A DNA stretch of 64,000 bases from Hexactinellida sp. DTS-2022 (taxonomy: Eukaryota > Porifera > Hexactinellida). Shown here one piece after another: positions 1-64,000 of the stretch; positions within the stretch are counted from its first letter, which is position 1, and the number at the start of each line of letters is the position of its first letter. A model generated the notes under the pieces. The model ran no database searches. It saw nothing but the letters and a program-made list of their open reading frames with translations, and was not told where the DNA came from. Made by a program: the position numbers and the translations under genes. The DNA is taken from positions 2,542,001 to 2,606,000 of the forward strand of contig JAPNXP010000012.1 of NCBI GenBank assembly GCA_028753945.1. The letters are read 5' to 3'.

Positions 1-174
1 GGGTGTTATGTATGCCTTGATATCATGTTACTAACTTCCTATATAATTATAATGCATTTCTCAGGTCTGTCATTACTAGCTATTGAGATAAATATATGTT
101 AGCTAATAATCAATGGCCCTTAAGTAATCCATGGTTCGGAGAAGTAGTAAGGCCTTATATAACGAAGGGCACGG
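1..174. mobile_element. CGTGACC-family TIR element, right-hand part
   Basis: This is the right terminal part of a repeat family seen elsewhere at 25947-26597, 45790-46428, 51986-52560 and 55451-57122. The shared end reads roughly ATATAACGAAGGTCACG, preceded by the conserved stretch around TAATCCATGGTTCGG. The left end lies outside the window, so no duplication can be read. Non-coding. The identification rests on close similarity to the two complete copies. Confidence 0.75.
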
Positions 175-364
175 ATTTTTCTAATTATATCTCTTACGCC
201 TATGCATGCGAGGGTTTTAATTAAAAACTGGTCATTACTACGTATATACCTTGAACTCCTCTAATATTTTCAGTATAGACTCTGTGGATATATAAAATTT
301 CCACTTCGAAACATCTACTGGCTATAGAAATGATTGAAGGTTTATGTTCAGTTGCGGAAACTTG

Positions 365-392
365 GGGGGTGCCAGGCAGGCCTGGCACCCCC
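365..392. repeat. Strong GC-rich hairpin
   Basis: Two perfect 13-base arms (GGGGGTGCCAGGC and its complement) are separated by only two bases (AG). The base composition is unlike the AT-rich surroundings. No T-run follows that would suggest a terminator, and no known element end was recognised here. Confidence 0.7.
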
Positions 393-558
393 AATGAATT
401 CCTGTTGCCTTAACAAGACGTAATACTTGGTAGTGCCGCTGGTGCTAAGAAGTAGGATACCATAATATAGAAGATCAACCCGAAGGAAATTAACGCTATT
501 TGGAGCAAAATATTTTTTTATACATGAAATTAACGCGAATAAATTTATTAAAAATATT

Positions 559-628
559 AATCGGGACAACCGCTTAATTGAGGCAAGAGGTCTGGAACAA
601 ACGTGTCCCAGTTAATCGGAGTAGACTG
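559..628. mobile_element. Truncated TA-flanked (pogo-like) MITE end
   Basis: The right end GGAGTAGACTG followed by TA, with the CGGGACAA and CGCTTAATTG motifs, matches the ends of the larger copies at 27622-28138 and 47790-48306. The left end is missing. Confidence 0.6.
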
Positions 629-662
629 TATCGTGAAGTACGAAATAAATGGAGAGAATACT

Positions 663-1447
663 CAATGAAAATCCAAAATTGCAGCTGTGCCGACGCATGT
701 TCCCTTTGGTGGTGGTTTATTAATAGTGCCGCCAAAGGAACATGCTGTCGGCACAGGCTGCAATTTTGGATATTTTTTCGCCAAGTCATCAACGCCTCAA
801 GGTGTCAAGAACCATTTGTTAATTGGTCCGAGTCACAAGGAACGGTAGATAAATTTGAAGTTTGTTTCAATCATAAACCATCTTGAGTTTAATGAGATTC
901 ATTCATTAAGTATTGTAATAAATTATATTATAAGTTATCTATTTTAGCAATGTTATCCACAGAAGTTGAGGAAAATTCAACAAATTCCTTATTTAAACAC
1001 CTAATTTAATTTGATTCAATCCATAATATAGTATTACAGCGATTGAATAGAAGCCAACTCGAATTCACAAGTTAAATCAATATAATTATTACTATTAGAT
1101 CCAATAGAATTAGATTTAACAGTTTTACTGAAATTGAGGTGTGAATAAACAAAGAAATTTAAACCCCCATTTATGCCAGAAATTAAACCCATTATTAAAG
1201 ACTTTTTGACCCATCACACGCAAGATTTTATGGTGAATCCAATGGTGAAATAAAAATTGGGGATTTATTAAACATTTTTTGAATTATGGACCAGACAAAT
1301 TTTGAAAGGTGTTAAAGATGTGTCCAAAATTTGTGAATCAAAAAACGTACCCCAGGTGCAAATTAGACGGTCCATCCGCACTTTCATGCCAAGTTTCAGG
1401 CCTACAAAGCTCTGGCCAGGGCACCGTCTACGGAAATAATAATAAAC
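663..1447 (+). mobile_element. Hairpin-headed interspersed repeat, copy 1
   Basis: A repeat of about 0.8-0.9 kb also found at 23053-24500 and 55978-56880. It starts with a roughly 100-bp foldback (671-771) whose arms carry TCCAAAATTGCAGC and CATGTTCC. It ends with a conserved block (GTGCAAATTAGACGGTCC ... GCACCGTCTACGG) followed by an AATAAT microsatellite. I see no coding capacity. The A/T-rich microsatellite tail resembles the 3' end of a LINE-mobilised repeat, while the hairpin resembles a foldback element. The class is unresolved. Confidence 0.6.
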
Positions 1448-1823
1448 ATGATGTATGCACAGCTGTAATTTTTGATTTTTTTCTCCGCATAGGCGGAATG
1501 TTACATTACATATACGTATTGTGCAATAAGCAATTCGTTGATATTTGCAATACCATCTTAATTCATTATCAACCATTAATTTAACCTAACTTAAGACGCA
1601 TCACTTTAATTCACCATCCACAATTACCCCCATATACAATATAATTACAGACACTGCTTTAAATGTATGAAGAATTTCAATTCGGTCCCTCAGGGCTGCC
1701 GATAACAATCAGTGGGTGCACTTGGGTCACACCTCAGTACCTTTCCCCGAATTTCCCCAAATCAATTCTCAAGAGAATTCATTCAAAATTTGAAAAATAA
1801 ACAATGAATTCTACACTCTATAC
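1448..1823. other. No recognisable feature
   Basis: AT-rich sequence between repeat copy 1 and a hAT-type MITE. Nothing with coding or structural signal was found. Confidence 0.5.
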
Positions 1824-2133
1824 CAGTGGCTTTCAACCTTTTTTGTACTACGGAACCCCTAAATCTTTTGTGGCAGCACGCGGAACCCTACACTTCTAAT
1901 TCCACTACGAATATTTCTATAACAAATTTAATTGCATTTGTTAATTAATTAGTATTGTCAGGTACAGTTTAAATGTGAGATCTGTGATTGTTTACTTTTG
2001 CATATTTCTTTTATTCGTGGTCTGATAGTCAATAAGCTGCTAAAGATTGTATTTCCGATTGACTATTATGGGTCTCTGATGTATTTACATCGATTTGCCA
2101 ATAATCGTGCGGAACCCCGGTTGAAAACCACTG
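1824..2133. mobile_element. hAT-type MITE, 310 bp
   Basis: The terminal inverted repeats are CAGTGGCTTTCAACC and GGTTGAAAACCACTG. The flanks carry a perfect 8-bp target duplication, CTCTATAC (1816-1823 and 2134-2141). The CAGTGGTT-type end and the 8-bp duplication are diagnostic of the hAT superfamily. Non-coding and non-autonomous. Confidence 0.92.
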
Positions 2134-2159
2134 CTCTATACTATTACAAACCCGTTTAG

Positions 2160-2707
2160 CATACCTACTTGAATAACTTAAGCCAGGTGTTCCTAGACAC
2201 TTGATTTCTCAAGCCAGGTCTATCTACACACTTGTAGACAAGCCAGGTGTAAATATAAGACACTTGATTGCTCAAGCCAGGTCTCTCTACACATTTGTAG
2301 ACAAGCCAGGTGTAAATATAAGACACTTGATTGCTCAAGCCAGGTCTCTCTACACACTTGTAAACAAGCCAGGTGTAAACACACTTACTTCAAGCTAGGT
2401 ATCATGTATACATATACAATGTTACACACTTGAACCAGGTACTAGTATAGCGGACAGAACCAAGCCCAGATATATATATCAATTGGACACATCTCCAATA
2501 TACAAATAAAGCTATACACGTATAATCAGAAATCGATAAATACAAACACGACGTAACTCAGGTGCTATAAGACTCTGAGTAACACTAATTTAAAGTGTTA
2601 TACGCCTGTTCTACAAACCTGACGCTAAGACTCAGTGCAATTACATAAATTACACGCTGTTCTACAAGCCAGATCTTCTTACACACTTGTTCATGCCCAA
2701 GTGTTAG
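2160..2707 (+). repeat. Degenerate tandem repeat containing CAAGCCAGGT
   Basis: Repeats of about 60-65 bp containing CAAGCCAGGT and ACACTTGT are clearest at 2205-2400 and become degenerate to 2700. They resume at 3205-3320 beyond the inserted MITE. The open reading frame across 2201-2398 is the repeat read through, not a gene. The array lies just beyond the C-terminal end of the Helentron and may be its 3' non-coding tail, which is inference only. Confidence 0.7.
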
Positions 2708-3204
2708 TAGTGCTGCGAACTGGAATTAAATTTGATTCAATTCAGTTACAGTTACAGTTACAGTTTTAGTTTCATTTCAGTTACAGTCTTAATTCAGTTA
2801 CAGTTTTCATTTCAGTTACAGTCTTAATTCAGTTACAGTTTTAATTCAGTTACAGTTTTCATTTCAGTTACAATTTTCATTTCAGTTACAATTTTACCAC
2901 AGTCAGTACAATTTCGTACTTAGTTAGGTATTCCAAGGTCTGCAGACAACATAATCTAGTTTCATTTTTTCTAATTTCATTTTGTGCCGCCTACTTGTGC
3001 TGCAAACCGGAATTGAATTTGAAGAAATTCAATTTCAGTTTTAATTTCAGTTAGAGAAAAATACATTTCAGTTACAGTTACAGTTACAGTTTTATAAACG
3101 AGTACATTTCAGTTACAGTTACAGTTACAGTTTAGAAAAATCGCTAAAACTATTTCAGTTTTAATTCAGTTACAGTTTTAATTCAGTTACAGTTCGCAGC
3201 ACTA
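2708..3204. mobile_element. hAT-type MITE packed with TTACAGTT repeats
   Basis: Ends TAGTGCTGCGAACTG and CAGTTCGCAGCACTA with a perfect 8-bp duplication AGTGTTAG (2700-2707 and 3205-3212). Almost the whole interior is short direct repeats of TCAGTTACAGTTT. An internal near-copy of the left end (around 2998, TGTGCTGCAAACCGG) suggests growth by internal duplication. Inserted in the tandem repeat array. Confidence 0.9.
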
Positions 3205-3355
3205 AGTGTTAGAGACACTGTGTAACACTAATTAAAGCGATACATCTTGTTCTACAAGCCTGGTCATCACTCATGACATTTGTTCTACAAGCCAGGTCTT
3301 TTTGCACCAATGTACTCAATATACATCCAATACATAAATAGGTATCAACATATTC

Positions 3356-3868
3356 TTAATAATTAGAATGATGAGCATTATTAACAGGATACAATGCCTC
3401 ATAATGATGACAAATAGATCCAGGGAAATTAATACTATGAAACAACACAACAAGGTGTCTCCCTCCATATATTGGATCACTGGGTATACCTAGAGTATTC
3501 GCATTATAAACATCAGTTATCACCCACTTAGAAGGGTCTGTGTTAGCAGCATTAATGTAACTTACTTTAATACCAGCTAGGATTCCAAATATAATAAGTT
3601 CATTCACAGTTCCCTACGAGTAATTACGACGCATATTACTAAAATGTTGCTGAATAGTAACTGTAGTATAGCCTTGGATGCCACAGAGACCAGCAACATA
3701 GGGACTTTGTTCAAATGAGTTTATTAAAGAACCACGGATATTATGATGCTCACTTTCATCACAGAAGATTATGTGAGACAATGTTCTAAAGAAACAATTT
3801 CCATCACCTGTAACAGTAACTATCCTTAAATTAAATAGATCTCTTACATTTGTACGCATAAATTGCAA
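3356..3868 (-). pseudogene. Helentron OTU cysteine protease domain
   Basis: The motif VTGDGNCFFRTLSH near 3790-3830 matches the OTU catalytic block (Asp-Gly-Asn-Cys with the nucleophile Cys). The following EHHNIRGSLI block and a later HHYEALYPV (around 3385-3410) supply the expected His-containing C-terminal motif. OTU domains are deubiquitinase-type proteases; their role in Helentrons is unknown. The two halves lie in different frames joined near 3610. The position at the C-terminal end, after the endonuclease, is inferred from minus-strand order. Confidence 0.85.
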
Positions 3869-4059
3869 TAACCAGTAGCTGAGACTCTAGACCCAGTATA
3901 GTTAGTCGGTCTTAAAGGTATTCGCTGTAGATTAATGAATTGTGCTAATGACTGTCTATCGCAAATGTGAATGCATTAGCATTGCCATATGTAATTACAG
4001 GAGACAGCACAGAGTAGGGATGTACACATGACTAACAATTACATCCTGAATATCCTTAG

Positions 4060-5080
4060 TGCATTATCATTTGGTATTTGGTCAATATCAATAATATCAT
4101 GTTGGGTCGACTAGTAGCATGTGATATAATTGGTTGATTATCCACATTACTACAGTCACTAACAACAGTTCCAAGAGAAATCAACATTGGCTTATGATCA
4201 CTAAAGTATGATTCAGAAAAACCAGATGAACAGGTCAACTTTTTAGTGAATACAGAATTCAGCCGAGATCCATAGTTAGTGGATACACCAGACAAAGATT
4301 GCATCATCCCTTTACAGTGGAGCCTCCCGTAACGGACACTCCAAATAGCGGACAACCTCCAAATAACGGACAACCTTCGATCAAGGAATTATGTTTAGCA
4401 TATGTCTAATAGAAAAGCAACCTCTAAATAACGGACAACAGTTCCGGTCCCAAGGTGTCCGTTGTTCAGAGGCTCTACTGTATTTGCAAAATACTATATC
4501 AAGGTATCCTCTCAGGAGATCGGGAAAATAAATCTATATTGAAGTCCCCAGTAATTATCAAGTGATCAGAGTTTTCAATTTTACTTAAAACGTGATCAGG
4601 TTCCGAGTAAAATTCCTTCATAGGGGAATGTGGTGATCGGTATATAGACATCACTACGACATGCTTATCAATTATCATGGGATCATAGAACTGGAGAATC
4701 AATATCTCGAACCTAGCGGCATTATAACAGCCTGAGTGTGCAACTAAAGACTTACACAACGCTGGATTTCGGGAGTATATGTGTGTACCAGAACCAGAAA
4801 GGTCTAGCACTACAATAAATTCTACCAATGAGAGTATGACCAGGGATATTAAAGTTATCAGTGACTAAAGTCATTGTCTCCTGTAAGATTAACACTTGGG
4901 ATAGTGCTATGAATGAATTTACGGTCAAATCTTCCCAGTGTTTGTTCAATGAACGAACATTGTGTACATAGAAATCTGGACTAGTTAGTGGAATAGACCA
5001 CATAATAGCACAGTGTTCTCTTAACCGCTTAAGTTCTAAGTGGACAGGATCTTTTTCAGATAAATTATTAGTTAGTTTTA
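4060..5080 (-). pseudogene. Helentron endonuclease (EEP/AP-like) domain
   Basis: Downstream of the helicase on the minus strand, the blocks VHNVRSLNKHWEDL, VVVMSIYRSPHSPM, HLIITGDFNIDL and YFSDHKPMLISL occur in order. Asp-Phe-Asn and Ser-Asp-His are the hallmark metal and catalytic motifs of the endonuclease/exonuclease/phosphatase fold also used by LINEs. In Helentrons this domain is fused C-terminal to the helicase. Frames shift near 4800, and the domain is interrupted by a 166-bp MITE at 4315-4480. Confidence 0.88.
4315..4480. mobile_element. TA-flanked pogo-like MITE in the endonuclease domain
   Basis: Ends CAGTGGAGCCTCC and GAGGCTCTACTG, flanked on both sides by TA (4313-4314 and 4481-4482). 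The interior repeats AACGGACAAC motifs. TA targets and CAGT...ACTG ends fit pogo/Tigger-like Tc1/mariner MITEs. Confidence 0.88.
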
Positions 5081-5084
5081 GATT

Positions 5085-7256
5085 ACCAACTACAAACAGA
5101 CCAGATGCAGATTTAGCCCTACTGAGCGCGGTGTATAACGCATTGCGTAGCATACGTAATTCTATATGGACTACAACACAATCGTAAGTATCACCTTGAC
5201 TCTAATGAATTGTAAGAGATTCGGCTACTATGAAAGGAAACAGCTTCCTAAGTATCTTATAGGAACTCACACCTTTCCCTCTATGGAAACGTCGCGTTTC
5301 CAGTTCAATAGGAGTCCAGTTCCTCAGAATGGCATTATCTCAAATATAACGATATTGAGACTATGCTCGTTTGTCCTTTCTTACTGTTGGATCGTCAAAC
5401 TCAATCCAATAAGGGAACTCGTTCCAGAGAATCGCTCTTGGTCATACACCAGTTTCTTCAAGAGACCAGTAGCTCCATTAACCAGACGATCTTGTATATC
5501 GTTATTCAGCGTCATGAGGTATCTAGCGCCTAGCTTCAAGAAGAGCTAATAGGGTAGCCCCTGGGTATCACATACCTTTAGGTGTTTAATAAGGTTATTC
5601 AGCTTGTCAGTAATACCTCCAGCATTGTCTCCTACTAAAGAATCAATAACTATAAATCTAAAACCTTCAGTGGTTAATGCATTGAGAACAATCTCGTTAT
5701 GAGCATTAACACTGGTGTTTGTACTAAACAGATGGATAGATTTTATGGGAAGATTCTCATAAGAATCTTTTGCAATAATTGTACTAGTAAATAGATTTGT
5801 GTCATCCTCAGTTAAACAACAGTTAGCAAAATTGTTCAATGCTAACGCAAACTTCTGATCATCTTGTTATCTCATTATTTCAGTCAGTTCTATGAATGAG
5901 AAATTTTCTCAAAGGTACGGACCAACCAGTCCGTCGTATTATTGGCACTGGAGACTGAAATTTGAAAGATATAGCTATCCTTAACCGGACGTAACTGATG
6001 GAAATCTCCAACACAGATGATGGAGACACCACCAAAGTCCAGTGAATTATCCATAATAGCTTTCAATCTCTTATTAAACTGAGACTAAATTTTACTACCA
6101 ATCATGGATATTTCATCTATTATGATAACTTTCAAACAGCTTAGCTTACTTCTTAATGTGTTACATACAAACATCAGAAGATAAGTTGGGCATTTCGCCA
6201 TTAAACTTCGTTACAGGTAAAGCAAATGCAGAACGGAGTGCCATACCACGGATATTAAAAGCAGCTTTACCTGTAGGAGTAGCTAGCAGTACTTTTATAG
6301 CATCAGGCTTAGTGCCAGGTAGCGAATTCATAAATCTGACTAAACCTTCGTATAAGACTCGTACCTCCTCCTATATAGAGATACATAGGCACTACTTCAT
6401 TGTTTTAAAGCAGTGCAGAGTGTGGAGGAATACAGTACGCTGAACCTTGTTCAAGCTACGACACATCTCAAGGAATACCTCCTCAGTATTCATGTTAGGA
6501 ATAGTGAAGAATCCTCCTATAGATTTAGTTCCTGGGTCACTATTGGGATCTACAGTCCAGGGATTGTCGTTCCCTGGATCGTCTACCTGGAAGTCTGTAT
6601 CCTCAATAACCACTGCACCTTAATTGTTCATTATTTCCTCAATAGCAATCCCATCAAAGTTTAGCTCATCAGGGTCCAAGTCCTCGAGGATATTAATAGC
6701 CTCGTCAATTGAGGATTGGTCTTTGCTTTCAAACAGTTCCCTATTCTGAGTAATCAGAATAAGATAGGTAGCATACATAGACTTAAAGTCGATTTTGTCA
6801 GTATCACTAGTGTCAGTTCTCCATGGTACAAACAGCATTAACTGTTCTCTATAAAAGTTAACTTCATCCTGTATAATACTATACCTTCTAAATCGGATAA
6901 TTTTAACTTTACGACGAAGTCTCATAAAACCTGTATCTTTTGAGAGGAAATAGTCTAGGAACATTGACCAGGGACGTTGCTTCGTCTTCCATATTTTCCT
7001 CATCAAAGTCGGGATTAATTTTACACATTCGCTTACTAGATTGGAATTCATACCGTGCTGCAAACTCAGCTATTCATGTTTCCTCTAACCCATCAGGTCG
7101 TTGCATGTAGTGCTCAATTAGACCTGACAGAAGTATATCTACAGAATTCTGTTCCATACACATTAGAACGGGTTTGGACTTGAGAATCCTAGCCCGTTTA
7201 TTAGCAGGATTGGTGTTAATGATTAGCTCTTCTCCACTTAGAGAGAGGGAGACTGA
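5085..7256 (-). pseudogene. Helentron Pif1-like helicase and upstream linker
   Basis: From the N-terminal side: NPANKRARILKSK (about 7180-7210), REQLMLFVPWR (about 6820-6850), KVQRTVFLHTLHCFKT (about 6395-6440), a damaged Walker A region (GGGTS near 6335, where GGAGTGKS is expected), the intact second motif LLATPTGKAAFNIRGMAL (about 6245-6295), Walker B IIIDEISMIGS (about 6095-6125), GVSIICVGDFHQLRPV (about 5985-6030), NDIQDRLVNGATGLLKK (about 5450-5500) and motif VI LYTALSRAKSASGLF (about 5100-5150). The family unwinds DNA during rolling-circle transposition. Several frameshifts and stops, so not functional. Confidence 0.93.
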
Positions 7257-7258
7257 TA

Positions 7259-8542
7259 GTCCAGCAATATGGTGAAAGATTGTGCATTTTCGAGATAAAA
7301 GTACCAAATTTTGCACAATTGTAGTATTATAGGTTCTGATGAACTTCAGCTATGGCACATAGCAGAATTTTTGGAAGAACAAATTTTTCAGGGGGTCAAA
7401 AATTGGTGCCCAATCGAATCGCCGGGAGTATAAATACAGGATAGCTCATTCAAATGCATTATTACGACTTTATATTGTCAGATTCGTGCTCAGCACTTAA
7501 TTTCCAGCATTTTGATAGGTATATTGACTATATTTGGTGAGAATATTTTTAGGTTTTCCATAGCAACGGTAAGAATGTGATAAACATTCCGATCTCCCAA
7601 TTTGGAGTAACCATATCGAGTGACCCCTTGTTTTTCTCGGGTATGCGTACTGAGTGCAAATATACTATTGGAAACACTCTAAATATCAATTGTCAAGCCA
7701 AAAGTATGCATTTATCATATTCCGGCTCAAAGCCAAGATTTATCCAAGATCAAAAGTAATAGTTGCTTGAAGGAGCACTTCTGTACTTTGAAGACAGAAA
7801 AAGCCGAAAGAACATGTCTTTGTACTTGTAGTACTTCTAGGCAGGCTTGGACCGGCCATAGTTCCATAGTGCAATGCACATGCTTCCCCATTTATTCGTA
7901 CTTGTGTCAGGCCAGTAGCTAGGGGGAGGCTCGCCGGCTAGGTTAACCTTTGTGATATATCGGACATTTGGATTTGTTGTTGAATTGTATATTATTATTA
8001 TTGGAGTTTCAATTTCCTCATGCTCACATTTTGTATCAATACCCTCGAATGGCGAATCAAAATAGCAGGATATGATAAATGCATACTTTTGGCTTGACAT
8101 TATATTTAGAGTGTTTCTAATAGTATATTCGCACTCAGTACGCATACCCGAGAAAAACAAGGGGTCACTCGATATGGTTACTCCAAATTGGGAGATCGGA
8201 AATGTTTATCACATTCTTACCGTTGCTATGGAAAAATCAAAGAATATTCTCACCAAATATAGTCAATATACCTATCAAAATGCTGGAAATCAAGTGCTGA
8301 GCACGAATCTGACAATATAAAGTCGTTAATAATGCATTTGAATGAGCTACCCTGTATTTATACTTCCGGCGATTCGATTGGGCACCAATTTTTGACCCCC
8401 AGAAAAATTTGTTCTTCCAAAAATTCTGCTATGTGCCATAGCTAAAGTTGATCAGAACCTATAATAATACAATTGTGCAAAATTTGGTACTTTTATCTCG
8501 AAAATGCACAATTCCACCATTTCCTGCACCATATTGCTGGAC
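7259..8542. mobile_element. TA-flanked 1.28 kb palindromic element
   Basis: Ends GTCCAGCAATATGGTG and its complement are each flanked by TA (7257-7258 and 8543-8544). Inverted arms of roughly 470 bp run inward to about 7735 and 8056, leaving a centre of about 320 bp. Each arm carries GTATAAATACAGG, a TATA-like box pointing inward, and a mirrored short reading frame (ISQFGVTISSDPLFFSGM). On the minus strand the frame extends across the centre to about 7837. Removing the element plus one TA joins the Helentron frame exactly (HLLI then SVSLSLSG). The superfamily is probably Tc1/mariner-like by target choice; no transposase was recognised. Confidence 0.9.
7837..8217 (-). CDS. Unknown small protein inside the palindrome
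   Basis: An open frame of about 120 codons begins in the right arm and ends in the unique centre, with blocks PISQFGVTISSDPLFFSGM, YAFIISCYFDSPFEG and VNLAGEPPPSYWPD. The first part is repeated, with changes, in the left arm on the plus strand (7577-7759). The stop codon just upstream and the lack of a convincing start leave it uncertain whether it is translated. I do not recognise the family. Confidence 0.35.
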
Positions 8543-8544
8543 TA

Positions 8545-9170
8545 TGAGGAGATGATAAGAAACCCCCTGAGCTGGTACCTCGTTAAAGCTCTGAAATTTG
8601 TATGCAATTCCCCTCAGTCTCTCTTTGATAGTGGCATTGCCTGCTTTCAGATGCATTAAGGCATCTCTCAATAACTTAGACATCCCACGCTGGGACTTTC
8701 CGATATAGGAAATAACGTAAACAGCACAAGCGTATGGATCCAATATGTATTGGAGATCCATATTAGCTTTCCAGAGATGCAATATAGTCGTATTATGAGC
8801 ATTGATCCGCATTTCATTAAAATTTCGTTTCAGAAATATAGTTGGTCTATTTATACAAGATCTCAATGCAGTTATGTATTGCTCTTGGTAACATAGAGTT
8901 CATTAAAGAAATCCTGTATCGATATACTACCCAAATCAGTTCGCTCTTATCATAGGTATCAATGAGAGTATATATTTTCATAGCAGTCTCCTTAAGAGCT
9001 ACATTAGCAGCTATCTCCTCTTTGGTAGCCGTACTGGCATCAAACCCCAATGGTTCTAGAATTTTAGTTGATACCATTGGAGGGTACGGAATACCAAACC
9101 TACAGAGCCGAAACGACTTTTTTTTATAACACGTATTTTGTGTGCTTATGTCGCTGTGACTTAATATCAT
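8545..9170 (-). pseudogene. Helentron Rep, C-terminal part with tyrosine motif
   Basis: Blocks RFGIPYPPMVSTKILEP and LWKANMDLQYILDPYACA are typical of Helitron Rep proteins. The stretch AVYVISYIGKSQRGMSKLL holds the Tyr-x-x-x-Tyr/Lys motif that in Helitron Rep carries the nicking tyrosine. The frame is split near 8860. The frame then runs through NEVPAQGVSYHLLI directly to the palindromic insertion. Confidence 0.9.
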
Positions 9171-9191
9171 CCTCAGTTATTATACTAGTCT

Positions 9192-10302
9192 CATTCTGGC
9201 AATTTAACTGAGATAGTATGATCAATAAATGATATTACTTCATTTAACGGATTGTGGCCATACTTAGGGGCATCTTGTACCCAAAGTAACGAATGAACAT
9301 GTGGTGACCCTCTTTGCTGAAATTCTATTCTCAAATAGTAATCAGTCAATTTACCAAGGGGACTACCTCTGATCGAAGCACCTTAAATAGCTCCTTGGAG
9401 CGGTGATCAAAGTACCTAGCACAAGTGACAGGATCTCTCCTTAACAGATCTGCTCTCTTGCTCCACTGGAATTCCAGAACCTCTTCAATAGACAGCTTAA
9501 CGTCATCTAGGATCTGTTCCAGTATACTTAGTAGCTCTAGCCATTTAGTCTCAGCAGAAGACCGAGTTAGAAAGAACGTGGGACATCCCAGCTGTCTTAT
9601 CATAGACATCAGCTCTCTATGTTTCTGCTGCCAGAATGTGGGGGTAGACCGGACTTGCTTCAAGAACTTAAAAGCCTCATCGTCCTCAACCAATCTCCAG
9701 ATTGTTGTCATTGAGAACATCAGACAGTTACAGCCTGTCCGTCTGTACACTTAGTCTTTCTCATACAAATACTGAGAGCACTGTTAAGACTAGCTGTCTC
9801 AACCAGTTTGTACTTGAGAAGCAGCAGAGGGATGTTAGAGCTACATCTCCTATCATATCTAGGGAAGTCTCATTAGAAGATTTGAAATTATATTGAAACT
9901 TAGTTAATTGTAATTTAAATAACAAACATGTTATTGGACCATGGATATAAGTCATTTAACTTTAAGAATATCCATGGTTGAGTAAACCCCAAAATTATGT
10001 ATATAGTAGAGATTGAGATTATAAGTATTATCAAATAGTATAACTAACCACAAGATTTCAGACTTTGATTTCTTGAGGATAGACAAGTCCTGAGGTAAGT
10101 CTCTCTTGAGACCAGCAAACACACAGGGATATGCTAGCTCCTCTATAAACTTATCCGTGGTTAAGTACAGAGGTTTCCTCCCTTCTCCAAGAGCCAATTT
10201 CATTAGCAGGTTCTCATTAGACAGCAGCAGTGTGTCTAAAGAACCAAGGTTAATGGGGAGATCATCCTTGGTCTCATCCGAATCATCAATCTCCTTCAAC
10301 AA
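9192..10302 (-). pseudogene. Helentron Rep, N-terminal part with HUH motif
   Basis: Recognisable blocks are LALGEGRKPLYLTTDKFIEE, WQQKHRELMSMIRQLG, CPTFFLTRSSAETKW and DPVTCARYFDHRSKEL. They are followed by EFQQRGSPHVHSLLWVQ, where H-V-H (about 9291-9302) is the metal-binding HUH motif of rolling-circle initiators. Rep nicks one strand at the element end to start rolling-circle transfer. A possible intron lies between about 10050 (donor GTTAGT) and 9745, since the flanking blocks are adjacent in the family. This is less certain than the first intron. A stop closes the frame at about 9190. Confidence 0.92.
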
Positions 10303-10353
10303 CTCCTCAAGATTATCGAAGAGCTCCTCGATACCAGGAATAGTCTCAGAATT

Positions 10354-10896
10354 CTATTGTTCTTCATCTACAACTACATCAGAAGGCTCGTCATTCGGGT
10401 TAACAATAAAATTAACATTACAAGTACCAGTACGTGTTACAGAGTTAACCCAATCCTCTGAAACTACTACCTTCTCTAGCTTGAAGGGCTCAGTGGTAGA
10501 GAGATAGAGAGCTGCTTCTAACATAACATTCGGTCTTATCGTTTCGTATAAATAAGGTTTCGCGAACGATAACTTACGAAACAATTGTATCTGAATGTTT
10601 GGAACTGTAAGGACGTCAGGTAACTGATTAACAGTCTTATCTATGTCTATGGGAACATTAACAACCATTCCATGCAGTCCGTGCTGTCTCTCCCTGCCAA
10701 GAGATCTGATGTTCGTGAACTCGTGTCTGGGAGATACCAGTCTATGTTCAATCACAGTCAGACCAGATAGCTCAGGAGGGACCTCAGGGAAAGTTAAGCC
10801 ACGACACAACGCTAACTTAGGTACTCTGCCATCTTTGATGTTAATCAGACAGGTCTTACACACATACTCCATGTTGACTTTCTCATAGAGAAAAAC
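10354..10896 (-). pseudogene. Helentron DUF6570-like region (exon 2)
   Basis: The frame begins directly after the acceptor at 10897-10898 and reads VFLYEKVNMEYVCKTC, then LALCRGLTFPEVPPELSGL, LVSPRHEFTNIRSLGRERQ, HGLHGMVVNVPIDIDKTVNQ and a closing acidic stretch. This is the conserved Helitron N-terminal domain of unknown function that precedes Rep. The Cys-x-x-Cys near the start probably completes a zinc site begun in exon 1. This is one of the best preserved segments of the element, with no internal stop over about 180 codons. Confidence 0.9.
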
Positions 10897-11147
10897 CTAA
10901 ACAGAAATAATTATAGATATAACTAAAAAGATTAATTGAAGATTATATTTAATACCTACTTATCAATAAATAATGTATAAATATATCTTATTTTAGTAAA
11001 AGATATTGATAATACTAATACTAATGGAGTATACAGTCAACTCCGCTTAATATAGCCACCGGTTAATCGGTTTCTCCGCTTAATCGGGTCAAAACAACCT
11101 GGTCCCGAGGTGGCTCTATTAAGCGGAGTCGACTGTAATATAATTAC
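10897..11147 (-). other. Spliceosomal intron in the Helentron gene
   Basis: On the minus strand CAG|GTAATT at 11147 and TTTCTGTTTAG| ending at 10897 are good donor and acceptor sites. Joining them keeps the frame: exon 1 ends KHDFVKQ and exon 2 begins VFLYEKVN. The intron contains a 102-bp MITE at 11034-11135, so the intron was originally about 150 bp. Confidence 0.8.
11034..11135. mobile_element. TA-flanked pogo-like MITE in the Helentron intron
   Basis: Ends CAGTCAACTCCGCTTAATA and TTAAGCGGAGTCGACTG, flanked by TA on both sides. Close relative of the 184-bp copy at 38952-39135. Sitting inside an intron, it need not have damaged the host element. Confidence 0.92.
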
Positions 11148-12284
11148 CTGTTTGACGAAATCATGTTTGCACACATTCGTTGAAACAAGTTTTTCTCTCT
11201 TAAGAATCACAACTGTTTTCCTGAAATGGAGACATCCACAGCAAGAACAAACAAAAGTTGGGGCTTCAGCTATCTCAGATAGATATTTGAGAATAACTGA
11301 CTTAAGTGCACCTTGCATAATCCTATACCTATCTAACTCAGCTAGGTTGTGTTTTATTTTCTCTTTAGAGTCTATCCGTTTCACGGAAACAAGCTTTAGC
11401 TGGCGTTCATTATATTTCGCCCTCTCAGCTGGATCCTTGAGCTTATTTGCAACAGACGCATTATGTTTTGCCCTCTCCACTGGATCCTTGAGCTTATCTG
11501 CAATAGAGGCATTATGTTTAGCCTATCAGCAGGATCCTTGAGCTTATCTGCAACAGCGGCATTATGTTTAGCCCTCTCAGCTGGATCCTTGAGCTTATCT
11601 GCAACAGCGGATTATGTTTAGCCCTCTCAGCTGGATCCTTGAGCTTATCTGCGATAGAGGTATTATGTTTAGCCCTCTCAGCAGGATCCTTGAGCTTATC
11701 TGCAACAGATGCATTATGTTTTGCCCTCTTAGCTGGATCCTGAAATTATCTGCAACAGATGCATTATGTTTTTCCTTCTCAGCTGGATCCTGGAGCATAT
11801 CTGCAACAGATGCATTATGTTTAGCCCTCTTAGCTGGATTCTTGAGAGTATTTCTCGTTCTCTTCAACGCATCACTATTATGTCTCGCTCTTGTTTCAGG
11901 ATCTTCAAGAGCTTTCTGACACTCGCAAGTCTTGTTTCGTTTTCATTATCACGAAACTCTGTATCATCCGTTCTCCTCTTTTTAATAGCATCTCTCTTTG
12001 AATTCTTAGTAGCTCTATACGCTTTCCTCTTACGAGACTTAGGAGTAGAAATCGGTGTGTCCTTGCTAGGAGTAGCACAGCTAGAGGAGCACTGGCTAGA
12101 CAGCCCGAGATCATTCATCGGTACAACCTGAGAAGAAATCGGAGTACGCTGAACGTCCTGACTTAGACCAGTTCCCTTTTCAGATAAACGAATCTTCGTT
12201 AGTCTCTCCTTGTGAACATATCTGTATTTCCATTGGACTCAATTCTCGGAAAGTAGAATCAATTGGTCCTTGATTTGAAATATC
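11148..12284 (-). pseudogene. Helentron N-terminal exon with charged repeats
   Basis: Starts near 12284 (MDISNQGPIDSTFRELSPME in one frame, with a frameshift near 12185). It continues with a basic region (PKSRKRKAYRATKNSKRDAI, about 12020-12075), about nine tandem copies of a lysine/alanine-rich repeat, and a Cys-rich block FVCSCCGCLHFRKTVV near 11210-11265 that resembles the zinc-binding start of Helitron proteins. It ends at a splice donor. Frames slip at least three times within the repeats. Confidence 0.82.
11430..11850 (-). repeat. 45-bp coding tandem repeat (NASVADKLKDPAERAKH)
   Basis: About nine units of 42-48 bp read on the minus strand as variants of HNASVADKLKDPAERAK. Length differences between units cause the frameshifts. 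The unit is rich in Lys, Ala and Asp and predicted to be helical, so the array would form a long charged helix or coiled coil. Confidence 0.88.
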
Positions 12285-12293
12285 CATAGGATC

Positions 12294-13321
12294 CAAAGGT
12301 GGGCACAGTTAATCAAAAAGTTAACTTCGTTAATCGTTAATCCGTTAATACGTTAAAAATGTAACGTTACAGTTAATTTATATTATACAAACAACAACAA
12401 AATGAGTTTTTTTTCCATAAGAAATCTCAAAAAGTGATCTAACTACAAAATGTTCCTTTGTTGGGTCATTCAAGCTAAGATATATGCTAGCACAACCTTT
12501 ATAACGTATAATCAGCGAATAATAAGGGAAATAAGTTGTTTAAGGGATGTTGACAGGAATGTTTACAAATATAGATATAAGATTCAAATTCACATTATTG
12601 AAAATCAAAAAGAAAATAAACGGTCAAAAGGATTTAAACAATAATAATTTGTATTCATACATTCAAGGTTCTAGCACGATAATAATATTTGTAGATGCTT
12701 CAACATTGATGTTTACATAAAACGATATTAATTTACATTTTATGGAGGTGTTAAACTCAGTAACTATAAAATAAGTAATGAAATATACAACTTATGATCA
12801 TTATGAGAGAAATAGAATATACAAATTCTGATTTAAAGAATTGAATACCACATGGTCGAATTACTATAGGTGCTTATTTTCTAACCGTTGCGATTATTTT
12901 CCACTGAAATACAGTCGCATTCCCATTTGTTCCACTTGTACTACAAGTGGCACGTGGCAGGGACACGTATTCATGGATATTGGAAAAAAATGACTTAAAA
13001 TCGCAAGTTTATGAAGTTTATAACTATAGCAAGATATTTAAAGTCTTCAAAAATAGGTTAAACAGCCGTTAATACGCTACAAGAAACATATTGTGTGTGG
13101 GATAAAATACCTGTTGTTCAAAAACATTTGTTCGGTTATGTAATAGAAATTATAAAGAATTCATAATTGCGTTAACGGACTATTAACGGACTTGTAAATG
13201 TAACGGAAGTTAATTAAGTCCGTTAACGATTTCAAAGTTAACTTAAAAGTTAATCGTTAACGAAAAATTAAACTTCCGTTAATTAACGATTAACGGATTG
13301 ACGGATTAGTGCCCAGCTTTG
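12294..13321. mobile_element. hAT-type MITE, 1.03 kb, GTTAACG-rich
   Basis: Ends CAAAGGTGGGCAC and GTGCCCAGCTTTG with an 8-bp duplication matching at 7 of 8 bases (ATAGGATC 12286-12293, ATAGTATC 13322-13329). Both subterminal regions are arrays of GTTAATCGTTAACG. The interior (12645-12730) matches 40852-40940, and a block near 12930 matches the ACAAGTGGC repeat family, so it has itself received insertions. It sits just upstream of the Helentron coding start. Confidence 0.85.
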
Positions 13322-13329
13322 ATAGTATC

Positions 13330-13786
13330 TAAAATAATATAGGGTAGTAATTTCACTGGGTAGTATAAGGTAATAATGGACGTTGCTTTGTGATTATTTA
13401 TTAAATTAATGGAATATAAAAGTAATTTGTATTGTTTGACATAGGATAATGCTAGTTAGTACAGTATTGAAAAATAAATTCCGCACAGCGTCGTATTTGA
13501 AAAAATAAATGGCCAATAAACAAAAATTTATACTAAAAAACCTCACAGAGGGGATAGGAGTGTGCTTGTTCTGGTTGGCACAGCCGCACCCAATTTTAGT
13601 TCCCACCAAACTTTTGATAGTAATGTATTGTAGGTACAGGGATAAATCTTTAATTAATGTTCCCAATTGTAAAGAATTCACACAAGAATAAGTATTAATA
13701 AACATTATTAGAATGATATAATTGAAATCATCATCACTGTAAAATGTTCCATGTGTTTCATTGTAATTGATTTGAAACGGGCGCAT
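13330..13786. other. No recognisable feature
   Basis: AT-rich spacer between the 1 kb MITE and the MULE. A 126-codon hydrophobic frame on the minus strand (13406-13786) has only compositional bias and no motif I recognise. Confidence 0.5.
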
Positions 13787-13945
13787 GCAATTGTTCGAAT
13801 TTTGAAGTTGTCAATTGTTCGAATTTGTCATGTTGTCAATTGTTCGACTCTATTTTAGAGGAGTTGTCAATTGTTCGACTCTATTTGAGAGGAATTGTCA
13901 ATTGTTCGACTCTATTTGAGAGGAATTGTCAATTGGACTCTATTT
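13787..13945 (+). repeat. MULE left terminal repeat array
   Basis: Four to five units of GTTGTCAATTGTTCGA with alternating CTCTATTTGAGAGGAA spacers. The same array lies inverted at 17340-17493. Regular spacing of about 35 bp suggests a series of transposase-binding sites. Confidence 0.85.
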
Positions 13946-14250
13946 GGAACAGATTTAGTTGTTATTTTATGAATGTAATTCTATATTATTATACTAATTT
14001 TGTTTGGTTTTGAATCAAATACTGTTTAAAATAGGAAAAAGATTTGTTAGGATTTGCACCGTAATTCTGTATTATTTCACCTAATTAGTTTGGTTTTGAA
14101 TCTAATACTGTTTAAAATAGGAAAAAATGTCGTTAGGATTTGCATGTACATGAATGAAGCAAAACAACAGCATCAATTTATCGAATACTATAAATAGTGT
14201 ATATGATTCGGTTTGTTAACTTTAATTTATTTAATCTGGTGATCTCTTAA

Positions 14251-15190
14251 ATGGAATACGAGTTAGATACTTACAAGCATATTAGAGGCAAAATATATAC
14301 AACAGATGATCACAAATATCTTAAATATAAAGTGAAGGAAAACAAAGCTTACATTAAATGCGTTTTTTCAGAAAAGGCTGTCGAGCTACTGCTAAGCTAA
14401 ACATGAGCACAAATTTGATAACTCCTATTTTAAACCATAATCACACATTATCAGAATACCACTCAGAATCCTATAGGTTAAAATCAAAATGCAAGAGTAT
14501 TGCCAAATCTTCCCAAGAAAACATCAGAAAAGTATTTGATGACGAAACACGTGAAGATCCTGCTACTTGTGAGGTATCATTTAAAGAATGCGAATTAACT
14601 ATGTATAGATCTAGGAGAATTACACAACCAATTATTTCAACTACTGCTTTCGAGTTTTCGGAGATTTTAGCAACCACATCTTTTTGGACAATTCCACAAA
14701 AGCACAGTCATAGGTATAAATAATCAAATTGCTATAATCTGTTTTTCGTATACGATGAAGGACATATTAACTCGAATCAGTAATATTCAGTTTGACGGAA
14801 CCTTCTTTGCAATTCCGAATCAATTCTATCAGCTCTGGACGCTCTTTGTAACATATTACAATCATATTCTGCAAGCCTTATGACAGGTAAAGAAGGACAA
14901 CTCTATACAGCAGTGTTAGACAGAATAAGTAGTCTCATTCAGCAGTTTCACCACAAACTATGTATGTCCGATTGGGAACCGGCTCCAAGCAACTCAATGA
15001 AAGAAGTATACCCAAATGTCAAGATATATGGTTGCTGGTTTCATTTCACACAATGTATATGGACTAAAACTCAAAAACTAGGACTTCAGAGAACATCAAG
15101 AGCTAGCAACAAACATTCGACAATTGATGGCAATAACATTTCTTCCAGCATGTCATATTTTGTCAACATTTACCTTCCTTGAATCTCCGA
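14251..15190 (+). pseudogene. MULE transposase: FLYWCH finger and catalytic domain
   Basis: Begins MEYELDTYKHIRGKIYTTDD. The FLYWCH zinc finger follows (KYLKYKVKENKAYIKCVF, then after a frameshift near 14385 GCRATAKLN and NHNHTL). The catalytic core shows IQFDGTFFAIPNQFYQLW (first Asp, about 14790), LMTGKEGQLYTAVLDR, CMSDWEPAPSNSMKEVYP (second Asp) and YGCWFHFTQCIWTKTQKLGL, the CxxxH signature of MULEs. At least three frameshifts or stops. The enzyme cuts and pastes the element between its terminal repeats. Confidence 0.9.
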
Positions 15191-15699
15191 CAACTCTGCC
15201 AGCTGCTGAAGAAATTAAATTAGAGAAATTAAAAAAGTACTTCAGAAAGAGCTGGATAGGACACATATGCCCTGAAGAATAATCAATTTTTGACGCGCCT
15301 GTCTCAGCAAATAATGGAGCAGAAAGTTTTCATTCTAAACTGAAAAGGAGAGTTAAGTGTGGACATCCAAGAGTTTGGAATTTTATGAATATTTTAAATG
15401 AAATCATCATTGACACAGATAATGAAATTGGAAGGTTATGCTCTGGCAAAGAAATCAGCAGAACAAGAAAAAGGATGAACATTCTCAATGCTGAACGTCG
15501 TACTGCATGTAAGCTTAGATTAACGACAAGAAGTTATAATCCTAGGGAATATTTGGAAGCCAACAGTCATACTATTGGAAGGGTTACCACTGTGAACCAT
15601 ACCAATGATTCTGAAGAGTCTAACGAATCTGATGAAGAAAATATAGTTACTGACAATCAGAATAATTGTGTAGTTTGTCTCACTATCCCAGAGTTGCAC
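15191..15699 (+). pseudogene. MULE transposase C-terminal region and first half of RING finger
   Basis: Reads APVSANNGAESFHSKLKRRV, a typical MULE block, followed by a charged, poorly conserved stretch rich in Ser, Asn and Glu (about 15590-15660). It ends with NNCVVCLTIPELH, the first Cys-x-x-Cys of a RING finger. The coding frame is then cut by the GC-rich insertion. Confidence 0.85.
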
Positions 15700-15854
15700 G
15701 TGGGGCGGGCCGAGTTTAATTATCGGACCGCGGGCCTTGCGGGCCGATAATCTTTATGCGGGCCGTTGGCCCGCAACACCCTGCAATAGGCCCGCACAAT
15801 ACGTTATACTCAACAACGGTCAGGACAGTCAAGTAGTTCAATGACCAATTAACC

Positions 15855-16009
15855 CAGTGGTTCTCAACTTTTCAAATTAACGGACCCCTGGTGGTATGAA
15901 AATATATCTTACGACCCAAAACATATAATAAGCGACCCAAAACATGTACAAAGCATATGATACTATTATCGAGTGGGTACCGCGGCGGACCCCAGGTTGA
16001 GAACCACTG
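15855..16009. mobile_element. hAT-type MITE, 155 bp
   Basis: Ends CAGTGGTTCTCAAC and GTTGAGAACCACTG with a perfect 8-bp duplication AATTAACC (15847-15854 and 16010-16017). Same end type as the copies at 1824-2133 and 42113-42255, with unrelated interiors. Confidence 0.95.
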
Positions 16010-16127
16010 AATTAACCCAACATAAACTTTAGCGATTTACCCCAGTTTACTGTAATTACTATCTTCAGCTCATAACTCCTTGTTATGTGTTTGCTGTTTG
16101 TTAAACCAGGGTTATGCCTTGATTCAG

Positions 16128-16196
16128 GGGCGTAGCCAGGGGGGGAGGGGGGACTAAGGGGGCCATGCCCCTCCCCCCCCATGAAATATCTGCTCA
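16128..16196. mobile_element. hAT-type MITE end fragment
   Basis: CAGGGGCGTAGCCAGGGGGG is a common hAT MITE terminus. A matching second end was not found nearby. Confidence 0.45.
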
Positions 16197-16207
16197 TTAG
16201 TTACAAT

Positions 16208-16641
16208 CAGTGGCGGCGCCAGGGGGGGCACGTGCCCCCCCACGGGAAAATGGTGTCCCCCCGCCAGGGGGGGACACTTTTCAGATATTTTTAGAGAAAT
16301 GTGAACAATATTGAATATGAACAACAAGATTCAATCAGAGTATTCAAACATGAATGCCCAATCAATGTTAAGTGTTAAATGCAACAGTGTTATTACATTT
16401 GTAGTGCTCTGATAGATGAATCTACATGAGATGGCCAAAGCTGGTGGTCCTGCTGCTAAGCGTGCTCGCGTCCAGGGCCACCCGGCGGAGGGAGCAGCTA
16501 AGGTGAACTGGGCAATTATGTGGATTCTCGAGTCTCGACGCAACTATGATTCCTGCGTTTTTTAATAAAAGGTGTGCCCCCCCTGGGTCCAGGTTTGCCC
16601 ATCTGGTGCCCCCCAGCGGCGGCGCCCTGGCGCCGCCACTG
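16208..16641. mobile_element. hAT-type MITE, 434 bp
   Basis: Ends CAGTGGCGGCGCCAGGG and CTGGCGCCGCCACTG with a perfect 8-bp duplication GTTACAAT (16200-16207 and 16642-16649). Subterminal regions carry runs of C or G of seven or more. Confidence 0.95.
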
Positions 16642-16817
16642 GTTACAATTGTATATATATCCAAATCAGTGGCAAACCCAAGGGACTATGGGTTTGGAAG
16701 TACCTTGCCCCCCCCCGAATAAAAAAGATGGAAACGGTACTGCCTTGATTGCATGCATTGAAGTATATTGCGCTTTCCGAGCATTTACAATGTACTTCGT
16801 TATGTAAATTTAAGGGA

Positions 16818-16985
16818 ATACACAAGTCGAAATCGGATTATTTTGTACAATTCTTTTCATGGATAATTCGACAAAATAATCCGATAAGACAAATAAACCC
16901 GGTGGGATATCCATGCAAAATGGTATATATCATATATGTCATAATTTTCCTCGAATATTAGGACAAAATAATCCGATTTCGACTG
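16818..16985. mobile_element. Inverted-repeat element (CGAAATCGGATTATTTTGT)
   Basis: AGTCGAAATCGGATTATTTT near 16827 and its complement near 16960-16980 bound about 160 bp. The right end reads CGACTG followed by TA, which suggests another TA-targeting pogo-like MITE. The left TA is less clear. Confidence 0.6.
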
Positions 16986-17084
16986 TACTTGATTATTTTC
17001 GAGCGGGTTGCGGGGCGGGCCTATTTTTCATATCGGCCCGCGGGCTGCGGGTCAGTTTAACCTAAATGGCGGGCCGCGGGGCAG

Positions 17085-17190
17085 GAAAATTGTTTCGCTG
17101 AGTGTGCTAAAAGAATTGAGGAATTAGGAGATCCTTGTCCAATCTGTCGTACTCAGATCGAAACAAGTTTTCAAATATTTACTAATTAGT
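17085..17190 (+). pseudogene. MULE transposase, second half of RING finger
   Basis: Reads ENCFAECAKRIEELG, then DPCPICRTQIETSFQIF and a stop. Together with CVVCL before the insertion this gives the Cys/His spacing of a RING-HC finger. The expected PCGH part is missing, probably lost or displaced at the insertion point. Confidence 0.85.
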
Positions 17191-17339
17191 CATTAGGAGT
17201 AGTGTATCAGTATTTTAAATCTTTTGAAGTCTAGTTTCAGCATTATTGTTAGGAGAGTTGTTGCATTACTATTAAACTAAATATTTCAGTCGATAGTGTT
17301 ACAAATACATACAATTTAAGATATCTGTACCAAAATAGA

Positions 17340-17493
17340 GTTGAACAATTGACAATTCCTCTCAAATAGAGTCGAACAATTGACAATTCCTCTCAATAGA
17401 GTCGAACAGTTGACAACTCCTCTAAAATAGAGTCGAACAACTGACAACATGACAAATTCGAACAATTGACAACATCAAAATTCGAACAATTGC
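17340..17493 (-). repeat. MULE right terminal repeat array
   Basis: Inverted counterpart of 13787-13945: TCGAACAATTGACAA units with CCTCTCAAATAGAG spacers, ending in GAACAATTGC. The two arrays are close in sequence, so the element is not extremely old. Confidence 0.85.
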
Positions 17494-17939
17494 AGCTTCC
17501 CAATATGAAACACGTCTTCACTTAAAAACAAGTAATATAATAATAATAACAGTCAATATTATTAGAGTAGTGGGTAAATTTAGGTTAATGTAATTTTCTT
17601 ATAGTACAGTAAACTATAATGTAATTACAATGGAGAAGATGCTCATTAATGCAAAAAAATAATTAATAGAACAGAGAATTAGTTAGCAATGTATTCATTT
17701 TAATAATTGATAAATTTAAAAACAACTTTAGGCAGGGGCGGATTAAGACTGTGCGGGGCCCTAGGCCATACATTTTGGGGGCCCCCCTAAGACTAAATAC
17801 TTATTAATGATAATACATTTATTTTTTAATATTTTCTTAGATACATAAATCATTACATATCCATCAAATCAACTATTTCAAGCTTTTATTCTTGCTAAGT
17901 CATCAATGATCTCCGATGACTGCATGTTAACTAGTTAAC

Positions 17940-18665
17940 TTATACGAGCCCTTCGATCTCGGTCGCTTTGCGACAGAATGGTGCTACGCACCTCAAATTA
18001 ACGGCCGCTGTGCGGCCTTACTCCTCACACTTTCTACCATGGAAATGGTAGAAAGGAACGTTATGATTTTGGATTTTGATTAATTTGTTTACCTATTTTG
18101 TGTAAACAACAACAATATTCATATTAGAAATCTTCAAACGCGAAATTCGTGTTCAGCATACTTGTTTACCTATTATAACATTTGTTTACCCATTATAAAA
18201 TTTAGAAGTTACTTTATATCTCATATATAAATGCTGTTTCTATTCCCCCATCACTTTAATACAATCCGTACAAACACACACACAAACAAACAAAAACACA
18301 ACAATCGCATACCTGCCAACCGTACAGGGAGTTCTACGATATTGGTTGTTCTGTACAGGCGTACAGGGATTTATTCCATTTGTTCAGGGATTTTTAATTT
18401 ACTAATTATGCGTCAAATAATGCCTAAAAATGTCTACAGTGATGATAGTATATTCTGCCATGGCAGCCATGCATTGATACATATAAGCACAACTGGCTTA
18501 TATATTCATTCAAGCGTATAGGGATTCCCTGTACAGTATATAATTTGGGAGGTGTACAGGGATTTTGGCCAATGTACAGAGGGAAATTGGAGCCCTGACA
18601 GAGATATCACTCAAATAGGTTGGCAGGTATGCAATCGAGATTTAATAATATAGATTACGTACTAT
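17940..18665 (-). mobile_element. Helentron-like non-autonomous element (tentative)
   Basis: On the minus strand it begins ATCTATATTATTAAAT, very like the start of the repeats at 37935 and 49062 (ATCTATACTATTAAAA). It ends in a cluster of short GC hairpins (GGTCGCTTTGCGAC, GGTGCTACGCACC, GGCCGCTGTGCGGCC; 17965-18025), similar to their hairpin ends. Non-coding. The Helentron relationship is inferred from the conserved 5' end and 3' hairpins. Interrupted at 18308-18631. Confidence 0.5.
18308..18631. mobile_element. CATACCTGCC MITE, copy 1 (6-bp duplication)
   Basis: Ends CATACCTGCCAACC and GGTTGGCAGGTATG, flanked by CAATCG on both sides (18302-18307 and 18632-18637). The interior repeats GTACAGGGATT motifs. 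See the other copies at 24969, 31146 and 52636. Confidence 0.9.
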
Positions 18666-19147
18666 ACATAATATACGTTGCCATTTCGAGACATAATTAT
18701 CAAACATTCAGATCACATTAATAATTGACGAAATGTCAAACCAGTCAGAGTTTCTAAACGAAAACTATCATTTAATAATTTAAACAACTTAGCGGGAGTG
18801 AACGATGAATAAATAAAGGATGTATGAAGTACAATCATATCAATGTTATAAAAACGTATATTTAATTTGGTTGCCTTATAAATAGTAGAAATTTGCATGC
18901 ATCAATATCAATTTATAAATTAAAATGAGTAACACTATATCCGATAATAACGGACCCAATATAAATATTAGCATACGTGCTTGACACGATGAGTCCATCT
19001 GCCCAATACATGAAGCCTCATTTTTAATTTTTCAAAAAATTCACCTATACGCCCTCGGAGCCGCTACAAGCGCGGGGCCCCCCAAAAGCGCGGGGCCCTA
19101 GGCCATGGCCTACTTGGCCTATGCGGTAATCCGGCCCTGACCTTAGG

Positions 19148-19701
19148 TGATACAATATGTGTATTTTTAATTAGTAATTCGAGTTATAGAAGAGTCGCGG
19201 CACGACATTAAATTATTTATTACTCCTCTCATAGATAAATTAATTAAATGTATAATCGCTTTGAAATACTTCACAAGAAAATTGCTAACTAAATGACAAT
19301 TTGTTAAATTACCTGTTTCAGAAGATGAGGCATTAGGATCTCTTCCGGTAGGTCAAGGATTTAACTCTACTCCGCCGATCACAAGTAGAATCCTGATTAC
19401 TATCAATAACAGGCAACACGATAGTGCAAATGTTGGATCAGCCTGTTTCGTAATGGGATTGAAACTATGGGGACCATTACATAATGTGGGATCAGTCTGT
19501 TTCGTATGGGATACCATTACATGCTGATCTAATTCTACCTTTTCCTCCCCAGCCTCCAGTTCTTGCTCGCCAAAGCTCGATTGAAATAATATCTATTCAA
19601 ACAAAATTTTAACTAATAAGCGTTTGGAAAGTTATTCAAATATGATAAACTGATTTTATTTATTAAATTATATAAAGAATAGAAAATTTGATACATTAAT
19701 A
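19148..19701. other. No recognisable feature
   Basis: AT-rich spacer. A short segment repeats TGGGATCAGTCTGTTTCGTA near 19432-19510, but nothing codes convincingly. Confidence 0.5.
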
Positions 19702-19801
19702 CAGTGCAATCCCCTATTATCCGAATTTCAAGGGGCCAACCGAAATGTTCGGAGAATCGAGGTGTTCGGATAATTGAATTTCGGAAATTGCGGTCGTACT
19801 G
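19702..19801. mobile_element. TA-flanked pogo-like MITE, 100 bp
   Basis: CAGTGCAATCCCC at the left and GGTCGTACTG at the right, TA on both sides. Interior TTCGGATAATTG and TATCCGAATT motifs pair with each other. Confidence 0.85.
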
Positions 19802-20153
19802 TAATTTACATTATATAAAGAATTGTCGAATTGATAAAATAAAAAAGTAAAATTATTAATCTCACCACTCAGGTAATAAATTATGAAAGAATAAAACAAA
19901 TAATTAAATAATTAATACAATACAACTTACCTCAGAAATGTATGAGCTTTGTTTAGTTGGAAAATAATAAATAGCAAAAATAGCAAAAAATCAATTGAAA
20001 TAATCAATAAGTTAGTCTGAATTTAAAGCCCAAATTTCTGGTACATATAATTAGCAATGAATGCCTAAAAAGGAAACCTGTTTGTGCAAGGTAATTTGTG
20101 TGAAGCAACAATCTGAAGTTAACAAGTTGAAATAGAAGCCTATTATATAGCTA

Positions 20154-20667
20154 CAGTGGAACCCCGCGTATCGGGGCACCTCCGTCCAAGCGCTCAGCGC
20201 CCCGATACGAGGGAGTGCCCCGATATGCGGGGTTCTAAGAGAACTCCAATATGTTTGGTTAAAACAATTAAGTTAGCACCTACACAACAAATCATACACA
20301 TATAGTCAAAACCTAGAGCTAAGGCTGATATTTAACTTAAGCAGTACTACATATTACAATTTCACATTATACTTTACCTACTCTAGGAGTCACAAATCTA
20401 TGATATTCAAGGAATTTCTTTTTTGAAAAACTCCCCCGATTACCTCAGCACGAGTCTCTAGCGTGAGTGGGTGACGCTTAGCGGCCATTACAAAGAATAC
20501 TAAGCTGATCATAAGTAAAAGCATGTTACTCAAGAGAAATAATCTTCGGTGGTGTGCCCCGATAAGTGAATGGCGCCCCGATACGCGGGGTTATTTTGAA
20601 TGGGAAAAAACCAAATTCCCAACCGACTGCCCCGATACGCGAGTGCCAGATACGCGGGGTTCCACTG
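20154..20667. mobile_element. TA-flanked pogo-like MITE, 514 bp
   Basis: Ends CAGTGGAACCCCGCGTATC and GATACGCGGGGTTCCACTG are perfect inverted repeats flanked by TA. Subterminal CCCCGATACG motifs recur near both ends. The CAGTGGAACC start is typical of Tigger-like families. Confidence 0.95.
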
Positions 20668-20689
20668 TATTCGATCTCATAAGTAGAAT

Positions 20690-21094
20690 CAATCTAATTA
20701 TCACAAGTTGAAACAATAGAGTAAGATTTAACAAGTTAAATCAATATAATTATTACAATTTGAAACAATAGAATTAGATTTAACAGTTTTACTGAAACTG
20801 AAGTGCGAGTAAACAAAGAAATTTAAACCCCCATTTTATGGCATGAATCAAACCCATTATCAAAGACTTTCTTGACCCATGAGACGAATAATTTTATGGT
20901 GAATCCAATGATGAAATAAAAATTCGGGATTTAGTAAACATTTTTTGAGTTATGGACCAGATAAATCTAGAAAGGTGTCAAAAAAGTCCAAAATTGTTAA
21001 TCAAAAATCGTGACCACAGGTTCACATCTGTAACCCATGAGACACCTGTCCTGAAAACTTTGGGTTCTTAGTTAATTAAACTCTGTTCTGTGGA
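20690..21094 (+). mobile_element. Hairpin-headed repeat, 3' part, cut by a hAT element
   Basis: Similar to the 3' half of the repeats at 663-1447 and 23053-24500 (ACCCATTATCAAAGACTTT, TTATGGACCAGA). It continues for about 20 bp beyond the hAT insertion (23034-23052, GAGCTGCGGAAGAATAATAA) and there meets the next repeat copy head to tail. Confidence 0.6.
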
Positions 21095-21321
21095 TAGGGG
21101 TCCCAATCCCGGGAACTTTTTCCCGGGATTGATGGAACAATTTGTATGAACCTTTAAATATGTTTATGAATTAGATATATCCGTTTAATACCATATTTAG
21201 GAGTATTTAGTACTATAGTAATTATCTAAATAGAAAGATGATAAAGCAAGCTAATTAATAAACTGATACTAATGTTAATGTTCTAGTGATATTAATGTAC
21301 TAATCATGATTCTTCTTCTCA

Positions 21322-22366
21322 TTGTTTCAAATAAAACCAAGAGTATCTATAGATTCATCATTAAGTTTGGTCCTTAACTTGTTGCAGAGGTAATCAGCTG
21401 ATGAAAATACTCGTTCAGCCTCTACTGATGTTGGTGGGACAATGAACATCATTTGGTATATATTCTCTAATAAGATGCCTCTTTCCCTGTCTGTTCTGCT
21501 ACTGATAATTCGTATTTAAATTTGTTGATAACGATGATTTAGAAGTTATTTCATGAGGCTTTCTAAGAGACGCATCAATGGCTATTTGAAGTTTATTCGC
21601 AATAGATAATTCTTCAGATTGGATAACTTCAGAACTGTTTTCTGCAGCATCTGTGAAATCCATTTCATCATCGAGAGTTTCTTCTTCATTTTCTCCCATC
21701 CTCGATAATAATTCACAACAGAATTTGTTAACTACTGCCTTTTTCTCTATTTGAGCTAGAGGATTATGTAGATAATGAATTATTACAGATGCTTCCGTAT
21801 AACGTTCTTGAATAATCCGCTGATCGATTGCTTCCAAATGCGAGTATTATAATATGAAGGAGATTTTTTGAGCTCATCTAACAAAAAATTTTTATAGTTG
21901 CTTCTGCAGTTATTTAATTAGCATCTCGTCTACATAGGGCCTCTATAGCTATCTTAATTGGACTCAGAGCTTCAGTAATAGATTCAATTTAGAAGAATTC
22001 TATATCACTAAGGTTTATTTGGACCCCAATGTCTAATAAAGCCTTTTGAACTGGTACCTCGTAGGTCATGTGATGTAATAAATTTCTTAAAAGAAAAGCC
22101 ATCACAGGCAGTCATTCTAGCGAGTACTGCGAAAGACTAGAATCAGTCAGAAAAAAATGCAATTTCTTAACAGCACTGGGTTTGTTTGAGTTGCTTAGAG
22201 TATCTCCCTCTCCAATTTTATGTTTTAATAAATCAATATTATGCACTGACTTTAGGTGAACGTGTAAACATTTTGTAGATCCTCCTTCACATTTTAGAAT
22301 CTTGGCACATATTTGACATTCTGCAAATTTACCACACTTAGATCTTTTATAATGTGTCCAAATTTG
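21322..22366 (-). pseudogene. hAT transposase (BED finger to dimerisation domain), decayed
   Basis: The N-terminal BED zinc finger reads GKFAECQICAKILKCEGGST and KCLHVHLKSVHN (about 22235-22325: Cys-x2-Cys and His-x5-His). A middle block contains RMTACDGFSFKKFITSHDLR (about 22050-22110). The C-terminal hAT dimerisation motif PPTSVEAERVFSSADY is followed by LCNKLRTKLNDESIDTLGF (about 21325-21440). The longest open segment is 21499-21837. Several frameshifts and stops, so inactive. Much of the central RNase H-fold region is not recognisable or is deleted. Confidence 0.88.
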
Positions 22367-22388
22367 TGCACCTTAAATTTTAGAAATA

Positions 22389-22562
22389 CAGTGGATGCCG
22401 GTTATAAGCACATCGTCGGGAACTGCACTCGATGTGCATATAACCGACATGTTCTTATAACCGACATAAATTATACAGGGTATATGGCAACCGTTTCCCA
22501 ACATAGTGTGCTTATATCCGGTATATTCTTATAACCGGTGTGCTTATATCCGACATCTACTG
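22389..22562. mobile_element. TA-flanked pogo-like MITE, 174 bp
   Basis: CAGTGGATGCCGGTTATAAG at the left and ATATCCGACATCTACTG at the right, TA on both sides. Inside it TTATAACCGACAT and its complement alternate. Inserted in the hAT element just upstream of its BED finger. Confidence 0.9.
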
Positions 22563-23052
22563 TATGACATTTTCACTGCAATATTGATAAATAGAGGAGA
22601 AATCATTTATCGTAAAGGTACATTATCCAGGTAAGATTGTAAGAAAGATTGTAGACTTTGATTGTAATTTCTCAATGACTTAAATCTTTGTATATTTATA
22701 TAATAGTATCTTATCAGATTTTCACGTTTATGAATTCGTTGTAGTTTTATTGACAAACAAAAACACAAGATTGAAGAAGACATAATTTAGATTTAGCTGA
22801 AACCAAGGTATGAATTGTCTAATTAATCAATTCAACTAATAATTGATAACCTCACAAAATATACTTTAAAATAGGATTATATATCAGGCGATAAGATAAC
22901 ATTTGACTTTACCATAATTGCTTTGTTAATTTCAGAGAAAGAGATAGATCCCGGGATTAAAATACCTAATCCCGGGATTGAATCCCGGATAAAAATGGAC
23001 AGGGATCTCGGGATTGGGACCCCTATCTGTGGATGAGCTGCGGAAGAATAAT

Positions 23053-24500
23053 AAAAAAATCCAAAATTGCAGCCGACGCATGTTCCTTTGGTGGCACTAT
23101 ATTTTGGTGGTGGTTTATTGATAGTGCCTCCAAAGGAACATGTAGTTGGCACAGGCTGCAATTTTGGATTTTCTTTAGCCAAGTCATCATCACTATGAAG
23201 GTGTTAAATCATTTCAGAGAGGTTTCTCGGAAGGCAACGACCCTTAAAATGGTGGAAGTTTCGTTTTAGCTCACTTAGTTTCAAGATATTCAAGTTTCAG
23301 TAGAATATAATAAGTGATGAGTCAGCATTTTTTATGTGTGTGTTGTCACCCACACCAACCAACCAACCAACCAACCCATTCGAAATATAGAATTCACAAA
23401 ATTGTGAAAACACATTTTTTTACGATGTCATCAACAGCTCAAGGTGTCAAGACACATTTGCATAGGTGGTATGTGGCATAAGGACCAATTGATAAATTGG
23501 AAGTATGTCTCTATCCTGCATAATCTCTGAGATTAATGCTATTTATCAAATCAGTATAAATAGCATTAATCTCAGCTGTACATAATAATGGTGTTAAATT
23601 ATTAATAAATTAATAATTTAACACCATTATTATGTACAGCAAAATAAATGAAGTTCAATTATTCGCAATTATTATTAATTTAAATTTAATTTCACTATCA
23701 TATTTGAATTCAGCGCACTCGATAACCCCAATAATCTAATTGGAACCGTCTCTATAAGTTAAACACAGAGCGAATTAATTAAAATTAAATATGTCATGTA
23801 TCCATTGTGCAAAAATATGTAAACAGAAGGAAATATAATCACATAATCTGTTGTTGTTATGGAATGTAAAATCTTAGTTTTCAAATAAAAATAGAAGCTT
23901 ACTCGATTTCACAAGTTGAATCAATATAATTATCGCAAGTTGAAACGATGGAATTATATTTAACAGTTAAATTAAAATTGAAGTGTGAGCAAACAAAGAA
24001 ATGTAAGCCTCATTTATGGTAGAAATTAAACCCATTAGTAAAAATATTCTTCTCCCATCAGACGCAGAATTTTATGGTGAATCCAAATGTGAAATAAAAT
24101 TTCGGGGTTTAGTGAAACACTTTTTAGTTATGGACCAGACAAATTTTGATTTGTGTTAAAAATATGTCCAAAATTTGTTATTCAAAAATCGTAACCCCAG
24201 GTGCAAATTAGACGGTCCATCCGCACCTACATGCCAAGTTTCAGGCCATTGACTATAAAGCTCTGGCCAGGCACCGTCTACGGAAAAAAAAAAATACAAA
24301 ATAAAGGCAGTAAGATCAATAGTGGGCCACTATATATAGTATAGTCGGCACAGTATAATAATAATAATAATACTTAACTTTTGCACTAAGATTAGAACTG
24401 GGCCACTATACTAAAGTATAGTCGGCACAGTAATAATAAAGGCAGTGATTTCAATACTTGGCAACTATACTAAAGAATATCCGGCACAGTAAAACTGGTA
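23053..24500 (+). mobile_element. Hairpin-headed repeat, copy 2, with tandem 3' tail
   Basis: Foldback at 23059-23169 as in copy 1, then unique sequence including two adjacent perfect hairpins (23527-23640), then the conserved 3' block GTGCAAATTAGACGGTCC ... GGCACCGTCTACGG (24205-24282). The tail (24283-24500) holds three units of GGGCCACTATACTAAAGTAT followed by AGTCGGCACAGTAA. Non-coding. Confidence 0.65.
23527..23640. repeat. Two abutting perfect hairpins
   Basis: Hairpin 1 (23527-23575): 20-base arms CTGAGATTAATGCTATTTAT with a 9-base loop. Hairpin 2 (23575-23640): 30-base arms beginning GCTGTACATAATAATGGTG with a 6-base loop. They share one base. The other two repeat copies do not show this pair, so it was gained by this copy. 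Confidence 0.85.
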
Positions 24501-24911
24501 CTATGGATTGGTTAGAAGTTCGTTGAGAATTTAGTAGAGCAATCATATATAGAACAATATATTTATATAATAAAATTTCAATTTATGGTCATTTATTAAC
24601 TTAAGAAATTAATTTCTATATTATGCGAAATAAATAAATATAATTAGAAAATTTTTACAATGTAGTTTCAATTCTTTCTAATATTGTTCACACATGATAG
24701 TGGTACCTGTTTTATTTTATTCATTTTTCTTTAGCTAATTATGGATCCTGTTTTACACCTTATGATATACTACATTTATTTCTACTTTTGATTCCTTCAA
24801 TCGTATTTATTAGTTTTTCTCGATAATTAGGGGCCACTATACTCAAGATTGAAATTGAGATTATAATGTTTTCGGATAGTACCCATTAAAATACAGCTAC
24901 ACCGAATTCTT

Positions 24912-25515
24912 TATAGTTGCATTGTACGTAACGTATAACGTATATATGGTACCATAATACGATAGGTGCATACCTGCCAACCTATTTGTGTCATATCCCT
25001 GTATAGGGCTCCAATTTTCCCCTGTACATTGGCCAAAATCCCTGTACACCTCCAAGAGATTTTCTCGCTCGCTACATCTCGCTCGTCTAAGGAATTACTA
25101 TACATTTAAAGCTTTGAAAAATATAATGTACAGGGATTTCCTGTACTGTACAGGGTATCCCTGTACGCTTGAATAAATATATAAACCAAGTTGTGCTTTT
25201 ATGTGGTCAATGCAGAAATATACTATCATCACTGTAGACATTTTGGGCATTATTTGACTCATAATTAGTAAATAAAAAATCCCTGTTCAAATGGAATAAA
25301 TCCCTGTACGCCTGTACAGAACAGCCAAATGGTTAAAATCACTGTACTGTACAGGGAATCCCTGTACAGTTGGCAGGTATGTAGGTGAACGTATAATGCC
25401 ATCATACGTAACGTATAATCATCATAGGACGTATAACGTATAACGATTTTAACGTATATAAGGTCCATTATACGCTCCCCGAACGTATAAGGTATAATCG
25501 TATAATGCATCTATG
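24912..25515. mobile_element. hAT-like MITE rich in ACGTATAACGTATA
   Basis: Ends TATAGTTGCATT and AATGCATCTATG, with flanks GAATTCTT and GAATTTTT (7 of 8 bases). The outer parts are arrays of ACGTATAACG. A CATACCTGCC MITE (24969-25381) sits inside, so the original element was only about 190 bp. Confidence 0.65.
24969..25381. mobile_element. CATACCTGCC MITE, copy 2 (6-bp duplication)
   Basis: Ends CATACCTGCCAACC and GTTGGCAGGTATG, flanked by TAGGTG on both sides (24963-24968 and 25382-25387). The interior carries CCCTGTACA motifs in both orientations, as in copies 1 and 3. Confidence 0.92.
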
Positions 25516-25589
25516 GAATTTTTCAGGTGAATCTGAACTCAACTTTTGCTATATCGACCATTTTAGAGCTAAGGAATGTGTGTATCATC

Positions 25590-26645
25590 ATGTAAAGGTC
25601 ATTTTTCAAGTGAAAATCATTTACATTAGGTTCAACTATTGCAAATTTGGTCCAAATTCGTTGAAACCAACTCTAAACTAATGAGGACATATGTAATTCC
25701 GGAGGACTTTCCAAACTAACATCTACCATTCAAACTTTGGGAGCTGTAGCATTTTAAAGTCACAGTTCGACATCCAAATTTGAATGATTGGACGAATTTT
25801 GTTAATTGGCAGTCGAAGTCGAACTTCAAAGATATAGATTTCTGAAAGTTTGCATCGTAGATTTGAAAAATCCTCCGAATTACATATCTCCTCATTAGTT
25901 TAGACTTGGTTTCAACCAATTTGGACTAAATTTGCAATGGTTGAACCGTGACCTTCGTTATAAAAGGCCTTACTACAGAGTAGAATTTGCTGGACCATGG
26001 ATTACTTAAAGTTCATTGATTATTAGGTTATTTATATTTATCTCCATAACTAGTAATGATAGACGTCATAAATGTACTATAACTATATATAATTAGCTTA
26101 GATAAATTATTTGTTAATTATCTCATTATCTCAAAGGTTAATCAAGTTAAGCATAAATAATGTATTATCAATGAATAGGAAGTTACCTATTCCGGATAGA
26201 TTAGAACTCGCCCAGTTGACATAAAATTGATATTCTTTGAGTTATGGTTCATTTTAGGAAATATACATTTCCCTGGCAAAGAGGAATGTGTCAACATTCC
26301 ATTTATAATTTCAATATATTTCTTTTAACTAGTCCTGGGCATCATAATGTTCCAATCTTGAACATTTGTAACGCGTTTAACTATGGTAAAGCAGGTTATT
26401 AAAACACGATATTTGGCACCCAAATTAGCGAATACGTCATCATATGGTCAAATAGCACAATTCTGAAAGATGCTATGTATACCCTTGATACCAAGTTCCT
26501 ATATAGTGGAGATAAATATAAATAACCTAATAATCAATGGACTTTAAGTAATCCATGGTTCGGAGTAGTAGTAAGGCCTTATATAACGAAGGTCACGGTT
26601 GAACCTAATGTGAATATATTTTAAATTTACTTTTCACACTATTAT
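25590..26645. repeat. Palindromic element split by a TIR element
   Basis: The left arm (GGTTCAACTATTGCAAATTT near 25630, then CTAAACTAATGAGGACATAT near 25676) is mirrored by 25866-25946 and, beyond the inserted element, by 26598-26640 (GTTGAACCTAATGT). Arms about 120 bp. Non-coding. The continuation of the arm on the far side of the insertion shows where the original sequence was broken. Confidence 0.7.
25947..26597. mobile_element. CGTGACC-family TIR element, complete, 651 bp
   Basis: Ends CGTGACCTTCGTTAT and ATAACGAAGGTCACG, with inverted similarity over more than 100 bp (TGGACCATGGATTACTTAA on the left, mirrored on the right). Flanked by GTTGAAC on both sides (25940-25946 and 26598-26604). 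If the terminal C and G are counted as element sequence, the duplication is TTGAA. Non-coding. Confidence 0.9.
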
Positions 26646-27180
26646 GAGCGTAATCCGTTGAATATATATTTATTATCTTTTGGATAATGGTTTCAATTGT
26701 TCTTCTAATGGGTATGCAATAGAGCATGGATGTGATTAGAAATTTAGCGCTAAGCCCAAGAGTCAATATTTCAGGAGTTATAAATTTGCTAAATCATCAA
26801 AAAGTGGCACATTACAATGCCCATATATGGTGATTTTGAAAACGGCGAGGGTTGGGAGCATAAAATGTATAATCGACAAATAGAAAGTCGAGTATTGCGA
26901 GCATTTTGCGCTCAAAATTTCAATTATAGGTGCACGTGTGTCTGAGATTCAAAAATATAAATAAAAGGACCACTCAATCAGATTACAGGAAATAAATCTT
27001 AACGATGTTTATTTGGTACAGGTAACAGGGGTCACAGATTTGGTCCAAATAATTTGAAACCAAGTATAAACCATAAATATACATATCTAGTATAGTAAGG
27101 GATTATTCCTCGATCTAAAATTTGCAATGCAAACTTTCAGAGATGCAGCCCTTTGGAGTCAGGCTTGGCAGTCGAAATCG
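26646..27180. other. No recognisable gene
   Basis: A degenerate partial copy of the palindrome arm lies at about 27030-27180 (TTTGGTCCAAATAATTTGAA, GCAGTCGAAATCGGAC). Nothing else stands out. Confidence 0.45.
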
Positions 27181-27621
27181 GACTTAATCGGGACAAACTC
27201 CGCTTAATCGAGACAAACTCAACAAATTTGGTTCAAAATTGGTGCTCGCTCAATAGAAAATTAATATTTATCAGAACAAATTCAAATAATCTTGGTCCAT
27301 TCTGATAAAGGCATAACAATATATCTAATTAGGGTTAATTTTCTTTTTGATTTCCGAAAATCGAAATTTTGCTTGAGATTATGACCTTGTGGCTCAGGGT
27401 TAGTTTCAATTGGTCCACAGAATATTAGGGCTCATACTATGGGTTTGAGCAGTTTCAAGAGTCTGCAGGCATTGTAGGAATTGCTGTAACAGATTTAATT
27501 GTAAATGTGGCAAATCGTAGGTAGATGAATACTTACATAATTTTGTCGGTAAATTGGGATCTCCGCTTAATTGGGACAAGTGTCCTGGAACAAACGTGTC
27601 CCAATTAAGCGAAGTAGACTG
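27181..27621. mobile_element. Pogo-like MITE (CCGCTTAATTGGGACA), 5'-truncated copy
   Basis: Right end GTCCCAATTAAGCGAAGTAG followed by ACTG. The interior (TTGAGATTATGACCTTGTGG, TATGGGTTTGAGCAG) is shared with the next copy and with 47790-48306. Confidence 0.75.
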
Positions 27622-28138
27622 GTGTACTCCGCTTAATTTGGACACCGGTTAATCGGGACACCCACTTATTTGGGACAACGCCCCAGGAACAGAATCCTTT
27701 CATAATCGGGACAAACTCCACTTAATCGGGACAAACTAACCAAATTTGGTTCAAAATTGGTGCGCGCTAAATAGAAAATTCATATTGATCAGAACAAATT
27801 CTAAAAATCTTTGTCAATACTGATGAAGGCACGACAAAATATCTAAATATTGTCCATTTCTTATTGATTTCTGTAATATCGAAATTTACCAGAGATTATG
27901 ACCTTGTGGTTTAGGGATTTATCAAACGTTCCAGACAATAATGCGGCTCATTCTATGGGTTTGAGAAGAATAAAGGGTCCGCAGGCATTGGAGCAATTGT
28001 TTTACAGGTTTAAAACCAAAATTTGTGTAAATCACAGGTAAATCACTACTTACAAAGGTTTTTCGGTTAATTGGGTTCTCCGCTTAATTGGGACAAGAGG
28101 CCTGGAACAAACGTGTCCCAATTAAGCGGAGTAGACTG
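27622..28138. mobile_element. Pogo-like MITE (CCGCTTAATTGGGACA), near-complete copy
   Basis: Left end TACTCCGCTTAATTTGGACA and right end AATTAAGCGGAGTAGACTG followed by TA. Lies directly head-to-tail after the truncated copy. Subterminal AATCGGGACAAACTCC motifs recur. Non-coding. Confidence 0.82.
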
Positions 28139-28202
28139 TACATATATGAAGAAACTGTCTGTAGATCAGTGTTTTTAAAGACACTTTATATATATATATA
28201 CA

Positions 28203-28386
28203 CAGTATAACCTCGTTCGTACGAACACGGTTAAAACGAATTTCCGGATAAGACGAACAAACAGTTCCACAAAAAACAGGCCCCTGCAATGCCTATTCAA
28301 TGGGTATTACTCCGGTTAAACGAACTCCGGATAAAGCGAACAAATTTTTACCGTCCTTTGGTGTTCGTATTACCGAGTTTCTACTG
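28203..28386. mobile_element. TA-flanked pogo-like MITE, 184 bp
   Basis: CAGTATAACCTCGTTCGTAC at the left and CGAGTTTCTACTG at the right followed by TA. The left TA is part of a TATA run. Interior ACGAACAAA and GTTCGT motifs pair. Confidence 0.8.
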
Positions 28387-28675
28387 TATATCGCATTTGG
28401 CAATCTCAACCACAAATCACAAGTAAACAAGCTCGTCAATTGGGTTTGTAGGTGTTTAAAACCTCTTGCTGTCGGACCCGGAAGGCGAAGAAGGGGTTGA
28501 CATTAGTAAAAATCCTTAAATAAACAAAATGTCAATTAATGCGATTGATTTGTTTTCAAATGGCCATCAAATCTGTAGTCGGACCCAATTCATATGTTAT
28601 ATTTTCAGAGTAAGGTTCATGACTCATTTGACAGGTATTCACGAAAACTAGTTATAATACATTGGTTATATCCAC

Positions 28676-28937
28676 CATAGGCGCAAAGTTTTACAAGTTT
28701 GAGGTTCAATTTGGGGGGGCGCGGAGCTAGTGTAGCGAGAGATTCTTTGGGGGTCTGGGGGGCTTGCCCTCCGGAAAAAATTTCGATTGCAACAAATGAC
28801 ATTTTTTTAATGAATTATACGTATATCTACTTTCCTAAATTATATTGAACATTTTATTTTTTATCCAGAGGGCACGGTAACACCCGCACCATTTATGTTG
28901 CCTCCCCCCGAGCCCCCCTCCCCTGTTTGCGCCACTG
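28676..28937. mobile_element. hAT-type MITE, 262 bp
   Basis: Ends CATAGGCGCAAAG and TTTGCGCCACTG, with flanks ATATCCAC and CTATCCAC (7 of 8 bases). Related by its ends to the element at 34586-34741. Contains runs of G and C. Confidence 0.8.
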
Positions 28938-29148
28938 CTATCCACTACCAAATGTCTCTAGTTGGAAGTTGGATTTTGTGCCATGTTGGCACCCCCATGA
29001 CCAAACATGAAGTCTACTCCCCTGTTTATGTTTATATAATTGTTTTGTCAATTAAGTATATAAATCGGATAACCTCAGAATTCTCTTTGTATTCTTTTTT
29101 GGCAAAGTGTTTTTTCGTTTTACCTCTGATCTAGAGATCTAGAGATCA

Positions 29149-30173
29149 CAGTGGCGTCGAACTTTTCCATTTTCCGGAAAAACATGCCGGGGCAAGTTAT
29201 GAGATTTTTAAAATTTCACTTAGTATAAAATGTGTTTTCCGAAAAGTTGTTTGCCTATTGCAAGGGTCGGCAATTATGTTTCACTATTACCCCATTACAG
29301 TACTCAGCACATCACTGTTACCCCGAATCCAGAAACTAAATAGATAAACACAAAGAACAAGCTGTTTCATTTATAGACGAGACAACCGGAGTATAATCAT
29401 AGCGTGTATATAATGTCTAAAGTGGAACTTGCTACCCTTAATAATATCAGCAAACTGTGGCAGTATTTTAACAGTTGACATCTTATATCGCTTTCCGGAA
29501 GTTCTCGTTACCCCCAGAAAACCTGAAATTACCCCGATGGGGTAATTTACCCCTAATTGCCGACCACTGGCCTATTGGGTAACTTTTTCCAAAAAGTCGG
29601 TTTCCCTTGATGAAAATTCCCTCTAAATCGAGATTCCCATTAAACTTCTGACACAACACATACATTGTATTCTTTAATTTAACGGATCGAATTAAGTTCG
29701 GCCGAACCTAATTAGAATAGTTCTAGACGAACTAAAAAGGTTCATCGGTATCAAAAAGGTTCGTGCTGAACTAGGCGCAAAAAAACTTTCCCGCGGGTGA
29801 ATTTCAACTGTCACCGATTTGTCGTAATTAATTACCTTTCGAGAATTGGTAATATGGATCGATTTAGAATTTTTAGTTTAGCCGAACCAACCCCACTTGA
29901 ATTAACTTAGTCTAAATATGTTCACCCGAACCAAATAGGTACGTGTCGAACTATACGTATGTTTACTTCTCCAGCGATGTTCGCAGTGGGTCAAAACATG
30001 CAGGAAGTATGCTCAGAATCAATAAAAATAGCAATACATGGTAGATCCATCCAATTTATTACGAAACACAACCAAATATCACCCAATTTGTGAAGATTTA
30101 TGCCGGGGCGGAAGAGTGGCCACCCCTGCATGTTTTTTATGCTGGGGCCGCCCCGGCATGGTCGACGCTTATG
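29149..30173. mobile_element. Probable hAT-type element, about 1 kb
   Basis: CAGTGGCGTCGA at the left and GGTCGACGCTTATG at the right form imperfect inverted ends, with GCCGGGGC near both. No matching duplication was found, so the assignment is tentative. It contains the nested MITE at 29261-29569. The region 29690-29960 repeats CCGAACC motifs. Confidence 0.5.
29261..29569. mobile_element. hAT-type MITE, 309 bp
   Basis: Ends CAAGGGTCGGCAATTA and TAATTGCCGACCACTG with a perfect 8-bp duplication GCCTATTG (29253-29260 and 29570-29577). TTACCCC motifs recur near the right end. Confidence 0.95.
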
Positions 30174-30265
30174 TCTGATTCCTTCCTTTATTTTGAACTA
30201 GAGATATTTTATTAATTAAATTATTTTGAATAAAATGAGCCTTTTGTAATTTAAGAATACCTGGG

Positions 30266-30828
30266 CCCGTATTCACTAAGATTACTTAGTACTTAAGTAC
30301 TAAGTACGTACTTAGTTAAGTACATACTTAAGTCGTATTCACTAAGAAATATTGTTGTACTTATGTACATACTTGACTAAGTAACGTACTTAAGTACGAA
30401 ATTGAATTATATTTAATAGAATAGCATAATAGTGTATGGAATGCTATTTGTAATAGCTTGCTGTATTCTTTTAACTTTAAAAAATATTCTCAATGAAGTT
30501 CCTGTGATTTGTGTGCTTGAGAAAAAATAGAACTTTTCGAAAACAACAACCAATAGTAATAAATGTTGAAAATAGAATCATAAACATCCCCTAAAGTAAA
30601 GCAAGTACTACTAGAAATATATTACAATGTTCTAATTAATCACAAACGTCTAAAGAGTCAATAAAGAAAATTCATATAAGTTAAGTGAACTTAGTAGGTT
30701 ACTTAAGTTTTGAACTTAAGTATGTACTTAAGTACACACTTATATCTTAGTGAATACCAAACTTAGTGAATATGACTTAAGTACATACTTAGTACTAAGT
30801 ACGTACTTAACTTCTTATTGAATACCTG
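30266..30828. mobile_element. MITE with ACTTAAGTAC arrays
   Basis: GGCCCGTATTCACTAAG at the left and CTTATTGAATACC at the right are inverted ends. Both subterminal regions are arrays of the self-complementary ACTTAAGTAC and TAAGTACGTACTTA, so each end can fold. The duplication is unresolved because the end sequence resembles the flank (AATACCTG). Confidence 0.7.
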
Positions 30829-31145
30829 TTGTTTTTAATCTTCTTATCGATGACATGTTTTTTGAGTATTTGCTCATAACGAATATTATCTTGAGCTTGT
30901 GCTCTCGTGTTTGAACGGCTGTCCTCTATAAATTTGATACAATCATCTGGATGAACAGGTTCCGTAGTGATGCCAGAAGATTATCGTGAGTTTGAAATTA
31001 CAGGCTCTAGATATTCTTTATCAAACGAAGAGCTGTTGCAATGCCAGAGTAGGTGAGCACAGTTAGCCTCTGCCGTACATAATAAAAAATGATGCGAATT
31101 GTTTTGATCTTTTCCAACCAGTGTTAAAAGAAAAGAAAAGAAAGG

Positions 31146-31410
31146 CATACTTGCCAACCTATAGCAAGTCTTTGGCGGGACATAAGGAAGTTTGGCGGGA
31201 CAAAGAACATTAGTACATAAAAAAGCGAAGTAGTATTACTATTACTAGTAAATAATAATTCATATACTATATATTCTAAAATTAGAGTTCAAAATAGTCC
31301 AAGTAATTGTAATAATTTGAATATCTCAACGGAAGGAACTTGCTCCAATTGCATAGAACGAGACTTCCCGTCAAAAATGTTTGCCAAAAAGAGGGACTAA
31401 GGCAAGTATG
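31146..31410. mobile_element. CATACCTGCC MITE family, diverged copy 4
   Basis: Ends CATACTTGCCAACC and GGCAAGTATG, with 6-bp flanks GAAAGG and GAAACG (5 of 6). The interior differs from copies 1-3 and repeats TTTGGCGGGACA. Same end type and duplication length but a different filler. Confidence 0.7.
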
Positions 31411-32079
31411 GAAACGTTTAATTTGTAGCCCTTAGGCTAAATTGATCTAACAAAATAGATTAATAGTTTATCGAAAAGTACTTACAAAAAACAAGAAACA
31501 AACCTCCCCCCCAAAAATAAATCCATTTGCCAATTAACAGTCAGGCATCCTGATCCCCTGGAGCCTGGAGGGTTTACGCTGGAAAGCCAGCTAACTATCT
31601 GCACCAGGAACTATCCAACAGATAGCACCTTGATCAGGAATCCTTCGACGGATTTTAAATGTAGACAAACAAACAAAAAATATATAATATACATATAAAT
31701 ATAAATATATAAATAAAATTAAAATAAATGAATAAAAATAAAAAACAAATATAAAAAACAAAACAAAATGTTACATGACACAAACAATACAAATACACTG
31801 CAACTATGAGTTCATCGCACCTCAGAAAATTCCGCTTAGTGTTCTTCAACTCCGAAGGTTTTGGATCTTAAGGGGAGACTCAGACCGAGGGGTTAGTGGT
31901 GAATTATTGATAGTTTAATAGCCCATTCGGGATCAAATAATTTTTTAATAGGTTAGTGTTGACTTTGGGGAGCGGCAGTTTACGCTTATTTCGGAGGGAG
32001 TACCTGGCGCTAATAGGTTGCGGTAGAAGGTAATGCAATCTGCTTGAATTCAAACAAATTGTCGAGAAGAATCCTTTAA

Positions 32080-33987
32080 CTAATTCTCCCTCCGAGCGGA
32101 TTTCTTAAATAATTTGCGATTTGCGGAAGCCAACTCGTATGTCAAATTCGGTTCGATGATCTTCATCGACCTCCTCTGAATACTTTCGATGATAGCGGAA
32201 TCGGCTGCGGTCAGAGAGTTATGCCAAACGGGGCAGGCATATTCAATAACCGGCCTTATTACAGTTGTATAGAACATCAGCAGGTCTAGGCTGTCTAGCC
32301 CAGCCCTGCGAAGCTGCCTTAGGAAGTAGAGGCGCTTAGAGGCCTTGGAGTAGATATAGTTGGTGTTATCGGCCCAAGTTAGCTTGCCATTAATAACGAC
32401 ACCTAAAGATTTAAAGGAAGACACTCGCTCTATCTCCATCCCCTGGATGGTACAGACGTGATAGCTGTTGGTTTATGGAAACAGATGACCATGTCTTTCG
32501 TTTTTCTAATGTTGGGAACCATGTTGTTAGCAGAGGTCCATGATGGATTGCATTGAGCTAACACTCCCCTTCCCGACCCTGACCGTTAACGTTGTGTCGT
32601 CCATGTACTTGTGAGTAGCTACCACATGGAGGAGTCCGGTCATTAATCAGGATTACGAAGACGCCCAAGCCATGTTCCCTGTGGTATAGATCCCTTCGGA
32701 TGGACCCTGTCAGAGAGCTCCTGACCTACTCTCACCCTCTGGGACCTGTCGGAAAGGAAAGCTCTATCCATGTGATGATGAATCCGGGTAATTCGTACAT
32801 CTTACATTTGTTGATCAGCACTGTGTGGTCAACATGGTCAAAAGACTTTCGGTAGTCCAATAGGACTACGTGAGAGGCCATCCTTTCATCTGCAGCGACG
32901 AGCCAGTTATGAACCATGTCAACCAAAGCATGAGTGGTGGACAGGCCCTTCATACCTCCATATTGACGCACGTCTAACTTATCAACTATGATATCAAATA
33001 TCCACCCACTTACAATGCTCTCTAATTGCTTAGATAGCACAGCAGTGAGCGAGATAGGTCTCAGATATTCTTCTATCTTACGAGCAGGGGTAACTTTGGA
33101 AATTGGGATAACGGTGGCACATTTCCAGAGTGCTGGAACATACCCCTCTCTGATTGACGCATTAAATATGGCACAAATAGGAGGTGCCAAATTAATGGCA
33201 TGGTCCTGAGAATCCAATTAGGTATATCATCAGGACCTATAGCCTTGTTGATTTTGATGGCATCTAGCAGCTTTAAAACTGTATCGGTGTTAATGATATA
33301 CGTCAGAGGGACTCTGCAGTTGGTGGGCAGAGTACCCATGTCAAGAGGATTCAATTCACTACAAACTGATTCGAAAAACGAGTTGATCTCCTCAGCGAGT
33401 GAACTCCTCTTTCCATCGCACAATGAATTTGCCATCGCGGCAAATTCATTGGTTGTCTTACACAATCCCGTATTGGCTTTGGTATGCTTCCACCAGCGAC
33501 GAGGATCACAGTTACGGAGTAACTGGATCCTCTGATGGTAGTATGTGGCTCTGATGGTTTTAGCCTCCCTAATTACTCTATTACGGAGGCTTCGGAAGAG
33601 TGTTATATTGCCAAACATAAATGCATACTGCCGCCGATTGATTAGGTAGCGGAAGTGTTCAGTAACCCAATGATTATCGGTGGAATTACGCCTAACGTGA
33701 TTGGTAGGGAGGTGTTGTCTAATGAGAGAAACCATTGAATTATCAAAGAATTTGAACCTCGACTGGCAAGTTGATTCAAGGTATATTGGTGTCCAGTCGA
33801 AGTTAGAAAGGGAATATGTTAGAGACTCCTTATCACGCGGGATATTCGCCCTCGTGACAAGGGCAATTATTTTGCCCTTCTCAAACTTAAAGGAGGAAGC
33901 TGGTTCTAAAATGACGGTGTTATGGTCGAAATGAGACGTAGGTGCGAGTACAACTGGCTCACAATACAAGGTTGGATATCTTGTCAA
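32080..33987 (-). pseudogene. LINE reverse transcriptase
   Basis: Blocks in order: DNHWVTEHFRYLINRRQY and PRRWWKHTKANTG (linker), INKAIGPDDIPNWILRTMP (start of RT), LRPISLTAVLSKQLESIVSG, RQYGGMKGLSTTHALVDMVH, VVLLDYRKSFDHVDHTVLI (first catalytic Asp, about 32835), KYMDDTTLT (catalytic YMDD, about 32600), SFKSLGVVINGKLTW and YACPVWHNSLTAADSAIIES (thumb end). Frame changes near 33150, 32735 and 32445 and a stop within 32440-32730. The enzyme copies its own RNA into DNA at the target site. Confidence 0.93.
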
Positions 33988-34585
33988 GTACTGCCCTACC
34001 GTGGGTTGGCCGTCGGACTACCTGCCTGAGCGGGTAATTCCTCAGGTGGGTGTCGTTAAGTTGGTTAAAATCGCCGATTAGCATAACGCCTGCGTGGGGG
34101 TGTTTTCTAAGGGTGTCATCAACGCCGGCGACAATATGATTAATGGTGGTATAATTGCATGCATTGGGCCGAACGTAAATAACGACAATCAGAATATGTG
34201 AGAATTGGCGGGGCATACATTTGTCCCTAACCAAGAGCCAGAGAGACTCAACATCATTACACTCCAAATAACCCAATCTATTATACGGAATATTTTCTCT
34301 AATATAGGCTAGCACACCGCCGTCTTTCTTTTCCACTCTGTCCCTCCTCTCACAGGAGTATCCATCGATTGAAGTGATGGATGGAGGGACCGTGTCGGAT
34401 AGCCATGACTCAGTGACACCGGCTATATCGACATCGACACAGTGGAAATCAAGGAGGTGGGTAATTTAATCTAATATATTCACCACGCTCCTATAATTCA
34501 AATTCAGGATAGTGGGAAGATGCCAGTTGGTAGTGGGTATACAGACCAGGTTATGAGGTTCACTATAAGAAAAGGAATTGACACG
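33960..34585 (-). pseudogene. LINE endonuclease domain
   Basis: Reads LPTILNLNYRSVVNIL, then VDVDIAGVTESWLSDTVPP, EKKDGGVLAYIRENIPY, ILIVVIYVRPNACNY, GVMLIGDFNQLND and LVRRP-like LRQVVRRPTHGRAVLDK. GDFN and the TESWL block are standard EEP endonuclease motifs of CR1/L2 LINEs. It shares a fold with, but is not close to, the Helentron endonuclease at 4-5 kb. A stop near 34465 and a frame change near 33975. Confidence 0.92.
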
Positions 34586-34741
34586 CATAGGCGCAAAGTA
34601 GGTGGTGCAGGTGGTGCAAGTGCACCACCGGACTCAGCGATAGAAGTGCTGGTGGTGCAAGGTGGGGCTAGGTCCACCTGTACTTTGTATTGAGGTGCAC
34701 CACTGGCACTTTTGGCTACAGGTTAAAAGTTTGCGCCTATG
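34586..34741. mobile_element. hAT-type MITE in the LINE, 156 bp
   Basis: Ends CATAGGCGCAAAG and TTTGCGCCTATG, with flanks TTGACACG (34578-34585) and TTAACACG (34742-34749), 7 of 8 bases. The LINE frame continues across it: TDVSERKLNR on one side and VNSFSYSEPHNLV on the other once one copy of the duplication is removed. Confidence 0.88.
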
Positions 34742-35171
34742 TTAACACGATTAAGCTTACGCTCAGATACATCAGTCACGATGTCGGGAATAGGTTTCTT
34801 CTTCCGTCTGCCTGCTCTCTTCCGTCCGTAGGGGCGGGGCTGGTGTCTCAGGATTCCTCCGGGGTTGGGGTGGCGTATAGAAGGGTGTAGAGGTAGTGGC
34901 GGAATGAGTCTGTCGGAAAGGGAGAGTGTAGTGGGAGTTAGGTGGCGTAAGGTGGCGTAAGGGAGCTGAGAGTGCAGTGGCGGAGCGCGGAGTAGATAAG
35001 TACTCGCTGAAGCAGTAACATCACAAAGTGCACAAACACGTAGACAATAACAGGGACATCTGGCAGCCAGTAAGACGCGGATAAATAGCTAGGCTTTACT
35101 GGCTTTACTGAGTTGAGTAAAGTTAGTAAAGCATCGACCAAGACAGCCTTCATTGCACCTGCTATCATCAC
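34742..35171 (-). pseudogene. LINE region upstream of the endonuclease
   Basis: A continuous minus-strand frame from about 34985 reads HYTLSLSDRLIPPLPLHPSI, then PRPYGRKRAGRRKKKP and IPDIVTDVSERKLNR. It is basic and proline-rich, as expected for the linker before the LINE endonuclease. Further upstream no ORF1 domain (RRM, zinc knuckle or coiled coil) could be recognised. Confidence 0.6.
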
Positions 35172-37655
35172 TGTCGCGCTTATAGTCGAAGATTAACAAT
35201 GGTAGTAAACTTTATTGCTGTACGGGCTAAATATATTAAATTTCATCCTTGGTTTCAAAACTAAAAAAAATTCTTGTCTGCTAATATCAATAGTAAATAT
35301 ATTTACAATTATTGCATTGTAAGTAGAAATAATAATATTGCGGTGGTAACCAATGCTGAACCCCTCTAAGGATTTTTTGATGACTTCAAAGACTAAGATA
35401 TAGATAACGTCAGGATAAAATAATTGGGAAATGCACTGTTGAGTCCAAAATACTACATATTTTTCCATACATAGATTAAACCTCTATGAAATTCAACAGA
35501 ATAGGATGTTGTTCATGTGAATTCGGGATCACTTGCTCAGAAACATATGTAATAAACTGGTGAAATTTTGTACATAATCCAAAATCGAATTGGGCAGGAT
35601 AGGACTACATAAAATTGAAAATAGCAAAAATATTTGACCACGTTCCAAGTTATGTAACTCAGTCAAGAATCTAAAGGAACGATGAATTTGAGTATGTATA
35701 CGCGATTCCAATGCAAAACTGAGTTTGTCAATGATAACGAAGAATATATCCATTTCGAATTATTACTTGCTGACATGCGGACTAATGCGTTTTCTACTCT
35801 ATAGTCATCTCAATGAAATTTTTGCCGATTTGTCAACGGATTGAGGAATAGCATCCTTCTTATTGCGGTTCTCTTCAGATTCATTCTTTACATCATCCAC
35901 CTGCGAGTTTTGGCATAGCTGACAATATAGCTATATTATTGAAGTGAAATACAATGCATATTTACCAGACTCAGATTATTTATACAATCTACATAACAGA
36001 TTATTCACTTACTAATAAATATTTAATGGAGTTTAGAACTCACACGAAACAAGGGTACACTTTTCTAGAAGTGATTAGAACTTAGAAGTGCAAACAAATA
36101 TCAAGCAAATAGAAATTCAAATCGTTACCAATTATTAATTCAAATCAAACTACCTTTATTTATATAATAAAACGATAGAAAATATTAAAATCGTGGGATG
36201 ATCTAAATTCTAGAATATTGATAGAATTGTATCAAAAATATTTTTCGAGAATGTCCTAACAATACGTACAACTTCACAGTACTAAACTCGTTCTTACACT
36301 CAAAAGTCCAACCAACCATGAGAAAATAAAATTATTTTAAGGTTTTCCGATGGTACTACAATACAACATTTCAAGCAGTATGATTTTGAAGTTATATACC
36401 TATAGTAAGTTGAATGTAAGATTTTTCAAATAATAAAGAAAGCTACCACACACACTTGCAATGGGTCATGTTTGAGCCATCTTCTTATTCCTAAACATAT
36501 ATGAATCTGAAAGAAACATAGTAATATTATTGTGCAGCTAACAATGATGACAAATGTTTTTAGGACAGCAGACAAAAATAATCAGAATATTTCATAAGAT
36601 TACTTCTATAAACAAAGTTTGTGAAATGTTTATTTCACAAAACCATGTATTCTGTGTTGGATCAGTTGGGGATGTACTTTATATATTCCTTATATCGGCA
36701 ACTACAGAGAGGACAATTTAAACCCACCCTAAGAAGACTCAAATATATATGCGTTTTACAATGATTCAGAATCGCTTGAATTACCTTGTTATGCTTCATA
36801 GCTATCAATGCGTAATGAGAAACTAGACCTACGTAAATTGGAGTGGATATCTCTTCAAGAAACAATAGGTAGAATAGTTTTTGGCAAATAATAAATTAAT
36901 TTTGTGAGTTAAGAATCTCCGTGAATACCTAATGAATAGTTTTATTTAGTTAAATAAAGTGGCCACCGTAACATCTAGTAGTTATTGAGCATGTTGCACA
37001 CATATCTTATCGGTGTCTTAGAGGAAGGGAGAAATAGTCACAGAAGTAAGCCCGCCTAGAAAATATTACGCTTCGCCGCCAATGATTAAGGCACCATAGC
37101 TTAGGGAAATACTATATATATAAAACACAATCTCCCGTAAATAAAACTTGGAACGATGGTATATATCAAATTAATTTACATCAATCTACTTTACGAGATA
37201 TCAATATCAGGTAGATTTATTTAAAAACAATCGAATAAATAAAAACAATTATTTAGATATAGCAAATATCGGTAAATATCTAAAGCGAACTGTCGTTAAG
37301 ATGAACACGCATATACCAAAAACAAGAAAGGAACAAAGCAAAGTCTAATTGAGGCGTTATTATCTACGCACATACATTTAGCTTGAGCTCGCTCCACGAA
37401 CCTAAATAACTCATTTTGCAATAGTATATGGGAGCATCCTGATTCGAAACCCTAGAAGTTTTTTCCAAATTTAAGCGCCTGGGATCTACCCTTAGTACAA
37501 ACCACATAATGCACAAGTGAATCAACACTAACCAGCCAAATGTATTTGAACAAAAGTATTTCTAATTGGTAACATATTAATGGCTCTTTATTTACTCTGA
37601 AATGACAATAAATATCTTACCATATTCATAATTTGAAATATATTATGATTTAATA
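35172..37655. other. No confident feature; possible RNase H-fold transposase scrap
   Basis: Mostly AT-rich sequence. A 74-codon minus-strand frame at 35529-35753 (DIFFVIIDKLSFALESRI, then FRFLTELHNLE) faintly resembles the region before the dimerisation domain of hAT/ZMYM-like proteins, but it is too short to call. The neighbouring frame at 35193-35468 shows nothing recognisable. Confidence 0.35.
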
Positions 37656-37830
37656 TCATTTTATCCCATAACAATGAAGTGGCATAAAGGTCGATGCCAT
37701 GTGCCACTTGTTGCACAAATGTGAATGTGTCGGTATCTCAGTAGAATAAAATCATAACGATTTGAGATTAATAACATAGAGTAATTCGAACATGTGGAAT
37801 TCAAATGTGAAATCAGAATTTTATATTCCA
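37656..37830. repeat. ACAAGTGGC repeat family, unit
   Basis: Contains AATGAAGTGGCATAAAGGTC, GTGCCACTTGTTGCAC and GTATCTCAGTAGAATAAAAT. Related units lie at 38500-38830 (two in tandem) and 44195-44350, and a fragment in the MITE near 12930. No coding potential. Confidence 0.65.
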
Positions 37831-37934
37831 ATTACATACCTCAATGATCAGAAATTATATATTCAATATTAATTAAAAGCTCATTATATAGTTGATGAGT
37901 TTAATACTCCAGAAAAATTCAATACAAATATTTT

Positions 37935-38462
37935 GCAATTATATCTATACTATTAAAACACAAGCCTGGGTGGGTATATATATATATATATATATTTGTT
38001 TGTATGTTCCGAGATAATTGAAGAAACTGGACGGTTTCCAAATGTGATTTTTGGAATATGTGGGTAACTTTTGGAACCCGGCAACAAGTTGAGGTTTCCA
38101 CTCAAAATTTCTCACACCTCGACAAGTTATGACGTCATTGTCACATTTCGAGTGACCTGAAAAGTCACTTAATCGCACATAATTACACCCCTCTAAGAGA
38201 TAAAAATCTGAAATTTTAATAGAACATGTACATTAATGATGCGGGCAAGCTGGTCACACCAGATCGTCAATATGCTAACTCATTATCGCATGATGACGTA
38301 ACTATTAAAATTTCATATTGTTAAATTTGACTATTTATGCCTATTTACGCATTATAATCAATGTTAGAAGTGTGTAAACCACACACCAACCGCGAAGCGG
38401 TTGGATTGTGGTTGTGTTCTGCCGCGAAGCGACCTAGCAAGCGAAGCGCGCTAGTTATACTT
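37935..38462 (+). mobile_element. Helentron-like non-autonomous element (tentative)
   Basis: Starts ATCTATACTATTAAAACAC, followed by a TATATA microsatellite. It ends with GC hairpins (ACCGCGAAGCGGT, then CTAGCAAGCGAAGCGCGCTAG) near 38385-38455. Shares its whole length in inverted orientation with 48548-49062, with blocks GACGGTTTCCAAATGTGATT and TATGACGTCAT. A fixed 5' end, internal microsatellite and 3' hairpin are features of Helentron-derived non-autonomous elements. Confidence 0.6.
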
Positions 38463-38489
38463 AAGTTAAAAATATAAAACTTTGCGATG

Positions 38490-38835
38490 TTAGACGATTT
38501 TCTGTAAATATCCATTGAAGTCGGATAAATGTCCTTGCTGTGTGCAACAAGTGGCATAAATTGAATTGTGGCTGTATCTCAGTAGAAAACAATCTTAAAT
38601 AAGAAATTAAGTACCCAGACTAATTCGGTCAAGTCGTATTAAATAGTTATAAATATAAAAACATTGCGATGTTAGCTCATTTTATGTAAATATCAATTGA
38701 AATGGGATGCGTCCTGCTATGTGCCACAAGTGGCAGAAATTGAATTGTGGATGTATCTCAGTATAAAACAATCGTAAAATAAGAAATTAAGCACTCAGAC
38801 TAATTCGGTCAAGTCGTATTAAAATATGAAATTAG
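38490..38835. repeat. ACAAGTGGC repeat family, two tandem units
   Basis: Two units of about 180 bp in direct orientation, each with ATATCCATTGAAGT or ATATCAATTGAAATGGGAT, TGTGCAACAAGTGGCA or TGTGCCACAAGTGGCA, and GACTAATTCGGTCAAGTCG. The tandem arrangement suggests satellite-like expansion. Confidence 0.75.
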
Positions 38836-38951
38836 AATTTGTATATTCTAATTGCCTCATAATTATGGGAAATTACAAATTTAATTAGCTCATTTTTACT
38901 GAGTTTATCATCGCCATGAATATTTAAATAAAAATTTGCTATTTTATTATA

Positions 38952-39135
38952 CAGTCAACTCTGCTTAATAGAGCCACCGGATAATCGGTTTCTCCGCATA
39001 TCCGGGTCAAAATTCACAGGATTTATTGGACAGAATTGCAGTTTGGCTTACGATATTTTCGGTTAATCGTTTTCTCCGCTTAATCGGGTCAAAACAACCT
39101 GGCCCCGAGTTGACTCTAATAAGCGGAGTCGACTG
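38952..39135. mobile_element. TA-flanked pogo-like MITE, 184 bp
   Basis: Ends CAGTCAACTCTGCTTAATA and TAAGCGGAGTCGACTG with TA on both sides. Longer relative of the intron MITE at 11034-11135; the difference is an internal partial duplication (CGGTTAATCGTTTTCTCCGC occurs in two versions). Confidence 0.92.
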
Positions 39136-39335
39136 TACTTAACATATCGTCTTGTATAAACATCCATGTAGGAGCATCTATAAACGTTATTATGTTGCTA
39201 GAAACCTCAAGTGTTTGTATAAAAATATTGATGTTCAAATACTTTGGGCCGAGTAGTTTAGATTCAATACTAGCCAAGGTGATGTAAAAAATTAGCAAAT
39301 CAAACTGTTAATAAGTAAATTGTAGAATACATCAT

Positions 39336-39771
39336 CTAACATCTTTTTCTTCTCTTTGTGTAATCGTTAGAACAATTTGTCTTCATGTTGTCAGCATCGA
39401 AAAATGAAAAGCCAAAAAAATCCACGGATTGTCGGAGTATACCCGTCAAAATAAATTCGGTTGATAGTAATTTAATTGTTTTGGGTGGAGGATTTCCGAG
39501 AGTTGTAAAGACAACTTGAAGATCTTTTTCACAAGTTATCAAGAGAAAGGGAAAACTTTGATTATTTAAGCTATTTATCATTCTGCCACCCGAACTAGAA
39601 ATTATTTTCCTCATCTCTTCTGGCATTGGTACAATATTGTCTGTAACGAAAAAAAAATAACCGGAAAACATTTGAGTGGTCCTGGCTTGTTCACATGAAT
39701 CTTTGAGGATAAAATCATACTTGCTTTCGTTAGCTTTATCTTGGATTCTGAAGGGTTTTGTCTCCAAAAAT
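39336..39771 (-). CDS. BRCT-domain exon, PTIP/MDC1-like, probable last exon
   Basis: An intact frame of about 145 codons on the minus strand. Blocks FSGYFFFVTDNIVPMPEEM, RKIISSSGGRMINSLNN, FPFLLITCEKDLQVVF and TEFILTGILRQSVDF match the C-terminal BRCT repeat of PTIP and MDC1, which bind phosphorylated proteins at DNA breaks (Gly-Gly turn, ILITCE strand, final LTGILRQ helix). The exon probably begins at the acceptor ACATTTAG at 39772-39773 and ends KRRKRC stop. No other exon was recognised within several kb upstream. It could be the last exon of a host gene running off to larger coordinates, or an exon copy stranded among repeats. Confidence 0.72.
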
Positions 39772-39888
39772 CTAAATGTTAATTAAAATAAATGACAGTA
39801 AACACAGTTGAACCTTAACAACCTGGGTGCATCGATTTGAGATATGGCACTATAGGGATAATTGTATGCATAATTTGGTAGTAACTAA

Positions 39889-40322
39889 CAGGGTTGGGGC
39901 CGATTACGATTACACATTTCGCTGAATCGTAATCGTTATCATAATCAGATGATTACATTAGAGTGCAATCATATCGTAATCGTAATCATGCTATTTTATT
40001 AGCGTATTTATCTTTGAAATTAAGGATATATTATCAATTCGTAGGATTGCACCTGCGAAAGTGCTTTTATTCAATAACTGTCACATTAATTTGAATTCCA
40101 TCATACAGTAACAGTGAAATTGACACTTTTCATTATTGTTAGTACTTTTAGATTCGAATTTATCAGACTTGGCCAGACCTCATTTAGTATACATTTTGGG
40201 TTATTTTCATAATTGTAATCATATACAAGTTTATAGTAATTGTAATCGTAATCGTAATCACTTAAAAATTATAGAACGTAATCGTAATCGTAATCATCAG
40301 AAAGTAATCGGCCCCAAACCTG
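39889..40322. mobile_element. hAT-type MITE rich in GTAATC, 434 bp
   Basis: Ends CAGGGTTGGGGCCGATTAC and GTAATCGGCCCCAAACCTG with a perfect 8-bp duplication GTAACTAA (39881-39888 and 40323-40330). Both subterminal regions consist of CGTAATCGTAATC arrays in inverted orientation. Confidence 0.95.
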
Positions 40323-40330
40323 GTAACTAA

Positions 40331-40836
40331 TTGTAACATATTTAAACGAATTAAAAAAGAGGGTGGACAAAGGGAGAAAGAACAAACGTGGTACGACCAA
40401 GAGGGTATGTAAGTCTGAATACAGGCGCTCAGACTGTTTTGACTAAAATTCAGATTTGTGCCACAGAGGCAACATAAACCCACGACTCGCCGCCCACAGG
40501 GGGCCATAGCGAATAACACTTAGTCAAAATCGGAGTGGCACATCTCTAAGACGCGAAAGGCCTTGCAACGTTCAAAGGTTATAAAAGGGAATTTGTGAGG
40601 CGAAGAAAATGTTTCGGGATAAGGGGTCACGTCCACCCCTTACGATGTTGCATCTCGAGACTCCGACGGCTAATAATTGGGAATTACTTTAAAATAACCA
40701 TACAAGTCAGAAAAAAATATGTCTGCACAGCTGCAAGTATAGAATGAATATTTGTAGTTATTTTTTACTGACGCAGTTAACCTTATGCGCAGTTAATTTG
40801 AGAGTTATACAGTTTGAGTATAAATACACTGCCCGG
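40331..40836. other. No recognisable feature
   Basis: A moderately GC-richer stretch with no motif or inverted repeat that I can assign. The short frame at 40262-40519 shows no family resemblance. Confidence 0.45.
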
Positions 40837-40945
40837 CCAAAGTATTTGGACAATAATAATTTGTACTCATAAATTCAAGTTTATAGCAGCACAATAACAT
40901 TTGTAGATGAGCATGGCTGTTTACAAAACGATATGTTAAGACATA
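40837..40945 (+). mobile_element. Tc1-like transposon end fragment
   Basis: CACTGCCCGGCCAAAGTATT followed by TGGACA, preceded by TA, is a typical Tc1-family terminus. The adjoining sequence (40852-40940) is also present inside the MITE at 12645-12730. No opposite end was found. Confidence 0.6.
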
Positions 40946-41020
40946 GCCTACCAGCTAGATATGCTAGCCTAAACTAACAAAATATAGTGGTCCGATTTTG
41001 TAATTTCTATTATAAGTTAA

Positions 41021-41181
41021 ACTATGCTTCCTATTGCCATAATTTGCATTGTGTATGGGGTAATCAAATGGCGCCTAAACAGCTTAACCACAAATCTGAG
41101 ATTATCAAAAGTGGTTCCATTGGACTCGCAATGGTTGATTACCCCATACACAATGCAAATTATGCCAATAGGAAGCATAGT
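41021..41181. repeat. Hairpin with 47-bp arms
   Basis: ACTATGCTTCCTATTG and the rest of a 47-bp arm are mirrored at 41135-41181 with one mismatch; the loop is about 67 bp. The loop reads MAPKQLNHKSEIIKSGSIGL in one frame, faintly like the helix-turn-helix start of Tc1 transposases, but this is too short to rely on. Confidence 0.7.
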
Positions 41182-42010
41182 AACCCTTTTGTTAGAGACT
41201 GAACTGTCTTGTACAGGGTTTGTATTTTATTGGATATGGTATGTGGATTAATTGTGGGTATGCCTGCTAGGTTCCACCGATTTACAACCACATCTGCCAC
41301 TCTCTCGCAGACCTGGAATACAGTGAGTGATTGTTTGTCAGGCTAATTCCGAGATTTCGATGATATAAAAATGAACCCACCACATTTTCACATGGTGGTA
41401 ATTAGTTAGAAGGCAATTATGTTGATTCTCCAAACATATCATGTTTGCATTGCTGTCTAATTAGGAGCATCGTAAGCCAGAAAATAATATACAAGCATAT
41501 AAACTGATGTCCAAAATAACCAATTATGTGTAAAATATTTAAACCCATCATAGATTAAACGAGAATTCACTAAATGATCCTGGTTAGTAGTGTCAAAGTG
41601 TAAGATTCCGGGCCAAACTCGGCAAGTTAAGTTTCATGCCTGATTCAGATACTTTAGGGTATATCTAGCGATTTAAGCTCCCATTCCTGTCTCGAAAATT
41701 TAGGTAAAATTATTATAGCGACAAATTCAAAGGGTCTCCGGCAATAATTTTGAAAAATTAAGGCCCCTCTCTGAACATTTCATAAATTGAGATTATAGTG
41801 TTTTTGAGCAGTATACAATAAGTACTAGCTGCACTGAAAATCTTAACTCAATCGGGACTATACTTTTAATGTAATAGCCTTAAGAAGATTCCAAACTTCA
41901 TTGTCACCATGGGAGGTCCATTCTTTAATTATCTTTTAAGGGATTTGGAGCATATCTTATCCTCTATACACGTAATAACCATTTACTTGCTATATAGAAT
42001 TGTCCCCATG
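41182..42010. other. No recognisable feature
   Basis: AT-rich sequence. A local inverted pair near 41390 (CACCACATTTTCACATGGTGG) is the only structure noticed. Confidence 0.45.
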
Positions 42011-42018
42011 TAAATTTC

Positions 42019-42644
42019 GGTATATATGTTGCAGTGTATTAGAGAACTTAGTGAGTACGCGTACACACCATTTAAGTTTGGTGTGTACGCGTACTCACCA
42101 AACTGTGTAGTGCAGTGGTTCTCAACAGCGGGGTCGCGACCCCATGTGGGGTCGCCATTAATATTTCTTGGGGTCGCTCCATGTTGGGAGCGACCCCAAG
42201 AACCCCATGTTGGGGTCGCTTGGGGTCGCGAGAGAAAAGTAGTTGAGAACCACTGGTGTAGTGAGTACGCGTACACACTAAATGTAATTTGTGTGTTAAG
42301 AGTATTTTTCATGTAATGAGTTGTCTCACGCTTGATTTATGTAAAACCTCTGAATATAGTTAATTAAGAAGCTGGAAATCATGAAGTGAGATATTAAGGG
42401 ATTCTAAACAGGATTCTAATCAGTAACTTCAACTTTCATTTGAATGTTTACGGCTTTTTAATTAACTATATTCAGAGGTTTTACCTAAATTAAGTTATTG
42501 ATTGAGACAATAATTATTACTAATATAAATAAGCTTAGAATCGGAGAAAACAACTCATTACATGAAAAATACTCTAACACACAAATTACATTTAGTGTGT
42601 ACGCGTACTCACTAAGTTTTCTAATACACTGCAACATATATACC
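42019..42644. mobile_element. TIR element with TACGCGTAC arms
   Basis: Ends GGTATATATGTTGCAGTG and the matching complement, with flanks TAAATTTC and TAAATTTA (7 of 8 bases). Inverted arms of about 130 bp include GTGAGTACGCGTACACAC and TGTAATTTGTGTGTTA. The left arm is split by a MITE at 42113-42255. Target length suggests a hAT relative. Confidence 0.8.
42113..42255. mobile_element. hAT-type MITE, 143 bp, GGGGTCGC-rich
   Basis: Ends CAGTGGTTCTCAAC and GTTGAGAACCACTG with a perfect 8-bp duplication GTGTAGTG (42105-42112 and 42256-42263). The interior is repeated GGGGTCGC and GCGACCCC in both orientations. Confidence 0.95.
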
Positions 42645-42949
42645 TAAATTTAGCAGCCTGCTACTAAGAAATATCGCAAAATAGCATAAGATTATTGTAT
42701 ATTCGTGTAACAGTCTGTTTTGAATTGTTCAGAATTACAGTTAAGATCCAGTATAGAAAAGCCTGATCGTCATAATTTTCCTGATAGAACATTTTCAACA
42801 ACGTATCCTGTCGTGGATGTCCCACCTTGAGTAGACGCTTGATCAATAAAAACATTAAGCTTTTCTGCAATCTATCCGGTGACAAACTTATCAACCAGAA
42901 TCTCACTCGTTATCATGCGATAAAGCTGCACATCTATTAGATTCACTGA

Positions 42950-43640
42950 ATTTGGGAAGCGAAAGTATTTAGAAATGAGCGAATTCTACAAAACGAATAT
43001 TTAAAACTTCCAGGTTACAACAAATTAGTAGCACTTCGAGGACAAATAACGATACAAAATGAAATCTATTTTGTCCAGAAAGATCACCCGGTTGGCGTTG
43101 AAATTCCATATCATACTATTCTTACTCATGCAAACAAAATATTGTTGGCAACCTATGTTATGGAAATGAAAGTGTGTTATTATCCTCTTAAAGTACGAAT
43201 TTCCGATGGTTTATACGGTTTCTGATGCCATCGTGTGTATCAACAATCAAAGTCTCATCCTAATTTCTCGACAAAGAATTACATTTTATTTGGCTTCAAA
43301 ATTCTTAAAGTTCTCAACAATACTGGCAATATTTTATGGAACAACCCTGCTCCCAATTCTCCATTTCTATACGCCCTGTTTGTATTTTGTCGTATGTGGA
43401 AAATGAAGAAAATATCAAATTTTTAATGGACTCAATCATCAACTGTGAAACTTCGTTGATTGAAGAAACTCCCATGAAGTTATTAGAAGGCACTGCTAAA
43501 GTTGAGATACCACGATCATAATTGGTCGGAAAAGAATGGCGAATATCCACCGCTGGGCTGGAGCAGTCTGCCAACTTTGTACTGCAACTTTTTCATCTCA
43601 AAGTGAAACAAATGAAAACACAATAGTAGAGAAATATCCT
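42950..43640 (+). pseudogene. RAG1-like (Transib superfamily) transposase fragment
   Basis: Recognisable blocks in shifting plus-strand frames: YPLKVRISDGLYGF (equivalent to the first catalytic Asp region of RAG1, about 43180-43225), NYILFGFKILKVLN, LWNNPAPNSPFSIRPVCIL (about 43335-43395), ENIKFLMDSIIN, and RMANIHRWAGAVCQLCTAT (about 43530-43590). The last retains the Cys-x-x-Cys that corresponds to the RAG1 zinc-binding TLCDATRLE region. Closely related block by block to the larger copy at 58700-61610. The C-terminal half, including the third catalytic residue, is not seen here. At least three frame changes. Confidence 0.75.
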
Positions 43641-44369
43641 GCATAGTAAAAACATCAAACAATTTATCCAATAATCACACAATTAAATAGTCATTGAATT
43701 TTGATTCTACACTAAATAGCATAAGAAGCTATTCAAAACTTGAAATGATATGCATATTCTACACTAGAATAGTCATGTGCATGTGGGGAATGACATTTGT
43801 AATGCAGCAAAATTTAATTTCAAATGTCATCTGAAACTTAGTTTCAGATGCTATTAATGAGAAAAATATATTTTGCACAATTAAAATAAAATACATTCCT
43901 AGGTTTGCAGGTATGCTGAAATAAAATAAAAACAATTTCGAAGCATTCTGAATAGAAAACAATTCAAAAAATTTCACTGTGTTAAGAGTGTGCCAAAATT
44001 ATTTCTTCAGCTTTTCATTATTGATGAGTTTTGTGTTTTGAGATATACAACTTGTCTACAGTTTGTCATCGTCAAAATTAAACCAAAGAATTCGGTATTT
44101 CAGCACAGAAAAGATAAGACCAACACCCAAGATATTGTTTTAATGCCAAGTTTATTCACATGTGAATTCGAGAAACACTTGCGATGTTGTCATTTTTATC
44201 CAATATCCATGAAGTGACATAAATGTCCCTGCCACATGCCACTTTGTGGCACAAATGGAATGTCTGTGTCTCAGTGGAAAATTATCGTAATGATTAGAAG
44301 TTAAGTACGATAATTACAGTAATTTGAACATGTGATATTCAAATCTGAAATCAGAATTTGTATATTCGT
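43641..44369. other. No gene; contains an ACAAGTGGC repeat unit
   Basis: 44195-44350 belongs to the repeat family seen at 37656 and 38490 (ATGCCACTTTGTGGCACAAA, TCTCAGTGGAAAA). The rest is AT-rich without recognised features. Confidence 0.55.
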
Positions 44370-44756
44370 TAGGGTTGCAAAATTCCCGAAATTTTCAAAT
44401 GTGGAAACTTTCCATGAAGCTTTCAGGGAATATTGGGAATTTTCGGAAACATTGGAATTTGGAAAATAATATTGTACAGCTAAAAGGAGAAAACTAAATT
44501 TAATGAAGAATGATAATTTGAAAAACAACACAAATTTCATTCCAATATTGCTAGCCAAAAAATCACAAGTCACTTATAAGTTATATACTTTGATATACTG
44601 TGCAAGTGTACAATCTACATTCCTGTAATTTAAAGCTATCAACTAAGTCATCCTCCAAACAATCAGAAAATGAGGAATCATCTGTGTTAGATTCATCACT
44701 ATCATCAGTATAAGATTTGTCATCATCTGTATCAATATATTCTGCTTCTGGTAAAG

Positions 44757-46821
44757 CTAGGCTGGTTGTTTTCGAACCAAATGAATCTCTTCAAATAGTT
44801 CCAAATTCGATTTGATTGCCACAATTTTCTCCACTCGCTGATATGTCAATCGATTTCTATTTTTAGTGTGCGTGCTTCCAAAGACAGACCAATTTCGTTC
44901 AGAAGATGCTGACGACGGGGCAATCTGTAACAGTACTGATGCAACTGGTGCCAGAGCTTCCCCTGAGCAAATTCCTTTCCACCCTACGGCAGCAAGTACA
45001 TGCTTGGCACAGTTCCATATACCTTTACTACGCCAAAGTCCATCCTTTGCTCGGAATGTTGACATGTTAGCCATTACAATACCTGTATCTAGCATCAAAT
45101 GCTCAACAATTGAATTTATGACGTCATAACCATGACCAATATAAGCTGATTTGAGCAATTCAGCCAACTGTTCATTAACAAAGTTCGGATCTACAATACA
45201 AGCAGCATAGTGGGCTGGCTGAATCATGAAATTTCTTCTGGCCTTCACAAAGTTCTTAAAAGAGATTTATTCTGCTTTGTTTAGAGGGCTCTCAGGAAAA
45301 TTTTCTTCCATTTTCTCCTCGATGTCATGCAGAATCATTACAGCATGTGAAAGTGTTGTCGTGCACGTTCAACGATAGAAATACCGTCAACGATGGGATT
45401 CAACAACTTAATAGCCATTGTTATTATCTTCCAAAATACATCATTGACCAGAATAATTGATCCTGTGTCAGCATCTAAGTCGTTGTCTAACTCTTCTGCG
45501 ATTGCCATAGATTGAAGTGATGCTTTTCCTTTAACCAAAGACTGGAACATTATGATTACCGCACCCCATCTTGTTTTGCCAGGTAACTTCAATGCATAAG
45601 ACAATTTGCTTTCTTTCTGCTTTTTTATCAACATTGCATTCAGAATGTGCTTATGCTTTATGGTTTTAATAAGCTTCTTTGCCTTCTTGATTAAATTGTC
45701 TAGAGTTCCCAATTTACATATATCCTCAAGCAACAAATTTAATCCGTGAGCAGAGCAGCCAATAGTCAGAATGTGGGGATATGTCTGTCCGTGACCTTCG
45801 TAATATAAGGCCTTACTACTGAGGAGGTTTTCCTGGACCATGGATTAATAATAATATTTGAGATAATGAGTGTATTGCCAGATAAAGAATTAAGTGCAAA
45901 TAATCTCATTATCTCCAAAGATTATCGAAGTTAGGCCCAGAAAATGTATTATCAATGAATATGAAGTTACCAATTGCTGATAGATCAGTACTAGCATAGT
46001 TTACATAAAATCGATAGTTTTTGAGTTATGGCTCATCTTAGGAAATATACATTTCCCTGGCAACCGCGGAATGTGTTAACATTCCATTTATAATTTGATG
46101 TATTTCATTCAACTAGTTATGGACATCCTCATGTTCCAATTTTGAACATTTACAAAGCGTTTAACTATGTTAAAAGAAGGCTATAAAAACACGATAATTC
46201 CCACGAAAAATACCGATTACGTAATCAAATGGTGATATATCACAATTCTAAAGTGTGTTATGTATGCCTTCATATCATGTTCCTAACTTCCTATATAATT
46301 ATAATGCATTTCTCAAGGCTGTCATTACTAGCTATTGAAATAAAGATATGACAGCTAATAATCAATGGACTTTAAGTAATCCATGGTTCGGAGTAGTAGT
46401 AGTAAGGCCTTATATAACGAAGGTCACGGTCTGTCGAACTTCTTTCCATGCAGCCTTCATGTTCTTAGCATTATCGGTGATGATTGTAAACACCTTGGTT
46501 GATCCGCTCTCCCTGATGACATTCTTAATTTGATCTCCTATATATACTCCTGAGTTATTGTTGCTTTTTGGTGTCCACACTCTTAAGGAACGCTGCCCGT
46601 GGTGTAGTAAGCAAGAAGTTGATGATACTTTCATTGCGGATGTTTGACCATCCATCTGAAATTATACAGAGACAATCTGAATTATCTGTTGTTTCCCTTG
46701 CTTTTAACACCCGAACTGGATGAAAGAAAAATTGGTTTAACAAAGCTAATTCAAAATGGATCAATATAGTAAGTATGTATATGTAACAGAAAACCAAATG
46801 ACTGTATGTATCATCGATCAT
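44757..46821 (-). pseudogene. hAT transposase, split by an insertion
   Basis: RNase H-fold motifs in order: CIISDGWSNIRNESIINFLL (first Asp, about 46640-46690), FTIITDNAKNMKAAWKEVRQ (second Asp, ending at the insertion), PHILTIGCSAHGLNLLLEDI (resuming at about 45780), KLPGKTRWGAVI (about 45575), and the dimerisation domain IAPSSASSERNWSVFGST with NRLTYQRVEKIVAIKSN (about 44800-44920). An acidic tail may follow in another frame (44640-44755). No BED finger was seen at the N-terminus. A stop and frame change lie between 45250 and 45340. Otherwise fairly well preserved. Confidence 0.92.
45790..46428. mobile_element. CGTGACC-family TIR element, complete, 639 bp
   Basis: Flanked by GTCTGTC on both sides (45783-45789 and 46429-46435). 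The transposase frame on either side is continuous (KEVRQ then YPHIL) once one GTCTGTC is removed, which proves the insertion boundaries. About 100 bp of inverted ends. The interior repeats TATACATTTCCCTGGCAA-type sequence shared with other copies. Confidence 0.95.
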
Positions 46822-47439
46822 TCTATATATAAACTATATACAATCGGGAATCATATCAGATGATCTAATTATACATTTTTGTCTACTTAATTGAGAAAAG
46901 CAGAAGCATATATACGTAGAAGCTTATTTGGGATACTGGAACCTTAAAGAAAAATGAAATTCCCTAAAGTTTCCAGGTCTTATAAATTCCCGGAAAGTAT
47001 CCAAAATCTCCGGAAACTTTCCCACCCTTTACAACCCTAATATTCGTATTGCCTCATTATGATCATAAATTCTATAATTAACGGTGCATAATGCACAGAG
47101 TTTCTGATGAATTGTATAAAAATTTGATGAAATATTTTTCGCTAAATATTTAGCATATACTGTTTGACATTTGGGGAAATTAAACATAAAATTCAGCTCA
47201 TATAATGATGTCATATTTTAAGTAATTCCTTTATTGTAAAATAACGAGCTCATTATCTCTAGTACCTTACAATACTGCAGAAAGATTTCCAACATTCTCG
47301 GGATGATTATTCGATCGTGTATTATAGCCTCAAAAAGTTAACATTCCGAGGGCTGGTAGAGTCCAGTCAATATCTTTCGTGCGTCCAGGTACTTAAAGTA
47401 TACAGCAAAGTAGAACCTGAAAACAGGATTACGAGGGAT

Positions 47440-48480
47440 TAAGCAATCTCAGTAGATACTAGATATACCCCCGTTTACCAGAAGACTATGTCGAAATATA
47501 CACAAACAGGGGTTACATGCGCGATGTTCATGCAATAAGCCCCTAATTTCTCCCAAAACAGAATAAACAGAATAAAAATTACAAGCGCCATAGACTCTAA
47601 TCAGCCAAAATTTAACTTGTTTCATCGACATTGGCGAGTAAATTTTGAAGTCCATGAACGTTTTAATCCAGATTGTACTAGAAATACTGTACAAGGCTTT
47701 GGGGGAGCGATAATGTTTGGGGATGCATTAGCTATCAAAAACTTGTCACCTTGATAGAAATTCAGAATACTTTAATTTAAATATTTATATAGTCTACTTC
47801 GATTAATTGGGACAAGTGTGTTGCATGCCTCTTGTCCCAATTAAGTAGAGTTCCCAATTAACCTAAAAAATTATGTAAATAGTCATCTAGTGCGAATTAG
47901 AAAAATATCAGTAAACTTGTTATAACCATTCTTCAATTGTCTGCGGACCTTGAGGATTATCACTTCATAGCATGAGCTAAATAGATATTGTGGACCGTTT
48001 GGCACCATCCGTGAACCACAAGGTCAAAATCTCTGGTAAACTGCGATTTAACGGAAAAGAGTAAGACAATAGGCCGTATTTAAATATTTGTGTTAGCAGA
48101 AGTGATCAAAATTATTGAATATATTTTGATAAATATGAATTTTCTATTGAGCGAGTACCAATTTTGAACCCAATTTAATGAGTTTGTCTCGATTAATTGA
48201 AGTATTTAGCAAAAGGTTACATGGATTGGATCCTATTATTGGAGAGTTGTCCCAGTTAAGCGGATGTCACGATTAACCGGTGTCCAAATCAAGCGCAGTA
48301 TACTATATCTACTATTCTAGAATGAGAATATTTTGGAAGATTCTCATGAGAAAAATTAGTTATGCAGGACAATGTCCCATGTCATACATCCAAAAAGAAA
48401 TTGTTGAGGTCTGCAGAATCCCCTGATGCAAATCCGATTGAGATTGTGCTGAGATAAAATATAAGAGATTGAGGGGAAAC
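47440..48480 (+). pseudogene. Tc1-like transposase remnant, split by a MITE
   Basis: Before the MITE: QPKFNLFHRHWRVNFEVHER, FNPDCTRNTVQGFGGAIMF (about 47610-47720), matching the region around the first catalytic Asp to the GGGSVMVW block of Tc1. After it: MQDNVPCHTSKKKLL (second Asp block, about 48365-48405) and SPDANPIEIVL (catalytic Glu, about 48420-48450). Frameshifts and stops are frequent. Terminal repeats were not found. Confidence 0.85.
47790..48306. mobile_element. Pogo-like MITE (CCGCTTAATTGGGACA), inverted copy
   Basis: Left TATAGTCTACTTCGATTAAT, right AACCGGTGTCCAAATC followed by AAGCGCAGTATACTATA. Relative of 27622-28138 in opposite orientation. It separates the two halves of the Tc1 transposase, in a TA-rich target. 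Confidence 0.82.
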
Positions 48481-48547
48481 AAGCAACAGCCAAGGCAGTG
48501 TTGTTTTGATTTAAATCAAGTGATATAAATCATGAATTTAAAACAAT

Positions 48548-49062
48548 TATTTAAATCATACTAGCGAGCTTCGCTTGCTAGGTTGCTTCGCGGCAGAAGA
48601 CAACCACATACCAACCGCTTCGCGGTTGACGTGTGGTTTATAAACTTCTAACAATGATTACAAAGCGTAAATAGGCCTAATAGTCAAATTCAACAATGTG
48701 TAATTTTAATTCTTACGTCATCATGCGATAATGAGTAATCATAGTGGCAATCTGGTGTGACCAACGTGTCCGCATGATTAATGGACAGATTGGACATGTT
48801 ATATTATAATTTCAGATTTTTAAATCTCAGAGGGCGCGAAATATGTGCGATTAAGTGAATTTACAGGGTTTTCAAAATGTATGACGTCATAACTTGTCGG
48901 GTGAGAAATAATGAGTGGAAACCACAAACTGTTAGCGGGTGCCAAAAGTTACCCCTATATGCCAAAAATCACATTTGGAAACCGTCCAGTTTCTTCAATC
49001 AACTCGGAACATACAAACAAATATATATATATATATATAAAGGTTTGTGTTTTAACAGTATA
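48548..49062 (-). mobile_element. Helentron-like non-autonomous element (tentative)
   Basis: Inverted relative of 37935-38462: hairpin end CTAGCGAGCTTCGCTTGCTAG-like near 48560-48585 and ACCGCTTCGCGGT near 48620, TATATA microsatellite near 49022, 5' end ATCTATACTGTTAAAA at about 49062. Non-coding. Confidence 0.6.
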
Positions 49063-49067
49063 GATAA

Positions 49068-51400
49068 TAAACACAAACAGTACAATTTCTGATATTAATG
49101 CTACAGTAAATAATACACAATTTTTTCCATTTCTCTCCTATCTCCTCTTTATCTCTCTGGCTCTAGCAGTGACACACTACACACTTAACTACATAATAGA
49201 AATAAGAATAAACAGATGAAATACAAATCATGGTAAATACAAATAAGTAGACACATAATTAAGAGAATTACTTTAATTTACGATTTTCCATACTTTTTGA
49301 AAGAACCAGGGAGTTATAATTCTTAACTTTGTTGGCAAGAAAGAAATTCGCTGCGGTAAAGACGAGCTTCGATAAGATATTCCAACTAAACACATCACAG
49401 GAATAGCCTAATCCAAGTAGACTTCCAAATACTTGGATCACGATAATCACTACCTTCGAAATACATAAACGTGAGTTCAACTATTATTTTCCTAGAAGGT
49501 CCACTTACAAGCTTCGCCAACAGCTCTTTATTGTTTTCAATGGCAATAAAGGTTTTCAATAAAACAAGTATGGAATTCAAAACTGGCTCAGATGGATATA
49601 TAAGTCCGCCACGGTCCGGTAACTGCAGAAGTTTATACTGAGAGTCCAGGTCTAAAAATTAAGGAGAAATTCTTTATGAACTGCTAGCATATGTACAGAC
49701 ATGACACGGTTTTGTTTGTTTCAGGTACTGATCAAAAGTATAGCCTGCAATAAAGGATAATGATTGAAGCAACTGTGAACCACAATCAATTGTTGATAGA
49801 TCATTAATCTCAACAAGAAATGGCTCCAAATTGAACTCACCATCAGTAGTGGAATACGGAGAAGAAAATGACTTGACAAATGACTGAATAGATTGAAAGG
49901 AAGTGCTTGTTGGTAAGTAAATATGTTTAAATTGCTAGAAAGTTTAAGTCGACGCTAGGTTTAAAGGATTTGAAGATAGGAGATGTAATAATTAGAATCA
50001 GTCATCTTACGGTATAGACCGAAATGGTGTTCCAAGGGATCCGTCTGTAGAAAGGAGGACAACACATATGTAAAGCCACAAGATTTAGTCAAATGTTTGG
50101 TAATTTGTGGTAAGGCGATACAAGCATGTCTAAAACTCGTGTATGTTTGTTTACTCAGTTTGCCAATTTTTTCTGGTAAAGTTTGCCAAGCATCTAACCA
50201 AAACTACACGAGTAAAAAATAGAAATCGATCGTAATTAAAAGTCAAAGGTCTAGAGAAATTATCGTTCAAACGTATTACTTTAAATGGTATATTAAGGTT
50301 GAATAATTTCCAAACAGTAAGAAGGGTATCAACAAACTCAGGAGTAATATTTCTATATTCTGGATAGTTAGCGCAGATATTGTTAATTCGTTAACGACTT
50401 TCAAAACCAGTTTTACATTTTGACGCTCTATGCTAGAAGGAAAACAGGACTTCATAGTCAAATGGGGAGCTAACTTGGCTAAACTTTTTTTCTGACTTAT
50501 ATAGAATTGACGTACATCTTGAAAGGATGCACAGCCGAACTTAAGGGGTTAATTACAATAAGAACTCGAGTTGTATTTTAAATCAAGTTCCTGCAAAACA
50601 GATTCAATTTCTCGGATGTGACTAATTGCAGCAATGGGAACGGATATACTCTGTCCAACAGTCCAAGGATATTATACAGTAAATTGTAAACACGCTCCTA
50701 ATCCTGGTCTGATCCAATTTTCATAAGCCTAATTACAAATTAATGTTACGGTAGAGTAGAGGATTCTAAATATTCGCGCTCCTAAATTCAAATTTTCCAA
50801 AAATCATGCTCCAAAAGGAGCATCTCGCTCCTGGATTATTCCATGCTCTGTCCATTAAAATAGGCTGAGGTGGATAAATAAGCATTGATTTCAATGTACA
50901 AATCTACTGAGATATTTTTTCAGCAATTTTAGCGAGAACAAACGCTATGTTGCTCTCATTACGGAAACTACACCAACCAACTACGTAATTACGTAAAGAA
51001 ATCAAAGTTAACTTATCTTTCATTTCGTGTAGAGAGTTGACCACAAACTTCTCTTTCTCTTGACTCTCGGATCTCAAGGTGAGTTGTAGTGTTTGGTTCA
51101 TCAAGGCTCCCTCTTTTGCATCGTATAACAAGCGCGTCCGTTTGGTAGGTTTTGTTGAATAATACGCTGGGCAGTCGGACAATAAACTTGTACAGCGCCT
51201 TCCTTCAGCTTTGGCTTCGCCCGCGGTACTTCAGTAAAAGTATCATCTCCTTTCGGAACTCTGAAAGTGTAGTCTATGTCTTCTTTCTGAAAATGGTTGA
51301 TACATACATAGACCACCTTCAGGTCACCAATATCCTCGAGACGAAGAGCGCATGTTCAGGCATGATTCAGGGATTGTAGACTTTGAGACATCTTTAAAAG
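49068..51400 (-). pseudogene. P element-like transposon (THAP), copy A
   Basis: On the minus strand the C-terminal part of a THAP zinc finger is visible: VYVCINHFQKEDIDYTFRVP and RAKPKLKEGAVQVYCP (51190-51316), including Cys-x-x-x-His. Coding pieces RSESQEKEKFVVNSLHEMKD and LRNYVVGWCSFRNESNIAFV (50904-51110) follow, then RQNVKLVLKVVNELT (about 50400). LPEKIGKLSKQTYTSFRHAC and TDPLEHHFGLYRKM (about 50000-50200) are the conserved C-terminal block of P transposases. Several stops and frameshifts; the first part of the THAP finger is degraded. Confidence 0.85.
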
Positions 51401-51985
51401 AGGAACATGGTCATCCGGCTTGCCATATGATGCAAAAGAGGAAGATTTGATGAACTAAACACTACAAGTCCGCTTGAGATCCGAGAGTCAAGAGGAAGAG
51501 AAGTTTGTGGTCAACTCTCCACAGAACTTGAAAGATAAGTTAACCTTCATTTATTTACCTAAACTTATCCAGAAAAAATTGGCAAACTGAGTAAACAAAG
51601 ATACACCTGTTTTAGACATGTTTGTATTGAACCACGGACTACTATATTACCGGACGCGACAAAGCCAAACCAAGTCAAAAATGCATAGGCTGAACATTGT
51701 ATGACTGAAAATATGGTCAATTCTGTATTTTTAGTCACTAAATTTGGTATCTAACACAATCTTTGGGCGCTGAATTCAAAAATGACAATTTCAAGGTTCA
51801 AAAACTCACTCCCCGCCCTAATTTTGGCAAAAAGGCGTGGTCACACCCAAATATGGTCAATTCAATATTTTTGTTGTATTACTTCATCATAACACTAAAT
51901 TCGCAATATCCTCTTAACTAGGAATGATATTGATGAAAATATGATTAATACATCGTTCAGCTAAATATATATGACTACGTTACGC

Positions 51986-52560
51986 TCGTGACCTTCGGTA
52001 TACAAGGCCTGACTAGCCAAGCGAAAATTTGTGTACCATGGATTACTTAAAGTGCATTGAAAAATGGAGAATTGATCTTTATTCCAATAATTAGCAATGA
52101 TAGAGCTGAAAAGTGTATTATAACTATATAGGAATATGGTATCCAGGTATACATAGCACCCTCCAGAATTGTGATATGTCATCATCTGATGACGTTATGG
52201 GAATTTTGGTTGCGAATTATCTTGTTTTTCTAGCATACTTTTAACATAGTTAAACGCGTTATAATTGTTCAAAATTGGAACATGGTTATACCCAGAAGTA
52301 GTTGAATAAAATGTATCGAAATTATAAATGGAATGTGACACATTCCTCGGTTGCCATGGAAAATGTATATTTCCAAAAATGTGCCATAACTCAAAAACTA
52401 TAAATGTTATGTAAACTAGGCTGGTACTGATCTATCGGGAATAGGCAACTTCCTATTCATCGATAATACATTTTCAATGCCTAACTTCAATAATCTTTGA
52501 GATAGTGAGTCATTACCTAATAATTTAATTAAGTATAAATTATCTCATTAAAAATTCGGA
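51986..52560. mobile_element. CGTGACC-family TIR element, right end missing
   Basis: Left end CGTGACCTTCGGTATACAAG with TGTACCATGGATTACTTAAA. The interior matches the other copies (GAATGTGACACATTCC, CTATTCATCGATAATACAT). No right terminus before P-like sequence resumes near 52565. Confidence 0.75.
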
Positions 52561-52635
52561 CAAATGCAGCTTCCCCTTGGCGAAGCTTGTAAGTGGACCT
52601 TCTAGGAAAATACTAGTATGAACTCACGTTGATGT

Positions 52636-53035
52636 CATACCTGCCAACCTATTTGAGTGATATCCCTGTAACAGGGCTCCAATATTCCTCTGTACATTGG
52701 CCAAAATCCCTGTACACGTCCCAAAGATTCTCGCTCGTCCAGGGAATAACTATGCACTTAAATATCAAAATTATCAATTTGGAAAGGAGAAAGCATTTAG
52801 TTATATACTGTACAGGGAATTTCTGTACGCTTGAATATATATATTATATATAAACCAGTTGTACCTTTATATGGTCAATGCAGAATGCATGGCAGAATAT
52901 ACTATCATCACTGTAGACATTTTAGGCATTATTTGACTCATAATTAGTAAATTAAAAATCCCCGCCTCAAGGCGTTAAGCCAAATGGTTAAAATTCCTTA
53001 CCGCACACGGAATGCCTGTGCAGCAGGCAGGTATG
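52636..53035. mobile_element. CATACCTGCC MITE, copy 3 (6-bp duplication, empty site available)
   Basis: Flanked by TGATGT on both sides (52630-52635 and 53036-53041). The same place in P-like copy A (about 49465-49475) is uninterrupted and reads, on the matching strand, CACGTTTATGTATTTCGAAG. This confirms both the element boundaries and a duplication of six bases. Confidence 0.95.
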
Positions 53036-53649
53036 TGATGTATTTGGAAGATAGTGATAATCAAGATCCAAGTATTTGGAAGTCTACTTGTATTAGGCTA
53101 TTAGCAGTGGTGTGTTGGGTTGGAACATCTTATCGAAGCTCGTCTTTACCGCAGCGAATTGCTTTCTTGCAAATAAAGTTAAGAATTAAACTCACTGGTT
53201 CTTTCAAAAAGTATAGGAAAGCGTAAATTAAAGAAATTATCTTAATTATGTGTCTACTTATTTGTATTTACCGTGATTTGTATTTCATCTGTTTATTCTT
53301 ATTTCTATTATGTAGTTAAGTGTGTATTGTGTCACTGCTAGAGCCAGAGAGAGAAAGAGGAGATAAGAGAGAAAGAGGAGTTAGGAGAGAAATACAAATA
53401 ATTGTGTATTATTACTATGTAATAGTAATATTAGAAATTGTACTTAGTAACTATTTGTGCTTATTATTACCATTAAATTTGAAAATCCAATCATCCAATC
53501 AATTCAATCACAGCTAATACTAATTACGGGCTAGCAGGGCTGAGTTATGTTTACGACCTAGAGACGCATAAATATCTTAGTAGTTCAATATACTGAACAT
53601 TAAAAAATTAAAATTTCCCATTTTCGCATTCAGTTAATCCAATTCGCAT

Positions 53650-54440
53650 TCAGTTAATCCAATTAATGGGAGGTGAATAGTAAGTCGGACGAATCTCTTC
53701 ATCCGGTACAAAAGGTAATGACATCAGTAGATGAATCCAATTCTTGAACTCTTTGTTTACTTGGTATAGTTTACCAAGACCTAATTTTTGTTCCTTATCG
53801 TGTGCAGCCTTGGTGAAGTGGAACCAGCACCCAAGCAATGTTTGCATAGGGAAACACAGAAATAAAGGCATTTCGTGAAGCTTTTTCAAAATCGCACATC
53901 ACTAACGATGGATTAAACTCTGAGATATAAGTACAAACTGCTGATATTACTGCTGTATAAAGTTTTTGGTTCTTTGAAGTCATAAGCATGTGTAAAGCTG
54001 GGATTGCGTGTCCTTTAACCCGAAAAAAAATCGTCGATAATTGATAGAATAATCGTGGAACTACTTTAAAGGTTGCATCAAAATGAATTACTTCAATTTC
54101 CTTCATCTTAGCAATCATTTGATCAGTAGCAAAAACAACAGCTATCTCACTACCCTCCTTAACTGTTAACCTGTATTTCCCTGAGTAGGGAGATTGCACC
54201 AAAAGTGCATCAAACTCCTCAGCAGATGAAGGTAATTTGGGTACCTGTAGCTTGCGTCCTTTCGATAAAGTACATTCAATATTCTTAAAAGTTAAAGACG
54301 ATGCCCCTGAAGAATTGCGACACCACGTGTTGAAAACTTCTCTCAAATTTTCAGAAGATTCATCAGCTGCTCGTTTGATTATAATTGCTAATAAAATTAT
54401 TTCTGAACTGTATTCATTGTCGAATGATCATGATGTTTTG
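53650..54440 (-). pseudogene. MULE transposase fragment
   Basis: Minus-strand blocks: EVIHFDATFKVVPRLFYQL (first catalytic Asp, about 54050-54110), HAIPALHMLMTSKNQKLYTA, SLVMCDFEKASRNAFISVFP (second Asp, about 53860-53920) and LGCWFHFTKAAHDKEQKLGL (CxxxH, about 53780-53840). Upstream SSENLREVFNTWC extends to about 54423. It differs from the MULE at 14 kb in sequence and lacks its terminal arrays, FLYWCH and RING fingers. One frame change near 53880. Ends were not identified. Confidence 0.88.
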
Positions 54441-55136
54441 TAATGTTCAATAGGTTTTCTGAAGCCGAAATGCACCATAACCAGATTGCTTGCGAGAGTG
54501 CATCGAATATATATTGTTCCTTTGTATAATACGTAATACGCTATCCACCAGTACGTATTATACGTTAAATCTATGAACAACCAGGGATGTTTTCGAAATA
54601 AATTCAATAGAATACTTGTAATTCTGTTTAAATACAACATCTAGCAAATAATCATATTTGTACCATACAAACTATACTACCGAGTCGATTAACAATAAAA
54701 GAATAACGATTAAACAAAAAGTTGTTCAAAGCAATTCCATGAACTCGATATTAAAATTAAGGTATACGTAAAATACGTATTACATTATACGTATTATACG
54801 TAATACGTAAACAATAAAAGACGTATTAAACAACTCAGGTGTTCATAATATTTGACATATCGATACCCATCTGAAAAATAGTTTATCGAATTTAGATTCT
54901 TGCCCTCAACTGTTGAAAATTCCATTTAGATATTGCACAATAGGGTGGTGCTTAATTAAATGAAAAATTTAAAAATCATCATTGTATATGAGCCACCTTA
55001 AAATTTGGTTATATTGTGTTAGAAATTGGAACTCCGAAAATATTAGCATGTTACTAAATAATTTAGAGGTGTCACATGGCCAAATTATTATTATAAGTTT
55101 TTGTTAGAATAATTAAACTTAGCAAATATCCAACTA
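54441..55136. other. No gene; ACGTATTA-rich patches
   Basis: Patches at 54510-54570 and 54765-54830 repeat TACGTATTATACGTAA. They resemble the outer parts of the MITE at 24912-25515, so a diverged relative is possible, but the ends could not be fixed. Confidence 0.45.
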
Positions 55137-55395
55137 CCGCATTTCCCCGAATAAGCGCCTCGGCGCTTATTGTTTTCGTGGGCCAAAATTGTACTGAATT
55201 TTGGTGAAAAATCCAGAATATAATATTTAGGTCGGTTCTAATGGTTTCCACCAACAGTATACCAACCGAAGTTGCCAAAATCAATGGAATTACATTACAG
55301 TGATCAACTAATGTGGATAAATTTTAACATTCCAATGTCATTTTTATTGACCTGTCGCTTATTCAAGCCCCCGGCGCTTATTCGGGGAAATACGG
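55137..55395. mobile_element. TA-flanked MITE (TTTCCCCGAATAAGCGCC), 259 bp
   Basis: Ends CCGCATTTCCCCGAATAAG and CTTATTCGGGGAAATACGG with TA on both sides. GGCGCTTATT motifs recur internally. Typical Tc1/mariner-type target. Confidence 0.92.
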
Positions 55396-55450
55396 TAATT
55401 TGTGTAAATTTCCATATGTATAAAGTGTATTCCATAATTGTATGTATAGT

Positions 55451-57122
55451 CGTGACCAACGTTATATAAGGCCTATGCACCAACTTGGTGAAACTGGACC
55501 ATGGATTAAAGGAAGGTCATTGATAAATAGGTTATTTATCGTTATCTAATTAACTAGTAGTGATAAATTTTCTATAACCATAAAGGAACATGATATCAAG
55601 GTATACAGGTATACATTGATAATACATTATATATGCCTAACTACAATAATTTTTGAGAGAATAAGATAATTAGCACTTAATTCCTTATGATGTATTACAC
55701 TCATTATCTCAAAGATTATTGTAGTTAGGCATATATAATGTATTAACAAAGAATAGGAAGGTACCTATTGCGGATAGATCAGTACTAGCCTAGTTAACAT
55801 AAAATAGATAGTTTTTGAGTTATGGCTCACTTTAGGAAATATACATTTTCCTGGCAATCGAGGAATGTGTCAACATTCCATGTATAATTTCGATATATTT
55901 TATTCAACTAGTTAAGTGCATCATCATGTTCCAATTTTGAACATTTATAACGCGTCTAACTATGTTAAAAGCAGGCTAGAAAAAAAATCCAAATTGCAGC
56001 CTGTGCCGACGCATGTTCCTTTGGTGGCACTATATTTTGTTGGTTATTTATTGATAGTGCCTCCAAAGGAACATGCTGTCGGCGCAGGCTGCAATTTTGG
56101 ATTTTTTTTGCCCAGTCATCAGCGCCTCAAGGCGTCAAGAACCATTTGTTAATTGGTCGGAGTCACAAGGAAAGGTAGATAATTTGAAGTTCGTTTCTAT
56201 CATAAACCATCTTGTGTTTAATGCCATTAATTCATTATGTATTGATAATAAATTATATTATTAGTTATTTATTTTAGCAATGTTATCCACGGTTGGTTGA
56301 GTTGAGTCAACAAATTCCTTATATTATATTATTATATTTAATCCATTGTATAGTAATACTACAATTAAATAGAAGCCAGCTGGAATTTATAAGTTAAATC
56401 AATATAATTATCGCAAGTTGAAACAATAGAATAAGATTTAACAAGTCAAATCAATATAATTATTACAAGTTGAACACAATAGAATTAGATTTAACACTTT
56501 TAATGGAACTGAAGTGTTAGTAAACAAAGGAAACTTGCAACTCTATTGTGGCACTAACGAAACCCAATTTAAAAATTCGTGCACTTTGAAAAGGTGTATA
56601 ATTTAATTCTCTATCCGTACATGTAAATTTTATCAAGCTCAATATTAATTATTTCATGTTATGAGCTATAATTAGTTTAAATAGGTGTTGAAATCATTTG
56701 ATAAAAAATCGTAACCCCAGGTGCAAATTAGACGGTCCCTCCGCAACTACATGCCAAGTTTCAGCCCTCAATGTATACAGGTGTGGCCAGGGCACCTGCT
56801 ACGGAGAAATAATAATAATAATAAAAATAAAGGCAGTGATTCCAATACTGGGCCACTATACTATAGTATAGTCGGCACAGTGAAAACACGATAATACCCA
56901 CCAAAAATAGCGATTACGTAATCAAATGATGAAATAGCTCAATTTTGAAGGGTGCTATGTATACCTTGATAAAATGTTTCTAAATGGTTATAGAACATTT
57001 ATGATTTCTATCACTACTAGTTAATTAGATAACGATAAATAACTTATTTATCAATGGCCTTCCTTTAATCCATGGTCCAGTTTCACAAAGTTGGTGCTAG
57101 GCCCTATATAACGTAGGTCACG
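55451..57122. mobile_element. CGTGACC-family TIR element with nested repeat
   Basis: Ends CGTGACCAACGTTATATAAG and CTATATAACGTAGGTCACG. Flanks GTATAGT and GTAAGGT match at 5 of 7 bases. Comparison with 45790-46428 shows that the stretch 55978-56880 is an insertion: the flanking GGCTA and AAAACACGAT are adjacent in the uninterrupted copy. Confidence 0.85.
55978..56880 (+). mobile_element. Hairpin-headed repeat, copy 3, complete
   Basis: Foldback 55987-56102 at the start and TATACTATAGTATAGTCGGC then ACAGT at the end. Short flanks GAAAA on both sides may be the target duplication. The empty site in 45790-46428 (GGCTATAAAAACACG) fixes the boundaries, so this copy defines the full length of the family at about 0.9 kb. 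Confidence 0.8.
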
Positions 57123-57309
57123 GTAAGGTATATAAATGATAATTTAGTTTAGTTACATTTCTTTATTTTTGTTTTAGAATATGGATCATAAATTGTCATA
57201 AAATTTTGACAAAGTTAATTTATCTTGGTGGGACAGCCAATTGAAAGAACTGGTGGTCAAAAATTGCATTCAATTTGAGATACAATTCGGCGGTTTTTCT
57301 ATACACATC

Positions 57310-58100
57310 ATATCGGTTGTTTGCACAATCAAAGAAGCATCAAGTACTGTTGCAGATGAGCTTTGAATATTCAGGAATAAAGCTCGCATCCCTATGCGTG
57401 CTAAGAAACATGTAGTGGAGAAGAATGATAACTTATTTCAGAATTGGCGCAAACTGATGAAAGGACGAAGTAGAAGATCAGTACCTCAAATCGCAAAGGA
57501 AAAAGAGTTTAGTGAGAACTTGAACAATCTATTTGATATTGCATCTGCAAGTGCACTAGATCTAATTTCAATTGTTGAAGACAGAAATCTTTTACAAGCA
57601 CAAACAGAAAAAGGTAGGAGGATTCATGTCTGCAATAGATATCAAACAACAAGGAATGGAACAACGCGCAAATTTAAAATTTGAAGCTACTATGCGATTG
57701 AGAAAAATTGAGGAAGAAAGAATTATTAAGTCAGATTCTTCGGTTGAGCTTGTAAGTACAAATGACGACTGGGACAGACTTGGAATTGGAACAACAGGAG
57801 CATGGGACATCAACAATACAATCTCGATGCACTGGAGTAAAACGAAGGCGACGAGGCACCAGAAAGTTAGTTACACCAAAATTACCCTCCGAACTTGATC
57901 GTACAAAGACTTCTGATAGGAACACAGTCTTCCTACTATCAGAAACAGCAGCAAGTCTTGTGTTGACCCAGCAGAACTTGCAATTAGTCGTGATTCGATC
58001 CGTCGTTCTCGTATAAAACATCGTGAAAAAACTGCTAATATAATAAAGAATCATTTGGCCCAAAATCATCTATGATTGTATATTGGGATATCAAGGTTCT
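57310..58100 (+). pseudogene. Unnamed RNase H-fold (hAT-like) protein, 5' part
   Basis: Reads IKEASSTVADEL, NKARIPMRAKKHVVEKND, LFQNWRKLMKGRS, NLFDIASASALDLISIVED, LLQAQTEKGRR, then in another frame FMSAIDIKQQGMEQRANL and later LPSELDRTKTSDRNTVFLLS, SRDSIRRSRIKHREKTANII and IVYWDIKV. These blocks match the N-terminal half of a protein family I know from arthropod and cnidarian genomes, without an assigned function and probably derived from a transposase. It breaks off at the RAG1-like element. At least three frameshifts. Confidence 0.7.
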
Positions 58101-58114
58101 CACAGTGGGGAAAA

Positions 58115-58445
58115 ACAGGTATATCAGCCATAATAGGTATTTAGGTACAAGTTAGGTCTATTAAATATATTAGTTGCCTATGGGTTATAACATATAGCGA
58201 GTTGATTGGCAACAATTGTTTTTTGATATGGTTTCCAGTATTCGAATTATGATGACGTAGATGCACAATGTTTAAAATTAGGTACACAGCCGTAATAGGA
58301 TTCTAGATACATAGGTATTAGTGGATTAATTGTATTATCTGCCTATGGGTTATCACATATAACGAGTTGATTGGCAACAACAAAAAATTTGATATGATTT
58401 ATATTATTCCAGTTGTGATGACTTAGCAAAAATTATTAAATTTTC
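58115..58445 (+). repeat. Direct repeat, two units of about 155 bp
   Basis: Units share CAGCCATAATAGG or CAGCCGTAATAGG, TTGCCTATGGGTTATAACAT and GAGTTGATTGGCAACAA. They lie just inside the left end of the RAG1-like element and repeat part of its terminal sequence. Confidence 0.7.
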
Positions 58446-58699
58446 ATTTCACCAATATTTTAATTATAATGAACGAAATAGTTGAACTAGTCATACTAGT
58501 TGTGTACGTCGATAAATGGATTACAGATGAACGAGTTGCAAGGTATTTTTCACTATGAAAGAAACTAAGAATCTAGTATTAGACCATAACTAAACTTTGA
58601 AAAAGTTCTTCATTTTTTGAAAGATGGTTTGATGTTTTTTTACACTTCTTGCTTCCAATAAGCTTTCTTTGGGAGTCAAATTGAGAAGTTAGAGGAATA

Positions 58700-61020
58700 A
58701 AGATATCTTAAATATTCTGTTCGAAAGAAAATTTCCTGGCTAATTGTTCGCGGTAACGTCGAATATGCTTATGACTCCAGACCTTCTTCTGAGAATGATT
58801 TCATTCCTCTACCATCATTGTACTCTTCAATCAATTGAGCAGCATGAGCTAGTATATTATGCAAGGTAGGAGTGATACTAACCCAAGGAAATATGACGAT
58901 TATTGATTCGTAAGTATCTCTACACAATGTTGCAAATTTTTCGATATCGATTCGCTCTTCACAGTTAAATACACCCAGTATAACTAGGGTGACCATTGTC
59001 CAGTTTTTGGGCAAAATTTAAAATTGTCCAGGTTTGTGATTTGTCCAGTTTTTGTCCAGTTTTTTCCTCAAAATTTGGAATCGGTCCAGTTTTGTCCTTT
59101 TTTGAGCACCCAGTCATTTTATATAAGTAATATGACTAATTTTTGACTTATATTCCTTTATGTAATGATTCTAATTGCATGTGATTGCGGTATATTCGGT
59201 TATCGATAATTTTGTACAGGACTGGTCATTTTATATGGAACCATAACCCAACCTAAATTTCAAGTTTCATATTAGTATTCTCAAAATTACATCTTGCATG
59301 TCTAATTCTTCATTATTTTTTGTATTATAACTCCTGGAATTATATCAAAATATTATTTTCCCAATCTCCAAAAAAATTCATAGTTTGTCTCATTTGTATT
59401 CCTCATTTATCAAAGAAATTTGTCAACTTCATTTCAACATTTGTATTTATATTTTCATTTTATTTCTTATGATATATCAGAATATTTAAAGTTCTTATTT
59501 TGTAATATTGTAGTAATTGGGCTATAAATTATATGGAATAAGCTCACGGTAATACGAATTGGAAGGTAGTACAGAAAACTTTTGATAGTCCCCTGATTTA
59601 GATATTAACAAGAGTGCCTATAAACTGAGGTATATTTTCTATATTACTAAAGTAGAATAGAGTATAACAATGGCTTACCGTGAATTTGAGTGAACAATTT
59701 TAACATGAAATTATATACTCTTATATATCAGAGTATGGAATATACAATTTTAGCACTCCTACGCTCATAATATGAGATTTATCGCGGTGTTAGATTTGTC
59801 CAGTTTTTATCCAGTTTTTGGATTTTAAGTGTACAGGAATGTCCAGTTTTTTTGGCCAAAAAATGGAAAATGTCCAGGTTTTCGGTCAAAGCCATCTGGT
59901 TACCCTAAGTATAGCAGCTAAATTTGTGTATATAATGTTCAGTGGAATGTGATATTCACAAGGAATTAACGTTGTGATCCAGTAAAAATATCATTTTTAT
60001 TATTGCCCATTCGTTGAAAGCAACTCCGAGCCACATTTCCTATCGAAGTTGTACCTCCTTGAGTATAAGGACAGTCTATTTTAATGTGTATATTTTCCCA
60101 GAGGAAGCAACGGACAAACACCATTTATTGACGAACTTTGGCTTTGGATGATGCCCATTTTTTCTCTCCAGCTTGTAAATGGTATACCAGATGCATAAAC
60201 CATCCAAATATTCTCAAGTATCCATGGAGAGGGGAAACTGAAAGAATATTTTTCTCTGATTTCGGTTTATGTGTAATTCCAAATCTATCTTTGCTCGAAA
60301 GAGAAAGAAATTCTTCTTCATCAGTGTCTTCAATTATCTCAAATGCAGAATCAATTGAAATTTGAAAGGTTAATAGGGAAACCCTACTTAATAAGATCAA
60401 TATCCTTCAATTGATCTCGAGTTGATGTAAATAAGTGGCAAAATGCTCCACCTGATCCGTCTAAGATAGATGCCATTCTAGTATCAAATAAGCACCTTAT
60501 GAGTTCGATATTAACAATTCCAGCAGTTAATTGGATTACATCTACTTTTAAACTTTTACTATTAGGATTAATTATAGAATCCATTAAATACTTAACGATA
60601 TCTTCGCTTTCACCTAATGCCAATATGGCAACTGGTCTCATAGAAAAAGGGGAATTTGGAGAAGGGTTCGTCCATAAAGTGTTCCCTAGATAATCTTTTA
60701 GCCAGAGTATTCTAAATGCGAACAAGAGAAAACATTTAGTTGTGAAGTCTGGATGATTTTGCATTTGGTTGTAAACCGTGTGTGATCCTGAGCCATCTAA
60801 ACCATCAGTTAGCTTTGCGGTAAGAGGATAATTAGCATTTTCAGATATTTCCCCCTCAACTATCTGGCGAATTGTTTGAGCTACGATCAATTTGTAAGGA
60901 AGGTAGATACCACCTTGAGTGCCAAGGTCTTTGTGAAAATATTTCATTTCATTTACTAAACAGTTGTCCTGACGAAATATGGCAACTCTGTTGTAAGATG
61001 AGATTAAAATATTATCTTGC
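58700..61020 (-). pseudogene. RAG1-like transposase, core region
   Basis: In order on the minus strand: ILISSYNRVAIFRQDNCLVN, YPLTAKLTDGLDGSGSH (first catalytic Asp of RAG1-type cores, about 60806), LWTNPSPNSPFSMRPVAILA, ASILDGSGGAFCHLFTST (RAG1 zinc-site region; Phe replaces the second Cys), RFGITHKPKSEKNILS, SPLHGYLRIFGWFMHLVYHL (RAG1 has Asp-Ala-Leu-His here; this copy has Ser-Pro-Leu-His), TQGGTTSIGNVARSCFQRM (RAG1 GNFAR block), TLHNILAHAAQLIEE and MKSFSEEGLES (third catalytic Glu, about 58789), ending HKHIRRYREQLARKFS. Frames change several times. RAG1 and Transib proteins cut DNA next to CACAGTG-type signals. Confidence 0.82.
58985..59907. mobile_element. hAT-type MITE inside the RAG1-like gene, 923 bp
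   Basis: Ends TAGGGTGACCA and TGGTTACCCTA with flanks AGTATAAC and AGTATAGC (7 of 8 bases). TTGTCCAGTTTTT motifs are repeated near both ends. It separates the FQRMGNNKNDIF part of the RAG1-like frame from LGVFNCEERIDIEKFATLC. Confidence 0.88.
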
Positions 61021-61114
61021 TATAAAAAACGTCTCAATTCCCGTTAATTGAGTTTCCCAATTGAAAGAAAATCCAATAAGAACAAGGAATTTCTATCAGA
61101 CAGGCATGTATTGT

Positions 61115-61606
61115 TCAGTTTTCCATACGCTCCCTTCTCAAAATTTCTTTGCAAACGCCATGTGTAGTATAATCCTTTTCTTCATTGGGAATTAGTATTA
61201 TACATAAAGATGCCACTGCCTTTGGTGTAAATTCCTCAAGTTCAGCTATGGACTTTACGAGTCGGTGTCTAAGGTGTAACTTTAGAAGTGGCGTTCGGAT
61301 TTCTTTATTGGAATCAAGTTCAAACATGAGTTTTGGCGTCGGCTCAGTTGAAAAATCGGATGACTTTCGCTTCTTCAAGCTCGATGTCTGAGTAAATGGA
61401 ATATTAATGAAGTGCATTAGTTCCCAACTCCTTGTATCACCATTCTGCACAATTTTTCTTCTAGTGTCCTCGAGATGAATTAACTTAGAACGTATGCTAG
61501 GTAATTCTGTCTCCGGTAATTGGGACTCGTAGAGTATTTGTTCTGACGCTTCACGAGTATTATTGTTGCAGGATTGGAGAATGTTATACGCTTGAATATT
61601 GTTCAT
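61115..61606 (-). pseudogene. N-terminal exon of the RAG1-like gene (unknown domain)
   Basis: A clean 163-codon frame starting MNNIQAYNILQSCNNNTREA, with a UBA-like beginning (short helices, NILQSCNNNTREASEQIL), and ending GVCKEILRRERMEN. It lies directly upstream of the core, separated by about 95 bp that contains a possible acceptor (TTTTTATAG near 61020). The link to the RAG1-like core is inferred from position and orientation. No RING finger, as in vertebrate RAG1, is visible. Confidence 0.55.
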
Positions 61607-61960
61607 GTTCTCGTATAACTAATAGATTTAGAAATACCCAAAATAAAACAACACAATTTAATTATAATGTAAAAGTAACCACATAAATTTACTGAAATAA
61701 TAGCTTGAAGAATTGATGTAATTTTAGTCCGAAAGACAACTTAGAATTAATGTAAAATAAATCTGCACGGATTTGTCAATTAGCAATAAGATATAACAAT
61801 AAGAGAATTAGCTCAAGAATTAAGTAGAATAATTGTCTGGGTTGTACAAATTGGGCCATAGAAGATCGAACTCTAAGAGTAGGGGATTATGTTATTATTA
61901 TTTTATTATAATTGGTTTTATTAAAAGCAGTGAGATTCTGAAAGCATTAGAAAAAGAGAT

Positions 61961-62176
61961 GTGATAAATAACATGATGGAAACTAGACAAAATTTGACTG
62001 TATATAGTTTACGCACCCAACTTGAAAGCTTAATACATATTTTAGATGAGTTGATGGAACTTTATAGGTTTTCTAATTCGAAATTATGCATGGAAACCAT
62101 ACATGATAATTGGAACTCAAACGCAGTTATTTTAATTGCCAGAAGGTTTTTGGCTAAAGGAATTCTATTTCAATGA
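61961..62176 (+). other. Short unidentified frame near the right end
   Basis: A 71-codon plus-strand frame (MINNMMETRQNLTVYSLRTQ, then LHILDELMELY-like LIHILDELMELYRFSNSK) lies between the RAG1-like gene and the right CACTGTG end. It has no kelch repeats, so it is not a RAG2 counterpart. May be chance. Confidence 0.3.
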
Positions 62177-62246
62177 AAGTTAGATATCTAGAAGCAAATC
62201 GACGGAGTCCAAAATTTTACCTAATACGGCTGATTTTCCCACTGTG

Positions 62247-63530
62247 CTAGCTTCTACAAGACCTAGTGGAAGGGGAAATGTTGATCGGTTGGCAGTTCTT
62301 GTATCAGGTCAAGGAACTGCAAAGTTACTTGGTGTGCCAAAATTATCCACTGGTACAGGCGAAAATATGGCAACAGCAGTGATGAAACTGCTCCATGAAT
62401 GGAATATCAATGCCCAAATTCAAGGCATGGCTCTTGATACAAATAGTGCAAATACTGGCCTCTTAAAAGGAGCATGTGTACTTCTTCAGCAAAAGCTTGA
62501 TAAACCTCTGTTCAGCTTTGCATGTCGTCATCATATACTAGAATTGGTTGTAGACAAATGTACACTGCATGTCTTGGCCCATCAACTGGACCAGATAACC
62601 TTCTGTTCAAGAATTTCAAACGCTATTGGAAATTTATTGACAAAATTAGCTATAAACCTCTGCAGCGTGATGATTACTCAACCACTCTTCTTGTTCATGC
62701 AGATAAATTAGCGAATTTTGCAAGAAGCAGCTTGAAGTGTTTCAAGTCAGAGATGACTATCGTGAGTTGCTTGAACTCACTATAACTGCTTTTGGCGATA
62801 TACCTGCCAGAGGTATACAGTTTATAGCGCCAAGTGCATTGCACAGGTAACGATGGATGGCAAAGCTCATATTAACAATCTCACTATTTGCTCATCAAAT
62901 TGGAAATCTCTCTAACATAAACGTCGTCGTATCCTACGGTTTTCAGTGTTTGTGGTTAGCTATGTTACGCAATGGTTCACTGCCCATGTTGCAGCAATGG
63001 CACCTCTTAGTGACCCGTATTTTCTCCAGTCAATTGAGGCTTACTTGGATAGAGAAATCTCAAAAGTAGCTACCAGCTCATTCTGTAGATATCTCTGGTA
63101 CCTTAGCGAACATCTTGTAGGTTTGGCATTCTTTGATCACAGAAGGGGGCATACATGATAAGCGAGCTATGGTCCAGGCAATAAGACGAGATGGATCAGT
63201 AGATGCACCAAAACGCATCACCATTAATTTGGAAAATTAAAGCAGAAGAAACTGAGTGACTTTGTAACTTCTTCTACACTCAACTTATTTAAAGCTTTCC
63301 AATTATCAACATATTTTAAGATTGCTGAAACTGATGAATGGGCTACATGTCCTGACTTTATAGGTGCCAGTAAATGTGCTGCTGGATCATGTGTTGAAGA
63401 TGATTTTGCAGAGCGAGGAGTAGCCCTCATTCAATATTACAATAATGTCATTACAAAAGAAGAAAAAAACAATTTCTTCTACAAAGTGAGGAAAAGCATC
63501 GCAAAGACTTTCCAAATTCATTAACGGTAT
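62247..63530 (+). pseudogene. Unnamed RNase H-fold (hAT-like) protein, 3' part
   Basis: Continues the gene at 57310-58100: GNVDRLAVLVSGQGTAKLLG, VPKLSTGTGENMATAVMKLL, MALDTNSANTGLLKGACVLL (Asp of the RNase H fold), LFSFACRHHILELVV, CLGPSTGPDNLLFKNFKRYW, ALHR and RWMAKLILTISLF, FVVSYVTQWFTAHVAAMAPL, YLWYLSEHLVGLAFFDHR, SSTLNLFKAFQLSTYF and SCVEDDFAERGVALIQYYNN. The frame changes at least four times and there are stops. The last block resembles the hAT C-terminal SxxAERxFS motif (DDFAERGVALIQ). Non-functional. Confidence 0.78.
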
Positions 63531-64000
63531 TCCCCGCATGAAAATTTGTCGATTATGTTTGAAAAAAAATTATCCTGAATTTTTTTATTTTACCAAAGTA
63601 GAGACGGATAATATATATAGTTTGCACAAAGTTTTGACTCTTTCCATAGTTATTTTCAGAGATATGACCTATTTGTTAAGCGGTCGAATGGATTTCACCT
63701 TTTCCATCGATTGCCCTTCGTTTATTCTCCTATATTGGAAAGACTGGAGTCAACATAACTTTTTCCATGTTTTGTCTGACAAAAAATAATCAACAATTGA
63801 TCAAAGTGAAAACTTGAAACTTTATTGCCAATAATCCCATTCGAGGGTACGTTTTCTTGTCCATTTTTTTCCTCAGACACCCGAGGTGCTGGAATCAAAA
63901 TACTTCTCAAAATAATCGCAATACCCGACTTCCTATTCGTCAATAATACATTTCGTGACACTAACACGCACATTTTCAAAATGATCCATATTTGGGCATG
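63531..64000. other. No recognisable gene
   Basis: Sequence at 63920-63950 (GACTTCCTATTCGTCAATAA) resembles the inner part of the CGTGACC family (CTTCCTATTCATCGATAATA in the copy at 51986), so a further copy may begin here and run out of the window. Confidence 0.4.

Follow-up and report, generated by a model that had tools for sequence, protein, structure and literature searches.

Unequally spaced CACAGTG ends in a broken Transib copy and its relatives in a hexactinellid sponge genome

The 12/23 rule that governs antibody-gene assembly may have come down from transposon ends or may have appeared together with RAG2, a question still under debate. The Transib group is the origin of RAG1, the antibody-recombining enzyme, and a transposon copy in Hexactinellida sp. 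DTS-2022 brings this question to a genome with many such ends. The window (the whole stretch of 64,000 nucleotides analysed) carries a feature which we read, with good confidence, as a dead Transib with CACAGTG at both ends and a shared 9-bp block placed 11 bp from one heptamer and 21 bp from the other (20-21 bp in relatives), whose RAG1-core-type transposase likely joins a short-spaced and a long-spaced end before cutting, as RAG does with 12/23 signals.

The copy in the window

The copy and its surroundings, in window coordinates, are composed of the following.

57756..58100 (+), left flank, interrupted target gene (frame reading)
58101..62246 (-, transposase sense), whole transposon copy, 4146 bp including a nested insertion of 923 bp
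58274..58426 (+), imperfect direct repeat (76%) of the 3' subterminal region 58111-58260 (self match)
58985..59907 (no strand given), nested non-autonomous element, TAGGGTGACCA...TGGTTACCCTA, 923 bp, flanks AGTATAAC/AGTATAGC
62247..62711 (+), right flank, in which the target gene of the left flank apparently continues (frame reading)

The right-flank frame runs on from the left-flank frame if a 2-bp overlap (CT) is assumed, and we take the target gene in the left flank to be hAT-like. The 5-bp duplication is not intact in this copy (GTTCT on the left, CTAGC on the right), and a search for an empty site through paralogous copies of the left flank returned the window itself as sole match. The nested 923-bp repeat, presumably also hAT-like, has TAGGGTRACCA ends, is surrounded by an imperfect 8-bp duplication and has 63 matches in the genome, its own copy counted. 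Since it is dispersed through the genome and has ends of its own, an intron was ruled out.

The first-pass annotation had described a minus-strand coding region with the blocks of the RAG1/Transib core. The blocks are indeed present in the frame translations (DGLDGSGSH, PNSPFSMRPVAIL, GAFCHL, SPLHGYL, LHNILAH and SEEGLES), but the coding region is split into several frames and interrupted by the 923-bp repeat.

61115..61618 (-), N-terminal transposase frame, 167 aa (translated frame)
60384..61019 (-), core transposase frame, 211 aa, with the first catalytic D (DGLDGSG) and the second catalytic D (LFDTRM)
60125..60406 (-), zinc-region frame with SPLHGYL (translated frame, relatives compared)
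60026..60040 (-), GNVAR block, read by hand, in no listed frame of 60 aa or more
58769..59017 (-), C-terminal frame starting within the nested insertion, contains LHNILAH and, in SEEGLES, the catalytic E

The N-terminal frame covers the stretch that matches the NBD-like domain of the relatives, as judged by eye, the alignment used in the search being of relatives without the window frame. In the core frame the second zinc cysteine is F (GAFCHLF). Because its transposase frame is broken the window copy is presumably inactive; it shares 95.2% identity with another copy (L010) over 3167 aligned bases, nested insertion excluded.

Transposase family and relatives

In the 112-Mb genome there are at least 150 matches to the transposase, including eight apparently complete copies with frames of 711-749 aa, both ends and matching duplications. 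The first-pass annotation had proposed looking at the ends of other copies, and these are likewise CACAGTG with 5-bp duplications. Exact duplications flank 18 of the 26 candidate ORF-bearing pairs, and at two more the duplication has a single mismatch; further exact ones were found at 8 of the 17 loci from the left-end search, and the L069 and L086 pair adds one more. Five comparisons among six short copies gave 99.1-99.6% identity, with a different duplication at each copy, and such near-identical copies suggest recent activity. According to Kapitonov and Koonin (PMC4411706), a genome usually has a single copy of an autonomous Transib or a few at most. No relative was confirmed by tblastn in the prokaryote and viral collections. 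A search for the telomere repeat TTAGG gave 0 matches.

The family belongs to the Transib superfamily, as the core transposase, the CAC heptamer, the 5-bp duplication and the single gene were all found. The transposase profile scored HzTransib highest (156 bits, E 7.6e-45), followed by amphioxus RAG1L (66 bits, E 1.5e-17) and RAG1 (58 bits, E 7e-15). A profile comparison with other DDE superfamilies, suggested in the annotation, came out in its favour: at E up to 1, 12 of the 13 long relatives match the Pfam RAG1 family (PF12940; best 1.9e-9), and none matches a different DDE transposase family. Catalytic residues D270 and D374 (L026 numbering) are present in 13/13 and E627 in all 12 that reach that far, and zinc-binding residues are conserved beside this D-D-E. 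The idea that a transposase from another DDE superfamily has CACAGTG ends by chance is already contradicted by the RAG1-type profile, the 5-bp duplications and the 564 structured ends described below against none in the control, and we give it practically no weight.

A narrower reading, in which the element is genuinely RAG1L, from the RAG1L/RAG2L lineage, and has since lost RAG2L, draws on three features of the relatives. Their N-terminal stretch has as best match the RAG1 NBD-DNA structure 3gna (E 1.2e-4), the best 16 rows of that search all being RAG1 and the first match outside RAG1 having E 0.083. A stretch of 48 positions between the zinc cysteines and SPLH, where HzTransib has 13 residues, aligns through BbRAG1L. 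Finally, a regular expression for the C-terminal Cx2Cx3GHxnC knuckle matches in 7 of 20 proteins scanned; the knuckle is missing from L016, L029, L058, L064 and L069. This reading is nevertheless improbable, given that HzTransib is ahead of RAG1L by 90 profile bits and that the zinc stretch searched alone matched no RAG chain. The genome also gave no match to a RAG2 profile, though control genomes were equally without one, so that this search was blind. In none of the 13 members did Pfam, at E up to 1, detect a domain of the RAG1 N-terminal non-core region (RING etc.). What the first-pass annotation called a RAG1-like element is kept as a member of the RAG1/Transib superfamily with RSS-type heptamer ends and is not supported as one of the RAG1L/RAG2L lineage, in view of the 156 bits of HzTransib against 66 and 58 and of the complete copies, in which no second long frame was found.

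The annotation had also noted that no RAG2-like gene lies inside the element, in agreement with the seven complete copies (2975-3343 bp) that were each read in one piece. Each holds one transposase frame and no second long frame above 123 aa stop to stop, a limit that genes split into short exons would escape. The family apparently acts without a RAG2 partner.

Spacing and pairing of the ends

At the two ends of the window copy the following elements were identified, the heptamers by direct reading and the end pattern, the spacers and blocks by motif search.

62240..62246 (-), 5' end heptamer CACAGTG
62229..62239 (-), 5' spacer, 11 bp
62220..62228 (-), 5' nonamer-like block CGTATTAGG
58101..58107 (+), 3' end heptamer CACAGTG, inward reading
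58108..58128 (+), 3' spacer, 21 bp
58129..58137 (+), 3' nonamer-like block CATAATAGG

The heptamers are where the annotation placed them, at 58101-58107 and, as complement, at 62240-62246. Its inversion over about 40 bp did not hold, the register being lost by 10 bp after CACAGTGGG; a plain 40-bp inverted repeat was accordingly rejected, and because of this shift the ends are absent from the repeat search list.

The distance between CACAGTG and the 9-bp block GGAAATAGG is 11 bp on the side of the transposase 5' end and 20-21 bp on the 3' side. The block was recovered by an unsupervised motif search given no class labels, in which 6/27 5' ends and 4/27 3' ends were off the main spacings; L078, which has a long-type end at its 5' side and is without a good mate, was excluded from this run. 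A genome-wide scan for exact matches to the heptamer plus GGRARTAGG found 564, the reversed pattern used as control none. The spacer was 11 in 181 and 20-21 in 343 of them (524 together), and spacers of 13-18 occurred in just 4. The end pattern of the window lineage and its sister lineage (L013) had 46 matches, again against 0 for the reversed pattern.

Facing pairs combined a short and a long end in 20 of 21 cases among the matches listed (100 places) and in 13/13 for the window lineage and its sister; in ORF-bearing pairs the short-spaced end is at the transposase 5' end. An offset of 9-10 bp fits 26 of 28 pairs selected by their duplication, two of these being tied with other offsets. The two departing pairs are L061, with offset 14, and L077, whose best offset in the scan was -1 and which is compatible with 11/20 by eye. 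Pairs of 11 and 20-21 spacing were verified in 17 lineages of this one genome.

Since hundreds of related ends carry a second signal at two fixed distances, the enzyme likely pairs short with long, which would amount to a pairing rule for unequal ends. Before cutting, the transposase would bring one end of each type together, in the way of RAG with 12/23 signals; the NBD-like N-terminal domain would read the GGAAATAGG block, the spacing difference of one turn would matter for synapsis, cleavage would take the nick-and-hairpin course published for HzTransib, and RAG2 would not be needed.

Mixed pairs do not by themselves establish a rule, since every element is passed on whole. The asymmetry may be inherited baggage, from an ancestor whose ends were unequal by chance and a transposase indifferent to spacing: elements copied as units would keep mixed ends by descent, and PMC7204232 makes the case that TIR asymmetry probably matters rather little to invertebrate RAGL proteins. 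We think this unlikely, although well short of negligible. Spacer sequences, for ends placed within a set range, have drifted to a mean identity of 39% (21 5' ends) and 45% (20 3' ends) though their lengths have remained 11 and 20-21, core proteins of the compared copies having a median identity of 45%, and spacers of intermediate length are nearly absent from the unrestricted matches. The pairing reading has a stronger form, a living 11/20 rule which a RAG1-type transposase with its own nonamer-binding domain enforces without RAG2 and which is kept across at least 17 lineages in one genome, the essence of 12/23 being then older than RAG2 and independent of it. This form we advance tentatively, its chances being somewhat below even. 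If the rule holds it is testable in a single-protein system, and this genome offers many lineages, young near-identical copies, the eight apparently complete elements and natural end signals that number in the hundreds and keep to two fixed spacings.

Comparison with known systems

HzTransib (Helicoverpa zea; 6pqn and others), the best profile match, shares the RAG1-core-type DDE transposase and, on its side from the literature, CAC-type ends and 5-bp duplications. Its chain has 497 residues, whereas unbroken frames here have 711-757 aa stop to stop and differ from it by the NBD-like N-terminus, the long zinc stretch and, in some lineages, the terminal zinc knuckle. Transib Subgroup I (Tao et al. 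2022, PMC9435367) has asymmetric ends/TIRs, as here, and a C-terminal CTT1 tail with a CCGHC motif, to which the knuckle in part of this family may correspond, although no similarity to the RAG1L tail emerged; with its alpha11-alpha12 region may be compared the zinc stretch, which aligns through BbRAG1L and alone gives no RAG match.

PMC8355894 cites 12/23-type ends for Drosophila melanogaster Transib5 and for Anopheles gambiae Transib2/N1/N2/N3. As reported, these have a heptamer and a second block at distances about one helical turn apart, as here, with spacers of 12 and 23 +/- 1 and some heptamers and nonamers equal to the vertebrate ones, against 11 and 20-21 with GGAAATAGG in this family. 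AanRAGL (Aureococcus) and ProtoRAG also have asymmetric bipartite ends and 5-bp duplications. Unlike the present family they carry RAG2L, and their block sequences differ; ProtoRAG spacers are 27/31, and for AanRAGL the published figures, a 13-bp element followed by 4/13 bp, give by our calculation a spacing of 10/19 from the heptamer.

With vertebrate RAG1/RAG2 and the 12/23 RSS the family shares CACAGTG, the consensus heptamer, as well as two spacings and NBD homology; it differs in the nonamer sequence, in spacers of 11/20-21 instead of 12/23 and in that no RAG2 is seen. The layout resembles the 12/23 rule, and it is not unique, because asymmetric Transib ends have already been published; what is new here is an unusually rich instance of such Transibs.

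The transposase and its relatives in the host genome

A profile built from 13 long transposase frames (616-757 aa) matched the Helicoverpa zea Transib transposase (HzTransib) at E 7.6e-45, the amphioxus RAG1-like protein RAG1L at 1.5e-17 and vertebrate RAG1 at 6.6e-15. The core frame of the window copy alone gave the same order of matches, at 0.0016 and then 0.071, both weak. Pfam RAG1 was matched by 12 of the 13 long frames; a scan of seven window frames gave no match. Conservation among the family members aligned extends to the three catalytic residues as well as to the cysteines and histidines of the zinc site; from the profile alignments, the former would be the counterparts of the RAG1 residues which we take to be numbered D600, D708 and E962. 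The N-terminal stretch of the relatives matches the nonamer-binding domain (NBD) of RAG1 (E 1.2e-4). A C-terminal zinc knuckle, Cx2Cx3GHxnC, is found in L026, L075, L077, L079, L080, L081 and L082 and is lacking in some other lineages.

Searched with the window's 211-aa core frame, the host genome (112.4 Mb, 18 contigs) gave at least 150 matches, the window counted (all 150 scored candidates, out of 435 altogether). The 55 ORF-bearing loci examined, including the window's own (L009), fall by core identity into 28 lineages with a cut-off of 80%, or 23 with one of 70%. A frame measuring 711-749 aa from stop to stop, the two ends and matching duplications mark eight copies as apparently complete: L026, L029, L064, L069 (with its 5' end in L086), L076, L077, L079 and L081. 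In the seven that are in one piece (2975-3343 bp) no second long frame was found, the other frames being of at most 123 aa. Six short copies, too small to hold the transposase gene, share 99.1-99.6% identity (five alignments with L041 as common partner) and all differ in their duplications, which argues that the family has been mobile recently. In the same genome (TTAGG)6, from the common insect telomere repeat, had no match and the reversed string (GGATT)6 had 53.

The window copy and its surroundings

58101-62246: window copy, transposase on the minus strand
58985-59907: nested repeat, 923 bp, within the C-terminal part of the window copy
58111-58426: 3' subterminal region, imperfect tandem duplication (76%)
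57756-58100 and 62247-62711: flanks of an interrupted gene
53795-54427 and 10354-10896: two further frames

As the first-pass annotation had claimed, the copy has CACAGTG at its left end and the complement at its right end, and every coding block named there is present on the minus strand between both ends. The transposase frame is broken into several separate pieces and the second zinc cysteine is gone (GAFCHLF). The nested repeat is a non-autonomous element with TAGGGTRACCA inverted ends and an imperfect 8-bp duplication; from the type of ends and duplication we take it to be hAT-like. The genome holds 63 matches to it, one being the repeat itself; a further seven are near full length (86-91% identity). 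The subterminal tandem duplication is likewise present in two relatives, on contigs C13 and C18.

No intact 5-bp duplication is present at the window copy (GTTCT left, CTAGC right). With a 2-bp overlap taken at the join, the frame of the flanking gene runs uninterrupted across it as a 173-aa open stretch; a join with zero overlap leaves another frame open too (171 aa), so that erosion of the duplication can only be inferred. The interrupted gene is presumably hAT-like, and its left flank has no second DNA match anywhere in the genome. The two further frames resemble, as we take it, a MULE-type transposase and a Helitron-associated protein, respectively, and the window seems transposon-rich.

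Target duplications and layout of the ends

Candidate ends sought in the 55 loci gave 26 candidate pairs, of which 20 passed a limit of one mismatch in the 5-bp duplication and were retained; in 18 the duplication is exact. L011, L027, L032, L059, L067 and L072 were left out, the last two nevertheless showing spacings of 11 and 20-21. A DNA search with the left end added 17 loci (L037-L053; L037 is an end of L013, the sister lineage): eight were retained, all with exact duplications, five lacked an acceptable mate and four had none. G+C content is 44% in the 27 exact duplications and 36% in the sequence examined; 19 of the duplications carry T at position 4, and the column majorities, C-A-G/C-T-G, are palindromic.

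The end pairs represent 17 of the 28 lineages, L069 counted. A shift of 9 or 10 bp separates the positions of the common block at the two ends in 26 of the 28 pairs (in L015 and L064 other offsets score equally well); L061 (offset 14) and L077 (-1) depart. Where an ORF-bearing pair shows a clear offset, it is the 3' side of the transposase that has the longer distance. The short copies are no test of this polarity, because their orientation was assigned from the match with the 3' end of the window copy. A long-type end (20-bp spacer) at position 508 of L078, for which no good mate was found, lies at the 5' side of the transposase and counts against the polarity; it may be either a rearranged copy or a neighbour's end.

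Given 27 ends from each side, drawn from 25 of the 28 lineages (some repeated; near-duplicates and L078 omitted), an unsupervised motif search yielded GGAAATAGG. Its spacer is 10-12 in 21 of the 27 5' ends; 23 of the 27 3' ends have 20-21. By eye, a weaker block stands at the expected place in most remaining ends, with the exception of the L061 5' end (at 7). A fixed weight table placed 19/27 5' ends at 10-11 and 25/27 3' ends at 20-21. Independently of end selection, the genome-wide pattern CACAGTGG, 2-32 bases and GGRARTAGG gave 564 matches (backwards-pattern control, 0): 181 with spacer 11, 343 with 20 or 21 and four with 13-18. Among 100 matches listed there were 21 facing pairs within 4.5 kb, 20 short with long and one long with long, whose two spacers look like different lineages. 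A pattern for the window lineage and its sister found 46 ends (0 with the control): 21 of total match length 26, 24 of 36 and one of 35. Every one of their 13 facing pairs was mixed. Mean identity is 39% and 45% in the spacers and 61% and 65% in the nonamer-like block, which was placed by similarity, favouring the higher figures.

Proposed mechanism and comparison with known Transibs

Beyond the end layout, residues and 5-bp duplications, all observed directly, the mechanism is modelled on RAG and HzTransib. A transposase dimer would grip both ends through the heptamer and the nonamer-like block, the latter by an NBD-like domain. It would likely take one end of each spacing, since the block sits about one helical turn further inward at one end. 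Cleavage adjoining the heptamer and insertion with a 5-bp stagger would then follow.

Asymmetric ends are known from all Subgroup I Transibs, and both kinds from Subgroup II (PMC9435367); five earlier Transibs with 12/23-type ends are listed in PMC8355894, and according to PMC4411706 an autonomous Transib typically has a single copy or a few at most. The literature consulted also included PMC7204232, PMC8289069, PMC6941560 and PMC6035795. Among the titles and abstracts found on Transib ends, none describes an 11/20 layout, the original 2005 Transib figures being outside this comparison. We therefore place the family among the known Transibs with asymmetric ends, as a new one whose ends are unusually numerous and regular.
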